Source: Pararhodobacter oceanensis (GTDB taxonomy: Bacteria; Pseudomonadota; Alphaproteobacteria; Rhodobacterales; Rhodobacteraceae). Taken from it: DNA of 64,000 nucleotides. Both the position numbers and the translations under genes were made by a program. Below, one piece after another: positions 1 through 64,000 of the stretch. Location of the stretch: NCBI RefSeq assembly GCF_003076755.1, contig NZ_QDKM01000001.1:434001-498000 (forward strand), written 5' to 3'. The notes beneath the pieces are model-generated. The model saw nothing but the letters and a program-made list of their open reading frames with translations, made no database searches and was not told the DNA's origin. The stretch's first letter is position 1. The number at the start of each line of letters is the position of its first letter.

Positions 1-44
1 AGGGCAATGTGCCCGAACGCCATTCGGCGGCCGATCTGGACTGA
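1..44 (+). CDS. 3' end of a gene running in from the left edge
   Basis: The third forward frame is open from the window edge to a TGA and would end in GNVPERHSAADLD. A strong intrinsic terminator follows within 30 bases, which supports a real gene ending here. Too little is visible to name a family. Confidence 0.4.
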   Translation, partial: GNVPERHSAADLD

Positions 45-70
45 GGTCTGTTGCGGCTTATGTATTGAGG

Positions 71-100
71 AAAAGGCGCGGGGAGACCTGCGCCTTTTTT
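71..100 (+). terminator. Rho-independent terminator
   Basis: The stem AAAAGGCGC / GCGCCTTTT has a loop of about ten bases and runs into six T. It lies just past the gene fragment at the left edge. The A/T symmetry means it could also stop leftward transcription from the ThDP enzyme gene. Confidence 0.8.
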
Positions 101-154
101 GATGTCCGTGCTTTGGTGCCGCTGTCAGAGGGGGCCAGCCCCCGCGCGCGGAGC

Positions 155-186
155 GCGCCCCCGGGATATTTAGGGGCATAAAGTGG
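155..186. repeat. Dispersed intergenic repeat, CCGGgATATTT type
   Basis: CCCCCGGGATATTTAGGGG followed by cataaagtg is a copy of the short motif seen again near 41.25, 45.84 and 52.05 kb. It sits next to G/C runs able to form hairpins. Repeats of this shape are common between genes in Rhodobacterales. They may be part of transcription ends; no function is shown here. Confidence 0.5.
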
Positions 187-225
187 GCGATATTTTAGGC
201 AAATTTTCGGTGAATTGCCTGTGAA

Positions 226-1848
226 TTAGATACGCATGCGCGGCACGTCATGGGGGTCAAGGCGGAGTTCGATCAGCATGGGGCCGTTGCGGGTTTTGAG
301 GGCGTCAAGCGCGGCTTCGAGACTGTCGTTCGAGTTTACCTCGATCCCCTGCCCGCCCAGCGCGGTGGCGATAGCGGCGAAAGAGGGCCAGTGGAACTCG
401 GTCAGGCTGGGGTCCATTTGCCGGTCGATGAACTGGATATGCTCGGCGCCATAGGCGGAATCATTGGCGACGATCACGATCAGATCAAGCCCGAGGCGCA
501 CAGCGGTGTTGAATTCATTGATCCCGCCCATCATGAAACCGCCGTCACCGCTGAACACCACCACTGGCCGATCCGGCGCGGCCAATCCGGCACCGATCGC
601 CTCTTGCAGCCCCAGCCCGATCGATCCGAAATTCGCCGTCACCACAAAGCTTTGCGGGTCTTGCACGGAAATCCGGCACCAGACCTCGGTCATGAAGCGC
701 CCGCCATCGGTGATTAGCACGCGGTTCTCGGGCAGCGCCTGTTCAAAACGCTCGAGCGTATGGACGTAATTCACGCAGCCCTCGGCAGTTTTCGCCGAGC
801 CGGTGGGATGCGCGGTCAGCACCTCGATATCCAACTCGCGGGTGAAGCCGCTGGGCGGGATTTCGGCCTCGTCGAGCCAATAGACGATGGTCTCGGCGGT
901 CAGCCCCGAATCTGCAACCAGCGCCGCATCGGGATGCAAGCCGCCGCCAATCGCAGTGGGCTCGATATCCACCTGAATGATGCGTTTGTCCTTCATCAAC
1001 TTGCCGCGGTCGGTGGTGAAATCATGCAGGCCGGTGCCGAAACAGACGATACAATCGGATTGCGCGATCAGGTCATAGGCGGCCGGCGTGGAAAGCGTGC
1101 CGAAAATGTCGATATTATAGGGGTGATCGTTGAACAGCCCCTTGGCTTTGAGCGTGGTCGCCAAGGGCGCCTCGAGCCGGTCGGCGAGTTTGATCAATTG
1201 CGCACGCGCCGCCACCGCACCGCCACCGGCGAGGATCATCGGGCGCCGCGCCGAGGCAATCATGCCGATCGCTTCATCGAGGATATCGCCCTGCGCCACG
1301 CCGCCGGGTGCGGTGAAGACATCAAGCACATGTTTGCTATGGCTGGTGTCCTGCCACATGAAATCAGCGGGCATGTTGAGCACAATCGGGCGGCGCTCGA
1401 CCTGCGCGCGGTAGAAGGCGCGCGCCACATCCATGGCGACGGTCGCGGGCGTGCGCAGTTGCTTGAAGCCTGCGCCGGTCGCCTTGACCACTTCGCGCTG
1501 GTCGATGCCCTGCAGGTGGCGCGGGTTTTCCACCGGTGTGTCACCGGCCAGCAGCACCATCGGGATATGACCGCGCGCGCCCTCGGTCAGCGCGGTCATA
1601 CAGTTGGTTAATGCCGGCCCATGGGTCACCGAGGCGACGCCGACCTTACCCGCGACATGGGCATAGGCCAGCGCCATCAAGACCGAGCTGCCCTCATGCG
1701 CGGCGGGGACGAAACGGCCACCGCAATCGCGCACGAAACTATCGACCATGAACAGATTGGCATCGCCCATCAGGCCGAACATCGTGTCAACGCCGTGGTC
1801 GCTGACCGCGCGGGCAATGGCTTGATAGACGTGCATCTTCTCGGTCAT
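226..1848 (-). CDS. ThDP-dependent acetolactate synthase-like enzyme
   Basis: This 540-residue protein has the three-domain build of the acetolactate synthase / benzoylformate decarboxylase family. The catalytic glutamate that activates thiamine diphosphate is in HEGSS (about residue 52). The central domain follows, and the ThDP/Mg motif is GDGGFMMGG (about 435) with the closing ND some 28 residues on. Length fits a stand-alone catalytic subunit, and no small regulatory subunit is nearby, so a catabolic 2-oxoacid decarboxylase or carboligase is more likely than the biosynthetic IlvB. The start has AGGAGAGA seven bases upstream. It lies downstream of dadA on the same strand, and D-amino acid oxidation by DadA yields 2-oxoacids that could be its substrates. 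The substrate is not known. Confidence 0.8.
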   Translation of the reverse strand: MTEKMHVYQAIARAVSDHGVDTMFGLMGDANLFMVDSFVRDCGGRFVPAAHEGSSVLMALAYAHVAGKVGVASVTHGPALTNCMTALTEGARGHIPMVLLAGDTPVENPRHLQGIDQREVVKATGAGFKQLRTPATVAMDVARAFYRAQVERRPIVLNMPADFMWQDTSHSKHVLDVFTAPGGVAQGDILDEAIGMIASARRPMILAGGGAVAARAQLIKLADRLEAPLATTLKAKGLFNDHPYNIDIFGTLSTPAAYDLIAQSDCIVCFGTGLHDFTTDRGKLMKDKRIIQVDIEPTAIGGGLHPDAALVADSGLTAETIVYWLDEAEIPPSGFTRELDIEVLTAHPTGSAKTAEGCVNYVHTLERFEQALPENRVLITDGGRFMTEVWCRISVQDPQSFVVTANFGSIGLGLQEAIGAGLAAPDRPVVVFSGDGGFMMGGINEFNTAVRLGLDLIVIVANDSAYGAEHIQFIDRQMDPSLTEFHWPSFAAIATALGGQGIEVNSNDSLEAALDALKTRNGPMLIELRLDPHDVPRMRI

Positions 1849-1935
1849 CGGGGCTCTCTCCTGTCTGGGTTCGGCAAGAGGTTAGCGCAGATGCGATGCG
1901 ATGTGCGCGCAAAGTGAGCGACGTCAGGTGCAATG

Positions 1936-1970
1936 GCGCGAGAAATGTGCTTAAACCCACAATCTCGCGC
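1936..1970 (-). other. Hairpin between dadA and the ThDP enzyme gene
   Basis: GCGCGAGA and TCTCGCGC form a perfect 8-bp outer stem, and TGTG/CACA a shorter inner one. There is no T-run, so it looks like an intercistronic RNA structure (processing or partial termination) in the 168-base gap rather than a full terminator. Confidence 0.5.
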
Positions 1971-2016
1971 GCCAATCACGCACCCTGCCAACAGATCCCG
2001 CAAGACCGACGCGCGC

Positions 2017-3276
2017 TCAGCGCGTGTAGCGCGCGGCGGTCAGCCCGTCGAAGGAGATCTCGGGCGTCTTGCCCATCACCACATCCGCCACCGCGCGGCC
2101 CGAACCGCAGGCCATGGTCCAGCCCAAAGTGCCGTGGCCGGTATTCACGAAAAGGTTGTCGTAGTGAGTCTCGCCCAACACCGGCGTGCCATCCGGCGTC
2201 ATCGGGCGCAGACCGGTCCAGCCCTCGGCCTTGGACAGATCGCCGCCCTTGGGAAACAGGTCATTGATCACATATTTTACCGTATCGGTGGCATGCGGGC
2301 CGAGCCGGTCGGAATAACCCGCGATCTCGGCCTGTCCGGCAACCCTGATGCGGTCGCCGAGGCGGGTGATCGCGACCTTATGGGTCTCGTCCATGATCGT
2401 CGATTGCGGGGCGAAGGCGTCCTCGGTCACCGGCAGCGTCACCGAATAGCCTTTGACCGGATAGACCGGCAACCTGATGCCCAGCGGGTTCAGCACATTC
2501 ACCGCATAGCTGCCCAAAGCGCAAACATAGGCGTCGGCACTGATCCGCCCGCCGAATTCGGTCTCGACACCGGCGATCTTGCCATTCTCCACGACAATCC
2601 GCTTGACCGGCTGGCCGTATTGAAAGTTCACCCCCATCTCGACGCATTTCTCGGTCAGGGCGATGGTGAACATGCGGCAATCGCCGGTGCGATCCGCGGT
2701 CAACCGCAGCCCGCCGACGAATTTATCCGCGACTTCGGCCAGCGCCGGTTCGGCACCGATACAGGCGTCGCGGTCGAGCACTTCATAGGGTGAGCCATAT
2801 TCCGCCAGCACCTCCTGATCCGCCTTGGAGGCGCGCACCTGTTTGTCGGTGCGAAATAGCTGCAGCGTGCCCTGCGCGCGAGCGTCAAACTCAATGCCGG
2901 TCTCGGCGATCAACTCGGGCATCACATCGCGCGAATAGCTGGAAATCCGCACCATCCGGCTTTTGTTGATCTTGTAGCTTTCCTCATTGCAGTTGCGCAG
3001 CATCTGCGCGCACCATTTCCACATCACCGGGCTCATCAACGGCCAGATGAACAGCGGGCGGCGCTTCATGAACATCCAGCGCACGGCTTTCATCGGGATG
3101 CCGGGGGCGGCCCAAGGCGAGCTCATCCCGTAGCTGAGTTGCCCCGCATTGGCATAGCTGGTTTCCAGCCCCGGCCCGCTTTGGCGGTCGATGACGGTGA
3201 CCTCGGCGCCCTGTTTGGCAAGATAATAAGCGGTGGTGACGCCGATCACACCGGCGCCCATGACAACGACTTTCAT
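2017..3276 (-). CDS. dadA: D-amino acid dehydrogenase (DadA family)
   Basis: This is a 419-residue FAD-dependent oxidoreductase of the DAO fold. The N-terminus MKVVVMGAGVIGVTTAYYL is a GxGxxG dinucleotide site followed by an acidic strand end (VIDRQ). The C-terminal part holds the second FAD contact in MTPDGTPVLGET and NTGHGTLGWTM, typical of DadA. The family oxidises D-amino acids to 2-oxoacids plus ammonia and passes electrons to the quinone pool at the membrane. The reading frame is open further upstream, but the ATG chosen has CAGGGGG eight bases before it and begins exactly at the FAD strand. A D-alanine preference is the family default. The gene is divergent from the purine operon and upstream of the ThDP enzyme. 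Confidence 0.88.
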   Translation of the reverse strand: MKVVVMGAGVIGVTTAYYLAKQGAEVTVIDRQSGPGLETSYANAGQLSYGMSSPWAAPGIPMKAVRWMFMKRRPLFIWPLMSPVMWKWCAQMLRNCNEESYKINKSRMVRISSYSRDVMPELIAETGIEFDARAQGTLQLFRTDKQVRASKADQEVLAEYGSPYEVLDRDACIGAEPALAEVADKFVGGLRLTADRTGDCRMFTIALTEKCVEMGVNFQYGQPVKRIVVENGKIAGVETEFGGRISADAYVCALGSYAVNVLNPLGIRLPVYPVKGYSVTLPVTEDAFAPQSTIMDETHKVAITRLGDRIRVAGQAEIAGYSDRLGPHATDTVKYVINDLFPKGGDLSKAEGWTGLRPMTPDGTPVLGETHYDNLFVNTGHGTLGWTMACGSGRAVADVVMGKTPEISFDGLTAARYTR

Positions 3277-3540
3277 AGCAAAGCCCCCTGCTGAAATTTT
3301 CGGCAGAATGCGTCGGGAAATGCGCCGCGGCAAGCGTAGCAAACAACTTATAGGTGACAGAGCGCGGGCGCGGTATTTCTGCGACACCTAGCAGGCGGCG
3401 CGCGCGTGGCACAGACGCTTTTTCGGGCCGCCTGCGGCATGCCACAGGGCCAATAGGGGATGGACTTATCCGGCGTAAATCTATTTGTTGGCGCCGATTC
3501 ACCACAATTGATTCATCAACAAACACGGGGCTGCAGGCTC

Positions 3541-4506
3541 ATGGGGCGACAGCTCATTCTAGATACCGATGGCGGCGTTGACGACGCGCAGGCCCTGCTG
3601 ATGCTGATTGCGGCGGGCAAGACGCCGGATGCGATCACCACCGTTTTCGGCAATGTCGATCTGCAAGCGGCGACGCGCAATATTCTGACGGTGCTGGCGG
3701 TGGCCGGTTGCGACACTGTGCCGGTGCATATGGGCGCCGACCGCCCGCTGTGCCAGCCGGTGATTGACGCGGCGGCGATCCACGGCGCGGATGGTCTCGG
3801 CGGGGCGCTGCGGCCTGCGCATAGGCTTGAGCCTGCGGGGCGGGATGCGGTGGGTTTTCTGGTCAACAGCCTGCGCGGGGCGGCGGCACGGGGCGAGAAG
3901 ATTGACCTCTTGATGATCGGCCCGCTGACCAATCTGGCGCTGGCGCTGCGTGTGGCGCCCGATTGTGCAGAGGGTATCGGGCAGGTCACGCTGATGGGCG
4001 CGACGGTCTACGGGCGCGGCAATGTCACCCCCGCCGCCGAGTTCAACATCTACGCCGACCCCGAAGCCGCCGCGATTGTCTTTGGCGCGCCGTTGGCGAT
4101 CACCGTGGCGCCTTGGGAAGCCTGTATGACCCATACGATCACGGGTGCGGAACTCGATGCGCTGCTCGACGCGGTGCCCGCGTCAACCGCCAAGGATTTC
4201 TCGCGCGCCCTCGCCGCCCATGCGCGGAAGGTGATCGCGGGGTTTGGCGCCGGGGATATCTTTCGCTTTGTTGATCCTTTGGCCGCCGCCGTGGTGATCG
4301 AACCGGCGATTGTGACGCAGTCTTTGCGCGCCTCGGTTGATGTCGCCCTCGCCCCCGGCATCACCCGCGGCATGACCGTGGTCGATCCCAGCGGGCGGTT
4401 GGGCACGCCGATGGCCACCTTTATCGAGGCGGTGGACATGAGCCGCTTGGTCGCGCATTTCAACGCCTCGCTGCACTTGCAACCACCGGAGGCCGTAGCG
4501 CCATGA
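3541..4506 (+). CDS. Nucleoside hydrolase, divergent active site
   Basis: A 321-residue inosine-uridine preferring nucleoside hydrolase family protein. Such enzymes hydrolyse ribonucleosides to base and ribose using Ca held by a DTDPGxDD cluster. Here the cluster is DTDGGVDD at residues 8-15, with G for the usual P. The HGADGLGG and AEFNIYADPEAA segments are conserved. The C-terminal HDP motif, whose histidine protonates the leaving base in the protozoan enzyme, reads FVDPLA, so the histidine is replaced by V244. It is the first gene of a tight operon and overlaps the adenine deaminase start by four bases. The paralogue eight kilobases on keeps both canonical motifs, so the two probably differ in substrate. 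Confidence 0.85.
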   Translation: MGRQLILDTDGGVDDAQALLMLIAAGKTPDAITTVFGNVDLQAATRNILTVLAVAGCDTVPVHMGADRPLCQPVIDAAAIHGADGLGGALRPAHRLEPAGRDAVGFLVNSLRGAAARGEKIDLLMIGPLTNLALALRVAPDCAEGIGQVTLMGATVYGRGNVTPAAEFNIYADPEAAAIVFGAPLAITVAPWEACMTHTITGAELDALLDAVPASTAKDFSRALAAHARKVIAGFGAGDIFRFVDPLAAAVVIEPAIVTQSLRASVDVALAPGITRGMTVVDPSGRLGTPMATFIEAVDMSRLVAHFNASLHLQPPEAVAP

Positions 4507-6371
4507 GCGAGACACACCCCGCCGACCATCTGATCAATGCCGCCGATGAGGTGAAAATCCGCCAGCGGCTGGTGCGCGTGGCTCTCGGGCACATCCCCGC
4601 TGACATGAAGCTGCGGGTCGGCAAGCTGCTGGACGTGCATTCGCGGATGTGGCTGACGGACCAAGAGATCATCATTTCGGGCCGCCGCATCGCCTATGTC
4701 GGCCCTGCGGGCAGCTTTACCGGAGAGGTTGCGCAGGAGGTGAACGAGCCTGATCTGATGGCGGTGCCGGGCTTTGGCGAGGTGCACAAACACATTGAAA
4801 GCTCGCATGTCACGCCGGAATGGGAGGCGGCGCTGGTGCTGCCCCATGGCAACACGTGGACCTGCGAAGCGAGCCACGAGTTCTCCAATGTCGACGGGCC
4901 GAACAACCTGCAATTCTGGTTCACCGCGCGGCTTGCGGGCAGCCCGCAGAAGATCTTCCCCCTGCCCGGCTCGGCTGTGCCTCCGACCGCTTATGAATGG
5001 GGCGGCGGGTATTTCGGCTTTGATGAGCAACACGAGTTTATGGCCGACCATCTGATGGTGGCGGGGCTGGACGAGGTGATGGATTGGCCCGCGGTCTGGA
5101 ACCCCGAAAACCCCTCGTATAACCGGCTCTGGGGAATGATCGAAGCCACCTTCGCGCAGCGCGGCGTCATCGAAGGGCATGCCGCAGGGATCAAGGACCA
5201 GCCGACGATCAACGCCTTTGCCGCCGCTGGTCTGTCCTCGGATCACGAAGCTTGGACCGCCGAGGAGGTGCTCGACAAACTGCGCCGCGGGTTGTTCATG
5301 GAATTGCGCCCGCATTCGGTGAAAGACATGATCACGGGACTCTTGGACGCGGGGCTGGGCGACTGGAGCCAGTTCGCCCTGACCACCGATGACCGCTCGT
5401 GTTCCGACACGCTGAAACTGGGCGCCACCGATTACAATGTGCGGCTTGCCATCGACGCTGGGCTTGCGCCCGAGATCGCCATCCAGATGGTCACCATCAA
5501 CCCCGCGCGCCACATGCGGCTGACGCCTTGGGTCGGGTCGATCGCGCCGGGGCGGTTTGCCGATATTGTGTTGCTGGATGATCTCGACACGCTGTCGATC
5601 CGCAAGGTCTGGGCCGATGGCGAACTGGTCGCCGAGGATGGCGAATATCTGAAGCCGGTGCCACACATTGACTGGCCGGACTGGGCCACGCAGACGGTGA
5701 ACATCCAGCGCGAGATGACCGCCGAGGATTTCGCCATCCCTGCGCATGCGGGCCGCGAGACGATGACTGCGGCGCTCCTGCGCCCGTTCCATTGGCATGA
5801 TGATTTCATCGAGATGGAGCTGCCGGTCAAAGACGGTCATGTGCAGCGCGACGCCAGCCGCAATGTCACCAAATTCGCCATTGTCGACCGGTTCTCGGGC
5901 GAAGGCAAAACCTCGGCGATGTTCTGGCTTGGCACCGGACCGAAAACGCCGGACACTGCGCTGGCCTGCTCGATGGGCCATGACAAACACAATATCTGGG
6001 CGGTGGGCTCGTCGGATGCGGCGATGGCGCAGGCGGTCAATGCGTTGCGCGAAATTCAGGGTGGCTGGGCGCTGGTCCGTGAGGGCAAGCTGGTGGCGAC
6101 CGTGCGCTATGAGGTCGGCGGGTTGATGACCTGCCGCGCGCCGCAGGAGTTGGACGCCGAGATGCAGGCGCTTTACGCCGAGGGCGACAAGATCGACTGG
6201 ATGTATGAGCCAACCTTCAGCCCGCGCTGGTTCCCCGGCTTTCCCGAGCGTCTGGCCTTTGCCACATTGACTTGCGCGCCGTGGCGCTGGGTGCTAGTGG
6301 CGCCCTCCGAGCGCGCCCCACACGGATTCGTGAATGTCGCGACCGGCCAGACCCATCCCATCGTTTGGTAG
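4503..6371 (+). CDS. Adenine deaminase family amidohydrolase
   Basis: A 622-residue amidohydrolase resembling bacterial AdeC along its whole length. The metal pair is in GEVHKHIESS (H95, H97). The EGHAAGIK and SSDHEAW blocks match the AdeC EGHAPG and SDHE blocks, and TTDDR carries the late aspartates. The C-terminal domain has the diagnostic SMGHDKHN (near 493). AdeC converts adenine to hypoxanthine and ammonia. The protein is slightly longer than typical AdeC, with an N-terminal extension of about 30 residues. ATG overlaps the upstream nucleoside hydrolase stop, so translation is probably coupled: the hydrolase frees a base and this enzyme deaminates it. A modified or N6-substituted adenine is possible. 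Confidence 0.87.
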   Translation: MSETHPADHLINAADEVKIRQRLVRVALGHIPADMKLRVGKLLDVHSRMWLTDQEIIISGRRIAYVGPAGSFTGEVAQEVNEPDLMAVPGFGEVHKHIESSHVTPEWEAALVLPHGNTWTCEASHEFSNVDGPNNLQFWFTARLAGSPQKIFPLPGSAVPPTAYEWGGGYFGFDEQHEFMADHLMVAGLDEVMDWPAVWNPENPSYNRLWGMIEATFAQRGVIEGHAAGIKDQPTINAFAAAGLSSDHEAWTAEEVLDKLRRGLFMELRPHSVKDMITGLLDAGLGDWSQFALTTDDRSCSDTLKLGATDYNVRLAIDAGLAPEIAIQMVTINPARHMRLTPWVGSIAPGRFADIVLLDDLDTLSIRKVWADGELVAEDGEYLKPVPHIDWPDWATQTVNIQREMTAEDFAIPAHAGRETMTAALLRPFHWHDDFIEMELPVKDGHVQRDASRNVTKFAIVDRFSGEGKTSAMFWLGTGPKTPDTALACSMGHDKHNIWAVGSSDAAMAQAVNALREIQGGWALVREGKLVATVRYEVGGLMTCRAPQELDAEMQALYAEGDKIDWMYEPTFSPRWFPGFPERLAFATLTCAPWRWVLVAPSERAPHGFVNVATGQTHPIVW

Positions 6372-6496
6372 CTAAATTAACGCATCTGCCAATCGACGTT
6401 AACCTTGCGTCCATGCAGCGCAGCAAATACGCTTTTGCGCATCACCAGACACTGCCCGAGCCTCGGCTTGAGCCTCAAAATCACAGGGGAACGACC

Positions 6497-7534
6497 ATGA
6501 CATCCTTGAAAGCCTTCAGCCTCGCGACCGCCTCGATGGCCGCGCTGATGACCGCGGCGCCGACCATGGCGCAGGCGCGCACCTTCACCATTTCCTGGTG
6601 GGGTTTCAACGGCGACAAGCTGCAGGAAATCATCGTCGACCCGTTCGAAGAGATGTGCGACTGCGATGTGATCTTTGAAACCGGCAACAACTCGGACCGT
6701 CTGAGCCGCCTGCAACTGCGCAGCGGTGCCGGTGTCGATGTGATCTATCTGACCGACCGCTTCTCGCAGCTGGGCATCGAGCTGGGCATGTTCCAGCCGG
6801 TTGACCGTGCGCAGGTGCCGAATATCAGCGAGAGCTATGATTTCGCGCAGGCGCCGCAGGGCGAATATGGGCCGGCCTATTCGATTGGCCGCGTCGGCAT
6901 TGTTTATGACGCTGATGCCGTCGAGAGCCCGATCACCTCGTGGGATGACCTGTGGCGCGAAGACCTCGCCTCTTCGGTCTCGCTGCCGGGGATCACCACC
7001 ACCGCCGGTCCGATGGTGGTGCTGCGCGCCGGCCAGCGGGTCGGGGTTGACGCCTATGCCGAGACCGACACCGCCTTTGAGCAGGTCGCCGAACTAGTGC
7101 CGAATGTGGTGACCAACTACAACACCGGCTCGGAAATGATCAATCTGTTCTCGACCGGCGAGATCACCGTCTCGATCGCGCAGGACTTCGCGCTGGGTCG
7201 CATTCAAGCCGCGGTGCCTTCGGTGGTCTGGGCTGACCTTGAGGAAGGTTCGATTGCGACGCTGAACACGATCAACATTCCGGTCAACGCCGCCGAGCCG
7301 GAACTGGCGCATATGTTCCTCGACTTCGTGCTGTCGCAGGAAATCCAGCAGGAACTGGCCGAGCAAGGCGTCGACGCGCCGGTCAACACCAATGTCGTGC
7401 TGACCGAAGAGCAGGCCGCGCCCTGGACTTACGGCGACGCGATGATCTCGAGCCTGCAGCACGTCAACTACGAGCCGATGAACGCCGCGCTTGACGGCTG
7501 GATTGCCCGCTGGAACGAAATCTTCGGCATGTAA
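6497..7534 (+). CDS. ABC transporter substrate-binding protein, PotD-like
   Basis: This 345-residue periplasmic binding protein has a clear signal peptide, basic start then a hydrophobic stretch ending TMAQA around residue 27. The mature protein begins TFTISWWGFNGDKL, the pattern of the family 1/8 (PotD, iron and spermidine type) binding proteins, and has a GVDVIYLTD motif where PotD-type proteins show the beta strand before the hinge. AGGGGA lies six bases before the chosen ATG; a longer open frame upstream has no such site. It is followed by a hairpin and then two permeases and an ATPase. Sequence alone places it in the polyamine-like class, but its neighbours are all nucleoside or purine enzymes, so the ligand may be a purine compound. 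Ligand is inferred, not shown. Confidence 0.85.
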   Translation: MTSLKAFSLATASMAALMTAAPTMAQARTFTISWWGFNGDKLQEIIVDPFEEMCDCDVIFETGNNSDRLSRLQLRSGAGVDVIYLTDRFSQLGIELGMFQPVDRAQVPNISESYDFAQAPQGEYGPAYSIGRVGIVYDADAVESPITSWDDLWREDLASSVSLPGITTTAGPMVVLRAGQRVGVDAYAETDTAFEQVAELVPNVVTNYNTGSEMINLFSTGEITVSIAQDFALGRIQAAVPSVVWADLEEGSIATLNTINIPVNAAEPELAHMFLDFVLSQEIQQELAEQGVDAPVNTNVVLTEEQAAPWTYGDAMISSLQHVNYEPMNAALDGWIARWNEIFGM

Positions 7535-7552
7535 GCCGCTATTCACCTATGT

Positions 7553-7576
7553 TCCGGCGCGGGTGATCGCGCCGGA
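7553..7576 (+). other. Intercistronic hairpin after the binding-protein gene
   Basis: TCCGGCGCG and CGCGCCGGA form a perfect 9-bp stem with a 6-base loop and no T-run. It lies between the binding-protein gene and the first permease. Such structures often protect the 3' end of the binding-protein message so that it exceeds that of the membrane subunits. Confidence 0.6.
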
Positions 7577-7608
7577 GCCCCCTCCCCTGTTATCCCGAAA
7601 GAACTGAT

Positions 7609-8433
7609 ATGAAACGTCTTGCGGGCTGGATGCTATCGACTCCGGCGACCCTTGCGATTTCGTTGTTCCTGATCATACCGGTCGCGGCGACGATCAGCGT
7701 CACATTCTCAGAACCCGAGGGGCTGTTTGTCCCCTATAGCGCGTTTTTCGACTCGGCGTTCCAGCGCACCGTGCTCTGGCGCACCTTTGAGGTCGCGGCG
7801 ATTGCCACCGTGGTCTCGGTGGTCTTTGGCCTGCTGACCGCCTATGTGGTCTCGCGCTGCCCGCCGTGGATGAAATCCGTGCTGATTGTGCTGGCGGTGT
7901 TCCCGCTGCTCACCGGTGTGGTGGTGCGGTCGTTCGCCTGGCTGATCATTCTCGGGCGCAACGGGATTTTGAACAATTTCCTGCAATGGATCGGCGCTAT
8001 CGAGCGGCCGCTGTCGATGCTCTACACCCAGACCTCGGTGATCGTCGCATTGATCTATATCTTTGTGCCGCTGATGATTCTGGTGCTGATCGGCGTGCTT
8101 GAGAATATTCCCGACGACCTGCTGCAAGCCTCGTCCTCGCTGGGTGCCTCGCCGACCGCGACGTTTTTCCAAGTCGTGCTGCCCTTGGCCGTTCCCGGTC
8201 TGATTGTCGGCGCGGTGCTGGTGTTTACCGCCAGTTTCACCTCCTATGCGACGCCGCATTTGCTGGGCGGCAGCCGCCAGATGATGATGGGCACCTTCCT
8301 GCACCAGCGCGCGATGACCTCCTTTGACTGGGTCAGCGCCTCGACGGTCGCGGCGATCATGGTGGTGGTGATTGTCACCACCGTTCTTGTCATGACGCGT
8401 CTGGCGCGTCGCCTTAACCCGATGGCTTCATAA
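7609..8433 (+). CDS. ABC transporter permease, PotB type
   Basis: A 274-residue inner-membrane subunit with about six hydrophobic helices, the first within residues 8-30. The cytoplasmic coupling (EAA) loop is in the segment reading LQASSSLGASPTATFFQVVL, around residues 178-197, the site that docks on the ATPase. Length and layout match PotB/PotH. Together with the next gene it forms the heterodimeric channel of the importer. The stop codon is one base from the start of the second permease, so both are made from one message. There is no binding-site residue that would reveal the ligand. Confidence 0.88.
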   Translation: MKRLAGWMLSTPATLAISLFLIIPVAATISVTFSEPEGLFVPYSAFFDSAFQRTVLWRTFEVAAIATVVSVVFGLLTAYVVSRCPPWMKSVLIVLAVFPLLTGVVVRSFAWLIILGRNGILNNFLQWIGAIERPLSMLYTQTSVIVALIYIFVPLMILVLIGVLENIPDDLLQASSSLGASPTATFFQVVLPLAVPGLIVGAVLVFTASFTSYATPHLLGGSRQMMMGTFLHQRAMTSFDWVSASTVAAIMVVVIVTTVLVMTRLARRLNPMAS

Positions 8434-8434
8434 G

Positions 8435-9223
8435 ATGGCAACGCGCATTCACCCCCTGCTGATCCTGATGACCATTGTGGTCTATATCTTCCTGATCGGC
8501 CCCTTGATCATCATCTTCGGGGCCTCGGTCTCGGACACCACATTTCTGGCGTTTCCGCCGCAAGGGCTGACCCTGCATTGGTTCGAGAATATCTGGGAAA
8601 TCAGTGCCTTCCGGCGCACCATCGTGACCTCGTTCCAAGTCGCGCTGCTGGGCACGGCGATGGCGCTGCTGATCGGCATTCCGGCGGCCTATGCGCTGAA
8701 CCGGCACCGCATCCAGCTGCCCGGCTGGCTGTCGACGCTGTTCGTGCTGCCGATCCTCATCCCCGAGATTGTGATCGGCTTTTCCTTGCTGCGCTCGATC
8801 AACGTCGGCCTCGGCGTGCCGGTGTTCTTCGCGCTGCTGATCGGCCATACGCTCTTGGTGCTGCCCTATGTGATCCGGGTGATTTCGGCGTCATTGGCAT
8901 CGTTTGATTTTTCCATCGAGGAAGCCGCGATTTCCTTGGGCAGCCGTCCGGTGAAGACCTTTTTCACCATCGTATTGCCCAATGTCCGCTCCGGCATTCT
9001 GGCGGCCTTCATTCTGGCGTTCATCACCTCGATCAACGATGTCTCGGTGTCGCTGTTCCTGACCGGACCCGGTATTTCGACCCTGCCGATCCAAATTCTT
9101 GCCCATGTTGAGCAATTCTTCGACCCGACCATCGCATCGGTATCGGTGTTGCTCATGATGCTGACCATCATTGTCATGATCATTGTCGAGCGCACGCTTG
9201 GCCTGACAGCGGTGACCAAATAA
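8435..9223 (+). CDS. ABC transporter permease, PotC type
   Basis: A 262-residue inner-membrane protein with six predicted helices and a coupling loop in IEEAAISLGSRPVKTF, followed by the usual LPNVRSGI. It is the second channel half next to the PotB-type subunit. Start ATG is two bases after the previous stop region, consistent with translational coupling. The C-terminal tail VERTLGLTAVTK is short and basic, as in PotC/PotI. The position after PotB-type and before PotA-type genes completes a single-copy importer cassette. Confidence 0.87.
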   Translation: MATRIHPLLILMTIVVYIFLIGPLIIIFGASVSDTTFLAFPPQGLTLHWFENIWEISAFRRTIVTSFQVALLGTAMALLIGIPAAYALNRHRIQLPGWLSTLFVLPILIPEIVIGFSLLRSINVGLGVPVFFALLIGHTLLVLPYVIRVISASLASFDFSIEEAAISLGSRPVKTFFTIVLPNVRSGILAAFILAFITSINDVSVSLFLTGPGISTLPIQILAHVEQFFDPTIASVSVLLMMLTIIVMIIVERTLGLTAVTK

Positions 9224-9239
9224 CAAGGCGTTTTCTTCC

Positions 9240-10301
9240 ATGACCCTGCCCCTTTCGATTGACCAGATCACCGCGCATTACGGCACCACCAAAGTGCTGG
9301 AGGACCTCTCGCTCACCGTTGGTGACGGCGAGCTGGTGTCGCTGCTCGGCGCCTCCGGCTGCGGCAAGACCACCACGCTGCGGCTGGTGGCCGGTTTCTT
9401 GCAGCCCACCTCCGGCGCCATCCGGCTTGGTGACAAAGACCTGACCCGCCTGCCTGCCCATGGCCGCGACATCGGGCTGGTGTTTCAAAACTACGCGCTG
9501 TTCCCGCATCTGAGCGTGAAGAACAACGTCGCCTTCGGCCTCAAGCAGCGCAAGCTTGCCAGCGGTGAGCGCGACAAACGCGCGCTCGAGATGCTCGACC
9601 GTGTGGGGCTGGCGCATCTGGCCGACCGTCTGCCCGGTGAGTTGTCGGGCGGGCAAAAGCAGCGGGTGGCACTGGCGCGGGCGCTGGTGATCGAGCCGCC
9701 TTTGTTGATGTTCGATGAGCCCCTGTCGAACCTCGACGCCAAGCTGCGGGTCGATATGCGGGTGGAGATCCGCCAACTCCAGCGCGCGAATGGCACCACC
9801 GCTTTGTATGTAACCCATGATCAGGAAGAGGCGTTTTCGATCTCGGACCGCGTCGCGATCATGAACAGCGGCCGGATTATGCAGTTGGACACGCCCGAGA
9901 CACTCTATCAACGTCCGGCGAATAAATTCGTCGCACATTTCGTCGGCTTCGAGAACCTGATCGACCTGCAAGTGACCGCCCGCGACGGAGAGATGGTGCA
10001 TGCGCAGACCCACGACGGCGGCAAGATCACCCTGTCGCAAGAGCGTCTGGGCGCGATCCCCGATGCCTTTGTTCTGGCCACCCGCCCCGATGGTCTGGTG
10101 GTCACCAATGACGCCAGCGCCACCGGCCTGCCCGCGACGCTGGGCATGCGCACCTATCTGGGCCGCGCCTATCAATACCAGTGCCAGACCGGCGCCGGTC
10201 AATTGATCGCCAATGGCTCGCTGGCGACGCCGTTCGAGTCCGGTGCACAGGTAACACTGGTCCCGAACCCCGATCAATGCGCGATCCTGCAGCCGGAATG
10301 A
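9240..10301 (+). CDS. ABC transporter ATP-binding protein, PotA type
   Basis: A 353-residue ATPase with all motifs intact: Walker A GASGCGKTT (about 37-45), Q-loop VFQNYALFPH, signature LSGGQKQR, Walker B LLMFDEPLSNLD and switch histidine in YVTHDQEEA. A TOBE-type regulatory domain follows from about residue 245, with the LATRPDGL segment typical of the PotA/MalK/FbpC group. It powers the importer formed by the three preceding gene products. Its stop overlaps the ATG of the downstream aminohydrolase as ATGA. That overlap ties a purine-type deaminase directly to the transport operon. Confidence 0.92.
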   Translation: MTLPLSIDQITAHYGTTKVLEDLSLTVGDGELVSLLGASGCGKTTTLRLVAGFLQPTSGAIRLGDKDLTRLPAHGRDIGLVFQNYALFPHLSVKNNVAFGLKQRKLASGERDKRALEMLDRVGLAHLADRLPGELSGGQKQRVALARALVIEPPLLMFDEPLSNLDAKLRVDMRVEIRQLQRANGTTALYVTHDQEEAFSISDRVAIMNSGRIMQLDTPETLYQRPANKFVAHFVGFENLIDLQVTARDGEMVHAQTHDGGKITLSQERLGAIPDAFVLATRPDGLVVTNDASATGLPATLGMRTYLGRAYQYQCQTGAGQLIANGSLATPFESGAQVTLVPNPDQCAILQPE

Positions 10302-11632
10302 CCACTCTGTTGACGAACGCTTGGTTGCTCACCGTGGATGCGGTGATGACCGAGCACCGCCACGGCTGGCTGTTGATCGAAGACGGTAAGATCACCGCTC
10401 TGGGCGGTGGCACCGCGCCGCAGATCGAGGGCGCCGAGATCCGCGATATGGGCGGCGATATCGTCATGCCTGGCATGGTCAATCCGCATTGCCATATGGC
10501 GATGTCGGTGTTTCGCGGCTTGGGCGAGGATATCGACGACCGGCTGTTTCGCTATATGCTGCCGCTCGAGCGTAAATTCGTCTCGCCCGAGATGGTGCGC
10601 GCGGGATCGACGCTGTCGGCGATGGAAATGATCATGGGCGGCGTCACCTGCGTCGCCGATATGTATTATTTCGAGACCGAGGTCGCGGGGGTGATCGACC
10701 GCTCCGGCATGCGCGGTGTCGTCGGCCAGACTTTGGCTGATTTCAACCCACCCGATCACCGCAGCTTCGATGAGGGGTTCGCGCTTTGCGACAAACTGGT
10801 CGACTATTGCGCCGGTCACAGCCGTATCACCGCCTCGATCGCGCCGCATGCGCCCTATTCCACCGGCGCCGCCGTGCTCGAACGGGTGGCCGCGTGGCAT
10901 GACGCGCACCCCGAGACCCGCATCCAGATCCATCTGGCGGAAACCGAGGCCGAGGTCGCTTGGGCGCTGGACACCCACGGCATTTCCACCACCGCCGTTT
11001 GTGACCGCGCCGGCCTGCTGCGCCCCGGCACGATTGCTGCGCATTGCCTGTTGATCGACGACGCCGATATCGACGCGCTGGCCCGCTCCGGCACTGGCGT
11101 CGCCCATAACGCGCGCTCGAACGGCAAGGCGGGGCGCGGGATGGCGCGGGTTGAGGATATGCGCGCGGCGGGCATCCCCGTGGGCATCGCCACCGACGGG
11201 CCGATGAGCGGCAACACGCTGGATCTCTTCTCGCAATTCGGCGTGGTCTCGATCTTCGCCAAAGTGCTGGGCCATACCCGCAGCGCCCTGCCCACCCGCG
11301 AGGTGATCCGCATGGCCACCATCGAGGGCGCCAAGGCACTGGGGATGGACGCCGAGACCGGCTCGTTGGAGGTCGGCAAACAGGCCGATCTGATCCGCAT
11401 TGATCTGTCGGCTCCGCGCATGCAGCCGATCTATGATCCCTATTCGGTACTGGTCTTTGCCACCATGCCCGATGATGTGCGCGACGTGATGGTCGATGGC
11501 AAATGGCTGATGCACGACCGCAAGCTGGAAACGCTGGAGCCTGCCAAAGTGCTGGCCGACGCCAATCAGGTCGCGGATCAATTCCGCGCCGAAATCGCGG
11601 TGATCGACGCGGACATGGCGGCAAAGGGCTAG
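10298..11632 (+). CDS. Amidohydrolase of the MTA/SAH-guanine deaminase group
   Basis: A 444-residue TIM-barrel aminohydrolase. Metal ligands are visible in order: NPHCHMAM (H64, H66), APHAPY, the HLAET motif, and ATDGPMSGN. HLAET is the signature of the 5-methylthioadenosine/S-adenosylhomocysteine deaminase (MtaD), TrzA/AtzB and guanine deaminase cluster. The family deaminates purine-like rings, releasing ammonia. The ATG overlaps the ATPase stop, while a longer upstream frame lies inside the ATPase gene and is unlikely. With two nucleoside hydrolases and an adenine deaminase in the same run, the likely substrate is an aminopurine nucleoside or base. It could also act on another amino-heterocycle such as a pterin or triazine. 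Confidence 0.82.
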   Translation: MTTLLTNAWLLTVDAVMTEHRHGWLLIEDGKITALGGGTAPQIEGAEIRDMGGDIVMPGMVNPHCHMAMSVFRGLGEDIDDRLFRYMLPLERKFVSPEMVRAGSTLSAMEMIMGGVTCVADMYYFETEVAGVIDRSGMRGVVGQTLADFNPPDHRSFDEGFALCDKLVDYCAGHSRITASIAPHAPYSTGAAVLERVAAWHDAHPETRIQIHLAETEAEVAWALDTHGISTTAVCDRAGLLRPGTIAAHCLLIDDADIDALARSGTGVAHNARSNGKAGRGMARVEDMRAAGIPVGIATDGPMSGNTLDLFSQFGVVSIFAKVLGHTRSALPTREVIRMATIEGAKALGMDAETGSLEVGKQADLIRIDLSAPRMQPIYDPYSVLVFATMPDDVRDVMVDGKWLMHDRKLETLEPAKVLADANQVADQFRAEIAVIDADMAAKG

Positions 11633-11636
11633 ACCG

Positions 11637-12557
11637 ATGACAGCAACCAACGCAATGCGCGTGATCATCGACACCGACCCGGGCCTCGATGACGCGGTCG
11701 GCATCCTCTATGCGCTGGCCGAACCGCGCTTTGCCGTTGAGGGGATCACCGCCGTCGCTGGCAATATCGGCATCACCACCACCACCCGCAACGCCGGCAG
11801 CCTGCTGGCGGCAATGGCGTGCGGAGATGTGGCCTATGCGGCGGGCGCGGCGGGGCCATTGGCGGGCGCGGCGATCAATGAAGAGGCGATCCACGGCGCC
11901 GACGGCATGGGCGGCGTCACGCTGCCCGTCCCCCTGCGCGCGCCCGAAGCCACTGGTGCCACCACGTTTCTGGCCGCGCGCTTGATGGAGGCCCCTACGG
12001 GCACTCTGACCCTCCTCGCGCTCGGCCCGTTAACCAATCTGGCGCTGCTGGCCCGTGAAGCGCCCGAGGCCTATGCCCGCATCAACCGCATCATCGCCAT
12101 GGGTGGCACGATCCATGAGCGGGGCAATATGGGCCCCTTTGCCGAGTTCAACATGGCCGCCGATCCTCTGGCCGCGCAGGAGGTCTTCGCAGGATCAGTG
12201 CCCATCACCTTGATCCCGCTTGACGTGACCCGCAGATTGCGCGCCACGCCGGATGATCTTGACCGGCTGGCAGCATCCGGCACCACCGCCGCAACGCTCT
12301 CGGCAGACCTGATCCGCGCCTATTTCACCGGTAATACCGAACGCTCCTCGCGGCCGCTCCATGACCCTTGCGTGATGCTGATGGCGCTGGAACCGGTGCT
12401 CTTTGGCACCGAGACCATGCGCTTGCGCGTGGATTGCGAGGCGCATCCGGGGCGGCTGATCCCCGCCGAGGACGGCGCGCAAATCGAGGTGGCGATGCGG
12501 ATCGACGCGCCCAAAGCGCTGGATGCACTTTGGGCCGGGCTGTCGATCCAGCGTTAA
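11637..12557 (+). CDS. Nucleoside hydrolase, canonical active site
   Basis: A 306-residue ribonucleoside hydrolase with the full calcium/ribose motif DTDPGLDD near the N-terminus, HGADGMGG in the middle, AEFNMAADPLAAQ, and LHDPCVM with H242 as the likely proton donor. These features fit the RihA/B/C and protozoan enzymes that cleave the N-glycosidic bond of purine or pyrimidine ribosides. It starts four bases after the aminohydrolase stop. Translation could begin at the ATG six codons later, just before the first strand. The gene ends tail to tail with the M20 amidohydrolase, their stop codons sharing four bases, which closes the operon. Confidence 0.9.
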   Translation: MTATNAMRVIIDTDPGLDDAVGILYALAEPRFAVEGITAVAGNIGITTTTRNAGSLLAAMACGDVAYAAGAAGPLAGAAINEEAIHGADGMGGVTLPVPLRAPEATGATTFLAARLMEAPTGTLTLLALGPLTNLALLAREAPEAYARINRIIAMGGTIHERGNMGPFAEFNMAADPLAAQEVFAGSVPITLIPLDVTRRLRATPDDLDRLAASGTTAATLSADLIRAYFTGNTERSSRPLHDPCVMLMALEPVLFGTETMRLRVDCEAHPGRLIPAEDGAQIEVAMRIDAPKALDALWAGLSIQR

Positions 12558-13738
12558 TCCACCAGTTCCATCTCGACCAGCCGCGTCCAGAAGGCGACGC
12601 CGTGGGCAATGGCATCATCGTTGAAATCATAGCGCGTGTTGTGATGCAGCGCGCCGTCCACCGCCGGACCATTGCCAAGCCAGACATAGCACCCCGGCAC
12701 CTCTTGCGAGAAGAACGCGAAATCATCGCCTGCGGTGGAGGGCGGGAAGCTGGTGCGCACGCGGGTCTCGCCCAGCGCCGATTGCGCCGCCGCCAGCGCC
12801 CGTGCGGTGGCCTCGGGATCATTGATCACCGGCGGAATGCGGCGGGTGAAAGTATAGCTGGCTGTGATCCCGAAGGTCTGCGCGATGCCCTGAGCGATCC
12901 GGCCGATCTCCGCCTCCAACTGGTCGCGCACCTCGGCCGAATAGGCCCGCGCGGTGCCAGCGACTTTCGCCGTATCGGGGATCACATTCAGCGCCTTGAA
13001 ATCCCCCGCCTCAACCGCGCAGGCGCTAACCACCGCCGGTTCCAAAGGATCAACCACCCGCGCGACAATCGTATGGATCGCCGCCAGAAAATGCCCCGCG
13101 GCGGTGACCGGATCGCGGCCCAGATGCGGTTTCGCGCCGTGGGTGCCGGTGCCGGTGAATGTCACCGCCCATGAGTCCGAGGACGCCAGTTGCGGACCAT
13201 TGACCACCGCCATCTCGTCGACATCCATCCCCGGCATATTGTGCAACCCATAGACGCGGTCGACCGGAAACCGCTCAAAGAACCTGTCGTCGAGCATCGC
13301 TGCCGCGCCGCCGCGCCCCTCTTCGGCGGGCTGGAAAATGAAATGCACCGTGCCCGAGAAACCCCGCGTTTCCGCCAGATGCCGCGCCGCGCCCAATAAC
13401 ATCGTGGTGTGACCGTCATGGCCGCAGGCGTGCATCTTGCCGGGTTGCGTGGATTTATACGGGCGCTCGGCCTGCTCGGCCTGCTCGGGCATCGCCAGCG
13501 CATCCATATCCGCTCGCAGCGCAATCCGGCCGGTGCCATTGCCTACGGTCAGCGTGCCGACAACGCCGGTCTTGCCCAAGCCGCGGGTCACGGTGATCCC
13601 TGCTTCGGCCAATTTCTGCGCGACAATCTCGGCGGTGCGCTCTTCTTCAAAGCCCAGCTCGGGATGCGCGTGCAGATCATGGCGCAGCGCGGTGAGCATG
13701 GTTAATTCTTCGGCGGTGAGGGTCACGGGGGCGGACAT
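12554..13738 (-). CDS. M20 family amidohydrolase (hippurate hydrolase-like)
   Basis: A 394-residue M20D metallo-aminoacylase. Landmarks are LRHDLHAHPELGFEE at the N-terminus, RADMDALAMPEQ, the metal motif HACGHDGHT, and FIFQPAEEGRGGA with the catalytic glutamate. The lid domain lies between, and the C-terminal domain ends with DDFAFFSQEVPG. Relatives cleave N-acyl amino acids such as hippurate, N-acetyl-diaminopimelate or indole-acetyl conjugates to the amino acid and the acid. AAGGA stands ten bases before the chosen ATG; an upstream ATG at 13774 is possible. It is divergent from the phosphoribosyltransferase gene with only 74 bases between, so the two may share control. Confidence 0.86.
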   Translation of the reverse strand: MSAPVTLTAEELTMLTALRHDLHAHPELGFEEERTAEIVAQKLAEAGITVTRGLGKTGVVGTLTVGNGTGRIALRADMDALAMPEQAEQAERPYKSTQPGKMHACGHDGHTTMLLGAARHLAETRGFSGTVHFIFQPAEEGRGGAAAMLDDRFFERFPVDRVYGLHNMPGMDVDEMAVVNGPQLASSDSWAVTFTGTGTHGAKPHLGRDPVTAAGHFLAAIHTIVARVVDPLEPAVVSACAVEAGDFKALNVIPDTAKVAGTARAYSAEVRDQLEAEIGRIAQGIAQTFGITASYTFTRRIPPVINDPEATARALAAAQSALGETRVRTSFPPSTAGDDFAFFSQEVPGCYVWLGNGPAVDGALHHNTRYDFNDDAIAHGVAFWTRLVEMELVD

Positions 13739-13812
13739 GGCTTGCCAATCCTTGCTGTTCTGGGTCAAAGGCATGTGACCCATCGCAGCGCACATGACAA
13801 GAGGCTCCGCCC

Positions 13813-14502
13813 ATGGATATGAAACCGCATGAGTTCTGGCAGCGGCTTGACGCGCCCGGCACCCATCCAACCGGCCCCGGCATGCGCTATCACGGCGCCT
13901 ATCCCGCGACGCTGCCCGACGGGCGGCAATTGCTGCTGCCGATCCGTGATTTGCCGCGCGGGGATGGCGCGGCGGTGGCCTCGCTGATCGTCAATCAGGC
14001 GGGGTTCGCGGTCGAGGATGCGCTGGCCGATATCATGGCCTTCCATTGGCGCGACGCCGCGCCCGAGGTGGTCGTCGGCGTGCCGACGCTCGGCCTGCCG
14101 CTAGCGCATGCGGTGGCGCGGCGGCTGGGGCATGAGCGGCTGGTGCCCTTGGGGTTCTCGCGCAAATTCTGGTATACGGAGGCGCTGTCCGAGCCGATCT
14201 CCTCGATCACCTCGCCCGATATCAGCAAGCGGCTCTATCTCGATCCGCGCATGTTGCCGCTGCTGCAGGGCCGCCGCGTGCTCTTGGTCGATGATGTGGT
14301 CAGCAGTGGCACCTCGTTGGCGGCGGTGCTGCGTTTGCTGGCGACGGCGGGGATCACGCCGGTGGGGATTTCCGTGGCGATGACGCAGAGCACGCGCTGG
14401 CGCAGCGCCCTGCCGCAGCCCGAGATGGTGAAGGGTGCTATCCAGTCGCCGCTGCTCAAACGCGACGGCGACGGGTATGTTGTTGATGAGGGGGCAAGTT
14501 AA
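13813..14502 (+). CDS. Phosphoribosyltransferase family protein
   Basis: A 229-residue type I phosphoribosyltransferase. The PRPP loop is VLLVDDVVSSGTS (about 155-168), preceded by the hydrophobic strand and followed by a helix, as in purine PRTases. An earlier block, VVVGVPTLGLPLAHAVARRL, resembles the substrate-contact region of adenine or xanthine PRTase. The N-terminal 40 residues are extra. The family moves a base onto PRPP to give a nucleotide. Next to purine-freeing enzymes it would convert imported bases to nucleotides, though the base is not known. GAGG-like sequence before the ATG is weak. Confidence 0.75.
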   Translation: MDMKPHEFWQRLDAPGTHPTGPGMRYHGAYPATLPDGRQLLLPIRDLPRGDGAAVASLIVNQAGFAVEDALADIMAFHWRDAAPEVVVGVPTLGLPLAHAVARRLGHERLVPLGFSRKFWYTEALSEPISSITSPDISKRLYLDPRMLPLLQGRRVLLVDDVVSSGTSLAAVLRLLATAGITPVGISVAMTQSTRWRSALPQPEMVKGAIQSPLLKRDGDGYVVDEGAS

Positions 14503-14511
14503 GCCCCCCCG

Positions 14512-15258
14512 TCAGGCAATCAGCCGCCAGAAAAACACCGCGCTCATTGAAAACCCGACCAAGGCGATCAACGCCCGCACCGCCGATTTCGGCAGTCGCC
14601 GCGCAATCGGCGCACCGGCATAGCCGCCGATGGTCGAGGCCACCATCATGATCACCGCATGGTGCCACTCGACCAGCCCGCCCAGCGCAAACACCGCCAC
14701 CGAGATCGAGGAGAGCGCGAAGGAGAGGCCGTTTTTCAGCCCGTTCATCTCGTGGATATTGACCATCCCCCAAAGCGCAAACAGCGCCAGCAGCACGATC
14801 CCCAAGCCGCCGTTGAAATAGCCGCCGTAGATGCTGACCAGCAACAGGCCCAGCGTCCCGAAGGGCGACACCGCGCGGCTTTTCGCCGCCGCCCATGCGC
14901 GGATACGGTCGCCGAACAGGAACACCAAAGTCGCCAGCAGCAACAGGAAGGGCACCACCAGCGAGAAGGCCTCATTCGACGAGACCAAGAGCAAAAGCGA
15001 GCCGATCAGCCCGCCGGCAAAGGTCACCAGCAGCAGTTTGACCAACACCGCGCGCTCGAATTTGCGCAATTCCTCGCGAAACCCGAAGGCGCCACCCAGA
15101 TAGCCGGGGAATACTGCCACCGCGCTGGTCGCATTCGCTACCACCGGCGGCACGCCGATGAACACCAGCGCCGGAAAGGTCAGGAAGGTCCCGCCTCCGG
15201 CAATTGTGTTCAACACGCCCGCGCCAAACGCGGCGACCAACACCAGAATGATCTCCAT
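14512..15258 (-). CDS. Sulfite exporter TauE/SafE family permease
   Basis: A 248-residue membrane protein with about eight hydrophobic helices in two similar halves. The first half begins AFGAGVLNTIAGGGTFLTFP, the conserved glycine-rich signature of the TauE/SafE (DUF81) family, and the second half repeats a similar pattern at GGYAGAPIARR. Members are thought to move sulfite, sulfoacetate or other small organic anions across the inner membrane. It converges with the phosphoribosyltransferase gene with ten bases between stops and lies downstream of phoB on the same strand but 89 bases away. No partner enzyme hints at its substrate. Confidence 0.85.
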   Translation of the reverse strand: MEIILVLVAAFGAGVLNTIAGGGTFLTFPALVFIGVPPVVANATSAVAVFPGYLGGAFGFREELRKFERAVLVKLLLVTFAGGLIGSLLLLVSSNEAFSLVVPFLLLLATLVFLFGDRIRAWAAAKSRAVSPFGTLGLLLVSIYGGYFNGGLGIVLLALFALWGMVNIHEMNGLKNGLSFALSSISVAVFALGGLVEWHHAVIMMVASTIGGYAGAPIARRLPKSAVRALIALVGFSMSAVFFWRLIA

Positions 15259-15347
15259 AGCCCCAAATCCTTTCGCTCACCGCGCCCTGTTAGCCAGTAA
15301 AAACAAGGGAGTGCAACTCGGGTGTGCGAAATCGTGGAAAACCGGTG

Positions 15348-16034
15348 TCAGCCCAGCGCATAACCCGCGCCGCGCACCGTGCGGATCGGGTCGCTGCCGC
15401 CCGAGCGGGTGAGGATCTTGCGCAGCCGTCCGATATGCACATCGACGGTGCGTTCATCGACATAGATATCGCGGCCCCAGACCAGATCAAGCAGTTGATC
15501 GCGGCTGAACACACGACCCGGACGCTCCATCAAGCGGCTGAGCAGGCGGAATTCGGTTGGCCCCAGTTTGAGCATCTCGCCGCCACGGCTGGCGCGGTGG
15601 CTCTCGGGGTCCAACGTGATATCCTCGTAATTCAGCACCGCAACCGCCACCGCCGAGACGCGGCGCAATTGCGTGCGCACACGGGCGATCAATTCATTGA
15701 CCGAATAGGGTTTGACCACATAGTCATCGGCGCCGGTTTCCAATCCGCGCACGGTATCGACCTCTTCCGAGCGCGCAGAGAGCATGATCACCGGAATCCG
15801 CCGTGTCTCGGGGTCGGATTTGATCTGGCGGCAGACTTCGATGCCGCTCATCAAGGGCATCATCCAGTCAAGGATCACCAGATCCGGCGCGGCCTCGGCG
15901 ATCATCTGCATCGCAGCTTCGCCATTGGCGGCGCAGCGCACGGCATAGCCCTCGGCTTCGAGATTATAGACCAGAACCTCACGCTGGGCGGGTTCATCCT
16001 CGACCAGCAAGACCTGTGCTTGAAGAGCCGCCAT
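15348..16034 (-). CDS. phoB: Phosphate regulon response regulator PhoB
   Basis: A 228-residue OmpR-type regulator. The receiver domain has the acidic pair in VEDEP (E12, D13), the phospho-acceptor D56 in LILDWMMPLMSG, and the lysine in GADDYVVKPY. A C-terminal winged helix follows, with the ELLRKLLR-like wing region reading GRLRKILTRSGG and ending RTVRGAGYALG. It binds Pho boxes when phosphorylated by PhoR at low phosphate. It lies three bases after phoU and is the last gene of the phoR-phoU-phoB group. A match to a Pho box is present upstream, at the start of the collapsed pst region. Confidence 0.93.
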   Translation of the reverse strand: MAALQAQVLLVEDEPAQREVLVYNLEAEGYAVRCAANGEAAMQMIAEAAPDLVILDWMMPLMSGIEVCRQIKSDPETRRIPVIMLSARSEEVDTVRGLETGADDYVVKPYSVNELIARVRTQLRRVSAVAVAVLNYEDITLDPESHRASRGGEMLKLGPTEFRLLSRLMERPGRVFSRDQLLDLVWGRDIYVDERTVDVHIGRLRKILTRSGGSDPIRTVRGAGYALG

Positions 16035-16037
16035 CGG

Positions 16038-16757
16038 TTAGCCCTCACCTGTGGTTGACGCGGTAGACGAGGTGGTATCGGCCTTGGGCCGCCCCTCGTC
16101 GGGTTGTTTGCCGGTGGCCAGATAGATCACCTGCTCGGCAATCGAGGTCACATGATCGCCCATCCGCTCGGTGTTCTTGGCGATGAAATGCAGATGCAGG
16201 CTCGAGGTGATATTGCGCGGATCCTCCATCATGAAGGTCAGCAACTTGCGAAACAGCGCGTTATACATCTGGTCGACATCGACATCGCGGGCGATCACAT
16301 CCTCGGCCAGTGCCACATCGCGGTGGATATAGGCGTCGAGCGCGTCTTTCAGCATCCCCTCGACGGCGCGGGTCATCCGACGCAGCGTGCCGGTGCTGTC
16401 GCGGATCGGCGCCGCCTGCGACAATACCTCGGTGCGTTTGGCCATGTTCTTCGCGTAATCGCCGATACGTTCCAAATTGCCGCTGATTTTGATCACGCTG
16501 AGCACCAGCCGCAGGTCAACCGCGGTCGGCGCGCGCAGGGCAATGATCCGCGCCGCGCCCTCGTTGATCTCTTCTTCCAGCGCGTCGATCTCGGCGTCGG
16601 CAGCGCGCACCACCTGCGCCAGTTCCTCGTCGCGGGCCTCCAGCGATTGCATGCCTTGGTGGATGGCGTTTTCGACCAGACCGCCCATTTTCATGATCAG
16701 CGCCTGCACCGCCTCAAGGTCGGTGTCAAAGGCCGATGAGATATGCTCGTTTTGCAT
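16038..16757 (-). CDS. phoU: Phosphate signalling regulator PhoU
   Basis: A 239-residue all-helical protein with the two PhoU three-helix repeats. The first has the metal-contact pattern EEEINEGAARIIALRAPTAV followed by DLR. The second begins RDVALAEDVIARDVDVDQMY. The GDHVTSIAEQVIYLATGK end is typical. PhoU couples the PstSCAB phosphate importer to PhoR and represses the Pho regulon when phosphate is plentiful. Here the pst genes that normally precede it are missing from this locus, so a functional partner must be elsewhere in the genome or the signal path has changed. Its start is four bases from the PstB remnant stop. Confidence 0.93.
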   Translation of the reverse strand: MQNEHISSAFDTDLEAVQALIMKMGGLVENAIHQGMQSLEARDEELAQVVRAADAEIDALEEEINEGAARIIALRAPTAVDLRLVLSVIKISGNLERIGDYAKNMAKRTEVLSQAAPIRDSTGTLRRMTRAVEGMLKDALDAYIHRDVALAEDVIARDVDVDQMYNALFRKLLTFMMEDPRNITSSLHLHFIAKNTERMGDHVTSIAEQVIYLATGKQPDEGRPKADTTSSTASTTGEG

Positions 16758-16760
16758 GGT

Positions 16761-17087
16761 TTATCCAATCCTGCCGGTGATGTCGCTTACAGGGTGCCTG
16801 TCGCCGGGTGCGGTGAACATCTGCCCCGTTTTGCCGTAGTCTACCAGAGCAGTGCGATAAGAAAACGCGGTTTTCTGGCTCAGCCGCGCGGCCTGTGGCG
16901 CCAGATGGGTGACACCCGCGGCAGGGTGGTTTTGGCGCAGATCGTCGATCAACCTCTCGCCCTGTGTGGTCGCAGCCGCAGAGGTGGCGCGGAGAATGAG
17001 CGTCCTGACGCCCCTGCGCGCGGCGGTGGCATCTGCCGAGGGCGAGGCATTGGCGAAGGTCGAGGCGGTAGATTGAATAAAAGACAT
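16761..17087 (-). pseudogene. Degenerate remnant of pstB (pst operon scar)
   Basis: A 108-codon open frame whose last 69 codons resemble the C-terminus of the phosphate ATPase PstB. Visible matches are ERLIDDLRQNH, VTH plus QAARLSQKTAF (PstB normally VTHxMQQAARxSxxTAF), MFTAP, and the terminal SDITGRIG (PstB normally DYITGRxG). Walker A, signature and Walker B are absent, and the region just after VTH has lost the SMQ residues. The first 35 codons are alanine and threonine rich and could be leftover of another pst gene, perhaps the PstS signal peptide, but this is a guess. The normal Rhodobacterales order is phoR-pstSCAB-phoU-phoB. Here phoR is followed only by this scar, indicating internal deletion. 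It may be translated but cannot be an ATPase. Confidence 0.75.
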
Positions 17088-17164
17088 GAAAGCTGCTGTC
17101 GTCGTCCTGAAACCGGAGCATCCCCTGATGATCCTGACGCGGTATTGCGCGCCGCGTGTCTCGG

Positions 17165-17197
17165 AAATGCGACAGGCGTGTAATCGTTTTGTGACAG
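17165..17197 (-). promoter_or_regulatory. Pho box ahead of the former pst operon
   Basis: Read leftward the site is three 11-bp units: CTGTCACAAAA, CGATTACACGC and CTGTCGCATTT. The outer two match the PhoB consensus CTGTCAT-type repeat; the middle keeps only C-ATTAC. The 22-bp spacing of the good units suits a PhoB dimer pair. It lies after the phoR stop, where the pstS promoter should be. Confidence 0.7.
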
Positions 17198-17211
17198 AGT
17201 GCCGGTCAGCC

Positions 17212-18288
17212 CTAATTCTTGTCGCTCTCGGGCACCTGCGCAGGCGGCAGCACCACGGTGAACACCGCCCCCTGCCCCGGTTCGCTGGCCACCCTGAGCC
17301 GCCCGCGATGGCGGTTGAGGATATGTTTCACAATCGCCAGCCCCAGCCCCGAGCCGCCCAATTCGCGGCTGCGGTGGCTGTCGGCGCGGTAGAATCGCTC
17401 GGTCAGGCGCGGCAGATGGATCGGATCAATCCCCGGCCCATGATCGCGCACCGTGACCGCTATGGCAGGGCCGCGCAGCACCGGATCATGGGGCAGGTTT
17501 TGCACCGAAATCTCCACCCGCTGGTCGGCACCGCCGTATTTGACCGCGTTCTCCACCAGATTGGTAAACACCTGCAGCAATTGATCGGAATCTCCGGTGA
17601 TCCAGAGCGGCGCCTCAGGCGGCGTATACTGCAGGTCAACGCGGTTCTCGCGCGCCAAGGGATCAAGGTTGGCCAGCACGCTTTGCAACACGCGGCGCAG
17701 ATCCAGCCGTGTGGTCGGGCGTAGCCTGCCATCGGCCTCGACACGGCTGAGCGACAACAGCCCCGCGACCAGCCGGTTCATCCGCTCGGCCTCGCTGGCC
17801 ATAATGCCCAAGAACCGCTCGCGCGCCTTGGCATCCTCTCGCGCCGGACCGCGCAGGGTCTCGATGAAACCGATCAATCCGGTCAGCGGCGTGCGCAATT
17901 CATGGCTGACATTGGCGACGAAATCGCGGCGCATCTGCTCGGCTTGGGCCAATGCGGTGGCGTTTTCAAAGCTGAGCAATATCAGATCGCTGCCCGCAAT
18001 CGCATGAATATGCACGTCGTAATGCATCTCGCTGCCGCTATCGACGATCTGGTAAGAGACATCGCGCGGCACCTGATCCTGCAAGCAGTGCTCCACCGCC
18101 TCGACCAGTTTGGGATGACGCAATCCGGTGGTGAAATGCCGCCCGAGGCAGGCCGCCCCCAAGAGCGCCGCGCCGCGCGGGTTCATCGCTTCGACCTTCT
18201 GCGTCGGACCAATGACCAGCGCCGGCAATGGCACGGCGGCGATCAGCGCCTCGACCTCTGCACATGTGCCCTTCTCCACGCCGCCCAC
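17212..18288 (-). CDS. phoR: Phosphate sensor histidine kinase PhoR
   Basis: A 358-residue kinase with a PAS-like domain (residues about 10-105), a dimerisation/phospho-acceptor helix with FVANVSHELRTPLTGLIG (H about 129), and a complete ATP domain: N-box FTNLVENAVKYGG, GPGI in RDHGPGIDPIHL, and G2 GSGLGLAIVKHI. It phosphorylates PhoB. No hydrophobic helices precede the PAS domain, so unlike enterobacterial PhoR it seems soluble or associated through partners. The start is a GTG; a second GTG nine bases on has a better GAGAGGTG site in front. It begins almost at the stop of the XRE-cupin gene, so both may be on one message. The Pho box comes right after. Confidence 0.9.
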   Translation of the reverse strand: MGGVEKGTCAEVEALIAAVPLPALVIGPTQKVEAMNPRGAALLGAACLGRHFTTGLRHPKLVEAVEHCLQDQVPRDVSYQIVDSGSEMHYDVHIHAIAGSDLILLSFENATALAQAEQMRRDFVANVSHELRTPLTGLIGFIETLRGPAREDAKARERFLGIMASEAERMNRLVAGLLSLSRVEADGRLRPTTRLDLRRVLQSVLANLDPLARENRVDLQYTPPEAPLWITGDSDQLLQVFTNLVENAVKYGGADQRVEISVQNLPHDPVLRGPAIAVTVRDHGPGIDPIHLPRLTERFYRADSHRSRELGGSGLGLAIVKHILNRHRGRLRVASEPGQGAVFTVVLPPAQVPESDKN

Positions 18289-18291
18289 CTC

Positions 18292-18939
18292 TCAGACCCT
18301 CGACCCAGAGGCGTCGGCAGGTGCGGGCTCGGTGGTGTCCGGCTCGGTGCAGACCACCAGAATGCGCGCGTCCTGCGCCCCCGCCGAAGCATAGAGATGC
18401 CCGCGCGAGCTGTCCAAATAGAGGCTGTCGCCTTGGCGCAAAGTGACCGGCGCCTTACCCTCGGCAAACACCGTGATCGCGCCTTCGAGCACGATCAGGA
18501 ATTCCTGACCGGGATGGCGCACGAAGTCATCGAAGTCCTTGAGATCATGCGCTTTCAATGTCCCCATCATCGGCACCATCGCCTTGTTGCGGATTTCGGG
18601 GAACAGCATCTCATAGACGTAATTCGGGGTCTCCTGCCGCTTGAACTCACCCTTGGCGGCGACCGCGAAACTGCCCGGCGCGAAACTGGTGCCATCGGGG
18701 GTGAAGAGTTCGGCCATATCCACCCCGATGCCGCGCGCCAATTGCAACATCCGGTCATAGGTCAGCGACATCAACCCGCGCTCGGCTTTGGAAAGCGTTG
18801 AGACCGCCAGCCCCGAACGCTCGGCCAATTCGCTAAGCGTCCAGCCACGATCACGGCGCAACGCCCTGAGACGGCGGCCAAATTGGGCGCGCTCGCTGTC
18901 GGGGTCATCGGCGGTTGGCGGCGGGGCGGCATATGTCAT
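18292..18939 (-). CDS. XRE-family regulator with C-terminal cupin
   Basis: A 215-residue protein with an N-terminal helix-turn-helix (about 20-75, including GWTLSELAERSGLAVSTLSK) and a C-terminal cupin barrel (about 130-200) ending HLYASAG and ILVVCTEP. Such PuuR/SutR-like regulators bind small carboxylates or amines in the cupin and control a neighbouring catabolic operon. The first ATG with a plausible context begins MTYAAPPPT; the frame is open for 80 codons upstream but overlaps the likely operator. It is divergent from the FAD oxidase/TRAP/M81 operon, with 117 bases between, which contain two similar palindromes. It most likely represses that operon and itself. Confidence 0.85.
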   Translation of the reverse strand: MTYAAPPPTADDPDSERAQFGRRLRALRRDRGWTLSELAERSGLAVSTLSKAERGLMSLTYDRMLQLARGIGVDMAELFTPDGTSFAPGSFAVAAKGEFKRQETPNYVYEMLFPEIRNKAMVPMMGTLKAHDLKDFDDFVRHPGQEFLIVLEGAITVFAEGKAPVTLRQGDSLYLDSSRGHLYASAGAQDARILVVCTEPDTTEPAPADASGSRV

Positions 18940-18976
18940 GCGGCGATCATAGCCTGCCGCCCGCCCTTCGCAATCG

Positions 18977-19016
18977 TTTTTCTTATCGGAAAAATTTGCC
19001 TTTCCAATACCGAAAA
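18977..19016. promoter_or_regulatory. Paired palindromic operators between XRE-cupin and FAD gene
   Basis: Two related palindromes: TTTTTCTTATCGGAAAAA and, 22 bases on, CTTTCCAATACCGAAAA. Both follow TTTYC-N5-SGAAAA. They fill the only gap between the regulator and the divergent operon and are spaced two helical turns apart, as expected for cooperative dimers of the cupin-type regulator. This assignment is inference. Confidence 0.55.
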
Positions 19017-19056
19017 TCGTGCTAGCGTGGCGGGGATGTAAAGGGTTTGGGACTCT

Positions 19057-20187
19057 ATGAACGGCGAGAAACGTGGAATTGTGGTGGTCGGCGCGGGGAT
19101 TGCGGGCGCATCGGTGGCGGCGGAACTGGCGCAGATGGGCCAAGATGTGCTGCTGCTCGAGCGCGAGGACCAGCCCGGCTATCACACCACGGGCCGCTCG
19201 GCGGCGATCTATGCGCCCAGCTACGGCCCGCCGGTGATCCGCGCACTGACCCGCGCCTCATGGCCCGCGTTCAACGCGCCCGCCACCGCCGACCGCCCGC
19301 ATCCGCTGCTGCGTCACCGCGATGTGTTGTTTGTCGCCCGCAAAGATCAAGCCGAGTCGCTGGCCGCCGAACAGGCCGCCGCCCCCGCCCTGCAGCCCCT
19401 GACGCCAGAGGGTGCGCGCGCCATGCTGCCGCTGTTTCACGCGGGCTATCTGGGCGGCGCTTTGCTGGACAGCGGCGCGGCGGATATTGATGTCGACGCG
19501 CTGCACCGGCAGTATCTGCGCGGGCTGGCGGCGCATGGTGGCGAGACGCGGCTGCGCACCGAGGTCACCGCGATAACGCGCGAGGGAGAGACCTGGCACC
19601 TGCAGACCAGCGCGGGGGAAATCAGCGCCGATATCGTGATCAACGCCGCTGGCGCTTGGGCCGATGATCTCGCCGCGCTGGCGGGCGTGGCGCAGATCGG
19701 TCTGGTGCCGAAACGCCGCACCGCGCTGCTGCTCACCCCGCCCGAGGGCCATGCGGTCGATGGTTGGCCGATGGTGGTCGATGTTGATGAGGAATTCTAC
19801 CTGCGCCCCGATGCCGGAAAACTGCTGGTCTCGCCCGCCGATGAAACCCCCTCGCCCGCCTGCGACGCGCAGCCCGACGAGATGGACGTGGCGATCTGCA
19901 TTGACCGCATCCAGACCGCCTTTGATCTGCCGGTGCGCCGGATTGACCATAAATGGGCCGGTTTGCGCTCGTTCGTGGCGGACAAGGTGCCGGTGGTCGG
20001 CTTTGCCCCCGATGCGCCGGGGTTCTTCTGGCTCGCTGGCCAGGGCGGATACGGCATCCAGAGCGCGCCTGCCTTGGCCCGCACCGCCGCCGCGCTCGCA
20101 CTGCACCGCGAGATCCCCGCTGATATCGAGGCCGAAGGCGTCACCGCCGAGGCACTGGCGCCCAACCGCGCGGGGCAGCGCGCATGA
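19057..20187 (+). CDS. FAD-dependent amine/D-amino acid oxidase family
   Basis: A 376-residue DAO-fold oxidoreductase. The N-terminus reads GIVVVGAGIAGASVAAEL then LLEREDQPG, a full FAD-binding fold; the HTTGRSAAIYAPSYG block resembles the glycine oxidase/NAD-independent dehydrogenase relatives, and the C-terminus FFWLAGQGGYGIQ contacts FAD. The likely role is oxidation of an amine, an imino acid or a D-amino acid, with transfer of electrons to O2 or a quinone. It is the first gene of the operon controlled by the divergent XRE-cupin regulator. Its last codons overlap the start of the TRAP large permease, so the enzyme substrate is probably what that transporter brings in. Confidence 0.83.
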   Translation: MNGEKRGIVVVGAGIAGASVAAELAQMGQDVLLLEREDQPGYHTTGRSAAIYAPSYGPPVIRALTRASWPAFNAPATADRPHPLLRHRDVLFVARKDQAESLAAEQAAAPALQPLTPEGARAMLPLFHAGYLGGALLDSGAADIDVDALHRQYLRGLAAHGGETRLRTEVTAITREGETWHLQTSAGEISADIVINAAGAWADDLAALAGVAQIGLVPKRRTALLLTPPEGHAVDGWPMVVDVDEEFYLRPDAGKLLVSPADETPSPACDAQPDEMDVAICIDRIQTAFDLPVRRIDHKWAGLRSFVADKVPVVGFAPDAPGFFWLAGQGGYGIQSAPALARTAAALALHREIPADIEAEGVTAEALAPNRAGQRA

Positions 20188-21470
20188 TCTGGGCCGCCCC
20201 CCTTCTGGGCGCACTCTTGCTCGGCTCGGGGCTGGCGATTGCCTATGTCGTTGGCGGCGCCACCGTGCTGGCGTTCTTCGCCGCCGGACAAGAGCGCTAT
20301 CTGGCGATCCTGCCGCAGCAGATTTTCTCGAAGATTGATGTGTTCGCGCTGATGGCGATGCCGCTGTTTATCCTCGCCGGTGAGGTGATGAACCGTGGCG
20401 GCGTCACGCGGGTGTTGATCCGGCTGGCGATGGCGATGGTCGGGCGGGTGCGCGGCGGGCTCGGGCATGTGAATGTGCTCACGTCGGTGTTTTTCGCCGG
20501 TATCTCCGGCTCGGCGGTGGCCGATAGCGCGGCGGTGTCGAACACGCTGGTGCCGGCGATGACCGAACAGGGCTATAAACTGCCCTATGCCGGCGCGATC
20601 ACCGCCGCCTCCTCGATCATCGGCCCGATTGTGCCGCCCTCGATCATCATGATTTTCTACGGCGCGCTCATGGGCACCTCGGTGACCGCGCTGTTCATCG
20701 CGGGGCTGATCCCCGGACTGATTCTGGCCGTGGCGCTGATGGCGGTGAACAGTTTCTACGCATGGCGCGACGATCACCCGCGGCTTGCGCGCGAGGACGT
20801 GCCGCCGTTCTTTCCGACCCTGTTGCGGGCAGTTCCGGCGCTGAGCATTCCGATGATCATCGTCGGCGGCATCGTCTTGGGCTGGATGACCCCGACCGAA
20901 GCCGCCGCCGTCGCGGTGGTCGCGGCGACGCTGGCGGGGATGTTCTACGAGCGGCTGGCAATGGGCGAATTGCTCCTCGCGCTGCGCCGCACGGCGATGC
21001 TCTCGGGCTCGATTTTCATGATCATCGCGGCGGTCTCCGCACTTGGTTATCTCGGTGCGCTCGAGCGTCTGCCCGAAGCGATCGCCAGCACGGTCACCGA
21101 ATTGGGCCTCGGGCCACTGGAATATATGATCCTGCTCAATGTGATCTTTCTGATCTCGGGCATGTTTCTCGATATCCCCGTCGCCTTGGCGCTCTTGGTG
21201 CCGCTCTTGGCGCCGGTGGCCATCGCGCAGGGGGCCGATCCGGTGCATCTGGGCATAATTGTCTGTTTCAACCTGTCGCTGGGCCTGATCTCGCCGCCCT
21301 TGGGCGCCTGCCTCTTGGTGGTCTCGACGGTGACGGGGGCGAATTACTGGGCGCTGGCGCGGGCGGTGCTGCCGTTTCTACTGATCCAGATCGCGGTTCT
21401 GGCGCTCTTGGTCGCAGTGCCGGACCTGACGCTCTGGCTGCCCCGCACCATGGGTCTGATCGCGCAATGA
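20184..21470 (+). CDS. TRAP transporter large permease (DctM)
   Basis: A 428-residue inner-membrane protein with about 12 hydrophobic helices, the normal size for DctM. Signature blocks are SGSAVADSAAVSNTLVPAM and SSIIGPIVPPSIIMIFYGAL near the first re-entrant half, and LGLISPPLGACLLVVST in the second. It uses sodium to drive uptake of organic acids, amino acids or related solutes bound by DctP. ATG overlaps the FAD oxidase stop. The gene order here is dctM-dctP-dctQ, with the large subunit first rather than last. Confidence 0.93.
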   Translation: MIWAAPLLGALLLGSGLAIAYVVGGATVLAFFAAGQERYLAILPQQIFSKIDVFALMAMPLFILAGEVMNRGGVTRVLIRLAMAMVGRVRGGLGHVNVLTSVFFAGISGSAVADSAAVSNTLVPAMTEQGYKLPYAGAITAASSIIGPIVPPSIIMIFYGALMGTSVTALFIAGLIPGLILAVALMAVNSFYAWRDDHPRLAREDVPPFFPTLLRAVPALSIPMIIVGGIVLGWMTPTEAAAVAVVAATLAGMFYERLAMGELLLALRRTAMLSGSIFMIIAAVSALGYLGALERLPEAIASTVTELGLGPLEYMILLNVIFLISGMFLDIPVALALLVPLLAPVAIAQGADPVHLGIIVCFNLSLGLISPPLGACLLVVSTVTGANYWALARAVLPFLLIQIAVLALLVAVPDLTLWLPRTMGLIAQ

Positions 21471-21473
21471 CCG

Positions 21474-21513
21474 AAATTAACCACGACCCAACCAAATTAA
21501 CCACAACCAACGA
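21474..21513 (+). repeat. Tandem 20-bp repeat ahead of dctP
   Basis: AAATTAACCACGACCCAACC is followed directly by AAATTAACCACAACCAACGA; 16 of 20 positions match. It fills most of the gap between dctM and dctP, is unusually AT-rich for this window, and leads into the GGAGGA ribosome site of dctP. It may be unstructured leader that helps raise DctP translation. Confidence 0.6.
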
Positions 21514-21531
21514 TAAACCGGGAGGAAGACT

Positions 21532-22506
21532 ATGACACCAACCACATTCCTGAAAGCCGCCGGACTTGCGGCGCTACTAGCCAGCGGCTCGGCGGCCTCG
21601 GCGCAGATCAAGATCGCGCTCGACAGCCCCGCCGATCTGGCCACCTCGGGCAGCTATGTCTGGGCGCATGCCTTTGCCACGCATCTCAATGAGAACGGCA
21701 TGGAGGCCGAGGAATACCAGCGCGGCGCGCTCGGCGGCGATGACGAGGTCTTCGATCAGGTCAGCCAAGGGCTGTTGGAAATCGGCATGTCGCCCCTGGG
21801 CATCGTCTCCTCGCTCGACACGCTGATCTACGGGCTGCGCCTGCCCTATTTCTTTGCCGATATCTCCGAGGTTGACCACGCGCTTTATGACAACGGTATG
21901 CTGGCCGCGATCAACGAAGGGCTCGACGGCACCGGCGTGCAGGTGCTGGCGGTGAACACCGTCGGACCGGCGACCGGCATTTTCAACACCCAGCGCGCGA
22001 TTTCCTCGATGGCGGATATGGAGGGGCTCAGGATGCGGGCCCTCGATGAAAGCCAGATCGAGCTTTACGCCGCTTGGGGCTCGACTGGCACCATCGTCAG
22101 CTGGGCGGAAGTGCCCAACGCGCTGCAAACCGGCGTGGCGGATGGCTATCTGAACCCCTCCTTCGTGCCGCTGCTCTTTGGCCACACCGAGTTCATCAAG
22201 CATTTCACGCCCGCGCAAATCTCGCCCTCCTTGCGCATCACCATCGTCTCGGAAGACTGGTATGACGGGCTCAGCGATGATGAGCGCGCCACCGTCGATG
22301 CCGCCGCCGATGCGGGCAACGCCGCCAACCGCGCATGGCTCGCGGCGCAAACCGGCGTGACCGATCAATTGGTCGCCGCCGGGGTGGAGATCACCGAACT
22401 GTCGGATGAGGCGCGCGCCGAATTCCAAGCGGCATCCGAGACCACCTACGGCGCGATTGTCGACGAAGAGCAGCTTGCCGCGTGGCAGGCCGCGCGCGAC
22501 AACTAA
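21532..22506 (+). CDS. TRAP transporter solute-binding protein (DctP)
   Basis: A 324-residue periplasmic protein with a signal peptide ending in SAASA at about residue 24, then QIKIALDSPADLAT. It keeps the DctP layout: the region LEIGMSPLGIVSSLD, and the MRALDESQIELYAAWGSTGT segment in which the arginine (R in GLRMRA) would bind the carboxylate of the ligand, followed by WAEVPNALQTGVADG, the family signature. A perfect GGAGGA lies six bases before the ATG. The arginine suggests a carboxylate-bearing substrate; the identity is unknown. Confidence 0.9.
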   Translation: MTPTTFLKAAGLAALLASGSAASAQIKIALDSPADLATSGSYVWAHAFATHLNENGMEAEEYQRGALGGDDEVFDQVSQGLLEIGMSPLGIVSSLDTLIYGLRLPYFFADISEVDHALYDNGMLAAINEGLDGTGVQVLAVNTVGPATGIFNTQRAISSMADMEGLRMRALDESQIELYAAWGSTGTIVSWAEVPNALQTGVADGYLNPSFVPLLFGHTEFIKHFTPAQISPSLRITIVSEDWYDGLSDDERATVDAAADAGNAANRAWLAAQTGVTDQLVAAGVEITELSDEARAEFQAASETTYGAIVDEEQLAAWQAARDN

Positions 22507-22526
22507 GACGGCAAAGGACGCGCGCG

Positions 22527-23063
22527 ATGATCCGCAAGATTGCCACAGGGCTCGACCGCCTCTCGGCCACGCTGAACACCATCGCCCTTTGGGGTGCGGT
22601 GCTGGCGGTGCTGGTGATGGTCTTTGCCGCCGGCTGGCAGGTCATCGCGCGCTACGTCTTTGCCGCCCCGCCGATCTGGACCGAAGAACTGGCGCGCCGC
22701 GCTATGGTCTGGGCGGGGATGCTGGGCGCCTCGGCGGCCTATTACGCGCGCGCCGACCCCTCGCTGTTTCCGCAAGCGGCGGCGATCAAGGGCCGCCTCG
22801 GCAACATCCTGTCGCTGATCCGCGCCACCGGCGTGCTGATGTTCGCCCTGCCGGTGATCTGGTTCAGCCTCTATGGCCCCAATATGAACCTCGCGCGTGG
22901 CTTTCTTGGCCGCAGCCTGTCGCGCACCGCCGAGATGATCCCGCTGCCGATGATCTTTTTCACCGCCGCCGTGCCGCTGGCTTTCGCATTAATCGTGCTG
23001 CATCTGACCGCGCGGCTGGCCATGCAACTTAGCGGCGCCGATACAGAAGACCCGAAATCATGA
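22527..23063 (+). CDS. TRAP transporter small permease (DctQ)
   Basis: A 178-residue membrane protein with four hydrophobic helices. The conserved block WQVIARYVFAAPPIWTEELA and the following RRAMVWAGMLGASAAYY is the DctQ signature. It joins DctM as the membrane domain of the TRAP importer. AAAGGA precedes the ATG by about nine bases. It overlaps the start of the M81 peptidase gene by four bases, placing uptake and hydrolysis in one transcript. Confidence 0.9.
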   Translation: MIRKIATGLDRLSATLNTIALWGAVLAVLVMVFAAGWQVIARYVFAAPPIWTEELARRAMVWAGMLGASAAYYARADPSLFPQAAAIKGRLGNILSLIRATGVLMFALPVIWFSLYGPNMNLARGFLGRSLSRTAEMIPLPMIFFTAAVPLAFALIVLHLTARLAMQLSGADTEDPKS

Positions 23064-24535
23064 AGACATTCATCGCCTGTCTGGCCACCGAAACCAACTC
23101 TTTCTCGCCGCTGCCCACCGGCATCGCCGCGTTTGAGGAGGGCCATATCCACCACGGCACCGCCACCAAATCGCCGCCGGTCTATTGGACCGGTGCGCTG
23201 CGGCTCTGGCGCGACGCCGCCGAGGCGCGCGGCTGGCCGGTCACCGAGAGCCTCGCCGCCTTCGCCCAGCCCGGCGGGCTGACGGTGCGCAAGGTCTATG
23301 AGGATTTTCGTGACGAGATCATCAAGGATCTGCAAGCCGCGATGCCGGTGGATATGATCTTGCTGCAACTGCACGGCGCGATGATCGCCGATGGCTACCC
23401 CGATTGCGAAGGCGATCTGATTGCCCGTCTGCGCGAGATCGCGCCCGAGGCCAAGATCGGCGCGCTTTTGGACCCGCATTGCCATCTGACCGAGGCGATG
23501 CTGACTAAGGCCGACGCGCTGATCTGCTTCAAGGAATATCCGCATATCGACGTGCTTGAACGCGGCGCGGAATTGTTCACCCTGATCGCCGACGCCGCCG
23601 AGGGCAAGATCCAACCAGTGATGCGCGATTACGACTGCCGGATCATCATGGCGATGCCGACGCCCGAGGGGCCGATGCGCGACTACGTTGACGCGATGTC
23701 CGCGCGTGAGGCCGAGGCGGGTGTGTTGTCGCTGTCTCTGGCGCATGGCTTCCCTTGGGGCGACCATGAGCGCACCGGCGCCCGCGCGCTGGCGATCACC
23801 GATGGCGATGCGGCGCTGGCCGAGACCATGGCCCGCGAGTTGGGCGAGAAACTCTGGCGCGAGAAAGAGGCGATCTTTCAGGAGGTCCTGACCATCGACG
23901 AAGCACTTGATGCGGCAGCGGGGCATAACGACGGGCCGATTGTGCTGGCCGATATGTCCGACAATGCCGGTGGCGGCGCGCCTTCGGATTCGACCTTCCT
24001 CTTGCGCGCGATCCTTGACCGTGGACTGACCTCGGTGGCCTCGGGGATCTATTGGGATCCGGTGGTCGTGCAGCTCTGCACCGAGATCGGCGAAGGCGCG
24101 ACATTGCCGGTGCGTCTGGGCGGGAAATCCGGGCCAATGTCAGGCGATCCTCTGGATCTGGTGGTGACGATCAAGCGCATCGCCACTGGCCTGACCCAGC
24201 GTTTTGGCAGCCTGCCCGCGGCGCTGGGCACGATGGTCTGGCTCTCGGTGGACGCGGGCACCGGCAATGCCGATGACAACATTGATCTGGTGGTCAATGA
24301 CACCCGCACCCAGACATTTCATCCCGAGGCGTTCACCCAATTGGGCATTGATCTGGGCCGCAAACGGCATCTCTGCGTGAAGTCCTCAAACCACTACCGC
24401 GCAGGCTTTGCACCGATTGCCAGCGTGATCATTCCGATTGCGACACCGGGGGCGATCACCCCGGATTTCAAAGCCATCCCCTACACCAAGCGCGCGCCCA
24501 ACTATTGGCCGAAAATCGAGGATCCTTTCGCATGA
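23060..24535 (+). CDS. M81 family metallopeptidase (MlrC-like)
   Basis: A 491-residue protein of the microcystinase C/MlrC family. The start MKTFIACLATETNSFSPLPT is diagnostic. Zinc is expected to be held by the LHGAM and LDPHCHLT segments (the latter near 138-145), and by a later histidine. The C-terminal domain has VKSSNHYRAGFAP. MlrC opens small linear peptides made from microcystin in sphingomonads, but most homologues are of unknown function and occur in Rhodobacterales beside peptide or TRAP uptake genes. No MlrA, MlrB or MlrD is present. Translation is coupled to DctQ and to the next hydrolase by 4-base overlaps, so it probably cleaves the solute imported by the TRAP system. Confidence 0.87.
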   Translation: MKTFIACLATETNSFSPLPTGIAAFEEGHIHHGTATKSPPVYWTGALRLWRDAAEARGWPVTESLAAFAQPGGLTVRKVYEDFRDEIIKDLQAAMPVDMILLQLHGAMIADGYPDCEGDLIARLREIAPEAKIGALLDPHCHLTEAMLTKADALICFKEYPHIDVLERGAELFTLIADAAEGKIQPVMRDYDCRIIMAMPTPEGPMRDYVDAMSAREAEAGVLSLSLAHGFPWGDHERTGARALAITDGDAALAETMARELGEKLWREKEAIFQEVLTIDEALDAAAGHNDGPIVLADMSDNAGGGAPSDSTFLLRAILDRGLTSVASGIYWDPVVVQLCTEIGEGATLPVRLGGKSGPMSGDPLDLVVTIKRIATGLTQRFGSLPAALGTMVWLSVDAGTGNADDNIDLVVNDTRTQTFHPEAFTQLGIDLGRKRHLCVKSSNHYRAGFAPIASVIIPIATPGAITPDFKAIPYTKRAPNYWPKIEDPFA

Positions 24536-25401
24536 GCAACGCCCTGATGACCGCCCGCGACGCTTTCCTCGCGCAACACCCCGAGACCCGCGTTAACCTT
24601 GACGGGCGCGACTGGGGGCTGATCGACACCGGCGAGAGCGCAGGCAAAGACGCAGAGGTTTTTCTGTTTCTTCCCGGCACCTTGGGTCGCGCGGATGTGT
24701 TTTTTCACCAGATTGCCGCGCTGGCTCCGCATCGCCGCGTGCTTGCGGTCAGCTATCCGTCGTCCGGCGGGGTGCGCGAATGGGCGGAAGGATTAACCAC
24801 GCTCCTTGACCAGCTTGGCATCGCAAAGGTTGCGCTGCTCGGCTCGTCGCTTGGCGGCTATCTCGCGCAGTATTTTGCCGCCAAAGACCCCGCGCGCGTC
24901 ACCCATTTGTTTGCCGCCAATACGCTGCATTCCGTCGAGGGTGCCGACCAGCGCCCGCCCTATTCCTCGGACCTCTGGGCGGCGCCGATTGATGAGTTAC
25001 GCGCCGGTTTCGCCATGGGGATGAACGCCTGGAAAGCGGCGCATCCCGATCACGCCGAGATGGTCGACTTTCTGTTGACCGAAGCCGCTGGCCGCATCCC
25101 CGAAGCCGAATTGCGCGCCCGTCTTGATGCGATTAAAACCGGCCCCGAACTGCCGGCCCTCGCCAATACGGCGGCAAGCGCCACCACCATCGAGACGCTC
25201 GACGATCCGCTGATCCCGCCCGCCATGCGCGACGCGGTGCGCGCGCGCAATGCACCGGCCAAGGGCTTTCGGTTTATGTGGGGCGGGCATTTCCCCTATC
25301 TGCTGCGGCCCGAGCTTTATTCCAACCTGTTGTTGGCGCGTCTCGGGCTGGCGGAACTTTCCGGTGATTGGCAAGAGGTTGACGGGGTATGTCAGGCATA
25401 A
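24532..25401 (+). CDS. Alpha/beta hydrolase, maspardin-like
   Basis: A 289-residue alpha/beta hydrolase. FLPGTLGRADVFFHQI resembles the eukaryotic maspardin (SPG21) N-terminal block, and the nucleophile elbow is GSSLGGYLAQYFAA with S106. A late histidine in WGGHFPYL completes a likely triad. The ATG overlaps the M81 gene stop. The protein could cleave an ester or amide freed by the M81 peptidase or imported by the TRAP system, but no substrate is known. It ends the operon and converges on the RES toxin gene, 16 bases away. Confidence 0.78.
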   Translation: MSNALMTARDAFLAQHPETRVNLDGRDWGLIDTGESAGKDAEVFLFLPGTLGRADVFFHQIAALAPHRRVLAVSYPSSGGVREWAEGLTTLLDQLGIAKVALLGSSLGGYLAQYFAAKDPARVTHLFAANTLHSVEGADQRPPYSSDLWAAPIDELRAGFAMGMNAWKAAHPDHAEMVDFLLTEAAGRIPEAELRARLDAIKTGPELPALANTAASATTIETLDDPLIPPAMRDAVRARNAPAKGFRFMWGGHFPYLLRPELYSNLLLARLGLAELSGDWQEVDGVCQA

Positions 25402-25417
25402 CCGCGCCCTTCACCGT

Positions 25418-26116
25418 TTAGACCGCGGCGATCACCGAATATTCGGGCGTGCCTTCCCAGACCAGATCCCAAGCCGCGCCGGGTCGGACATTCTGGATCG
25501 CGTTCGGCTCGAAACACACCAGACAGCGCCCGCCTTCGGGCGCGCGCACCGAGGGGTAAATCAACCCACGCGAGCCTTCACGGCGCAGGCCTTCGGACAA
25601 GATCTGCCCCTCGGGATAGCCCAGCGCGGGGTCGGGATGCAGCGCAATATGTCTGGGCTCATCGGTCAGATCATCGAAGACACCGATGAAATCCGCCAGC
25701 AATTCGACATAGCGCGCGCGATCCTCGAACCAGCCGGTAAAGCGCAATTCGCGGGTCCGGTGAAAGGCCACTTCGGCCAGTGAAACCATCCCGTCCCATG
25801 CGCAATACCACGCGCCGCGCTCGCCGGAATTGAACCGATTGCCGCCCGCGCGGGTATAGGTGAAGGCCGCATTCACATGGGTGTCGCCGTAAATCCGCAG
25901 GTCCTGCCGCCGACGCCGCCACGCCAGTTCGCGCGGGTCTAGATGCAGGTTACGGCCCCGCTCGGCCTCAAGCCGTGCGCTGGTCATGCCCTCGATTTCG
26001 GCAAGGATATCAAACTCTTCATCGCTATCGACCAGACCGCGCAGCGCCGCGGGCTGGTGGTAGGTTGCAGGCAGTAGGCGCACCAGCCCACGGTCAGAAA
26101 TCTCGGTTTGCCTCAT
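25418..26116 (-). CDS. RES-domain toxin
   Basis: A 232-residue RES domain protein. The conserved arginine and following tyrosine/glutamate are in GGNRFNSGERGAWYCAWDG and SLAEVAFH; the serine is in LIYPSVRAPEGG. RES toxins such as ParT, MbcT and Res degrade or modify NAD+ or modify metabolic enzymes by ADP-ribosylation, and stop growth. The protein is larger than stand-alone RES domains, with an extra N-terminus of about 60 residues. Its ATG overlaps the antitoxin stop by four bases, the normal arrangement for this type II module. Confidence 0.85.
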   Translation of the reverse strand: MRQTEISDRGLVRLLPATYHQPAALRGLVDSDEEFDILAEIEGMTSARLEAERGRNLHLDPRELAWRRRRQDLRIYGDTHVNAAFTYTRAGGNRFNSGERGAWYCAWDGMVSLAEVAFHRTRELRFTGWFEDRARYVELLADFIGVFDDLTDEPRHIALHPDPALGYPEGQILSEGLRREGSRGLIYPSVRAPEGGRCLVCFEPNAIQNVRPGAAWDLVWEGTPEYSVIAAV

Positions 26117-26502
26117 GCCCCGCCCCGCAGCGCGTCAAGGTAGCTGCGCAGCGACAGGATCATCGGCAAGCCGCCCTCGATCGCCATATCCACTGGCCGC
26201 GCGCCGTTGAACAGAGGGCCGGTGTTGGGCCGCGTCATCCAATGCTGCGCGAGCGGTGTCGAGAAATACAATTCGAGCGATTTATAGATCCCGATCACCG
26301 CGCTGAGCCGCAAGAGCTGGTCCTTGGTCAACTCACCGGCAAAGGCGGCGCGTTTGGCGCGTTTCCACGTGCTCTCGGACATATCCGCCAGCGCGGCGGC
26401 CTCCTTGATGCTGAGCGCCCAAGCCTCGGCGATCCGCGCATAGGCTTTGAGCGCGACGGTATTGGTCTGGGACGGGTCATGGATTTTGGCAACGGCGCGC
26501 AT
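26113..26502 (-). CDS. Xre/MbcA/ParS-type antitoxin
   Basis: A 129-residue antitoxin with an N-terminal Xre-like helix-turn-helix (SIKEAAALADMSESTWKRAK, about 31-50) and a C-terminal DUF2384 toxin-binding part in which LAQHWMTRPN and FNGARPVDMA are conserved. It should block the RES toxin and repress the pair. GGAGGCC lies just before the ATG. Upstream are two TCATATGA palindromes that fit an autoregulatory operator. The pair lies between the TRAP operon and the TMAO-type reductase. Confidence 0.85.
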   Translation of the reverse strand: MRAVAKIHDPSQTNTVALKAYARIAEAWALSIKEAAALADMSESTWKRAKRAAFAGELTKDQLLRLSAVIGIYKSLELYFSTPLAQHWMTRPNTGPLFNGARPVDMAIEGGLPMILSLRSYLDALRGGA

Positions 26503-26528
26503 TTTGGCCTCCTGTATGATGCAGATAT

Positions 26529-26562
26529 AAGATCATATGACCTGAAAGTAAAGATCATATGA
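26529..26562. promoter_or_regulatory. Tandem TCATATGA operators of the RES-Xre pair
   Basis: AAGATCATATGA occurs twice, 22 bases apart, and each contains the perfect palindrome TCATATGA. They lie 27-60 bases upstream of the antitoxin start, over the likely promoter. The 22-base spacing puts the sites on the same face of the helix. Confidence 0.6.
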
Positions 26563-26647
26563 GCCAACCGCCCGCCCATCACCGGCCCGCGCGCCGCTGA
26601 GCCAGTCGATAGACACAGGTCAGCTATGCGCCCGCAACGCCCTGGGT

Positions 26648-26661
26648 TTGATCAAGGTCAA
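26648..26661 (+). promoter_or_regulatory. FNR/FnrL-type site upstream of the TMAO/DMSO reductase
   Basis: TTGATCAAGGTCAA differs from the FNR consensus TTGATNNNNATCAA at one position. Its centre is about 78 bases before the reductase ATG. A class II activator site centred at -41.5 would place transcription start near 26696. It predicts induction at low oxygen. Confidence 0.6.
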
Positions 26662-26732
26662 GGCAGCAGAGACCCGCCGCCGGTATAGAGGCACCAAGAC
26701 CCACCCAAGACGACACTTCGCAGGAGTATATC

Positions 26733-29402
26733 ATGTCCCTTTTCCAACCCACGCGCCGTCGCTTTTTGCAAACCGGTGCTGCTGCGCTGGGCTCGGCGGC
26801 GTTTATGAATTCGACGGCGCTGGCCTCGATTGACCCCAACTCCTTTGCCGATCGCATCTTTCACGCGACCCACTTCGGCCCCTTCGAAGGCGTGGTGCGC
26901 GATGGGGTGCTGGTCGGGCTGAACAATATGCCCGAGCTGGATTCGCGTCCGACCGAGATGCTGAATTACGGCGTCTTGGACCGCACCTATGACGACTCGC
27001 GGATCAATTATCCGATGGTGCGCAAATCCTATCTTGAGGGCTGGCAGTCGGGCGATGTGAAGCCCGAATTGCGCGGCAAGGAAGAATATGTGCGCGTCGA
27101 TTGGGACACGGTCTGGAGCCTGACCGCCAAGGCGCTGCTCGATACCGCGACCAATCACGGCAACGAGGCGATCTTCAGCTCGTCCTATGGCGGCTGGTCG
27201 AATGCCGGTAACTTCCGCCCGAATGTGATGCAGGGCCGGTTGATGAACCTGATCGGCGGCTGCACCAATACCTCGGGCGACTGGTCGGCGGGTGCCAGCC
27301 AGATCAGCCTGCCGCGTATCATCGGCGATATGGAGGTCTATTCCGCCCAGACCGCATGGGAGGTGATCCGCGACCACACGGAGGTCTTCGTGCTGGTCGG
27401 CTGCGATCCAATCAAGAACAACCGCATCGAATATACCGTCGCCGATCACGGGATGGACGGGCCTTGGGCGCATATCCGTGACAGCGGCACCAAGTTCATC
27501 TCGATCAACCCGCAGCGCACCGCCTCGGATGAATATCTGAACGCCGAATGGGTGCAGATCGTGCCCAATACCGATGTCGCGCTGTTCACCGCGATGGCCT
27601 ATCACGTGCTGGAAAACGGGCTTGAGGACCGCGCCTATATGGAGCGTTACACGGTCGGTTCGGACCGCTGGATCGCCTATCTGAACGGCGAGGATGACGG
27701 CACCCCGAAAACCCCCGCTTGGGCCGCAGAGATCACCGGCATTCCCGCCGAGAAAATCGCTGAGCTGGCCGAGCTTCTGGCGACCTCGAAAACCGAGATT
27801 GCCGGCGCGTGGTCGCTGCAGCGCGCCCAGCATGGCGAGATGACCCATTGGGCGATCATCAACTTTGCCGCGCTGACCGGCAAGATCGGCAAGCCGGGTG
27901 AAGGCGTCGGTTTCTCGTGGCACTATGGCAACGGCGGTCTGCCGCAATCGGGCAAATCCACCCCCACCGGCCTGAGCCAGGGGCGCAACTTTGTCACCAA
28001 GATCTGCCCCGCCAGCCGGATCACCGAAATGCTGGAAAACCCCGGCATGGAGTTTGTCTATAACGGCAACACCAATACCTATCCGGACGTGAAGATGATC
28101 TTCAACGCCGGCAATAACTTCATGTCGCACCAGCAGGACACCAACCGGCTGATCCGCGCGCTGGAAAAGGTCGAGACCATCGTCAGCGTCGATGTCTGGT
28201 GGACCGCCGCGACCCGTTGGGCCGATATCGTCATGCCCGCCTCCTCGACGCTGGAACGCGACGATATCAGCGTCGGCGGCACCTATTCCAACGACCGTGT
28301 CTATGCGATGAAAAAGGTCATCGAACCGGTCGGCGAGAGCCTCTCGGACTATGAGATTTTCGAGGGTCTGGCCGACAAGCTGGGCCAGTGGATGCAGTTC
28401 ACTGAGGGCGAGGATCTGATGTATCACATCGAGCAGGCCTATAGCCGTTCGGGTGCCGCGCAGCATACGCCGTTCGAGGAATTCTGGGAAAAAGGCTATG
28501 CCCGTCAAGAGGTTCCCGAGGAGGCTCGCAGCTGGGTACGCCATGGTGACTTCTACACCGACCCCGATGCCAACCCCTTGCACACCGCCTCGGGCAAGAT
28601 CGAAATGTTCTGCGAGGATATCGCCAGCATGGAGATCGACGACTGCCCCGGCATGCCGATGTGGATGGAGAAACACGAGTATCTCGGCAATGCCGCCGAG
28701 GATGAATTGCATGTCGTCTCGCCACACCCGTGGTTCCGCCTGCACAGCCAGATGGACCAGTCGCAGACCCTGCGCGCGCTTTATAAGGTGCAGGGCCGCG
28801 AGCCGGTGCGGATCAATGCCCAGGATGCCGCCAGCCGTGGGATCGAGGACGGCGATCTGGTCGAACTCTATAACGATCGGGGCACGGTGATTGCCGGTGC
28901 GGTGGTCTCGGATGACATCATGCCCGGCGTGGTCTCGATCTATGAGGGCGCATGGCCGTCGCTCGACAGCAAGGGCCGCTGTAACTCGGGGCTGGTCAAC
29001 TTCCTGACCTCGACGCAGCGCTCCTCGGGGCTCTCCGAGGCGACCACCGCCAATACGGTGCTCTGCCGGATGCGCAAATGCGAGGATCCGGACGGGCCGA
29101 ACCGCGCCTATGAAAAGCCGCCGATCATCGATGATATGGAGATTGCCGAGATTGACATCGACCTGCTCGATCTCGACCGTGTCTATGATATCACTGACAA
29201 TCTGATGGCCGATATGAGCCCCGGCGAGCGGCTTTACTATGAGCGCTGCACGGTCTGCCACGCCCCGCGCGAGGTCACCCATTTCACCCAGCAACAATGG
29301 CGCGGTATCACCCCCTCGATGTTCCCGCGCGCCGGTTTCAACGACGAAGAAGCCGCGCTGGTGATGGACTACCTGATGGCCAACGCCTCGGACGCGCCCT
29401 AA
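26733..29402 (+). CDS. TAT-exported molybdopterin S/N-oxide reductase with heme c tail
   Basis: An 889-residue enzyme of the DMSO/TMAO/biotin sulfoxide reductase family. The twin-arginine leader TRRRFLQTGAAAL sends it folded to the periplasm. Family landmarks are the serine ligand of molybdenum in SGDWSAGASQ (S185), GAWSLQRAQHGEM, HHQD-like FMSHQQDTNRLI, and HPWFRLHSQMDQ. There is no N-terminal iron-sulfur cysteine motif, as expected for this group. Unusually for DorA, a C-terminal heme c motif CTVCH (C839) with a possible axial methionine in PSMFPRAG follows, so a cytochrome is built in. No torC, torD or regulator lies nearby. Substrate may be TMAO, DMSO or another N- or S-oxide. An FNR-type site precedes it; CAGGAG lies before the ATG. 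Confidence 0.86.
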   Translation: MSLFQPTRRRFLQTGAAALGSAAFMNSTALASIDPNSFADRIFHATHFGPFEGVVRDGVLVGLNNMPELDSRPTEMLNYGVLDRTYDDSRINYPMVRKSYLEGWQSGDVKPELRGKEEYVRVDWDTVWSLTAKALLDTATNHGNEAIFSSSYGGWSNAGNFRPNVMQGRLMNLIGGCTNTSGDWSAGASQISLPRIIGDMEVYSAQTAWEVIRDHTEVFVLVGCDPIKNNRIEYTVADHGMDGPWAHIRDSGTKFISINPQRTASDEYLNAEWVQIVPNTDVALFTAMAYHVLENGLEDRAYMERYTVGSDRWIAYLNGEDDGTPKTPAWAAEITGIPAEKIAELAELLATSKTEIAGAWSLQRAQHGEMTHWAIINFAALTGKIGKPGEGVGFSWHYGNGGLPQSGKSTPTGLSQGRNFVTKICPASRITEMLENPGMEFVYNGNTNTYPDVKMIFNAGNNFMSHQQDTNRLIRALEKVETIVSVDVWWTAATRWADIVMPASSTLERDDISVGGTYSNDRVYAMKKVIEPVGESLSDYEIFEGLADKLGQWMQFTEGEDLMYHIEQAYSRSGAAQHTPFEEFWEKGYARQEVPEEARSWVRHGDFYTDPDANPLHTASGKIEMFCEDIASMEIDDCPGMPMWMEKHEYLGNAAEDELHVVSPHPWFRLHSQMDQSQTLRALYKVQGREPVRINAQDAASRGIEDGDLVELYNDRGTVIAGAVVSDDIMPGVVSIYEGAWPSLDSKGRCNSGLVNFLTSTQRSSGLSEATTANTVLCRMRKCEDPDGPNRAYEKPPIIDDMEIAEIDIDLLDLDRVYDITDNLMADMSPGERLYYERCTVCHAPREVTHFTQQQWRGITPSMFPRAGFNDEEAALVMDYLMANASDAP

Positions 29403-29414
29403 GCGCCGACATAC

Positions 29415-29490
29415 GGCCGCGCCCATTGGTGGCGCGGCCCCGCCTCCCCCTACGACACCCATGCGCCCGCTCGCATGGGCGTTTGCTTTT
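29415..29490 (+). terminator. Two hairpins after the reductase gene; gap to tRNA-Ser
   Basis: GGCCGCGCC / GGCGCGGCC (9 bp) is followed by CCCATGCG / CGCATGGG (8 bp), the latter trailed by CGTTTGCTTTT. The second looks like an intrinsic terminator. The rest of the gap up to the tRNA (to 29734) is C-rich with no credible gene or other site recognised; it must hold the tRNA promoter. Confidence 0.65.
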
Positions 29491-29734
29491 GCCAACGGGG
29501 GTGGCGCCCGCATGCATCGGTTCTGCCCGAATTCGACGCATCATCGCCCTCGCCCCGCCCCGGCATCCCCGCCAAGCCACAAGCGCAGGCCAAACCGAAC
29601 GCCCCACCCCGCCCCGCAAACCCACCAAAGCCCAAGAACTTCAATCGCCTAGCCTTCTGCGGCAAAAATCCAGAAAACCCCTCTTGCACCCACCCCAGAA
29701 CCCAGCTAAATCCCCTGCCACGATCCCCAGCGCG

Positions 29735-29823
29735 GAGAGGTGCCGGAGTGGTCGAACGGGGCGGTCTCGAAAACCGTTGAGGGTGAAAGCCTTCCCAGGG
29801 TTCGAATCCCTGTCTCTCCGCCA
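29735..29823 (+). tRNA. tRNA-Ser(CGA)
   Basis: Acceptor GGAGAGG pairs with TCTCTCC, then discriminator G and encoded CCA. The anticodon stem GCGGT/ACCGT holds the loop CTCGAAA with anticodon CGA, reading UCG. The long variable arm and GGTTCGAATCC T-arm are characteristic of serine tRNA. No integrase or duplicated 3' end is adjacent. Confidence 0.95.
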
Positions 29824-29899
29824 CTTATCCCAAAATATTTCCCCCACCTGCCTGCACAATACATCGCGGGTTGTGTGACCGCTTTGGTGGCATTCGTCC

Positions 29900-30518
29900 T
29901 TACATCGCTGAGGGATGCACCCTGGGGGTGAAACCTTGCTTAAAAACAGCGAGCAGTGGTTGCGGGGTCAGAACGGTGACCGGGCCGGTCGTGGGTTGGG
30001 GTTGGGCGCGGTAGCCGTTGAAGCTCCATTGCCATTGGCGCCTGTCCCACAGGAGCAGGATCTCATCCTCGCTGCGAAAGATCGTGCCATCGGGGAGGCT
30101 CTCGACCGCGGCTTCAAAGACCGGTTTTTCACCTGAACGGGTGATGCGGGCGGTGTGGAGGGTCCGGTCGATGAGTTGCGGCAGCGGGCGCGGGCTGGTG
30201 GGGACGCCATGGGCGCGGAGCCAGGCTTCGGTGAACTCGCGATAGCGGGCGCGGCGGCATTCGGCGCAGGGGCGGTGACCGGCGGCGAAGGCGGTGGCTT
30301 CATCGAGAAAGAACAGCTCGGTTTAGCGGCCCGGTGCCATCACCGTGCGCTTGCGGTCCTTGAAATCAAGACGGCAGGGTCACCCAGTTTTGATGCCGGT
30401 GGCTGCGGCGGATGCGCTGCTTCTCATCATGCAGAATGCCGCGATTGCCCATTAGCGTGCCGCGCTGCGGCACGGCGTGAAAATCGCCGCAGGGATCGAT
30501 ACGGTTTTGATAGGCCAT
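29900..30518 (-). pseudogene. Frameshifted conserved hypothetical gene
   Basis: The intact frame would start MAYQNRIDPCGDFHAVPQRG and TLMGNRGILHD, then, after a shift of one base, LDFKDRKRTVMAPGR, a TAA where a tyrosine is expected, then TELFFLDEATAFAAGHRPC and AECRRARYREFTEAW, ending GFTPRVHPSAM. This order matches a conserved hypothetical family I recognise in proteobacteria, in which the blocks are one continuous protein. The total length is 3n+1, consistent with a single inserted base (the extra C in the run after GTGACC). One frameshift plus one nonsense codon mark it as a recent pseudogene. The ancestral function is unknown. Confidence 0.8.
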
Positions 30519-30589
30519 GGCGGTGCGGACCCCCCTGCTGCACTGCGGTCAACTGCCGCGCACAACCATCACCCGCCACGCGGCGCCGA

Positions 30590-31186
30590 TCAACCCTGTG
30601 GCGCGCGTCTTTGCGGCGTGCTTTTTGCGCCCAGCGCGCGCAGCAGGCGTTTGCTATAGGCCGCGATATCGCCGCCGATCTCGCGCGCCAGTGACAGGGG
30701 TGTGGCCCATGCGGGGCGAAAACTCGCCTCGATCTGGCTGCCTTCGGCGCGGAACTTGGCGTTATGCTTGGCGACAATCCGCTGGATCCGGCGGTTTTCG
30801 TGCAGATACAGCACATAGAGCGAGGTCACCCCGCGGTTTTGTGCCGCCGTCACCAGTCGCGCAAACACCGCGCTGCCCAGCCCCCTGCCCTGCCAGTCAC
30901 GCTCGACCGAGAGCGCGAGTTCGGCGCCCACCGTCTTGGCCTGCTTCAGCCCGCGCAACTCACCCACGGCACGCAGTTCACCGTCGAAGAACCCGCCGAC
31001 CAGCAGCGTGCCCTCGCCGCTCAGCCCGTCTACATAGCTTTTGATGAATGCATCATTCACCGGCATGCCAAAGCGCAACTGCCGGCTATCCGCATCAAGC
31101 CGCAGGAAATGTCGTGTGATTTCAATATGATCGCGCCGCCACAGCTTGCGGAGTTCCGGCGCGGATTGGTCAGGATGGATGCTCAT
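30590..31186 (-). CDS. GNAT family N-acetyltransferase
   Basis: A 198-residue GNAT protein. The acetyl-CoA loop is in ERDWQGRGLGSAVFARLV (about 95-113), preceded by the beta strand AELALSV. The N-terminus FLRLDADSRQLRFGMPV and the later LYLHENRRIQRI resemble GNAT domains attached to acetate-CoA ligase-like proteins. Substrate unknown. The ATG chosen has AGGAG nine bases upstream; a GTG two codons earlier is also possible. The C-terminal tail is basic. It runs toward the pseudogene and is divergent from the LysR gene. Confidence 0.8.
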   Translation of the reverse strand: MSIHPDQSAPELRKLWRRDHIEITRHFLRLDADSRQLRFGMPVNDAFIKSYVDGLSGEGTLLVGGFFDGELRAVGELRGLKQAKTVGAELALSVERDWQGRGLGSAVFARLVTAAQNRGVTSLYVLYLHENRRIQRIVAKHNAKFRAEGSQIEASFRPAWATPLSLAREIGGDIAAYSKRLLRALGAKSTPQRRAPQG

Positions 31187-31433
31187 TGCCACAGGCTCCT
31201 AAGGGGGATCGGAGCGAGTCCGATGCCAAAATTGCCTCCCGAGGCCTAGCTAATGCCGCATTGCAGCAAGTTCCAGAGGCTGCGCGCAGATATCCGCGTC
31301 TTTCGCAGCGACATTGCGCCGCGCCGCCGCGCCCGCCGCTTCTCGCTGGACATGCCGCGGGCTTCATCCGACCATAGGCCGTCACCGGCCCGACCCTGCA
31401 CGCGGGCCGCAGATCACAGCCATCGGAGGGCGC

Positions 31434-32348
31434 ATGGACCGTCTAGACTGCGACCGGATGTTCATTGCGGTGATCGAGAGCGGCAGTTTTGTCGGCGCCT
31501 CCCAGCTGTTGAAAACCAGTTCCGGTCAGGCCTCGAAACTGGTGGCGCGGCTTGAGGCGGACCTCGGTGTGCAACTCCTCAACCGCACCACCCGCTCGGT
31601 CGCCCCGACCGAGGCCGGGCGTGCGTATTACGAGCGGCTGCGCCCGCTGATCGACGAATGGGACACGCTTGATCTCGATATCCGCAACATCTCGCAATCG
31701 CCGCGCGGACGGTTGCGGATCACCGCGCCGCAGAGCTTCGGCAACCTTGAATTGGCGCAGGCGCTGATCGAATTTGCCGCCAGCTATCCCGATATCGCGC
31801 TTGACGTCAGCTTTAGCGACCGGCTGGCGCATGTGGTCGATGAGGGGTTCGATATGGCGGTGCGGGTCGGGCGGCCGGGGGATTCCAGTCTGGTGATGCG
31901 GCGGCTCTGTTCGGTGCGTTTGGTGCTTGTCGCCGCGCCGCAGTATCTGGGCGAAAACGGCACGCCCGCGAGCCCCAAGGATCTGGCGCATCACGCCTGT
32001 ATCATTGACAGCAATCTTGCCGATCCCGACCGCTGGCAATTCACCGCGCCCTCGGGTCAGGATGCCGGCACGCGGGTCTCGGGGCGGCTGCGGTTTTCCA
32101 ACGCCGAAGCCTGCCTGATCGCCGCCGAAGCCGGTCACGGGCTGGCCTATGTGCCCGCATTTGTCGCTGGCGCTTCGCTCCGCGCGGGGCGGGTCATGCA
32201 GGTTCTGCAGGCCTATGAACCCGCGCCTTATGATGTGTTTGTGCTCTATCCCCATGCGCGGCATCTCTCGGCCAAAGTGCGGCTTTTGGTTGATGCACTG
32301 GTCGCGCGCTACAAAGGCCAACCGGCGTGGGAGGCTGGCTGGCAGTGA
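31434..32348 (+). CDS. LysR-family transcriptional regulator
   Basis: A 304-residue LysR protein. The N-terminal winged helix reads DCDRMFIAVIESGSFVGASQ, then RLEADLGVQLLNRTTRSVAPTEAG, a textbook LysR recognition helix and wing. The effector domain begins near 90 with GRLRITAPQSFG, as in the CrgA/AphB-like branch. GGAGGG lies just before the ATG, and the frame is open further upstream without such a site. It precedes, on the same strand, a DoxX protein and a ring-cleavage-type dioxygenase, which it most likely regulates; this trio is common in proteobacteria and answers to electrophiles or quinones. Confidence 0.9.
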   Translation: MDRLDCDRMFIAVIESGSFVGASQLLKTSSGQASKLVARLEADLGVQLLNRTTRSVAPTEAGRAYYERLRPLIDEWDTLDLDIRNISQSPRGRLRITAPQSFGNLELAQALIEFAASYPDIALDVSFSDRLAHVVDEGFDMAVRVGRPGDSSLVMRRLCSVRLVLVAAPQYLGENGTPASPKDLAHHACIIDSNLADPDRWQFTAPSGQDAGTRVSGRLRFSNAEACLIAAEAGHGLAYVPAFVAGASLRAGRVMQVLQAYEPAPYDVFVLYPHARHLSAKVRLLVDALVARYKGQPAWEAGWQ

Positions 32349-32462
32349 TTGCACCCCAGGCGGAAGCAATCACCTTCCGATTTGCCGAATTATCCCCCAA
32401 TTCGAAATACGTCATAGTGCTGTCCAGGACGCAACCCCGCGTCACCATCACCGGAGACCCAT

Positions 32463-32906
32463 ATGACCTCGACCACGCTTCACACCCCGTCCCGCAACGC
32501 AATGATTGCCGGCACCTCCAACGCCGATCTGGCCGCAACCCTGCTGCGCGTCGCCATGGGGGTGCTGTTTCTCGCCCACGCCGGGCTGAAAATCTTCGTC
32601 TTTACGCCCGCTGGCACCGCCGCGTTTTTCGGCAGCCTCGGCCTGCCCGCGCCGCTCGCCTATCTGGTGATCTTTGCCGAACTCTTTGGTGGCATCACCC
32701 TGATTCTCGGGGTCTACAGCCGCGCGGTGTCGCTGGCCTTGGTGCCGATCCTCTTGGGCTCGATCTATGTGCCCCATGGCGCCGCAGGTTTCTTCTTTTC
32801 AAATGAGGGCGGCGGCTGGGAGTTTCCCGCTTTCTGGACCGTCGCGCTGCTGGTTCAAGCCCTCCTCGGCAATGGCGCCTTCGCCCTGAGCCGCGCGCAG
32901 AACTGA
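32463..32906 (+). CDS. DoxX family membrane protein
   Basis: A 147-residue protein with four hydrophobic helices. The DoxX core is LLRVAMGVLFLAHAGLKIFV near the N-terminus, GLPAPLAYLVIFAELFGG in the middle, and PHGAAGFFFSNEGGGWEFP before the last helix. Relatives act in thiosulfate:quinone oxidation or quinone detoxification with a partner dioxygenase. A GGAG site lies upstream of the ATG. It sits between LysR and the VOC dioxygenase. Confidence 0.88.
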   Translation: MTSTTLHTPSRNAMIAGTSNADLAATLLRVAMGVLFLAHAGLKIFVFTPAGTAAFFGSLGLPAPLAYLVIFAELFGGITLILGVYSRAVSLALVPILLGSIYVPHGAAGFFFSNEGGGWEFPAFWTVALLVQALLGNGAFALSRAQN

Positions 32907-32966
32907 CCCATCACGCGCCGCGCGGCCCCGGCTGCGCGGTGCGATCCCGACATAAGGAGTGCCCCG

Positions 32967-33839
32967 ATGCCCGCTGAAATTTCCGCACCCACCGCGTATT
33001 TCGATATCACCAAAGCCCCGCTGCGCATCTCTGCCGTGCGTCTGAAAGTGCGCGATCTGGCGCGGATGCGCGGGTTCTACCACTCCATCCTCGGGCTGCA
33101 GGTGATCGCCGAGGGCGCGCAGCAGGTCACGCTGGGCATAGGCGAGACCCCGCTTTTGGTGCTCAGCGGCGATCCTGCGCTCACCCCCAATGACCCACAG
33201 CAGGCGGGCCTCTTTCACACTGCTTTCCTGCTGCCCGCCCGCGCCGATCTGGCGCGCTGGCTGGCCCATACGATCCAGCGCGGTCAGCGGCTACAGGGCG
33301 CCTCGGATCATCTGGTCAGCGAGGCGCTCTATCTCGCCGATCCCGAGGGCAATGGCATCGAGATCTACACCGACCGCCCCCTCGCCGAATGGCATGACGC
33401 CACGGGCAACATCCGCATGGCCACCGAGCCTCTGGACTTGCAGGCGCTGCTTGCCGAGGCGGGTGATACCGCTTGGGCAGGGTTCCCGCAGGGCGGCTGT
33501 ATCGGCCATGTGCATCTGCAGGTCGGAGATACCGGAAAGGCCGACAGGTTTTACCGCGATATCATTGGCTTGGATATCCCCGCCACCTATCCGGGTGCTA
33601 GTTTCTACGGCAGCGGCGGCTATCACCACCAGCTGGCCGGCAACATCTGGAACGCTCGCGGCGCCGGGCATCGCCCCTCAGGCATGGCGGGGTTGGAAGC
33701 GGTGGAAATCACCTTGAACGCGGCGGAACTGACGCAGGTCAAAACCCGCGCGCAGGTCGCCAATGTGCCCCACAGCGCGCATCCCACGGGCCTTACCCTG
33801 CACGACCCATGGGGCACCGAGATCACGCTGAAAGCCTAA
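32967..33839 (+). CDS. VOC family dioxygenase, CatE-like
   Basis: A 290-residue protein with two vicinal-oxygen-chelate modules. The first has VRLKVRDLARMRGFYHSILGL and a metal histidine in QAGLFHTAFLLPAR, the second has GCIGHVHLQVGDTGKADRFY with a metal histidine. The glutamate ligand lies in GNGIEIYTDRP. The build matches Bacillus CatE, a catechol-2,3-dioxygenase-like or quinone/hydroquinone enzyme. ATAAGGAG precedes the ATG. Likely role with the DoxX protein is breakdown or detoxification of catechols or quinones. Confidence 0.85.
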   Translation: MPAEISAPTAYFDITKAPLRISAVRLKVRDLARMRGFYHSILGLQVIAEGAQQVTLGIGETPLLVLSGDPALTPNDPQQAGLFHTAFLLPARADLARWLAHTIQRGQRLQGASDHLVSEALYLADPEGNGIEIYTDRPLAEWHDATGNIRMATEPLDLQALLAEAGDTAWAGFPQGGCIGHVHLQVGDTGKADRFYRDIIGLDIPATYPGASFYGSGGYHHQLAGNIWNARGAGHRPSGMAGLEAVEITLNAAELTQVKTRAQVANVPHSAHPTGLTLHDPWGTEITLKA

Positions 33840-33898
33840 CGCGAGGCCTATTGGCGCCACCGCGTTTCACGCAAACCCCTCGATCACCCCTTCCTCCC

Positions 33899-34029
33899 GC
33901 CGGGCCGCGCCCGACCTCCCCCCGGAGGGCGCGATGGTGATGTCGGATGCATTGGGTGTGTCATGGGAGCTTTGAAGCGCTACGTTGGATCAACCCCTTG
34001 AGCGCCCTCCAGGTCGGGCGCGTCCCGGC
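33899..34029. repeat. Inverted-repeat element, copy A (131 bp)
   Basis: Bounded by GCCGGGCCGCGCCCGACC and GGTCGGGCGCGTCCCGGC, complementary at 17 of 18 positions. The inner flank CTCCCCCCGGAGGGCGCG and a following GATGGTGATGT are shared with the copies at 45.6 and 55.9 kb. No coding frame is seen. It is the least similar of the three inside. It follows the VOC gene and fills much of the 282-base gap before the VasI-like gene. Confidence 0.7.
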
Positions 34030-34121
34030 TTTGTTGCAACCTGCTGGGAATCTAAAAAACTGCAGAATTTCGGAACAACACCACTCCGACAAGTCCGCCT
34101 ATTAAATCGACCAAACTTCCA

Positions 34122-34733
34122 CTACCAACCACATGCTTCACGCAAAGGAACAATGGCCTGATCCAGTCCAGAAATGTTGAACTCCATTTCTATCGGATTG
34201 TCGCCGTAGGGTGTCATGCGTGCCAACAGACGGTCTTTTCCTAGCATCGCGCGAATGAATGGAATTGCTGTGCCGCCGCTCCAAAGTCCTAGCGAACGAT
34301 TGTTGGTGCTTTCTACGAATCCACGCGTGCGAGGTCTTTCTGAATCTAAACGGTAAACAACATCCCCGTAATCATTATAACGACTAGATGTCATGTGGCA
34401 GCCTGTCTGAAAGATAATCGATGTCGTGTCTTCTTGACAACGCAACATAAGGGTAACCGGCTGGCCTCGCGCCCAAGAACAACTGACGACATCCGTAGAT
34501 CTCACAGTCATATAGACGTTGGTTTCGTCGGTCATCTCAGACGTTTGCACCCTCACCACCCAATCACTTTCGGGGGGCGCCTCGGCGAGTTGATTTGGCT
34601 GCTCTTCGTCGAACAATGCATCAAAACAAACCAGACGCTCTGCATCGTCGTCAATGGCCAAACATTCATTTGCGTTAGCCGCATTAGCAATGAGCAATAC
34701 TAACACACAAAGGGTGAAACGACATGCTTTCAT
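34122..34733 (-). CDS. VasI-like secreted protein, AT-richer orphan
   Basis: A 203-residue protein with a signal peptide (MKACRFTLCVLVLLIANAAN, cut near NANECL). The motif ECLAIDDDAERLVCFDALFD and the later VSCSWARGQPVTLMLRCQED resemble the VasI/EvfG family, known from type VI secretion loci but also found alone. The paired cysteines suggest disulfides in the periplasm. No other type VI gene is present. Codon use is clearly AT-richer than the neighbours, and the flanks are too, which points to gene transfer. The function is not known. Confidence 0.65.
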   Translation of the reverse strand: MKACRFTLCVLVLLIANAANANECLAIDDDAERLVCFDALFDEEQPNQLAEAPPESDWVVRVQTSEMTDETNVYMTVRSTDVVSCSWARGQPVTLMLRCQEDTTSIIFQTGCHMTSSRYNDYGDVVYRLDSERPRTRGFVESTNNRSLGLWSGGTAIPFIRAMLGKDRLLARMTPYGDNPIEMEFNISGLDQAIVPLREACGW

Positions 34734-34917
34734 TGCGCGATCCTCACTAAACCAAGCAAATCTGATCCGATATCCTACAGAAAGTCAATTGCAGGCGCTT
34801 GGTTTTGAAAGCTCACCCTACCGCTTCAATGAATGCACTTCTTTTCACCCTACTGTCCCAGCACTTTAATTCCCCTAAAATCTCCCTAAAATCCTCCAAA
34901 GGAGCATCTACACCCCG

Positions 34918-35832
34918 CTATGCGGGGTCTGCAATCACCGCCTGAAACTCCCGCCACTCGCCAACGCTCATCCCCGAGGTCTCGCGGGTGACCTCTTCAC
35001 CCTTAAGCATACGTTTCAGCACGTCAATCGCCTTGGACGAGAGTGTGGCGCCGCCCATCCGGTAGTCCTCGAAGGCTGCGTAGGCCAGGGGCACCCAGTC
35101 GGCGGTCATCGCGGCAATCGCCTCGGCATAGACGCGGATCTCGTATTGGGCGTGGCTATCGGCGCGCAGCCGCAGGAAATGGAAGAGGTTGTGCAGATCG
35201 GTCTTCCAATACCACTGCGTGTAGATGTTCATCGGCAGGTTCATCCGCGCCAGTTCCCGCGCCAGCCCCTGCTGCCCGTCCTGCGAGAGCATCGCCTCGT
35301 AGTTGTCATACATCTGCGCCGCGTCGGATTTCAGCAGCGCCAGAACACGGGCGGCCTCCTCGCCCTGTAGCACCTCGCCGCGGCCCTGGTTGTTGATCGT
35401 CGATTGCGCCGCCAGATGCTCGGGCGCGGGGATATAGAACTCACGGTCGAGGATCGAATAGCGGGCGGAATATTCGTTCACATTGGCGGTGCGGTGGCGG
35501 ATCCACTGGCGCGCGACAAAGACCGGAAGTTTGATGTGCAGCTTGACCTCGCACATCTCGAAGGGGGTCGAGTGCCAATGCCGCATCAGATAGCGGATCA
35601 GCCCCTCGTCGTTTTGCACATGTTTGGTGCCGGCGCCGTAGCTGACCCGTGCCGCCTGCACGATGGCGCTGTCGTCGCCCATATAGTCAATGGCGCGCAC
35701 GAAGCCGTGGTCGAGCACCGGCTGCGCGGTGTAGAGATGTTTCTCCATCCCCTCGGACACGGCGCGCAGGGTTTGGCGGGGGCTGGCGCGCTGGGCTTCG
35801 ATTTCGGCCAGTTGCTCTTGGGTCAGGGGCAT
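34918..35832 (-). CDS. thyX: FAD-dependent thymidylate synthase ThyX
   Basis: A 304-residue ThyX. The family motif [11 protein letters not shown] is present in [17 protein letters not shown], and the [18 protein letters not shown] block holds the nucleotide and FAD contacts. ThyX makes dTMP from dUMP using methylene-tetrahydrofolate and reduced FAD. Its N-terminal 40 residues and C-terminal 40 residues are extra compared with the shortest members, as usual in alphaproteobacteria. No thyA is visible here. It is divergent from the glyoxalase-like gene and downstream of no partner. Confidence 0.96.
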
Positions 35833-35924
35833 CGGAGTGTCCTTGGTTGAAGGATGTCTTGAAGGGGTTAAGTTGGAGTTACCGGCTGCGGTGAGATTCT
35901 GCCAGCATTTGAAGGAAAGTTGAG

Positions 35925-36347
35925 ATGAAATACCTACACACCATGGTCCGCGTTAAGGATTTGGAAGCCTCTATGGCGTTTTATCGCCTGTTAGGGCTGG
36001 AAGAAACGCGGCGCATTGACAGTGAGGAGGGACGCTTCAGTCTGATTTTCATGGCCCCTCCGGGACAGCCCGAATGCCCGGTTGAGCTGACCTATAACTG
36101 GGACGGCGACGACACGCTGCCTTCGGACAGCCGCCATTTCGGCCATCTGGCCTATGAGGTCGAGGATATTCACGCCAAATGCCAGTTCCTGATGGAGAAT
36201 GGCGTGACCATCAACCGTCCGCCGCGCGACGGGCGCATGGCCTTCATCCGCTCGCCGGATAATATCTCGGTCGAACTGCTGCAAGAGGGCGAGGCACTGA
36301 CGCCCGCCGAACCTTGGGTCTCGATGCCCAACACGGGCCATTGGTAA
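35925..36347 (+). CDS. VOC/lactoylglutathione lyase family protein
   Basis: A 140-residue glyoxalase I-like protein. [44 protein letters not shown] and ISVELLQEG carry the expected metal ligands H5, E (in VELTYN), H (in FGHLAY) and E (in VELLQ). The family isomerises the glutathione adduct of methylglyoxal to lactoylglutathione. GAAGGAAAG precedes the ATG. The size is close to a minimal GloA, so the symbol is likely but unproven. The last 34 bases overlap the start of the DUF1194 gene in another frame. Confidence 0.82.
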
Positions 36348-37108
36348 GACATACCGCGGCCTCCGCCTCGCATCTTGCGGGGCGGGGATCTCGGCTGCTT
36401 GTCACTTTGTGGATCGCCGCTGCGGCGCACTGCCTCGCGCCAGCAGCGGCGGCGCAATCCACTCCACCCTGTCGACTGGCCCTATTGCTGGCATTTGATG
36501 TCTCGGCGTCGGTCAGCGCTCGCGAATACCAACTGATGATGCGCGGCACTGCCAGCGCGTTGATCGACCCGCAGGTGCGCGCCGCGATCTTTGCCGGTCC
36601 TCCGGTGGCCTTGGCCGCCTATGTCTGGGCCGGACGCCGCGAGCAGGCTATCGCCGCCTTCTGGTCGGTGATCCACCACCCCGAAGATCTGGCGGAATTT
36701 GCCGACCGCATCGGCAGCTTTCCACGTCCCTTGGCCGATCCTTTGCGGATTTGGGGAGGCCGCACCGGTGTCGGCGCTGCTTTGGCCGCCGGTGAACGAT
36801 TGATCCGCAACGGCCCCACCTGCGACGCGCAGACGCTGGATGTTGCCGGCGATGGCCCCTCGAATGACGGCCCCGAGAGCGCGCGGCTGGAGGGGATCAC
36901 GGTGAACGCCTTGGCCATCGGCGGTGATATTCCGCTCGATCACTATGAGGGCACCGCCGGGCTCAGCCTGTGGTATGCCGAATATGTGCTGCAGGGTCCG
37001 GGGGCGTTTGTGATGATCGCCGATGGCTACGAGGATTTCGCCGCCGCGATGCAGCGCAAACTGCTGCGCGAGTTGATGCCGCCGCTCCTTGGCGCGCTCA
37101 CCCGCTAA
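36314..37108 (+). CDS. DUF1194 secreted protein, VWA-like
   Basis: A DUF1194 protein of up to 264 residues. After a signal peptide (LLVTLWIAAAAHCLAPAAAAQ) it has LLLAFDVSASVSAREY, a MIDAS-like DxSxS motif, and a conserved ending. DUF1194 proteins occur in Rhodobacterales and Rhizobiales and adopt a von Willebrand A-type fold. No ATG is available near the signal peptide; the frame could start at TTG 36314 or TTG 36341, both overlapping the glyoxalase gene. I use the longer. It converges with the DUF2254 gene with 8 bases between stops. Role unknown, probably periplasmic. Confidence 0.75.
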   Translation: MGLDAQHGPLVRHTAASASHLAGRGSRLLVTLWIAAAAHCLAPAAAAQSTPPCRLALLLAFDVSASVSAREYQLMMRGTASALIDPQVRAAIFAGPPVALAAYVWAGRREQAIAAFWSVIHHPEDLAEFADRIGSFPRPLADPLRIWGGRTGVGAALAAGERLIRNGPTCDAQTLDVAGDGPSNDGPESARLEGITVNALAIGGDIPLDHYEGTAGLSLWYAEYVLQGPGAFVMIADGYEDFAAAMQRKLLRELMPPLLGALTR

Positions 37109-37116
37109 CCGCCCCT

Positions 37117-38355
37117 TTACGCCGGACCTGCCTCGCCATCCTGCGGCAACCGCTGCCGGTCGACCTCGAGTGTCAGCGCCCGCTCGGCATGCGCTTGCGC
37201 CCGCCGCCGCGCCACCTGCGCCGCCTCGGCCAGCCCCTCATCGGCGGATTTGCCCAGCATATCCAGCGATGCCAGTAGATGGCCGCAGACCTCGATCATC
37301 CCCGCCCCGTCACGCCCGATGGCGTCAAAAGCGGCCTCGACCAACTGCTGCGTCGACAGCATCGGCATATAGACCCTCGGCTGCCGGTCATCCGCGCCCC
37401 GCTCGGCCAGCGCCCAATCCCAGAGCAGCCGCTCAAGCCGCGAGATCACCTCGATCGCCGTGCCCGGATCATTGACCGCCGGTGACAGCGCCCGCGAAGC
37501 AATCTCGGAGAGCGTGGTCAGGGCGAAACTCGGATCCTGCTCGAAGGTGCGCCCGTTGCCGATCACGAAGCAATCGCCCAATGCGTCCTCGGTGCCCGGT
37601 GCCGCGCCGGCGAATTGCGCCAGCGGCATGCCCTTGAGCACCACCTGCCCCGGACGCCGCAGCACCCAGACACCGTCCTGCGCGCAATCCGCCAAGCCTT
37701 CGACATCAATCATCTGCAACACCCCCGAGACCGGCGCGGTCAGGGTCTGCGCATCATGCGGAATGATAATCTCCTCGGTCAGCGCCCGCGCGCCCAGCGT
37801 TGGCTGTTTGCGAAATGAAGTCAGCGCGGATTTTGCGGCGTTTTCGGCGCGCGCCAAAGCGTCATCCATGGTGCCCAGATCGGTCAAATGCGCGATCCAG
37901 CGGATCAACGCCACAACCACCCCCAAGGTCACCAGCAAGGTCACGCACAGCATCACCAAAGCGCCATCGCCGAACCCCGCGTAAAACAGGATCAGCGCGG
38001 TCAAAGCATAGACAAAGGCGCCGATGAAGGTCGCCAGAACCGTATGTGTCGTCGGGTCCGAGGTCATCAGCCGCAGCACCCGCGGCGTCGCAGTGGCGGC
38101 TGCCGCGCGATGCGCCGAGACCATCGTGGTCAACGAGAAGGTCGAGACCGCCAGCATCGACGAGGCGATGATCGACAGGATCGGCGTCACCGCATCGGGG
38201 CCGATCATGTCATTGATCCCGGAGAGCGCCTCGGGGATCAGCGGCGCGGCCAGATGCGAGACCAGGACCGAAACAATCGCCAAAACCGCAAACAGCGCCA
38301 CCCGCACCCAGAGTTTGCGCGACAGCCGCCGCAGATAGACGATCAGCCGGAACAT
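37117..38355 (-). CDS. DUF2254 membrane protein
   Basis: A 412-residue DUF2254 protein. The N-terminal half has about four membrane helices: VRVALFAVLAIVSVLVSHLA, ILSIIASSMLAVSTFSLTT, FIGAFVYALTALILFYAGFG and LVMLCVTLLVTLGVVVALI. The C-terminal half is soluble and includes the family signature SRALSPAVNDPGTAIE near residue 285-300. The function is unknown; the loss-of-function effect has not been described to my knowledge. ATG follows the CopZ-like gene by three bases, so the pair is one transcript. A TTG one codon earlier is possible. It might be a channel or sensor in the inner membrane. Confidence 0.85.
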   Translation of the reverse strand: MFRLIVYLRRLSRKLWVRVALFAVLAIVSVLVSHLAAPLIPEALSGINDMIGPDAVTPILSIIASSMLAVSTFSLTTMVSAHRAAAATATPRVLRLMTSDPTTHTVLATFIGAFVYALTALILFYAGFGDGALVMLCVTLLVTLGVVVALIRWIAHLTDLGTMDDALARAENAAKSALTSFRKQPTLGARALTEEIIIPHDAQTLTAPVSGVLQMIDVEGLADCAQDGVWVLRRPGQVVLKGMPLAQFAGAAPGTEDALGDCFVIGNGRTFEQDPSFALTTLSEIASRALSPAVNDPGTAIEVISRLERLLWDWALAERGADDRQPRVYMPMLSTQQLVEAAFDAIGRDGAGMIEVCGHLLASLDMLGKSADEGLAEAAQVARRRAQAHAERALTLEVDRQRLPQDGEAGPA

Positions 38356-38358
38356 CAA

Positions 38359-38568
38359 TCAGCCTTGGGTCACGGGCGCGGCGTCAAATCCCGCATCCTC
38401 CAAGGCGGAAATCGCGGCCGCTTGGCTGATCGCACCCGAGACGGTCACCCGCCGCGCCTCCATGTCAAAAGCGGGCTGCGCACCCAGTGGCTGCAAGGCG
38501 CCCTCAATGCTGGCGCGGCAATGGCCACAACTCATATCCGGCACGGACAGGGTGAAAATGTCTTGCAT
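38359..38568 (-). CDS. CopZ-like heavy-metal-associated protein
   Basis: A 69-residue HMA-domain protein. The metal motif is MSCGHC (C14, C17 region in VPDMSCGHCRASIEGAL), with the beta-alpha-beta-beta-alpha-beta size of CopZ/Atx1. It would ferry Cu(I) in the cytoplasm. AGGAG sits seven bases before the ATG; longer frames upstream lack a site. It is followed immediately by the DUF2254 membrane protein, which suggests a shared role, though no copper ATPase is near. It is divergent from pyrE. Confidence 0.88.
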   Translation of the reverse strand: MQDIFTLSVPDMSCGHCRASIEGALQPLGAQPAFDMEARRVTVSGAISQAAAISALEDAGFDAAPVTQG

Positions 38569-38763
38569 GGGGCGCTCCTGATGGCTCGGTTCAAGGAAAC
38601 GGTGCCGCGTCCGGCCTGTCAAGCCATCGCCCCATGGCCACGCGCCACTTCGGCACCGCAGATTGACGCGCGCTCGATTGTCATGGCGGGCAAAACCCGC
38701 TAATGCGCGATCAACTCGGCAACCGCCGCACCCGCCGATCTCATGCTGCCACAGGAGCCCGCG

Positions 38764-39438
38764 ATGATCCCCACCGCCCATATCGACCCCGCCACCATGG
38801 CCCGACTGACCGCCCGCATGCTGCTGGATATCGGCGCGGTGCATTTCAACGCCCGCGAGCCCTTCACCCATGCCAGCGGCAACCAGGCGCCCACCTATAT
38901 CGACTGCCGCAAGCTAATCTCGCACCCGCGCATCCGCAGCACTTTGATGGATTTTCTCACCGCCAAAGTCATGGGCAGCGCCGGTTTCGAGGCCTTCGAC
39001 AATATCGCCGGTGGTGAAACCGCGGGCATCCCCTTTGCCGCGCTGGTCGCCGAGCGGATGGCTCTGCCGATGACCTATGTGCGCAAGAAGCCAAAGGGTT
39101 ACGGCCGCAATGCCCGTATCGAGGGCGAGATGTCCGAGGGCCAGCGCGTGCTTCTGGTCGAGGATTTGACCACCGATGGCGGCTCGAAACTGTCCTTTGT
39201 CGATGCGATTCGCGAGACCGGCGCCAGCTGCGCGCATACTGCGGTGGTGTTCTATTACGACATCTTCCCCGAGACCGAGCCGCGACTGGCCGAACACGGC
39301 GTCGCGCTGCATTATCTGTGCACATGGTGGGATGTTCTGGCCGAGGCCCGGCGCGCGCAGGATTTCGACAACGAGACCCTCGACACGGTCGAAGCCTTCC
39401 TCAACTCCCCCCGCGACTGGACCCCGCCCGCCGCCTGA
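38764..39438 (+). CDS. pyrE: Orotate phosphoribosyltransferase PyrE
   Basis: A 224-residue PRTase. The PRPP-binding motif is [14 protein letters not shown], an OPRTase-type signature, and [17 protein letters not shown] matches the flexible catalytic loop. It makes OMP from orotate and PRPP in pyrimidine synthesis. CAGGAG precedes the ATG by seven bases; an upstream ATG 21 bases away lacks this. It is followed by a 152-base gap and dnaB. The C-terminal tail past NSPRDW is short. Confidence 0.93.
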
Positions 39439-39590
39439 AGCCCCCAAGCGCGGCAGCATAATTCTTTGACTGGCAATTCAACCCCTTGCCAGTCACCGCC
39501 CGCTAATCGCGGCCAAATTCCGGTATTTTCACCGGTGGTTGATTGCCTGACCCGCGGGCATTTGACATAAGATGCGGGCAGGAGATCGCC

Positions 39591-41087
39591 ATGACCGAAA
39601 TGACCGTAATTCGCCCCAACACCCCAGACAGCGCGGCCGAGGCTGATCCGCTGCCCTCGAATATCGAGGCAGAACAACAGCTTCTGGGCGCGATCCTGAC
39701 CAATAACGATATTTTCGACCGCGTGTCCTCGCTGGTCCGCGCCGAGCATTTCTACGAGCCTGTGCACCGGCGCATCTTTGATATCGCCGCCGCCCGCATC
39801 CAGAAGAACGCGCTCGCCTCGCCGGTGACGCTCAAAGCCTTCATGGAGGACGACGACGGGCTCAAGGAACTCGGCGGGCCGGGCTATCTGGTGCGCATCG
39901 CCAGTGCCGCCATTGCCTCCTATGCGGCGCGCGATTACGCGCAGATGATCTATGATCTGGCGGTGCGCCGCGACCTGATCCAGCTGGGCCGCGATATCTC
40001 GGCCAAAGCGGCGCTGGTCGATATTTCCTCGGAACCCAAGGAACAGATCGTCGAGGCCGAACAGCGGCTCTATCAACTCGGCGAACAGGGCGTGGCCGAA
40101 CGCGGCTTCCAGTCCTTCCTCCGCGCCGTCACCGAGGCGGTGAATGTCGCCAATGCCGCATATCAGCGCGACGGCGGGCTGGCCGGCATCTCGACCGGGC
40201 TGGTCGATATCGACAAGAAACTCGGCGGTTTGCACCCCTCCGACCTGATCATTCTCGCCGGACGCCCGTCGATGGGGAAAACCTCGCTGGCCACCAATAT
40301 CGCGTTCAATATCGCCAAAGCCTATAAACAGGGTATGCGCCCCGACGGGCAAGAGGGCACGGTGAACGGCGGCGTTGTCGGCTTTTACAGCCTCGAGATG
40401 TCCGCCGAACAGCTGGCCGCACGGATCCTATCCGAGGCCTCCGAAGTCCCCTCCGAGCAGATCCGCCGCGGCGATATGACCGAACAGGAATTCCGCCGCT
40501 TTGTTGAGGCCGCCAAATCGCTCGAGGCCTGCCCGCTCTATATCGACGACACGCCGGCGCTGCCGATCTCACAGGTGGCGGCCCGCGCGCGGCGCCTCAA
40601 ACGCACCCACGGGCTCGATGTGCTGATGGTCGACTATCTGCAACTGCTGCGCGGTTCCTCCAAGGAAAGCCGTGTGCAAGAGGTCTCCGAAATTACTCAG
40701 GGCCTCAAGGCCATCGCCAAGGAGCTGAATATTCCGGTGATCGCCCTGTCGCAGCTCAGCCGCGCGGTGGAAAGCCGCGAAGACAAACGCCCGCAGCTCA
40801 GCGACCTGCGCGAATCCGGCTCGATCGAGCAGGACGCCGATGTGGTGATGTTCGTGTTCCGCGAGGAATATTACGTCGAACGCGAGAAACCCTCGGACGA
40901 CAAGCTCGACGAAATGGCCAAATGGCAAGAGCGGATGGAGAAACTCCACGGCAAGGCCGAGGTGATCATCGGCAAACAGCGCCACGGCCCGATCGGCTCG
41001 GTGGATCTCTCCTTCGAGGGCCAGTTCACCCGCTTCGGCAACCTCGTGCAACCCTGGCAACAAGACGGCGGCGACGCCGGCTTCTAA
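39591..41087 (+). CDS. dnaB: Replicative DNA helicase DnaB
   Basis: A 498-residue hexameric helicase. The N-terminal domain begins LPSNIEAEQQLLGAILTNND; the RecA-like motor has Walker A GRPSMGKTS (about 224-232), FYSLEMSAEQL, Walker B VLMVDYLQLL, and the arginine-finger segment near SQLSRAVESR with SDLRESGSIEQDADVV. It unwinds DNA at the fork with DnaG. CAGGAG precedes the ATG by six bases. A short insertion after the Walker A helix (GMRPDGQEGTVNGG) is typical of alphaproteobacterial DnaB. No intein is seen. Confidence 0.96.
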   Translation: MTEMTVIRPNTPDSAAEADPLPSNIEAEQQLLGAILTNNDIFDRVSSLVRAEHFYEPVHRRIFDIAAARIQKNALASPVTLKAFMEDDDGLKELGGPGYLVRIASAAIASYAARDYAQMIYDLAVRRDLIQLGRDISAKAALVDISSEPKEQIVEAEQRLYQLGEQGVAERGFQSFLRAVTEAVNVANAAYQRDGGLAGISTGLVDIDKKLGGLHPSDLIILAGRPSMGKTSLATNIAFNIAKAYKQGMRPDGQEGTVNGGVVGFYSLEMSAEQLAARILSEASEVPSEQIRRGDMTEQEFRRFVEAAKSLEACPLYIDDTPALPISQVAARARRLKRTHGLDVLMVDYLQLLRGSSKESRVQEVSEITQGLKAIAKELNIPVIALSQLSRAVESREDKRPQLSDLRESGSIEQDADVVMFVFREEYYVEREKPSDDKLDEMAKWQERMEKLHGKAEVIIGKQRHGPIGSVDLSFEGQFTRFGNLVQPWQQDGGDAGF

Positions 41088-41237
41088 CGCCGCGCACCTC
41101 GCAGAACTTACGCCCTCACAAGCCCTGCCTAGGCCCTGACCGCAAAGACACCGCGTCCAATCGAACCGGCCCCGCCAGATCGGCCTAATGCGGCAGGCAC
41201 ACACCCGCGCGCCGTCCCTGCCCCGTCATCTTGGCCG

Positions 41238-41272
41238 CTTCATCTTGCCCAAAATACTCCGGGGGAGCGCCC
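41238..41272. repeat. Dispersed CCGGAGTATTTT repeat
   Basis: Read leftward it is CCCCCGGAGTATTTTGGGC then aagatgaag. It is the best copy of the short intergenic repeat of this window, flanked by GC-rich hairpin sequence. It lies between dnaB and the oxoprolinase gene, in a 294-base gap that otherwise shows no gene. Confidence 0.6.
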
Positions 41273-41381
41273 GAGCGGGCGCGGGGGCAGCGCCCCCGAC
41301 AGGCCCGCAGGGCCGCAAACCGGCAGGGGCGCGGTGGGGGCCGTCAGGCCCCTGCCCCGCCCCTGCATCCTCCCTGCACCC

Positions 41382-44300
41382 TTATGCCTTGCCCCAACCG
41401 CCCGAGGTCGGCGTGATCACCGTTACTGCCTCGCCCGCCTCCAGCACGGTCTGCGCGCAGGCATCCAGCACCTCGATGCGCCCGTCGAGCCGCCGCACTT
41501 CGGTGCGCCCGGCCAGCCCGTCGCCGCCGCCCATGATCCCCTGCGGCGGGCGGTTGCGGTGCGACGAGAGGATCGCGCAGTCCATCCGCTCCAAAAACCG
41601 CGTCGTGCGCCGCGTGCCGTCGCCGGCGTTGAACTGGCCCTTGCCGCCGGTGCCGGGGCGCAGCGAAAATTCTTCGACCAGCACCGGAAACCGCAGTTCC
41701 AGCACCTCGGGATCGGTCAACCGCGAGTTGGTCATATGCATATGCACGCCCGAGGTGCCATGGAAGCCGCGCCCGTCGTTCATCACCCCCGCCGGTGCGC
41801 CCGAGCACAGGGTCTCGTAATACTGGTGCCGGTCATTGCCGTAGGTCAGATTGTTCATCGTGCCCTGTGAATTGGCCAAAGCTCCGAGCGCGCCGAACAG
41901 GCAATTGGTCACATGCTGCGAGGTTTCCACATTCCCCGCCACCACCGCGCGCGGGTATTGCGGCGCCAGCATCGAGCCTTGGGGCACGATGATATTCAGT
42001 GGCCGCAGGCAGCCCGCGTTCATCGGGATCGGCGATTCCACCATCACCCGAAACACATACAGCACCGCCGCGCGGGTCACCGGTTCAGGCGCGTTGAAAT
42101 TATTCTCCATCGCCGCGGAGGTGCCGGTGAAATCCACCGTCGCCTCGCGCTTCTCGCGGTCGACGGTGATCCTGACATTGATCACCTGTCCGGTGTCGGT
42201 CTCGTAGGAATACGCGCAGTCCTGCAGCTTCCCGAGCAGGCGGCGCACCTCTTCGGCGGCGTTATCCTGCACATGCATCATATAGGCTTGCACCACCTCC
42301 AGCCCGAACTCGCTGACCATGCGGCGCAATTCCACCGCGCCGCGCTCATTGGCGGCGACCTGCGCTTTCAGATCGGCGGCGTTCTGCGCCGGATTGCGCG
42401 CAGGATACTTATGATCGGTCAACACCTGATGCAGGGCGTCATCGCGAAACCGCCCATTTTCCACCAATTGGAAATTGTCGATCAACACGCCCTCTTCATC
42501 GACGGTCTTGGCCAGCGGCGTCATTGACCCCGGCGCGGTGCCGCCAACATCGGCGTGATGCCCGCGCGAGGCGACCCAGAACAGCACCTGCTCGCCTGCG
42601 TCATCAAACACCGGCGAGACCACGGTGATATCGGGCAGATGGGTGCCGCCGTTATAGGGCGCGTTGAGCGCATAGGTATCGCCCGGTTTGATGCCCGGAT
42701 TTTGCGCGATCACCGCCTGAACCGAGCGGTCCATCGAGCCCAGATGCACAGGCATATGCGGCGCATTGGCCACCAGCGCGCCGGTCGCGTCAAACACCGC
42801 GCATGAAAAATCGAGCCGCTCTTTGATGTTCACCGAATGGGCGGTGTTTTGCAGCGCCAGACCCATCTGCTCGGCGATATTCATGAACAGATTGTTGAAC
42901 ACTTCCAAGAGGATCGGATCCGCCTGCGCCGAGCCGACCACTTCCGCGCGCTCCACCGGTTGCGCGCGGCGCATCAACACATGATCGCGCGCGGTGATCT
43001 CGCCGCGCCAGCCTTTCTCGATGACAATCGTCTGGTTCGCCTCGATGATCAGGGCCGGCCCGTCGATCACCGCTCCGGGCGAGAGGTCTTCGCGCTGGAA
43101 CACGCCCGCATCATGCCACGCGCCAGAGGCATAGACCTGCGTGGTCACCTGCGGGGCAACCCGCTGCGTATGCACCTCGAGTGCGGCCTCCTCACTGCCC
43201 GTCGCGCGGTTGTCATGGGCCTGCAGGTCGATCGCCTCGATGGTGATCTCCTTGTCGTCATAGACAAAGCCGAACTGCGCCTTATGCGCCGCTTCAAACC
43301 GCGTCTGAGCCTGCGCCAGCGAGCCATCGCTGAAATCCACCGGCATCGGCGTGTCGGTGCCCGCGTAGCGCAGCATTAGCACCGGGCGCCAATCGGCGGA
43401 TTCTTCGGGCACGCCCTGCGCCGCCAATTCCTCAAAGACCGCGGATTTCAGACTGTCGATCAGCGCATCCACCGCCGGGCGCGAGGCCTCATTCAGCGGC
43501 TCCAACAGCGCCTGCTGCCGGCTGGCCGAAACCGTGGCAAGACCAATGCCGTAAGCGCTGAGCAGGCCCGAAAGCGGGTGGATCAACACCGATTCCATGC
43601 CCAAAGCATCGGCCACCAAGCAGGCATGCTGCCCGCCCGCCCCGCCAAAGGAATTGAGCAGGTATTTGGTCACATCATAGCCACGCTGGACGCTGATTTT
43701 CTTCACCGCATTGGCCATATTCTCGATGGCGATTTTCAGGAAGCCTTCGGCGACATCCTCGGCACTCTTGCCCTCGCGCTTGGCGATCTCAGAAAAGGCT
43801 TGCGCCACCACCGCGCGGTCAAGCGGCTGGTCCTGATCCGGCCCGAAGATCGGCGGAAAGAAATCGGGGTTCAGCTTGCCGAGCATGACATTGGCATCAG
43901 TCACGGTCAGCGGACCGCCGCGCCGGTAACAGGCCGGGCCGGGATCGGCGCCAGCGCTGTCGGGGCCGACGCGAAACCGGCCGTCGACCGCATGCAGGAT
44001 CGAGCCGCCGCCCGCCGCCACCGTATGAATGCGCATCATCGGCGCGCGGATGCGCACCCCCGCCACTTCGGTGTCAAAGGCGCGCTCATAATCGCCCGCG
44101 CAATGCGCCACATCGGTCGAGGTGCCCCCCATATCGAATCCGATCACACGGTCGAAACCGGCCAATCCCGCGGTGCGCACCATGCCGACGACGCCGCCCG
44201 CGGGGCCGGAGAGGATCGCGTCCTTGCCCTGAAACGCTTCCGCCGCGGTCATCCCGCCCGAGGACATCATGAATTGCAAGGTCGGCCCCGCCTCGCCCGC

Positions 44301-45029
44301 AGGCGTGGCGCCCAGAGCCTCGGCGACTTGTGCCACATAGCGGCGCAGGATCGGGCTGAGATAGGCGTCAACCACCGTGGTATCGCCGCGCCCGACCAGT
44401 TTGATCAGCGGGCTGACCTCATGGCTGACCGAGACCTGCGCAAAGCCCAACGCGCGGGCCTGTGCGGCAATCTCGGCCTCATGGGCAGGGTTTTTCCAGC
44501 TGTGCATGGTGACAATCGCCAGCGCGTCGAAGCCATCCTCGCGCAGCTCTTGCAGCATCGGGCGCAATGCCTCGGCATCAAGCGCGGTCTCGACGCTGCC
44601 ATCGGCGCGCAGGCGTTCCTCGACCTCGATCACCCGGTCATAAAGCTGTTCGGGCAGGATGATATTCTTGGCGAAAATCTCGGGGCGCGCCTGATAGGCC
44701 AGCCGCAGCGCATCGCGAAAGCCCTTGGTGGTGACCAGCGCCACACGGTCGCCCTTGCGTTCGAGCAAAGCATTGGTCGCCACCGTGGTGCCCATCTTCA
44801 CCACCCCGATCCGCGCCGGATCAATTGTGCCACCGAGCAAGCGGCGGATGCCCTCGATCGCGGCGTCGGCATAGACATCAGGGTTGTCGGACAGCAGTTT
44901 GAGCGGCACCAACGCCCCCTCCGGCGCGCGGCCCACCACATCGGTGAAAGTGCCGCCGCGGTCGATCCAGAAATCCCATGTCTGGGGGGTATCGGCGGCG
45001 GTTTCGGGGCGGGTTTGCGGGCGGGCCAT
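41382..45029 (-). CDS. Fused hydantoinase/5-oxoprolinase (HyuA-HyuB)
   Basis: A 1215-residue protein with the HyuA half first: [48 protein letters not shown], and a later Gly-rich nucleotide loop; then the HyuB half from about residue 700 with PLDRAVV-like region and [15 protein letters not shown]. Fused enzymes of this length are ATP-dependent 5-oxoprolinases (5-oxo-L-proline to glutamate) or N-methylhydantoinases. Which substrate is used cannot be told here. GGAG lies six bases before the ATG. The gene is divergent from a MarR regulator with a palindromic operator between. It has no hyuE racemase or transporter beside it, unlike hydantoin operons. Confidence 0.87.
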
Positions 45030-45058
45030 GCGGGTCTCCAATGCTATGCTGACGTTTT

Positions 45059-45075
45059 GTTGACAAATTGCCAAC
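45059..45075. promoter_or_regulatory. 17-bp palindromic operator GTTGNCAANTTGNCAAC
   Basis: GTTGACAAATTGCCAAC is nearly its own complement (mismatches at positions 5, 9 and 13). It lies in the 79-base gap between the divergent oxoprolinase and MarR-type genes, 29 bases before the former ATG and 33 before the latter, over both likely promoters. It fits a MarR dimer site. Confidence 0.65.
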
Positions 45076-45108
45076 GTTCTGTCAAGAAGCGCGACACAGG
45101 AGGCCCCT

Positions 45109-45621
45109 ATGTCCGATCCCAGCCGCAGCTTTGGCCCCGTGGTCAGTTCCGCCCATCTGGCGCAGGCCTCGGTGCCCGCGCTCAGCGAACTCGAATTCGC
45201 GATGACCATGGCCAACCACGCCTTCCAACGCTGGATCGTGCGTTGTATGGCAGCGGCGGGAGCGCAGATGTCGCCGCTCGAAGTGATGATCCTGCACCAA
45301 GTTGCACATCGTAACCGGCCGAAAACACTGGCCGATCTCTGCCTTGTGCTCAATATCGAGGACACCCATCTGGCCAATTACGCGCTGCGCAAACTTTCCG
45401 CGCAGGGGCTGGTAGAAAGCGAGCGGCGCGGCAAGGAAAAAGCCGTGCGCGTGACGCCCGAGGGCGCCGCGCTCTGCACCCGCTACCGCGAAATCCGCGA
45501 GGCGCTGCTGCTGCCGGGCCTCGCTGGCGTCGACGGCGCCGAGATGAGCCGCTTGGCGGGGCTATTGCGGGCGCTCTCGGGGAGTTACGACCAAGCGGCG
45601 CGCTCGGCGGCGGCGTTGTAA
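45109..45621 (+). CDS. MarR-family regulator
   Basis: A 170-residue winged-helix protein. The helices include [20 protein letters not shown], the recognition region [20 protein letters not shown] and the wing [17 protein letters not shown]. The spacing is that of MarR/SlyA, though the N-terminal 30 residues are extra. It is divergent from the oxoprolinase gene, and the shared gap has a 17-bp palindrome, so local control is very likely. AGGAGG precedes the ATG by seven bases. The ligand may be 5-oxoproline or a hydantoin. Confidence 0.83.
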
Positions 45622-45632
45622 AGCGCTGAGAG

Positions 45633-45767
45633 ACGGGCCGCGCCCGACCCTGGGTGGGCGCAGGCCTCACTTGAACAAAGTGCTGCGCCCGAAAGCATGA
45701 ATGCCGCCCATTCAATGAACAACACCGCCAAGGCGCCCTCCCGGGGGGAGGGTCGGGCGCGGCCCGT
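45633..45767. repeat. Inverted-repeat element, copy B (135 bp)
   Basis: Ends are ACGGGCCGCGCCCGACCC and GGGTCGGGCGCGGCCCGT, a perfect 18-bp inverted repeat. Compared with copy C it is inverted; reversed, it shares CCCCCCGGGAGGGCGC, TTGGCGRTGT, CATGCTTTCGGGCGCAGC and TGCGCCCACCCAGGGTC with it. An outer hairpin CCCGTGGtgcCCACGGG sits just past the right end and is shared with C. No frame of note inside. Confidence 0.78.
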
Positions 45768-45824
45768 GGTGCCCACGGGCCAAAGGGTCAGGGGGCGTTG
45801 CCCCCTCTTCGGCGGTGCCGAATT

Positions 45825-45853
45825 CACCCCCAGAGTATTTGTAGCAAGATGAA
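45825..45853. repeat. Dispersed CCCAGAGTATTTG repeat
   Basis: CCCCCAGAGTATTTGTAGC then aagatgaag: another copy of the short intergenic repeat, here just downstream of the tdk stop. Together with inverted-repeat copy B it accounts for most of the 242 bases between the MarR gene and tdk. Confidence 0.55.
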
Positions 45854-45863
45854 GCGGGTAGAA

Positions 45864-46451
45864 TTAGGCGGGCTGGGTGTCGACGGCCTCGCGCCAGTGG
45901 CGGCGGCAAAGCGAGACATAGGTCTCATTGCCGCCGATCTGCACCTGAGCGCCCTCGCGCAGCGCATGCCCGTCAGCCCCCATCCGCACCACCATCGTTG
46001 CCTTTTTCCCGCAGTGGCAGATGGTGCGCACTTCGCGCATTTCATCGGCCAGCGCCAAAAGCGCAGCGGAGCCGGGAAAGAGCTCGCCGCGGAAATCCAC
46101 CCGCAGCCCGTAGCACATGATCGGAATATTGAGATCATCAACCACATTGGCCAATTGCCAGACCTGCTCGCGGGTCAGGAACTGCGCCTCGTCGATGAAA
46201 ATGCAGGCGCAGGGGCCTTGGTCGAGCCGCGCCTTGATCTTGGCAAAGAGATCCTCGCCCTGCCCGAAAGTATCGGCGTCATCACCAATGCCGATGCGCG
46301 AGGCAATCCGCCCCTCGCCCGCGCGGCGGTCGAATTGCGCGGTGATCAGATAGGTCTGCATGCCACGCTCGCGGTAGTTATGCGACGCCTGCAACAGGAT
46401 CGTCGATTTGCCCGCGTTCATCGTGGAATAATGGAAGTAAAGCTTGGCCAT
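45864..46451 (-). CDS. tdk: Thymidine kinase
   Basis: A 195-residue type II thymidine kinase. The P-loop is YSTMNAGKST (8-17), the base E is in FIDEAQFL, and the C-terminal zinc pair is CHCGKKAT with C in SLCRRH. It phosphorylates thymidine from ATP in salvage. It complements the ThyX pathway found ten kilobases to the left. The start ATG has no clear ribosome site. A longer lead frame was not needed. Confidence 0.94.
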   Translation of the reverse strand: MAKLYFHYSTMNAGKSTILLQASHNYRERGMQTYLITAQFDRRAGEGRIASRIGIGDDADTFGQGEDLFAKIKARLDQGPCACIFIDEAQFLTREQVWQLANVVDDLNIPIMCYGLRVDFRGELFPGSAALLALADEMREVRTICHCGKKATMVVRMGADGHALREGAQVQIGGNETYVSLCRRHWREAVDTQPA

Positions 46452-46533
46452 GGCGGTGGTGTAGCGCGCCCGAAGCCGCGGGCCAAGTGGGCAGGCGCCA
46501 GAATTCAGGCGCGCTGCCGTCTTGTCAGGCAGA

Positions 46534-46962
46534 TTAGCCGACGGCGGTGATTTCCACCGCGAAGGTCAGGTCGCGACCGGCCAGCGGGTGGTTGGCGTCG
46601 ATCGTTACCGTCTCGGCGTCGGATGCGGCAACCACCACCGGCAGTGCCTGCCCGTCCGGCGTCTGCATCTGCAACTGGGTGCCGGGATCGACGGGGATAT
46701 CCGCCGGAATTTGCTCACGCGGGATGGTTTGGACGTTGTCGGGATTATGCGCGCCATACGCCTGATCGGCGGGGATCGTCACGGTCTTTTGCTCGCCCAC
46801 GGCCATGCCGGAGATCGCGGCGTCGAGACCGGGGATGATCTGGCCGGAGCCGAGCGTGAAGCTCAGCGGGTCGCGGCCCTGCGAACTGTCAAAGACGCTG
46901 CCATCCGCAAGCGTGCCGGTATAGTGGAATTGAACGGTGTCACCCGCCTTGGCTTGGGTCAT
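46534..46962 (-). CDS. FKBP-type peptidyl-prolyl isomerase, SlyD-like
   Basis: A 142-residue protein with the FKBP core AKAGDTVQFHYTGTLADGSV, FTLGSGQIIPGLDAAISGM and the inserted-in-flap domain (VTIPADQAYGAHNPDNVQTI to VVVAASDAETV), as in SlyD. It lacks the histidine-rich metal tail of SlyD. It catalyses proline isomerisation and chaperones folding in the cytoplasm. GAGGA precedes the chosen ATG. The longer frame upstream (200 residues) has no start context. Confidence 0.9.
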   Translation of the reverse strand: MTQAKAGDTVQFHYTGTLADGSVFDSSQGRDPLSFTLGSGQIIPGLDAAISGMAVGEQKTVTIPADQAYGAHNPDNVQTIPREQIPADIPVDPGTQLQMQTPDGQALPVVVAASDAETVTIDANHPLAGRDLTFAVEITAVG

Positions 46963-47062
46963 GAGGTTTCCTCGGGGATTGTTTGGGGGGAGTGGTGAAT
47001 GGCAGAGGCGCGCAGGTGGCGGTGCTCTGAAGACCCCGTAGCCTAACGCGGATTTCCCCAAG

Positions 47063-47090
47063 CAAAAACCCCCGCACCGCGGAATGCGGG
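47063..47090 (-). terminator. Intrinsic terminator after purS; gap 46963-47294
   Basis: Read leftward, CCCGCA / TGCGGG with an eight-base loop runs into GGTTTTTG. It ends the purC-purS message. The remaining 330-base gap before the FKBP gene contains no credible gene; the FKBP promoter should lie just left of the terminator. Confidence 0.65.
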
Positions 47091-47294
47091 CAGGAATTTT
47101 CAGGAAACTGCAGGTTTTTGAGACGCGCGGGGCCGCAAGGGCGGTAAGCCGCGGTTTTCTCACGCGCCTGTGAGCGGCGCGTGCGGATCGCGGAAGGGGC
47201 GAATCGCTATGACGACGCGCAGCCCGCGCGAGCGGCCCGAAGGTCGGCGTTCAGTGTCAGCGGACCAGAGCCAGTCGATCCGCCAATTGAGCAA

Positions 47295-47537
47295 TCAGTC
47301 GATCAACTCGATGTCGAACCGCTCGATCACCGTATTGGCGAGCAGTTTCTCGCACATCTCGGTGACGCTGGCCTCGGCCTTGGCGCGGTCCGTCTCGCTC
47401 AGGTCCAGCTCGATCACCTTACCCTGGCGCACCGCTTCGACACCGTCAAAGCCCAGCGTCCCCAGCGCGTGGCGAATCGCCTCGCCCTGCGGGTCCAGCA
47501 CTCCGGTTTTCAGCATCACATGCACACGTGCTTTCAT
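47295..47537 (-). CDS. purS: FGAM synthase subunit PurS
   Basis: An 80-residue PurS: MKARVHVMLKTGVLDPQGEA, LGFDGVEAVRQGKVIEL and the last strand ERFDIELI match the small dimer that bridges PurL and PurQ in phosphoribosylformylglycinamidine synthase. GAGGA precedes the ATG; a GTG two codons earlier is also possible. It follows purC by ten bases. PurQ, which often follows, is not here; a terminator is. Confidence 0.93.
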   Translation of the reverse strand: MKARVHVMLKTGVLDPQGEAIRHALGTLGFDGVEAVRQGKVIELDLSETDRAKAEASVTEMCEKLLANTVIERFDIELID

Positions 47538-47547
47538 CGCCACGTCC

Positions 47548-48309
47548 TCAGTTCATCAGTTTCGGCTTGGGCATCGTCGTCGAATTGCCGGGCATCACGC
47601 CCAGACGCCGCGCCACTTCGGTATAGGCTTCCGACAGATTGCCCAGATCGCGGCGGAACACATCCTTGTCCAGCTTCTGGCCGGTCTTTGCGTCCCACAG
47701 GCGGCAGCTGTCGGGGCTGATCTCATCGGCAACCACGAGGCGCTGGAAATCGCCTTCATAGATGCGTCCGATCTCGATTTTGAAATCCACCAACTTGATG
47801 CCGACACCGGTCATCACGCCCGAGAGGAAATCATTCACCCGCGCCGCAAGCCCGACCATATCATCCAGATCTTGGTGCGTGGCCCAGCCAAACGCCAAGA
47901 TATGGTCTTCCGAGACCAGAGGATCGCCCAGCGCATCGTCTTTATAATAAAACTCGATGATAGGACGCGGCAGCTGCGTGCCCTCCTCGATCCCCAAACG
48001 CTTCGAGATCGACCCGGCGGCGATATTGCGCACCACAACCTCGAGCGGGATCATATCGACCACCCGCACCAGCTGCTCGCGCATATTCACCCGGCGGATG
48101 AAATGGGTCGGCACGCCGATGGTGTTCAGCCCGACCATGAAATATTCCGACAGCCGGTTGTTGAGCACGCCCTTGCCGTCGATCACGTCGCGCTTTTCAG
48201 CGTTGAACGCGGTGGCGTCGTCCTTGAAATACTGGATGTAGGTGCCAGGTTCGGGGCCTTCATACAGGATTTTGGCCTTGCCCTCGTAGACCTTGGTGCG
48301 TCGTGCCAT
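47548..48309 (-). CDS. purC: SAICAR synthase PurC
   Basis: A 253-residue Pur[14 protein letters not shown] is the N-terminal ATP strand/loop, and [18 protein letters not shown] and DFKIEIGR are the conserved aspartate/ATP regions. It joins aspartate to CAIR in purine synthesis. The frame is open 121 codons upstream, but the start chosen matches all known PurC N-termini. First of a two-gene operon with purS. Divergent from the DUF1476 gene, leaving a 235-base regulatory gap without a recognised site. Confidence 0.95.
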
Positions 48310-48544
48310 GTCAGTTGATTTCCACATATGGCCCACGATCTGCGCGGGCGGTCGCTGTCTGCGCTGCCTATACGCCATGCGATCCGGCCTCGCAAGTATC
48401 GGGGCAAGTTCTGCTTGGCGCCCTGCTGCGGTTCGCCGCCCGTGTCGGGGCAAACCACGGCAAACAAGTCTTGCAGAGCGCGCCCGTACCCCCCATATCT
48501 TAGGGTGAAACGCTGTATTCTGACCCTTATACGAGGCCCTGACC

Positions 48545-48859
48545 ATGAGCACCTTTGACGAGCGCGCCAACGCATTTGAGAATAAATTCGCCCATGACGC
48601 GGAAATGGCGTTCAAGGCCATCTCGCGGCGCAACCGCGCGGCGGGCACCTGGGCGGCGGGTCTCTTGGGCAAAACCGGCGATGATGTCGCCGCCTATGAG
48701 TTGGAAGTGATCAAATCCGATTTTGAAGAAGACGGCGACGATGATGTGGTGCGCAAACTGGCCGCCGATCTTGAAGGCAAGGCCGATGAGGCGACGATTC
48801 GCGCCAAACTCGCCGAACTGCACAAAGTCGCCAAAGCCCAATTGATGGACGAAGGCTAA
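48545..48859 (+). CDS. F1-ATPase zeta inhibitor subunit (DUF1476)
   Basis: A 104-residue helical protein. [20 protein letters not shown] is the N-terminal inhibitory segment, and [20 protein letters not shown] and [13 protein letters not shown] complete the family. In Paracoccus denitrificans the zeta protein binds the F1 catalytic sites and blocks ATP hydrolysis like mitochondrial IF1. It is usually encoded away from the atp operon, as here. The start has CGAGG upstream. Confidence 0.88.
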
Positions 48860-48968
48860 GCCACACAGGCCGCTCAGAGGGGAGCGCGGGCACCGCGGCA
48901 GCAATCTGCCTCACAATGACATGAGCGCTGCTCAATTGATGTGCGCCCCAATATATGCCAAACAGCAC

Positions 48969-49000
48969 ACGCGCCGCCCCGAGCGGCGCGTTCTGCTTTT
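48969..49000 (+). terminator. Strong terminator-like hairpin in front of bhmT
   Basis: ACGCGCCGC / GCGGCGCGT is a perfect 9-bp stem, extended by AGCA / TGCT, and followed by TCTGCTTTT. It ends only 15 bases before the bhmT start. It may terminate the zeta-subunit message or act as a leader attenuator of bhmT. No known riboswitch was recognised before it. Confidence 0.6.
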
Positions 49001-49015
49001 CATAGGCCGCATTTG

Positions 49016-50050
49016 ATGACCCAGTCCCAAGATCCCCTCTCCGCCCTGCTCGCTGAGCGCGGCTATTTGCTGGCCGATGGCGCCACCGGCACCAATCTGT
49101 TCAACATGGGGCTGAGCGCGGGCGATGCGCCGGAATTCTGGAACGTCGATCATACCGACCGGATCACCACGCTGTATTCTTCTGCGGTCGAGGCCGGTTC
49201 GGATATCTTTCTGACCAACACGTTCGGCGGCAATGCCAGCCGGTTGAAACTGCACCAAGGGCAGGACCGCGTCACGGAACTCAACCGCGCTGGCGCCGAG
49301 ATTGGCCGCGCGGTGGCCGATAAGGCCGGACGCAAGGTGATTGTCGCGGGCTCGATGGGGCCGACCGGCGATATCATGGCGCCGATGGGCACGCTGACCC
49401 ATGAGCTGGCGGTGGAAATGTTCCACGAGCAGGCCGAGGGGCTGAAATCCGGTGGCGCCGATGTGCTGTGGATCGAGACGATCTCGGCCGCCGAGGAATA
49501 CCGCGCCGCCGCCGAAGCCTGCCGCCTTGCCGGTATGCCATGGGTCGGCACGATGAGCTTTGACACCGCCGGTCGCTCGATGATGGGCGTGACCTCGGCG
49601 GATCTGGCGAAACTGGTCAGCCGCATGCAATATGCGCCGGTCGGCTTCGGCGCCAATTGCGGCACCGGTGCCTCGGACCTCTTGCGCACCATTCTCGGCT
49701 TTGCCGCGCAGGGGATCGAGACCCCGATCGTCGCCAAGGGCAACGCCGGCATCCCGAAATATGTCGATGGCGCAATCCATTACGACGGCACCCCCGCACT
49801 GATGGCCGAATATGCGATCCTCGCCCGCGACGCCGGTGCCTCGATCATCGGCGGCTGCTGCGGCACCATGGCCGAGCATCTGCGCGCCATGCGCGAGGCG
49901 CTCGACACCCGCCCGCGCGGTGCCAGCCCGACGCTCGAGCAGATCACCGATGCGATGGGGCCGTTTTCCTCGGAAACCGACGGCACCGATGTGCACGGCG
50001 GCTGCGCCCATGCGCCCAAACGCGAACGCCGCGGGCGCCGCCGCAGCTAA
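49016..50050 (+). CDS. bhmT: Betaine-homocysteine S-methyltransferase
   Basis: A 344-residue methyltransferase of the BHMT/MetH-N family. LADGATGTNLFNMGLSAGD begins the barrel, and the zinc motif is GANCGTGASD plus GGCCGTMAEH with the three cysteines. It makes methionine from homocysteine using glycine betaine. The C-terminal 40 residues (SSETDGTDVHGGCAHAPKR) are basic and unique. The start follows the terminator-like hairpin closely; the ribosome site is weak. Candidates for the methyl donor include betaine or dimethylsulfoniopropionate. The MttB homologue three kilobases on may handle related compounds. Confidence 0.87.
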   Translation: MTQSQDPLSALLAERGYLLADGATGTNLFNMGLSAGDAPEFWNVDHTDRITTLYSSAVEAGSDIFLTNTFGGNASRLKLHQGQDRVTELNRAGAEIGRAVADKAGRKVIVAGSMGPTGDIMAPMGTLTHELAVEMFHEQAEGLKSGGADVLWIETISAAEEYRAAAEACRLAGMPWVGTMSFDTAGRSMMGVTSADLAKLVSRMQYAPVGFGANCGTGASDLLRTILGFAAQGIETPIVAKGNAGIPKYVDGAIHYDGTPALMAEYAILARDAGASIIGGCCGTMAEHLRAMREALDTRPRGASPTLEQITDAMGPFSSETDGTDVHGGCAHAPKRERRGRRRS

Positions 50051-50191
50051 ACTCACGGCCAAATCTGCACCCCGCGCGACCCCCACCAGAGCCGCGCCCG
50101 CCATCTGTTCACAGCCCGTTGTCACTGCCACGGGTTGTAACAGCGGCCCGCCTTGTCTACATCCGCTGGAACTTGTCAGCATAGGTGCCCC

Positions 50192-52030
50192 ATGTTCCAG
50201 CTTCCCGCCCTGCGTGATCCCCGCCATTTTGACGCCGACCTGCAAGGCGCCGCCGCCCTCGGCGATCTGCCCGAGTGGGATCTGACCGATCTTTACGCCG
50301 CGCCCGACGCCCCTGAAGTGGCGCGCGATCTCGACTGGCTGGACACGGCCTGCGCCGAATTCGCCGCCAAATACGAGGGCAAACTGGCCGCTCTGGACGC
50401 TGCCGGACTTCTCACCTGTATTCAAGACTATGAAGAGATCGACATCACCGCTGGTCGCCTGATGTCCTATGCCGGGCTGCGCTATTACCAGAACACCATG
50501 GACTCCGCCCGCGCCAAATTTATGGCCGACGCGCAGGACCGGGTGACGGTCGCCACCACGCCCTTGGTGTTCTTCAGCCTTGAATTGAACCGCATCGACG
50601 ACGCCCCGATGGAGGCGCTGCTCACCGCCAATACGGATCTCGCCCGCTACCGTCCGGTGATCGAGCGAATGCGCGCCATGCGCCCGCACCAGCTTTCCGA
50701 CGAGTTGGAAAAATTCCTCCACGATCAATCGACCGTCGGCGCCTCGGCATGGAACCGGTTGTTCGATGAAACCATGGCGGGCCTCTCTTTCGAGGTCGAA
50801 GGCGAGGAAGACCCCCTCCCCTTGGAAGCCACGCTTAACCTCTTGACCGACCCGTCGCGCACCCGCCGCGAGGCTGCCGCCCGCGCGTTGGCCACAGTCT
50901 TCGAGAGTAACATCCGCCTGTTCTCACGGGTCCACAACACGCTGGCCAAGGATAAGGAAATCTCCGACCGCTGGCGCAATATGCCGACCCCGCAGCATGG
51001 CCGCCACCTGTCGAACCACGTTGAACCCGAGGTCGTCGAGGCGCTGCGCAACGCCGTGGTCGCCGCCTACCCGCGGCTCAGCCACCGCTATTACGCGCTG
51101 AAGGCCAAATGGCTGGGGCTTGAGGAATTGGAAATCTGGGACCGCAACGCGCCCCTGCCGGTGGAAACCCCCGCCACCATCGGCTGGGACGCCGCCCGCG
51201 AGACAGTAATGTCCGCCTACGCCGATTTCGCGCCGAAAATGGCCGAACTCGCCGAGCCGTTCTTTGACCAAGGCTGGATCGACGCCGGGGTGAAACCGGG
51301 CAAAGCGCCGGGCGCCTTCGCCCATCCCACCGTCACCACCGCGCATCCCTATGTGATGCTCAACTATCTGGGCAAACCGCGCGATGTGATGACGCTGGCA
51401 CATGAGTTGGGCCACGGCGTCCACCAGCGCCTCGCCGCCTCGCAGGGTGAACTGCTGTCCGCGACGCCGCTGACACTGGCCGAAACCGCCTCGGTGTTCG
51501 GCGAGATGCTGACCTTCCAGAGGCTGCTCGCACAGGCCAAAACCAAGGCCGAGCGCAAGACCCTCCTCGCCGGCAAGGTCGAGGATATGATCAACACCGT
51601 GGTGCGCCAGATCGCGTTCTATGACTTCGAGTGCAAACTCCACGCCGCGCGTATGGAAGGCGAGCTGACGCCCGACGATATCAACGCGCTGTGGATGTCG
51701 GTGCAGGCAGAATCACTGGGGCCGATCTTCACCTTCATGCCGGGGTATGAGACCTTCTGGTCCTACGTCCCGCATTTCGTCCATTCGCCCTTCTACGTCT
51801 ATGCCTATGCCTTCGGCGACGGGCTGGTGAACGCGCTTTATGCCGTCTACCGCGAACAGCCCGAGGGCTTTGAAGAGAAATACTTCGAGATGCTCTCCGC
51901 CGGCGGCTCCAAACACCACTCCGAACTCTTGGCCCCCTTCGGCCTCGACGCCGCCGATCCGTCGTTCTGGGACAAGGGCCTGAGCATGATCGAAAGCCTG
52001 ATCGACGAACTCGAAGCGATGGAAGACTAA
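50192..52030 (+). CDS. pepF: Oligoendopeptidase F, M3 family
   Basis: A 612-residue M3B peptidase. The zinc motif HELGHGVHQRLA is at about residue 405, followed by the downstream glutamate in ETASVFGEM. The N-terminal helical half starts PEWDLTDLYAAPDAPEVARD. PepF cleaves peptides of about 7-17 residues in the cytoplasm. The ATG is preceded by AGGTGCCCC. It is followed by two hairpins and converges on the MttB gene. Confidence 0.9.
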   Translation: MFQLPALRDPRHFDADLQGAAALGDLPEWDLTDLYAAPDAPEVARDLDWLDTACAEFAAKYEGKLAALDAAGLLTCIQDYEEIDITAGRLMSYAGLRYYQNTMDSARAKFMADAQDRVTVATTPLVFFSLELNRIDDAPMEALLTANTDLARYRPVIERMRAMRPHQLSDELEKFLHDQSTVGASAWNRLFDETMAGLSFEVEGEEDPLPLEATLNLLTDPSRTRREAAARALATVFESNIRLFSRVHNTLAKDKEISDRWRNMPTPQHGRHLSNHVEPEVVEALRNAVVAAYPRLSHRYYALKAKWLGLEELEIWDRNAPLPVETPATIGWDAARETVMSAYADFAPKMAELAEPFFDQGWIDAGVKPGKAPGAFAHPTVTTAHPYVMLNYLGKPRDVMTLAHELGHGVHQRLAASQGELLSATPLTLAETASVFGEMLTFQRLLAQAKTKAERKTLLAGKVEDMINTVVRQIAFYDFECKLHAARMEGELTPDDINALWMSVQAESLGPIFTFMPGYETFWSYVPHFVHSPFYVYAYAFGDGLVNALYAVYREQPEGFEEKYFEMLSAGGSKHHSELLAPFGLDAADPSFWDKGLSMIESLIDELEAMED

Positions 52031-52044
52031 GCCCCCATCATCTG

Positions 52045-52066
52045 TCGATAAATATCCTCCGGGGAT
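52045..52066. repeat. Dispersed GGAGGATATTT repeat
   Basis: Read leftward, CCCCGGAGGATATTTATCG then acagatg. A fourth short intergenic repeat of the family, here in the convergent pepF-mttB gap. Confidence 0.5.
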
Positions 52067-52067
52067 C

Positions 52068-52149
52068 CCAAGGGGGTGGAAAACCCCCTTGGCAGCGTAT
52101 GGGGCTGGCCCCATGCGGCGCTTGGGGGCTCGATGCCCCCAAGCGCCGC
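52068..52149. terminator. Double hairpin between convergent pepF and mttB-like genes
   Basis: CCAAGGGGG / CCCCCTTGG is followed by the 15-bp stem GCGGCGCTTGGGGGC / GCCCCCAAGCGCCGC. Neither has a T-run. They fill most of the 125-base gap between converging genes and probably stop both. Confidence 0.65.
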
Positions 52150-52155
52150 CCCTAC

Positions 52156-53700
52156 TCAGCCAAAGGCGTCCGGCTCCGACGCCTTACGCTGCGCCACATA
52201 GGCCTCCAGCGCCTCGACAATCGCCGGATCAATCGGCGGCGCCTGATAGTCGCCGAGCATCTTGCGCACCCGGGCTCCGGCCAGCGTGGCACTGTCGCGC
52301 GCGCCCTCTTCTTCCCATTGCTCATAGGGTTTGTAATCCAGCACATCCGAGCGCCAGAAGGCGGATTTGAAATTCGCCTGCGTATGCTCGCAGCCCAGAA
52401 AATGCCCGCCCGGTCCGACTTCGCGCAGCGCATTCATCGCCTGCCCGTTTTCATCCATCGACACGCCCTGCGCCAGATGGTGCAAAGTGCCCAACTGATC
52501 CGCATCCAGCACGAATTTCTCGAATGAGGCCACCAGCCCGCCCTCGAGCCAGCCACAGGCGTGCAGCATGAAGTTCACCCCCGACAACAGCGCCATATTC
52601 AGCGAGTTCGAGGTTTCATAGGCCGCCTGCGCATCGGGCAGTTTTGAGCCGCTGAACGACCCGCCCGAGCGATAGGGCAGGTTCAACCGCCGCGCCAATT
52701 GCCCGACGCCGTAGGTGATATGCGCCGCTTCCGGCGTGCCAAACGTCGGCGCGCCCGAGTTCATGTCGATCGAGGTGACAAAGGCGCCCATGATCACCGG
52801 CGCGCCTTTGCGCACCAGCTGCGAATAGGCGACACCGGCCAGCGCCTCGGCCAAGACCTGCGTCAGCGTCCCCGCCACGGTCACCGGTGCCATCGCCCCG
52901 CCGACGATAAACGGCGAGATGATCGCCGCCTGATTGGCCTCGGCATAGACCTCCAGCGCGCCCATCATCACATTGTCGAATGTCAGCGGCGAGTTGATAT
53001 TGATCAGCGAGGTCATCACCGTGTTTTGGTCAACGAAATCACCGCCAAACAGGATTTTCGACATGTTCACCGAATCCTCGGCGCGCACCTTCTCGGTCAC
53101 CGAGCCCATATAGGGTTTGTCGCTCAGCGTCATATGCGCCAGCAGCATATCCAGATGGCGCTTGTTGACCGCGATATCGGTCGGCTCGCAAACCGTGCCG
53201 CCCGAATGGTGCAGCCATTTCGACATATAGCCGAGTTTCACGAATTTACGGAAATCCTCGATCGTGGCATAACGCCGCCCGCCTTCATTGTCGCGCACGA
53301 AGGGCGGGCCATAGACCGGCGCCAGCACCAAGTTCTTGCCGCCAATCTCGACGTTGCGCTCGGGGTTGCGGGCGTGCTGGGTGAAGCTGGAGGGAGCGGT
53401 CGAACAGAGTTGACGCGCCAGACCGCGCGGAATGCGCACCCGCTCGCCGACCACATCGGCACCGGCCGCGCGCCAACGCTCCAAGGCCGCCGGATTCTCG
53501 ACAAAATTAACGCCGATCTCTTCCAACACCGTTTCGGCGTTGTATTCGATGATCTGCAACGCCTCTTCGTTGAGGATCTCGAAATTCGGAATGTTTCGCG
53601 TGATGAACTTTGCGGTTTCAATCGAAACAGCCGTGCGCTCTGCGCGCCGCGCCGCGCCACCGCCGCCCCGTGTCCGCCGTGCTGGTCTGACTTCGCTCAT
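52156..53700 (-). CDS. MttB-family methyltransferase without pyrrolysine
   Basis: A 514-residue member of the trimethylamine:corrinoid methyltransferase (MttB) superfamily. The frame has no internal amber codon, so it lacks the pyrrolysine of archaeal MttB and belongs to the MtgB-like group, some of which demethylate glycine betaine or related quaternary amines to a corrinoid protein. NIPNFEILNEEALQIIEYNA and FTQHARNPERNVEIGGKN are conserved family blocks, and KYMSK-like, HGGTVCEPTDI and GGSFSGSKLPDAQAAYE later. The first 25 residues are basic and variable. No corrinoid protein or MtbA is adjacent. In aerobic Rhodobacterales the role is unsettled. Confidence 0.82.
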   Translation of the reverse strand: MSEVRPARRTRGGGGAARRAERTAVSIETAKFITRNIPNFEILNEEALQIIEYNAETVLEEIGVNFVENPAALERWRAAGADVVGERVRIPRGLARQLCSTAPSSFTQHARNPERNVEIGGKNLVLAPVYGPPFVRDNEGGRRYATIEDFRKFVKLGYMSKWLHHSGGTVCEPTDIAVNKRHLDMLLAHMTLSDKPYMGSVTEKVRAEDSVNMSKILFGGDFVDQNTVMTSLININSPLTFDNVMMGALEVYAEANQAAIISPFIVGGAMAPVTVAGTLTQVLAEALAGVAYSQLVRKGAPVIMGAFVTSIDMNSGAPTFGTPEAAHITYGVGQLARRLNLPYRSGGSFSGSKLPDAQAAYETSNSLNMALLSGVNFMLHACGWLEGGLVASFEKFVLDADQLGTLHHLAQGVSMDENGQAMNALREVGPGGHFLGCEHTQANFKSAFWRSDVLDYKPYEQWEEEGARDSATLAGARVRKMLGDYQAPPIDPAIVEALEAYVAQRKASEPDAFG

Positions 53701-53845
53701 CGCTCTTGCCCTTACAAAAATAGCTCTGCGCCGAGAGATAGGCGCTTGGCGCAGAACCGGATGGACAAGAAGCGCCGGTTACGGGCGAAAGGCGACATCG
53801 CGTCGTCGCGCGCCTGTGCAGACCCTGTTGCAGCCGCGTTTTACC

Positions 53846-54082
53846 CTAGCGCACCGCGCCCAAAATCCGCTTCCACAGCGTCCCGCCCAACCGCTTGCCG
53901 AGTACGAAATAAGCGACGATCAGCACCAAAAGCACCACGGCGGGCCAACCATTGAGGCTAAAACCGCCTTCGGTGGTGTTGCCGGTCAGTGCCGCAATGA
54001 CAAAACCGCCCAGCAAAAACACGGTTAAAAAGTCGAGAAGTGCCGCCAGAACGATTCTCCATGTTGACACGCTATTGCTCAT
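53846..54082 (-). CDS. Small two-helix membrane protein
   Basis: A 78-residue protein with hydrophobic stretches AALLDFLTVFLLGGFVIAAL and WPAVVLLVLIVAYFVLG, the latter followed by KRLGGTLWKRILGA. The last part resembles an RDD-family end, but the domain is too short to be sure. AGGAGAGGG precedes the ATG by three bases, so it is very likely translated. It lies between MttB-like and guaA, divergent from guaA. Function unknown. Confidence 0.7.
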   Translation of the reverse strand: MSNSVSTWRIVLAALLDFLTVFLLGGFVIAALTGNTTEGGFSLNGWPAVVLLVLIVAYFVLGKRLGGTLWKRILGAVR

Positions 54083-54253
54083 TGCCCTCTCCTGTGATGG
54101 CGCCGCCAAACAGCGCTTGGGGCGCCAGTCTAGCGAGCGCCCGCGCCCCTGTCCGCGCCAAAGCACCTCTGACGGGGAAATTTAGGCGCAATCCGCCCGT
54201 GGCGCGCGCTTGTCCTCTTGCGCGTTCAGCCGCCCGCGCATATTGCCAAAGGC

Positions 54254-55840
54254 ATGACCAGCATGACCCATGACCGCCTCTTGATCATCGACTTCGGCAG
54301 CCAGGTAACGCAGTTGATTGCGCGCCGCCTGCGGGAGTTGAATGTCTATTGTGAAATCCATCCCTACCAGAATGTCAGCGATGATTTTCTGGCCACATTC
54401 GCGCCGAAAGCGATCATCCTCTCGGGCGGCCCCGACAGTGTGACCCGCGAAGGCTCGCCGCGCCCACCCGCGCGCACCTTTGAACTGGGTGTGCCAGTGC
54501 TGGGCATCTGCTATGGCCAGCAGGTGATGATGGAGATGCTGGGCGGCAAGGTCGAAAGCGGCCATGGCACCGCCGAATTCGGCCGCGCCTATGTCACCCC
54601 GAAAGAGCCGCTCGATCTGATGCAGGGCTGGTTTACCGGCGCCGGCACGGGTGCAGGCAAGGACGCGGGGCGCGAGCAGGTCTGGATGAGCCACGGCGAC
54701 CATGTGGCGCAGATCGCGCCGGGGTTTGAGGTCTACGGCACCTCGCCGGGTGCGCCCTTTGCGATCACCGCCGATGCCGCGCGGCATTTCTACGCGGTGC
54801 AATTCCACCCCGAGGTGCATCACACCCCCAAGGGCGCCTCGCTGTTCGCCAATTTCGTGCATATCGCCGGGTTCAGCGGCGATTGGACGATGGGCGCCTA
54901 CCGCGACGAGGCGATCAAGGCGATCCGCGAGCAGGTCGGCGACAAACAGGTGATTTGCGGCTTGTCGGGCGGCGTTGACAGCTCGGTGGCGGCCGTGCTG
55001 ATCCATGAGGCGATTGGCGACCAGCTCACTTGCGTCTTCGTGGATCACGGGCTTTTGCGGCTGAATGAGGCCGATGAGGTCGTAAAAATGTTCCGCGACA
55101 ATTACAATATCCCGCTGATCCACGCCGACGAATCCGAGCTATTCTTGGGCGAGCTTGAGGGCGTTTCTGACCCCGAAACCAAGCGCAAGATCATCGGCCG
55201 GTTGTTCATCGACGTGTTCCAGAAATACGCCAATGAGATCGAGGGCGCCGAGTTCCTCGCCCAAGGCACGCTTTACCCCGATGTGATTGAATCCGTGTCG
55301 TTTTCCGGCGGTCCTTCGGTGACGATCAAATCCCACCACAACGTCGGTGGATTGCCCGAGAAGATGGGTCTGAAACTCGTTGAACCCCTGCGCGAACTGT
55401 TCAAAGACGAGGTCCGCGCCCTGGGCCGCGAGTTGGGCCTGCCCGCCAGTTTCATCGGCCGCCATCCCTTCCCCGGACCGGGGCTTGCGATCCGCTGCCC
55501 CGGCGAGATCACCCGCGAGAAGCTCGAGATCCTGCGTAAGGCCGATGCGGTCTATATCGACCAGATCCGCAAGCACGGGCTTTATGACGAAATCTGGCAA
55601 GCCTTCGCCGCGATCCTGCCGATGCGCACGGTCGGCGTGATGGGCGACGGGCGCACCTATGACTTCGCTCTGGGCCTGCGCGCGGTGACCTCGGTCGACG
55701 GGATGACCGCCGATTACTACCCGTTCACCCATGAGTTTCTGGGCGAAACCTCGACGCGGATCATCAACGAAGTGCCGGGGATCAACCGCGTGTTCTACGA
55801 TTGCACCTCGAAACCGCCGGGCACCATCGAACTGGAATAA
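54254..55840 (+). CDS. guaA: GMP synthase (glutamine-hydrolysing)
   Basis: A 528-residue GuaA. The amidotransferase half has the nucleophile in [12 protein letters not shown] (C about 86) and QFHPEVHHT; the ATP-PPase half has [12 protein letters not shown] (near 238) and the C-terminal dimer domain ends GTIELE. It converts XMP to GMP. The N-terminus [20 protein letters not shown] is exact. Start could be at 54263 (three codons later); both have AAGG upstream. The next 26 bases past the stop lead into the inverted-repeat element copy C. Confidence 0.95.
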
Positions 55841-55866
55841 CGCCAACCCTCAGGCCCGTGGCCACC

Positions 55867-56002
55867 ACGGGCCGCGCCCGCCCCTCCCCCCCGGGAGGGC
55901 GCTTTGGCGATGTCATTCGCCGCTCTATCGACATTGATGCTTGCGGGCGCAGCGCGATGCTCCAAGCCCATCGGCGCCCACCCAGGGTCGGGCGCGTCCC
56001 GT
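55867..56002. repeat. Inverted-repeat element, copy C (136 bp)
   Basis: ACGGGCCGCGCCCGCCCC and GGGTCGGGCGCGTCCCGT are complementary at 16 of 18 positions. Inside, CCCCCCCGGGAGGGCGC, TTGGCGATGTCATTCG, GATGCTTGCGGGCGCAGC and GGCGCCCACCCA match copy B when B is reversed; the left outer hairpin CCCGTGGCCACCACGGG is also shared. It fills the gap between convergent guaA and the Kef-type gene and could also terminate. Confidence 0.78.
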
Positions 56003-56012
56003 CTCGCTTCGC

Positions 56013-57908
56013 TTAGGCGCTGCCCTCACGCGCCACCTCGGGACCGCCCTCGCTCGCCTCTTTCATCCGTGCGCGCAGATCATCCTCCCATTTCGCGATA
56101 TTCTCGCGCACATGCCGCGCATATTCGCTGTTCTCGGCATGCGGGTCGTGGATGTTATAAATCTCGGCCAGTTCCAGCATCATCCGCCGGTCGAAATCCT
56201 CGAATACCTTGACCATCCGCGTCGCTGCCGCGCGCGAATTGCCCAGCGCCTCCAGCACCGAGCGGGTGGCGCGGATCGAACTGTCATAGGTCTCGCGGAT
56301 GATATCGCGGCAGCCCACCGCCCAGAGATCATAAACATGGGTTCGGTCATAGGCGCGCGCCACCACATGCACCTGCGGATAATTCTGCCGCATATAGCGA
56401 GCGAGTTCGGTCACCGCCTCTCTGCCGTCAATCGCGATTACCAGAATCTTCGCATCCTCAATCCCCGCCGCATGCAGAAGATCGGCCCGCGTCGCATCGC
56501 CGAAATGCACTCGCAGGCCGAAACTGCGCAGCATTTCAAGCTGTTCGCTGCTGTAATCAACCACCGTGGTCTCGATATTCGCCGCCTGTAGCGTGCGGTT
56601 GATGATCCCGCCAAAACGCCCGTGACCAGCGATGATGATCTTGGCATCCGAATCGATTTCATCGGCTTCGGCGGCCTGCCCGCGCGAATATCGCGGCGCG
56701 ATCACCTTGTCATAAAGGATGAACAAAGCTGGGGTCAGTAGCATCGACAGCGCCACCACCAAGAGCAAGAGATCCGCGATTTCGGGCGGCATCACCGCAG
56801 ACGCCACGGTGAAGGAGATCAGCACAAAGCCGAATTCCCCCGCCTGCGCCAAGCCCAGTGCAAAGAGGAATTTATGCGCGCCCTGCAGGTTGAAAAGCCG
56901 CCCGATGACCAAGAGCACCGCCGCTTTCAACAGGATCAACCCCAGCGTCATCGCCAAGATTAACGAAAGGTTATCCCACAAGAGGGCAAAGTTAATGCTC
57001 GCCCCGACGGTGATAAAGAAAATGCCCAGAAAGATGCCTTTGAACGGCGCGATATCGCTTTCGATCTCATGGCGGTATTCGCTATTCGCCATCACCACAC
57101 CGGCCAGAAAAGTGCCCAGCGCGGGCGAAACACCGACCATGGTCATCAACAGCGCAATGCCCAGAACCATCATCAAGGCGGCGCTGACAAACAGCTCCCG
57201 CAGCCGCGCGCGCGAGACAAAGCGAAAGATCGGGCCGGTCAGATAAAGCCCCGCCAGACAGACGAAGGCAATCGCCGCCAGCGTGACCAGCGCCACCTGC
57301 CAACCGGCTAACCCCTCGACAAGGCTCAGGTTTAACCCCTCAGCGCCATGCCCGCCCGCCTCAGGCGCATGGTGCAAAGCGTCCGCCAGTTCCGGCAATG
57401 CCAGCAGCGGGATCAGCGCCAGCATCGGGATCACCGCGATATCCTGCAGCAACAACACCGAGAAACTCGCCTGCCCACCGTCACTGCGCAGCAAACCCTT
57501 TTCATTCAGCGTCTGGTTCACAATAGCGGTCGAGGACAGCGCGAACACCAGTCCAATCGCCAGCGCCACGGTCCAGCCCTGCCCCAACAGCATCGCGATC
57601 GCCATCACCGCCAGCGTGGTTAACACCACCTGCAACCCACCCATCACAAAGATCCGCGCGCGCATCTCCCACAGCGTCTTTGGCTGCATCTCGAGCCCGA
57701 CCAGAAACAGCATCATCACCACGCCAAATTCGGTAAAATGCTGCAGCGCCAACACATCGACGCCCGCGCCATAAAGGATCGGGCTGATCGCGATTCCGGC
57801 GATCAAATAGCCCAGAACCGAGCCCAAACCGAGCTTCGAGGCAATCGGCACCGCGATCACCCCCGCAGAAAGCAGCACGAAAGCAATGAACAGAAATTCA
57901 GCGGTCAT
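56013..57908 (-). CDS. Kef-type K+/H+ antiporter (CPA2), KefB/C-like
   Basis: A 631-residue protein with about 12 membrane helices (residues 1-390) and a C-terminal RCK domain. The helix-4/5 LVGLEMQPKTLWEM and FALSSTAIVNQTLNEKG regions are diagnostic. The RCK domain has KIIIAGHGRFGGIINRTL (NAD-type GxGxxG) near 415. KefB/C effluxes K+ to acidify the cytoplasm in response to glutathione adducts of electrophiles. The chosen ATG has AAGGAG six bases upstream. No KefF/KefG ancillary protein is adjacent. Confidence 0.9.
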   Translation of the reverse strand: MTAEFLFIAFVLLSAGVIAVPIASKLGLGSVLGYLIAGIAISPILYGAGVDVLALQHFTEFGVVMMLFLVGLEMQPKTLWEMRARIFVMGGLQVVLTTLAVMAIAMLLGQGWTVALAIGLVFALSSTAIVNQTLNEKGLLRSDGGQASFSVLLLQDIAVIPMLALIPLLALPELADALHHAPEAGGHGAEGLNLSLVEGLAGWQVALVTLAAIAFVCLAGLYLTGPIFRFVSRARLRELFVSAALMMVLGIALLMTMVGVSPALGTFLAGVVMANSEYRHEIESDIAPFKGIFLGIFFITVGASINFALLWDNLSLILAMTLGLILLKAAVLLVIGRLFNLQGAHKFLFALGLAQAGEFGFVLISFTVASAVMPPEIADLLLLVVALSMLLTPALFILYDKVIAPRYSRGQAAEADEIDSDAKIIIAGHGRFGGIINRTLQAANIETTVVDYSSEQLEMLRSFGLRVHFGDATRADLLHAAGIEDAKILVIAIDGREAVTELARYMRQNYPQVHVVARAYDRTHVYDLWAVGCRDIIRETYDSSIRATRSVLEALGNSRAAATRMVKVFEDFDRRMMLELAEIYNIHDPHAENSEYARHVRENIAKWEDDLRARMKEASEGGPEVAREGSA

Positions 57909-58221
57909 AGGGCTCCTTGGCGGATGGTGACTGATCGGGATGGGCGGCAAGTGATCGGGAACAGCTAGCGCGGCGTGCAATTGCGTGGCAGTCTAACGCA
58001 GAACAGCATCTCTCGCACAGCGAATACAGCGGTTTCCGCGCGGCCGACGCCGGTTTTTCACCCGCCCCACGCCCTGCACTTGCAACAGCACACCATGCAT
58101 GCGCCGCGACGTCGCGAGTAGAATTCTCTTGCGTCAAGCGCGTGCTTCGGCGCAGAATAGGACAGCATTACTGCCATATAGGCAGATAGGCGTCACGCAA
58201 AACCACGAGGGAGGTTCAGCC
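57909..58221. promoter_or_regulatory. Divergent gap with CTGCCATATAGGCAG palindrome
   Basis: The 313-base gap separates the Kef-type gene and iorAB and shows no gene. The only site noted is CTGCCATATAGGCAG at 58171-58185, an inverted repeat with a five-base centre, 37 bases before the iorAB ATG. It may be an operator or part of the promoter; this is weak. Confidence 0.3.
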
Positions 58222-61200
58222 ATGACCGCAATGATCCGCACGCCGCGTCTGGAAATGACGCTGGAAGACCGGCTGAACAAAGAGGAAGGCTGGGTCTATA
58301 TGACCGGCATGCAGGCGCTGGTGCGGCTGCCGATCCAGCAGGCCAAACGCGACAAAGCAGCGGGACTAAACACCGGCGGCTATATCTCGGGCTACCGCGG
58401 CTCGCCGGTGGGCATGTATGACGTGAATCTCTGGCAGGCCGAGACGGTTTTGCGCGAGCATAACGTGGTTTTTCAGCCCGGTATTAACGAAGATCTCGCC
58501 GCCACCGCCGTCTGGGGCTCGCAGCAGGTCGGGCTGTTTCCGGGCGCCAAAGTCGACGGTGTCTTCGGCATCTGGTATGGCAAAGCCCCCGGTCTCGACC
58601 GCTCGATGGACCCTTTGCGCCACGCCAATTTTGCCGGCACCAGCGAGAATGGTGGCGCGATTCTCTTGGTTGGCGATGACCACGGCGCGAAATCCTCGAC
58701 CGTGGCCTGTTATTCCGACATGAATTTCGCCTCCGCCGGGATGCCGCTTTTGGCCCCCGCCAACGCGCAGGAAGTGCTCGATTTCGGCCTCCACGGCATC
58801 GCCATGAGCCGCTATTCCTCGACCTATGTCGGCCTGAAGCTGGTCACCGATGTCGTCGAGGGCGGTGGCTCGGTCTTTATCGCGCCCGATAGCCCGCGCA
58901 TCGTGATGCCGCCGCGCGCCGCCAACCGCCCCGCGATCACCCCCTACACCACCACCATGGTGCAAGAGCGCGATCTTTACGACATCAAGATCGGGCTGGT
59001 GCTGGACTACGCGCGCGCCAATAATCTCAACCGGATCACCGGCGATGACGCGGCCACAATCGGCATCGTCGCGGCGGGCAAGGCGTGGCAGGATCTCGAG
59101 CAAGCGCTGGCCGGAATGGGCTATGCGGATGGCAAGATCAACGGCGCCAAAGTGCGCCTGTTGCAGGTCGGCATGGTCTGGCCCTTGGACAGCGAGGCGG
59201 TGAAACGCTTTGCCGAGGGGCTGGAGACGATCATCGTTGTCGAGGAAAAACGCCCACTTCTCGAAGACCAGATCCGCGCCTATCTCTACGGTGCCGACGC
59301 CGCCCCGCGGATCATCGGCAAAACCTATGCGGGACATATTTACGATCCAGATCAAGGCGATAGCGCCTTCCCGAACTTTGGCGAAGTCGACCCCGGCATG
59401 ATCACACGGGTGATCGCCCGCGCCGCCAATGAGGCCGATCCCAACTGCGGCATCGCCCTACCCAATGACGCGGGCCAGCCGCCGCGGCTCACCGGCGGCG
59501 CGGTGCGCCCGCCCTCGTTTTGCGCCGGTTGTCCCCATGGCCGCTCGACGCAGGTGATCGACGGCAGCCGCGCGCTCGCCGGCATCGGCTGTCACACAAT
59601 GGCGCTCTTGCGCGATCCCACCACCACCAATTCGGTCAGCCATATGGGCGGCGAAGGCGCGGTCTGGCTGGGCCAAATGCATTTCACCGACGAGGAACAT
59701 ATCTTCGCCAATATGGGCGACGGGACATACTTCCACTCGGGCCTGCTGGCGATCCGCGCGGCGATCGCGGCCAAGGCGCATATGACCTATAAACTGCTGC
59801 ACAACGGCTTTGTCTCGATGACCGGCGGGCAGCCCCATGACGGCGAAATCACCCCCGAATCGATGATCCGGCAAGTGATGGCCGAGGGCGTCAAACGCGT
59901 CGCGCTGGTCTCGGACGAGCCCGAAAAATTCAACAACACGGCCTTCGGCGCGGGCGTCACCCTGCACCACCGCACCGAACTCGAGAAGGTCCAGCAAGAA
60001 CTACGCGAAGAGCCCGGCGTCACCGTGATGCTCTACGACCAGCCCTGCGCGACCGAGCGCCGCCGGATGCGCAAACGTGGCAAATGGGATGACCCCGACA
60101 AGCGCGTGTTCATCAACCCCGCGGTCTGCGAAGGCTGCGGCGATTGCTCCACGGTCTCGCAATGTATGGCGATTGAGCCCTTGGAAACCGAGTTCGGCCG
60201 CAAGCGCCAGATTAACCAATCTTCCTGCAACAAGGATTTCTCCTGCGTCGAAGGGTTCTGCCCCTCTTTCGTGACGATTTCCGGTGCGCAATTGCGCAAG
60301 GGCGTGCAGGCGAGCGGCGCGATTGACACCAGCGACCTGCCCCTGCCCGCGATCCCCGAGGTCACCACCTCTTGGGCGATCCTCGTTTCCGGCATCGGCG
60401 GCGCGGGCGTGGTGACGGTCGGCCAGACATTGGCGGTCGCGGCGCATGCGGCGGGGTATTATTCTTCGAACCTCGACATCACCGGATTGGCCCAAAAATA
60501 CGGCGCCGTGCACTCGCATATCAAGATCGCCGCCAGCCCCGAAGACCGCCGCGCCACCCGTATCGCCGCGGGCGAAGCGCAGGCGCTGATCGGCTGTGAC
60601 CTCGTGGTCGCGGCGGGCGACGAGGCGCTGACCCAAGTCGACCGCGAGAGCGCCGTGGCGGTCACCGATCTGACCGTGGTGCCGACCGCCGAATTCTCGA
60701 AAAACCCCGATTGGCAGCTCAGCGGTGACGAGCAGATGTCGCGCCTTACCCGCGTCTTGGGCGACCGCGCGGTCGGCTTTGACGCGCAGGAACTGGCCGA
60801 GAAAGTCATGGGCGATCAAGTGTTTGCCAATATGATCTTGGTCGGCGCCTCTTGGCAGCAGGGCGGTATCCCGTTGCCTCTGGAGGCGATCCACCGCGGC
60901 ATTGAACTCAACGGCGTGCAGATTGACCGCAACAAACAGGCCTTTGATCTGGGCCGTTTGGTGATCGCCGACCGCGCCCGCGCCGAGGCGCTGGTCAAAC
61001 CTGCCGTGCCGGTCAATCTGGCCGCGCACCGGCCAAAAACACTGGCCGAGGTGATCGCGCATCGCTCTGCCGAACTGACCGATTACGCCAACGCCAAACT
61101 CGCCAAACGCTACACCGACATGCTGGCGCGCGCCGAGGCCGCCGGTCTTGATGAAGCGGCAAAACTGGCGCTCGCGCGCGGCTATTACAAGCTCTTGGCG

Positions 61201-61674
61201 GTCAAAGACGGCTGGGAGGTCGCGCGGCTCTACTCAAAACCTGCATTCAAAGAAGCGCTGGCCGAGACCTTCGACGGCGACCTGCGGCTGACCTTCCATG
61301 TCGGCGCCTGGCCCTTCGGCCGCACCGACAAGAAAACCGGCAAACCGGTCAAGGGTGAGGTCGGGCCGTGGCTGCTCAAAGCCTTTGGTATCATGGCCAA
61401 ATTCCGCGGACTGCGCGGCACTTTGATTGATCCGTTCCGCAACGATGCCGAGGCCAAACTCGCGCGGAAAATCCTCACCGATTACGAGGCGGATATCGAC
61501 TTCGCACTGGCGCATGCCTCGCCTGCCGCCGCCGGAGACATCGCCGCGCTCTTGGCCCTGCCCGACCAAATTCGCGGCTACGGACATATCCGCGAGCGCC
61601 ATGTCGCCGAAGTCGCCCCGAAACGCGCCGCCCTACGCGCCGCCATTGAGGCCACCCGCGCGCAGGCCGCTTAA
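58222..61674 (+). CDS. Indolepyruvate:ferredoxin oxidoreductase, fused
   Basis: A 1150-residue single-chain IorA-IorB type enzyme. Early GYISGYRGSPVGMYDVNLW is the pyrimidine-side domain; GAVWLGQMHF and NMGDGTYFHSG hold the ThDP/Mg motif; FINPAVCEGCGDCST and NQSSCNKDFSC are an iron-sulfur cluster (near 636); the C-terminal gamma domain begins WAILVSGIGGAGVVTVGQTL (about 725). It oxidises arylpyruvates or branched 2-oxoacids to acyl-CoA with ferredoxin, in aromatic amino acid breakdown. GGGAGG precedes the ATG by seven bases. It stands alone; no aminotransferase or ferredoxin gene is next to it. Confidence 0.92.
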   Translation: MTAMIRTPRLEMTLEDRLNKEEGWVYMTGMQALVRLPIQQAKRDKAAGLNTGGYISGYRGSPVGMYDVNLWQAETVLREHNVVFQPGINEDLAATAVWGSQQVGLFPGAKVDGVFGIWYGKAPGLDRSMDPLRHANFAGTSENGGAILLVGDDHGAKSSTVACYSDMNFASAGMPLLAPANAQEVLDFGLHGIAMSRYSSTYVGLKLVTDVVEGGGSVFIAPDSPRIVMPPRAANRPAITPYTTTMVQERDLYDIKIGLVLDYARANNLNRITGDDAATIGIVAAGKAWQDLEQALAGMGYADGKINGAKVRLLQVGMVWPLDSEAVKRFAEGLETIIVVEEKRPLLEDQIRAYLYGADAAPRIIGKTYAGHIYDPDQGDSAFPNFGEVDPGMITRVIARAANEADPNCGIALPNDAGQPPRLTGGAVRPPSFCAGCPHGRSTQVIDGSRALAGIGCHTMALLRDPTTTNSVSHMGGEGAVWLGQMHFTDEEHIFANMGDGTYFHSGLLAIRAAIAAKAHMTYKLLHNGFVSMTGGQPHDGEITPESMIRQVMAEGVKRVALVSDEPEKFNNTAFGAGVTLHHRTELEKVQQELREEPGVTVMLYDQPCATERRRMRKRGKWDDPDKRVFINPAVCEGCGDCSTVSQCMAIEPLETEFGRKRQINQSSCNKDFSCVEGFCPSFVTISGAQLRKGVQASGAIDTSDLPLPAIPEVTTSWAILVSGIGGAGVVTVGQTLAVAAHAAGYYSSNLDITGLAQKYGAVHSHIKIAASPEDRRATRIAAGEAQALIGCDLVVAAGDEALTQVDRESAVAVTDLTVVPTAEFSKNPDWQLSGDEQMSRLTRVLGDRAVGFDAQELAEKVMGDQVFANMILVGASWQQGGIPLPLEAIHRGIELNGVQIDRNKQAFDLGRLVIADRARAEALVKPAVPVNLAAHRPKTLAEVIAHRSAELTDYANAKLAKRYTDMLARAEAAGLDEAAKLALARGYYKLLAVKDGWEVARLYSKPAFKEALAETFDGDLRLTFHVGAWPFGRTDKKTGKPVKGEVGPWLLKAFGIMAKFRGLRGTLIDPFRNDAEAKLARKILTDYEADIDFALAHASPAAAGDIAALLALPDQIRGYGHIRERHVAEVAPKRAALRAAIEATRAQAA

Positions 61675-61699
61675 GACAGGCGCCTGAGCCATTAACCAA

Positions 61700-61722
61700 G
61701 CCTGAGCGCCCAGCGCTCAGGC
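61700..61722. terminator. Hairpin between convergent iorAB and lhgO
   Basis: GCCTGAGCGC / GCGCTCAGGC, a perfect 10-bp stem with a 3-base loop, overlaps the lhgO stop codon. No T-run. Likely a shared end for both converging messages. Confidence 0.55.
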
Positions 61723-62925
61723 CCCTCTCGCCTTCCCCGCTTCCAACAGTTTCGCCGCGATCATATCGCCAATCGGCAGCGCCGAGGTCGCGGCGGGGGA
61801 CGGCGCGTTGCAGACATGCAGCATGCGCGGGCTTTGCAGGAACAAAAAGTCGTGCAACATCTCGCCCGTCGCGCCCACTGCCTGCGCGCGAATGCCCGGC
61901 GTCATCGGCGTTAGATCCTCCAGCGTCAGCGCCGGACAATACCGCTGGCAGGCCGCCAAATAGCGCTGTTTGAACAATGAGTTCGACAGTTCCGCCAGTC
62001 CGGGCCTGATGTTGCGCGCCATGCTTAACCAAAATCCCGGAAAGGTTAACATCTCGCCCATATCGCGCGGCGAGAGCGAGAATTTCGGATAACCCTCGCG
62101 CGCAAATCCCAGCATCGCATTCGGCCCGACACTCACCGAGCCGTCGATCATCGGCGTCAGATGCACGCCCAGAAACGGCAATCCTGGCTCCGGCACCGGA
62201 TAGATCATCGCGTTGACCACGCTGTTGCGCCGCGCATGCAGCCGGTAATATTCCCCGCGAAACGGCACGATCCGGTGCTTGATTCTCATCCCCGCCAGCC
62301 GCGCCAACCGGTCCGATTGCAACCCCGCGCAGCCAATCAAATGCCGCGCCCGCAGGCTCTCGCCGCCGAGCACGACCCCGACGTGATCCCCGGTCTCCGT
62401 GATCGCGCGCGGCTCGGCATTATAGCGGATTTCAGCGCCCTGATCGGTGATCTCCTGCGCCAAAGCGTCGAGCACACGTCGGTAGGAAACAATCGCCGCA
62501 TCCGGCACCACGATCCCTGTGAGGCCGGTGATCTCGGGCTCCCGCACGGTCACCTCGGCGCCGTCAATCAGCTCTGCCCGAATGCCATTCTCGCCCGCCC
62601 GCGCGAACAGCGCCTCCAGCCGCGGCACCTCCTCCGCCCGCGTGGCAACAATCATCTTACCGCGGTTTTCATACGGGATATCATGGGCTTGGCAGAACTC
62701 CTTGGTCCGCGCCGCCCCCTCACGGCACAGCTTCGCCTTCAGGCTTCCGGGCGCATAATAGATCCCCGAATGGATCACGCCCGAGTTGTGTCCGGTCTGG
62801 TGCCGCCCCAGTTCCGGCTCTTTTTCAATCACCACGACACTGGCGCCGGGTCGCGCCTGCAAGAGCGCCCGCGCCGTCGCCAGCCCGACAATCCCGCCGC
62901 CGATCACACAATATTCATAGACCAT
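61717..62925 (-). CDS. lhgO: L-2-hydroxyglutarate oxidase LhgO
   Basis: A 402-residue FAD protein of the L2HGDH/LhgO family. EYCVIGGGIVGLATARALL is the FAD site, followed by RHQTGHNSGVIHSGIYYAPG, which is diagnostic, and VHLTPMIDGSVSVGPNA. It oxidises L-2-hydroxyglutarate to 2-oxoglutarate at the membrane, passing electrons to quinone. It lies nine bases downstream of gnd on the same strand, so the two are probably co-transcribed. Confidence 0.93.
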   Translation of the reverse strand: MVYEYCVIGGGIVGLATARALLQARPGASVVVIEKEPELGRHQTGHNSGVIHSGIYYAPGSLKAKLCREGAARTKEFCQAHDIPYENRGKMIVATRAEEVPRLEALFARAGENGIRAELIDGAEVTVREPEITGLTGIVVPDAAIVSYRRVLDALAQEITDQGAEIRYNAEPRAITETGDHVGVVLGGESLRARHLIGCAGLQSDRLARLAGMRIKHRIVPFRGEYYRLHARRNSVVNAMIYPVPEPGLPFLGVHLTPMIDGSVSVGPNAMLGFAREGYPKFSLSPRDMGEMLTFPGFWLSMARNIRPGLAELSNSLFKQRYLAACQRYCPALTLEDLTPMTPGIRAQAVGATGEMLHDFLFLQSPRMLHVCNAPSPAATSALPIGDMIAAKLLEAGKARGA

Positions 62926-62934
62926 CGCGCGCCT

Positions 62935-64000
62935 CTAACCCCAATCGCCGTGAAACCCGCTGCCCGCGCGATCCAACCGCTCGAACCCGTGTTCACCAAA
63001 GAAATCGCGCTGCGCCTGGATCATATTCGCCGTGCCACGCGCCGTGCGCATCATATCGAAATATGCCAGCGCCGCGGTCAGCGCGGGCACCGGCAAGCCG
63101 TGGGTCATCGCCACCGAGGCGGTCTTGCGCAGCCCCGCTTCATGGGTGCGCAAAAGGCCCGCGAACACCGGCGCCTGCATCAGGTTGCGCGCCGGTGCCT
63201 CGCGCAACGCCGCCGCCATATCATCCAGCATCGCTGATCGGATAATACAGCCCGCGCGCCAGACCTCGGCGATGGCGGGCATGGTTAATCCCCAGTCAAA
63301 CGCCCCGCTCGCCGCGTTAAGCAAGTCGAAGCCCTGCGCGTAACAGATGATCTTGCCCGCGATCAGCGCTGATTCGAGGTCTTCCAGCGTCAACGCCCCC
63401 TCGGGTAGCGCTTTGGGCGACGCTCCAAACCGCGCCTGCCCCGCGTGGCGCTCTTCCAATTTCGCCGAGATATTGCGCGCCGCCACCGCCGCTTCGATCA
63501 CCGGGATCGGCGCGCCGAGATGCTGCGCCTCAATCGCGGTCCAGCGCCCGGTGCCCTTCTGGCCCGCGCGGTCAAGGATCACATCCAGCATCGACGCGCC
63601 GCTCTCCGCATCCTGCGCCGCCGCAATCTGCGCCGAAATCTCGATCAGATATGAGCGCAGACGGCCCGCGTTCCACCCCTCGAACACCGGCGCGATGCCT
63701 GCGGAGGTCATCCCCATCCCATCGCGCATCACCCCGTAAGCCTCTGCAATCAATTGCATATCCGCATATTCGATGCCGTTGTGGACAGTTTTCACAAAAT
63801 GCCCTGCACCGCCCGGCCCCATCCAACTCGCGCAGGGCTGCCCGTCATAGCGCGCCGCAATCGCTTCCAACACCGGCGCCACCAAGGACCAGGCCTTCAG
63901 AGAGCCGCCGCCCATAATTGACGGCCCATGCCGCGCGCCCTCGGCCCCGCCAGAGACGCCGATCCCGATAAACCCCGGCACTTCGGCTGCGCGCCGTTCA
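62935..64000 (-). CDS. gnd: 6-phosphogluconate dehydrogenase, 5' end outside window
   Basis: The C-terminal 355 or so residues of a decarboxylating 6-phosphogluconate dehydrogenase. GPSIMGGG, WMGPGGAGHFVKTVHNGIEY (catalytic K and N), and KGTGRWTAIEAQHLGAPIP are the family core, and HGLPVPALTAALAYFD the C-terminal part. It yields ribulose-5-phosphate, CO2 and NADPH in the oxidative pentose phosphate path. The NADP-binding N-terminus continues beyond the right edge; the visible frame reads on upstream as RRAAEVPGFIGIG. It is upstream of lhgO. Confidence 0.95.
   Translation of the reverse strand, partial: ERRAAEVPGFIGIGVSGGAEGARHGPSIMGGGSLKAWSLVAPVLEAIAARYDGQPCASWMGPGGAGHFVKTVHNGIEYADMQLIAEAYGVMRDGMGMTSAGIAPVFEGWNAGRLRSYLIEISAQIAAAQDAESGASMLDVILDRAGQKGTGRWTAIEAQHLGAPIPVIEAAVAARNISAKLEERHAGQARFGASPKALPEGALTLEDLESALIAGKIICYAQGFDLLNAASGAFDWGLTMPAIAEVWRAGCIIRSAMLDDMAAALREAPARNLMQAPVFAGLLRTHEAGLRKTASVAMTHGLPVPALTAALAYFDMMRTARGTANMIQAQRDFFGEHGFERLDRAGSGFHGDWG

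Follow-up and report, generated by a model that had tools for sequence, protein, structure and literature searches.

A conserved operon joining an M81 metallopeptidase, a DauA-like flavoenzyme and a TRAP importer in Pararhodobacter oceanensis, with a possible role in scavenging D-amino-acid peptides

The window, a 64,000-nucleotide stretch of the Pararhodobacter oceanensis genome (contig NZ_QDKM01000001.1, positions 434,001 to 498,000), harbors six genes that diverge from a regulator gene in the order XRE-cupin, DAO, DctM, DctP, DctQ, M81 and alpha/beta hydrolase. The XRE-cupin transcriptional regulator (18292..18939, minus strand, 215 aa) exceeds the Pfam cut-offs for HTH_3 and Cupin_2, and its place and orientation are kept in relatives. 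On the plus strand lie a predicted DauA-like FAD D-amino-acid dehydrogenase (19057..20187, 376 aa; Pfam DAO), the large TRAP permease DctM (20184..21470; PF06808 and TIGR00786 over cut-off), the TRAP solute-binding protein DctP (21532..22506; PF03480 and NF037995 over cut-off), the small permease DctQ (22527..23063; PF04290), an MlrC-like M81 metallopeptidase (23060..24535, 491 aa; PF07364 (DUF1485) and PF07171 (MlrC_C)) and an alpha/beta hydrolase (24532..25401, 289 aa; Abhydrolase_1). The TRAP set is complete, with DctP, DctQ and DctM each over their Pfam cut-offs, and the domains that the first-pass annotation had assigned to the six genes and the divergent cupin regulator are confirmed by Pfam for all seven. 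Four of the five junctions are, as had also been claimed, overlapping or close (DAO/DctM −4 bp, DctM/DctP +61 bp, DctP/DctQ +20 bp, DctQ/M81 −4 bp, M81/hydrolase −4 bp). For the regulator the most likely start is 18939, because a 297-aa open reading frame extending to 19185 would overrun the start of the divergent gene; comparison of orthologue starts corrected that of DctQ to 22527 and placed that of the hydrolase at 24532, in an ATGA overlap, rather than at a TTG at 24505. An Rfam search of positions 17000–27000 gave no match.

Alignment of the window with 18 relatives revealed a conserved tandem palindrome (18978..19016, consensus approximately TTTTCCRATYGGAAAA) between the regulator and oxidase genes. 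Copy 1, TTTTCTTATCGGAAAA, occupies 18978–18993, and copy 2, TTTCCAATACCGAAAA, occupies 19001–19016, its half-site spacing being one base longer. In the organism's own 4.08-Mb genome this double pattern has a single occurrence; among 60 relatives it is present in 14 genomes, in 10 of the 14 at the regulator/DAO junction. The palindrome is probably an operator and the XRE-cupin protein probably the local regulator of the operon. The first-pass annotation is silent on an operator between these two genes. The best named NCBIfam match of the regulator, PuuR, reaches 38 bits against a cut-off of 211. XRE-cupin proteins of the PsdR type control dipeptide uptake in Pseudomonas; there, and on our reading here too, such a regulator stands beside genes for peptide uptake and peptidases, a likeness of gene context. 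Other genomes of the genus, and members of further alphaproteobacterial families, show the same operon order, and this recurrence, together with the conserved tandem palindrome upstream of DAO, establishes that the operon is real and beyond chance.

The oxidase is a single chain that is DauA-like along its whole length, with 45% identity to the D-arginine dehydrogenase DauA (PaDADH/DauA match, E = 1.5e-93; next family, 2.5e-14). Its backbone-binding residues Y53, R222, Y249, R305 and G332 are kept in all 16 aligned rows. E246 is likewise kept in 16 of 16 rows, whereas E87 is replaced by valine in the window and by V, A or T throughout the 16 rows, and H48 by I, L or V, a pattern that departs from that of a D-arginine dehydrogenase. 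In DauA, E87 and E246 are both guanidinium contacts (PMC11193025). With the backbone residues kept and E87 replaced, the enzyme is probably a D-amino-acid dehydrogenase that acts on non-cationic residues.

The M81 protein exceeds both domain cut-offs (DUF1485, 275.7 bits; MlrC_C, 160 bits) and matches the MlrC structure 7ylq with E = 8.3e-88, and the zinc ligands of MlrC (E11, D138, H140 and H162) are kept in 35 of 35 rows; against the NCBIfam MlrC model it scores 316.3 bits, below the cut-off of 999. The mlr cluster is described as degrading microcystin, with MlrC as a zinc enzyme whose proposed base is E70 (PMC9982164, PMC12474180). The two systems resemble each other in that MlrC is an M81 protein with the same zinc ligands and is cytoplasmic, but here E70 is not kept, the operon genes include neither MlrA nor MlrB, and a TRAP importer replaces the MFS transporter MlrD. 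In the literature found, microcystin degradation is the only function given for M81, and the sole characterized M81 enzyme is a peptidase. M81 genes are nevertheless common, with matches in 492 of 72,556 plasmid records; viral contigs gave no pattern match. All 18 aligned sequences of the alpha/beta hydrolase share S106, D224/D225 and H253. The label ‘maspardin-like’, proposed earlier, was not confirmed, the libraries having returned generic alpha/beta-hydrolase matches alone.

M81 and DauA-like enzymes travel together. Within the genus, all 13 genomes that carry the M81 orthologue have the DAO protein at 66% or above, and none of the 5 that lack the orthologue does. More widely, a DauA-like DAO is present in 34 of 41 M81 genomes versus 55 of 248 other genomes, by a Fisher test that takes no account of genome size or kinship. 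In 12 of the 34 genomes carrying both, the DauA-like gene starts within 10 kb of M81, against 0.4 expected under random placement and a 12-kb limit. When DAO, D-Ser-dehydratase/D-Thr-aldolase-like (DSD) and M55 proteins are counted as D-amino-acid enzymes, at least one is found close to M81 in 23 of the 65 loci that are not genus-type operons versus 0 of 40 control regions (Fisher test), the M81 loci being best-scoring places of which several share one genome, and the controls being placed by hand at round coordinates rather than at random, across 25 contigs from 25 genomes that were likewise sources of M81 loci. Counting all loci gives 33 of 78; the 150-bit DAO threshold drops one locus with a 61-bit match (L165), which changes 34/78 to 33/78 and 24/65 to 23/65. 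The DSD and M55 reference proteins come from counted loci (L056 and L077), which thus count themselves, and the eight plasmid loci were hand-picked among 40 matches listed, of the 492 matching records. Genome loci alone are positive in 19 of 57 cases, or 18 of 51 without six of them, one of which is positive (L057, DSD). Peptide-type ABC importers (SBP5) lie within 8 kb of M81 in 19 of 78 loci, and some M81 relatives neighbor M20 or M55 peptidases. In a Phyllobacterium locus, M81 is accompanied by an M55 protein, an XRE protein, a DAO and an importer, the permease of which scores above the D,D-dipeptide permease cut-off.

The DauA kinship, the active-site pattern, the co-occurrence of M81 and DAO, the neighborhood enrichment, the Phyllobacterium locus and the one operator per genome linking regulator to DAO lead us to favor, with some reserve, the reading that the operon serves the inducible scavenging of short peptides or amides containing an uncharged (probably hydrophobic or small) D-amino acid. 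We infer the chemistry, substrate class and mode of regulation as follows. DctP would take up a carboxylate-bearing solute, which DctQM would import using an ion gradient; M81, as a cytoplasmic zinc enzyme, would hydrolyze its amide bond, and the DauA-like flavoenzyme would oxidize the freed D-amino acid to an imino or 2-oxo acid and ammonia. The alpha/beta hydrolase is a candidate for processing a related compound, whether an ester, an amide or an intermediate, and the XRE-cupin protein would bind the tandem palindrome and respond to substrate or product. In 14 relative loci (L031–L033, L035–L044 and L163), including most close relatives, an OCD-family gene follows the hydrolase, and by analogy its product could convert the imine to the L-amino acid, completing a D-to-L inversion. 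The window itself holds no OCD gene, the reductase component of a dauBAR-type D-to-L inversion, and a tblastn search of it for a relic found none (the best hit, with E = 0.015, falls at another place in the window). Several observations count against D-amino-acid peptides as substrates: the position of E70, the proposed general base of MlrC, is taken by Y42 within a loop that aligns with gaps; E246 is retained in an oxidase read as non-cationic; 42 of the 65 loci outside genus-type operons hold none of the three D-amino-acid enzymes; and TRAP, M81 and DAO lie apart from each other in some congeners.

The importer adds to these reservations. R167 and R169 of DctP show no variation across the 18 homologues aligned, and its best solved relatives are the TRAP binding proteins 4n8g and 4ngu, whose ligand we take to be D-Ala-D-Ala and with which it shares an RA[LM]D-x-SQ motif and a GT stretch. 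However, identity to the two is 27%, and none of 80 loci of the 4n8g/4ngu group examined (of 97 found; some cut by contig ends) holds M81, DAO or other D-amino-acid enzymes. Close kinship with a shared neighborhood was not found, any link to D-Ala-D-Ala through DctP would be weak, and D-Ala-D-Ala as a substrate deduced from binding-protein kinship was dropped.

At all nine loci without M81, moreover, DctP paralogues of the same subfamily adjoin amidases or Amidohydro_3 enzymes, which also speaks for a narrower explanation of the same class: the substrate would be an N-acyl- or N-carbamoyl-D-amino acid, M81 an amidase or deacylase, and the flavoenzyme would oxidize the freed D-amino acid. On two Roseobacteraceae plasmids, the M81 gene of this operon is followed by genes for an amidohydrolase (NF006560, 688 bits versus a cut-off of 340) and for a CobW GTPase. 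We nonetheless regard this version as unlikely, given the peptidase activity of the characterized M81 enzyme and the peptide-type importers and M20 or M55 peptidases near M81 relatives. Less probable again is that the TRAP system imports an ordinary carboxylate and is loosely tied to the enzymes, the cluster not being a single pathway. The TRAP genes of one genome (G015) do lie on another contig, the regulator and DAO of a second (G004) lie apart from TRAP-M81-hydrolase-OCD, and elsewhere M81 has ABC or MFS genes as neighbors, but the genes in the window are tightly spaced or overlapping, the TRAP-M81 order is maintained in other families, and M81 and DAO are co-inherited within the genus. As substrate, an opine or other N-substituted amino acid, with DAO as opine oxidase and the OCD protein of relatives as cyclodeaminase, is very improbable, although opine-like compounds were among the candidates of the first-pass annotation: DAO and OCD do occur together in opine operons, and relatives have both, but the oxidase is single-chain and DauA-like throughout, no second opine-oxidase subunit is encoded among the operon genes, and opines offer a peptidase no amide bond to cut.

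Peptides or amides containing D-amino acids remain the favored substrates, and of the earlier proposals D-amino-acid derivatives are best supported, by a DauA-like DAO that keeps its alpha-amino and alpha-carboxylate residues and by the enrichment around M81. What stands of the first-pass annotation is an import, hydrolysis and oxidation set under one local regulator, whose enzymes are conserved together, as M81/DAO co-occurrence and recurring order indicate; its maspardin label was not confirmed, its opine candidate is not favored, and nothing was found that points to cyclic peptides. The parts of the operon are of known kinds, and for the combination of M81, DAO, TRAP and XRE-cupin we, too, found no named pathway.

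Two further known systems come close. The dauBAR operon of Pseudomonas aeruginosa, for D-arginine catabolism, encodes, alongside DauA, the OCD-family reductase DauB, which turns the imine into the L-amino acid. The operon described here has a DauA-like flavoenzyme, and in relatives an OCD-family gene comparable to DauB, but it differs in the replacement of E87 and H48, in the additional importer, M81 and hydrolase, in its XRE-cupin regulator and in having no OCD gene in the window. The ddp system of E. coli couples D-Ala-D-Ala import to the dipeptidase DdpX; if our proposal holds, both would combine an importer with a cytoplasmic peptidase for D-containing peptides, with TRAP in place of ABC, M81 in place of DdpX, an extra oxidase and a D,D-dipeptide substrate that is putative here.

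By linking M81 with a probable D-amino-acid dehydrogenase, an importer and a single operator, this conserved operon suggests for M81 a physiological role that can be tested directly, and it hints at the normal job of the family. A bolder view, which we hold tentatively and with more doubt than conviction, is that M81 proteins outside microcystin degradation are widespread D-stereospecific peptidases or amidases, that the operon is a complete TRAP-fed route turning D-amino-acid peptides into 2-oxo acids or, where OCD is present, into L-amino acids, and that MlrC is one specialized offshoot. If the scavenging role proposed above is right, such bacteria would have a route for using D-amino-acid peptides, for example from cell-wall debris.

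ORF calls, translations and Pfam/NCBIfam matches uphold the gene set proposed in the first-pass annotation, a cupin regulator divergent from six genes. The XRE-cupin regulator (18292–18939, − strand) is followed on the + strand by genes for a DauA-like FAD oxidase (DAO; 19057–20187), the TRAP importer components DctM (20184–21470), DctP (21532–22506) and DctQ (22527–23063), an MlrC-like metallopeptidase of family M81 (23060–24535) and an alpha/beta hydrolase (24532–25401), with three 4-bp overlaps and gaps of 20 bp and 61 bp at the junctions. A large molybdopterin oxidoreductase (26733–29402, +; Molybdopterin and Molydop_binding domains), whose C-terminal part closes, by eye, with a CxxCH-like motif, adjoins the operon. 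On the other side (15348–18288, −), a phoB-like regulator, phoU and a PhoR-like kinase stand together with no intervening pst transporter genes; a 455-bp stretch within this group (16758–17211) has no Pfam match, and the genome's best PstS-type binding protein is on a different contig.

The operon is real, conserved and coherent. Among 120 genomes (the window's own included), M81 at ≥65% identity occurs in the window's own and 12 same-genus genomes, mostly adjoining a DctP homologue, and in an 86-row M81 protein tree the window falls within a 15-row clade with 100/100 support. In fetched regions, the full gene order is found again within the genus, in G061 from the same family and in G239 from a different one, and most of it is retained in three genomes of other families (G072, G265, G358). 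The exceptions are G015, with its TRAP genes on a separate contig; G004, whose regulator and DAO share a contig (L244) separate from that of TRAP-M81-hydrolase-OCD; G002, with diverged regulator and DctP and DAO located elsewhere; and G003, where the contig with M81 stops inside DctM and DAO is on a different contig. DAO at ≥66% identity is found somewhere in all 13 genus genomes with M81 of the window type and in none of the five without, four of which are only 64–85% complete. Horizontal transfer is suggested by the G239 locus (L163), a complete operon copy, including the OCD gene, outside the window's family (66% identity to the window M81, 58% to DAO).

This OCD/mu-crystallin-family gene follows the hydrolase in 14 loci (L031–L033, L035–L044, L163); the nearest solved relatives of its product include Pyr2C reductase (6t3e), alanine dehydrogenase (1omo) and iminosuccinate reductase (6rqa). 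In the window, its place is taken by a RES toxin and Xre/ParS antitoxin pair identified by Pfam (25418–26502, −; convergent to the operon), which may be a trace of the event that deleted the OCD gene; no OCD relic was found in the window. An OCD-like gene elsewhere in the same genome (51% identical) is probably a paralogue, since it scores 313 bits against 407 and 388 for the operon copies of G061 and G239.

Aligned upstream regions from the window and 18 relatives share a tandem palindrome near TTTTCCRATYGGAAAA, a putative operator (18978–19016), which is weakest in both plasmid copies; in copy 2 of the window palindrome, one extra base separates the half-sites. The window's own genome contains a single instance of the double pattern, at 18979. 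In a scan of 60 relatives the pattern was present in 14 genomes, 10 of them (the window's own included) with it at the regulator–DAO junction; in G004 it lies between the separated DAO and regulator, and matches at other places in G013, G076 and G091 are possibly due to chance. G002, G003, G011 and G012 gave no match, the last two showing variants in the alignment, and the reversed pattern, as control, matched in 1 of 60.

DAO matches DauA (PaDADH) with E = 1.5e-93 (next family, 2.5e-14). According to PMC11193025, the DauA active site comprises H48, Y53, E87, R222, E246, Y249 and R305, with E87 and E246 contacting the guanidinium and R222/R305 the alpha-carboxylate, and the enzyme oxidises all D-amino acids except D-Asp and D-Glu. 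In the window DAO, Y53, R222, E246, R305 and G332 are conserved; position 249 is also Y, although the compared 6p9d chain is an F variant there. E87 and H48, by contrast, are replaced by V and I (V/A/T and I/L/V, respectively, across 16 aligned rows). On a plain reading of the alignment, DAO would be a D-amino-acid dehydrogenase with a pocket less polar than that of DauA, although the retained E246 fits this less well.

For the M81 protein, the match to MlrC (7ylq) has E = 8.3e-88; the MlrC zinc ligands, as given in PMC9982164, are conserved in it and in 35/35 aligned rows, and the window protein also retains H133, D332, D341, S392 and K464. Because the proposed MlrC base, E70, pairs with Y42 in a gapped loop, the general base may differ from that of MlrC. 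In the hydrolase, S106, D224/D225 and H253 are conserved in 18/18 aligned sequences.

Across 289 evenly drawn genomes of the class, 41 carry M81 (E ≤1e-90), 89 a DauA-like DAO (E ≤1e-60) and 34 both (Fisher 9e-14, uncorrected for genome size or kinship); the two starts lie ≤10 kb apart in 12 of these 34 genomes, counting that of the window, against 0.4 expected at a 12-kb limit. When 78 M81 loci were labelled with reference proteins (≥150 bits within 8 kb), 33 had DAO, a D-serine-dehydratase/D-threonine-aldolase-like protein or M55, as did 23 of the 65 outside the genus-type operons (L031–L044). None of these enzyme kinds occurred in 40 control regions (19 kb each) taken from 25 of the genomes contributing M81 loci (Fisher 2.6e-6) or in 80 loci of the 4n8g-type TRAP group. 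As 42 of the 65 loci have none of the three, the link between M81 and D-amino-acid enzymes is only partial. On the 86-protein tree the DAO label clusters (14 changes versus a shuffled mean of 24), with several gains or losses.

Other neighbourhoods vary the theme. A peptide-type ABC importer accompanies regulator, DAO and M81 both in Cupriavidus metallidurans CH34 (L082) and on a plasmid of Phyllobacterium; the plasmid's permease (462 bits) exceeds the D,D-dipeptide permease cut-off of 434, and its M55 protein (184 bits) falls below the DppA cut-off of 430. M81 accompanies an ABC importer and two M20 peptidases in L045 and L047, and on two Roseobacteraceae plasmids the operon ends in an amidohydrolase and a CobW GTPase. 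In L046 (9158–12086) and L050 (8048–10978), an operon with two tandem M81 genes continues with genes for a GlcD-like protein and a protein of the indolepyruvate ferredoxin oxidoreductase family (scored in L046), suggesting that aromatic or branched 2-oxo acids may be involved. On Paracoccus denitrificans PD1222 plasmid 1 (L081), consecutive MFS transporter, serine hydrolase and M81 genes, reminiscent of mlrD-mlrB-mlrC in microcystin degraders, precede leucyl aminopeptidase and M42. On Roseomonas marmotae plasmid p1318-3 (L078), an XRE, M81, SBP, amidohydrolase and CobW cluster adjoins the homogentisate-pathway genes hmgA, fahA and maiA.

The best solved relatives of DctP are 4n8g (27% identity) and 4ngu, both of which we take to be D-Ala-D-Ala-bound. 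D-Ala-D-Ala was dropped as the DctP ligand, given this low identity and the lack of M81 or DAO in all 80 fetched 4n8g-group loci. In each of the nine DctP paralogue loci without M81 (L048, L062–L067, L069, L070), the neighbouring genes include one for an amidase or an Amidohydro_3 enzyme. The subfamily thus appears to be linked to substrates containing an amide bond, and these TRAP systems are possibly a family of importers for them.

No description of the operon, and no pairing of the M81 family with a D-amino acid, was found in the literature searched, which takes in few subscription journals. The operon is a new combination of parts of known kinds, best read as serving the use of D-amino-acid peptides or amides, and its chief interest is as a handle on M81.
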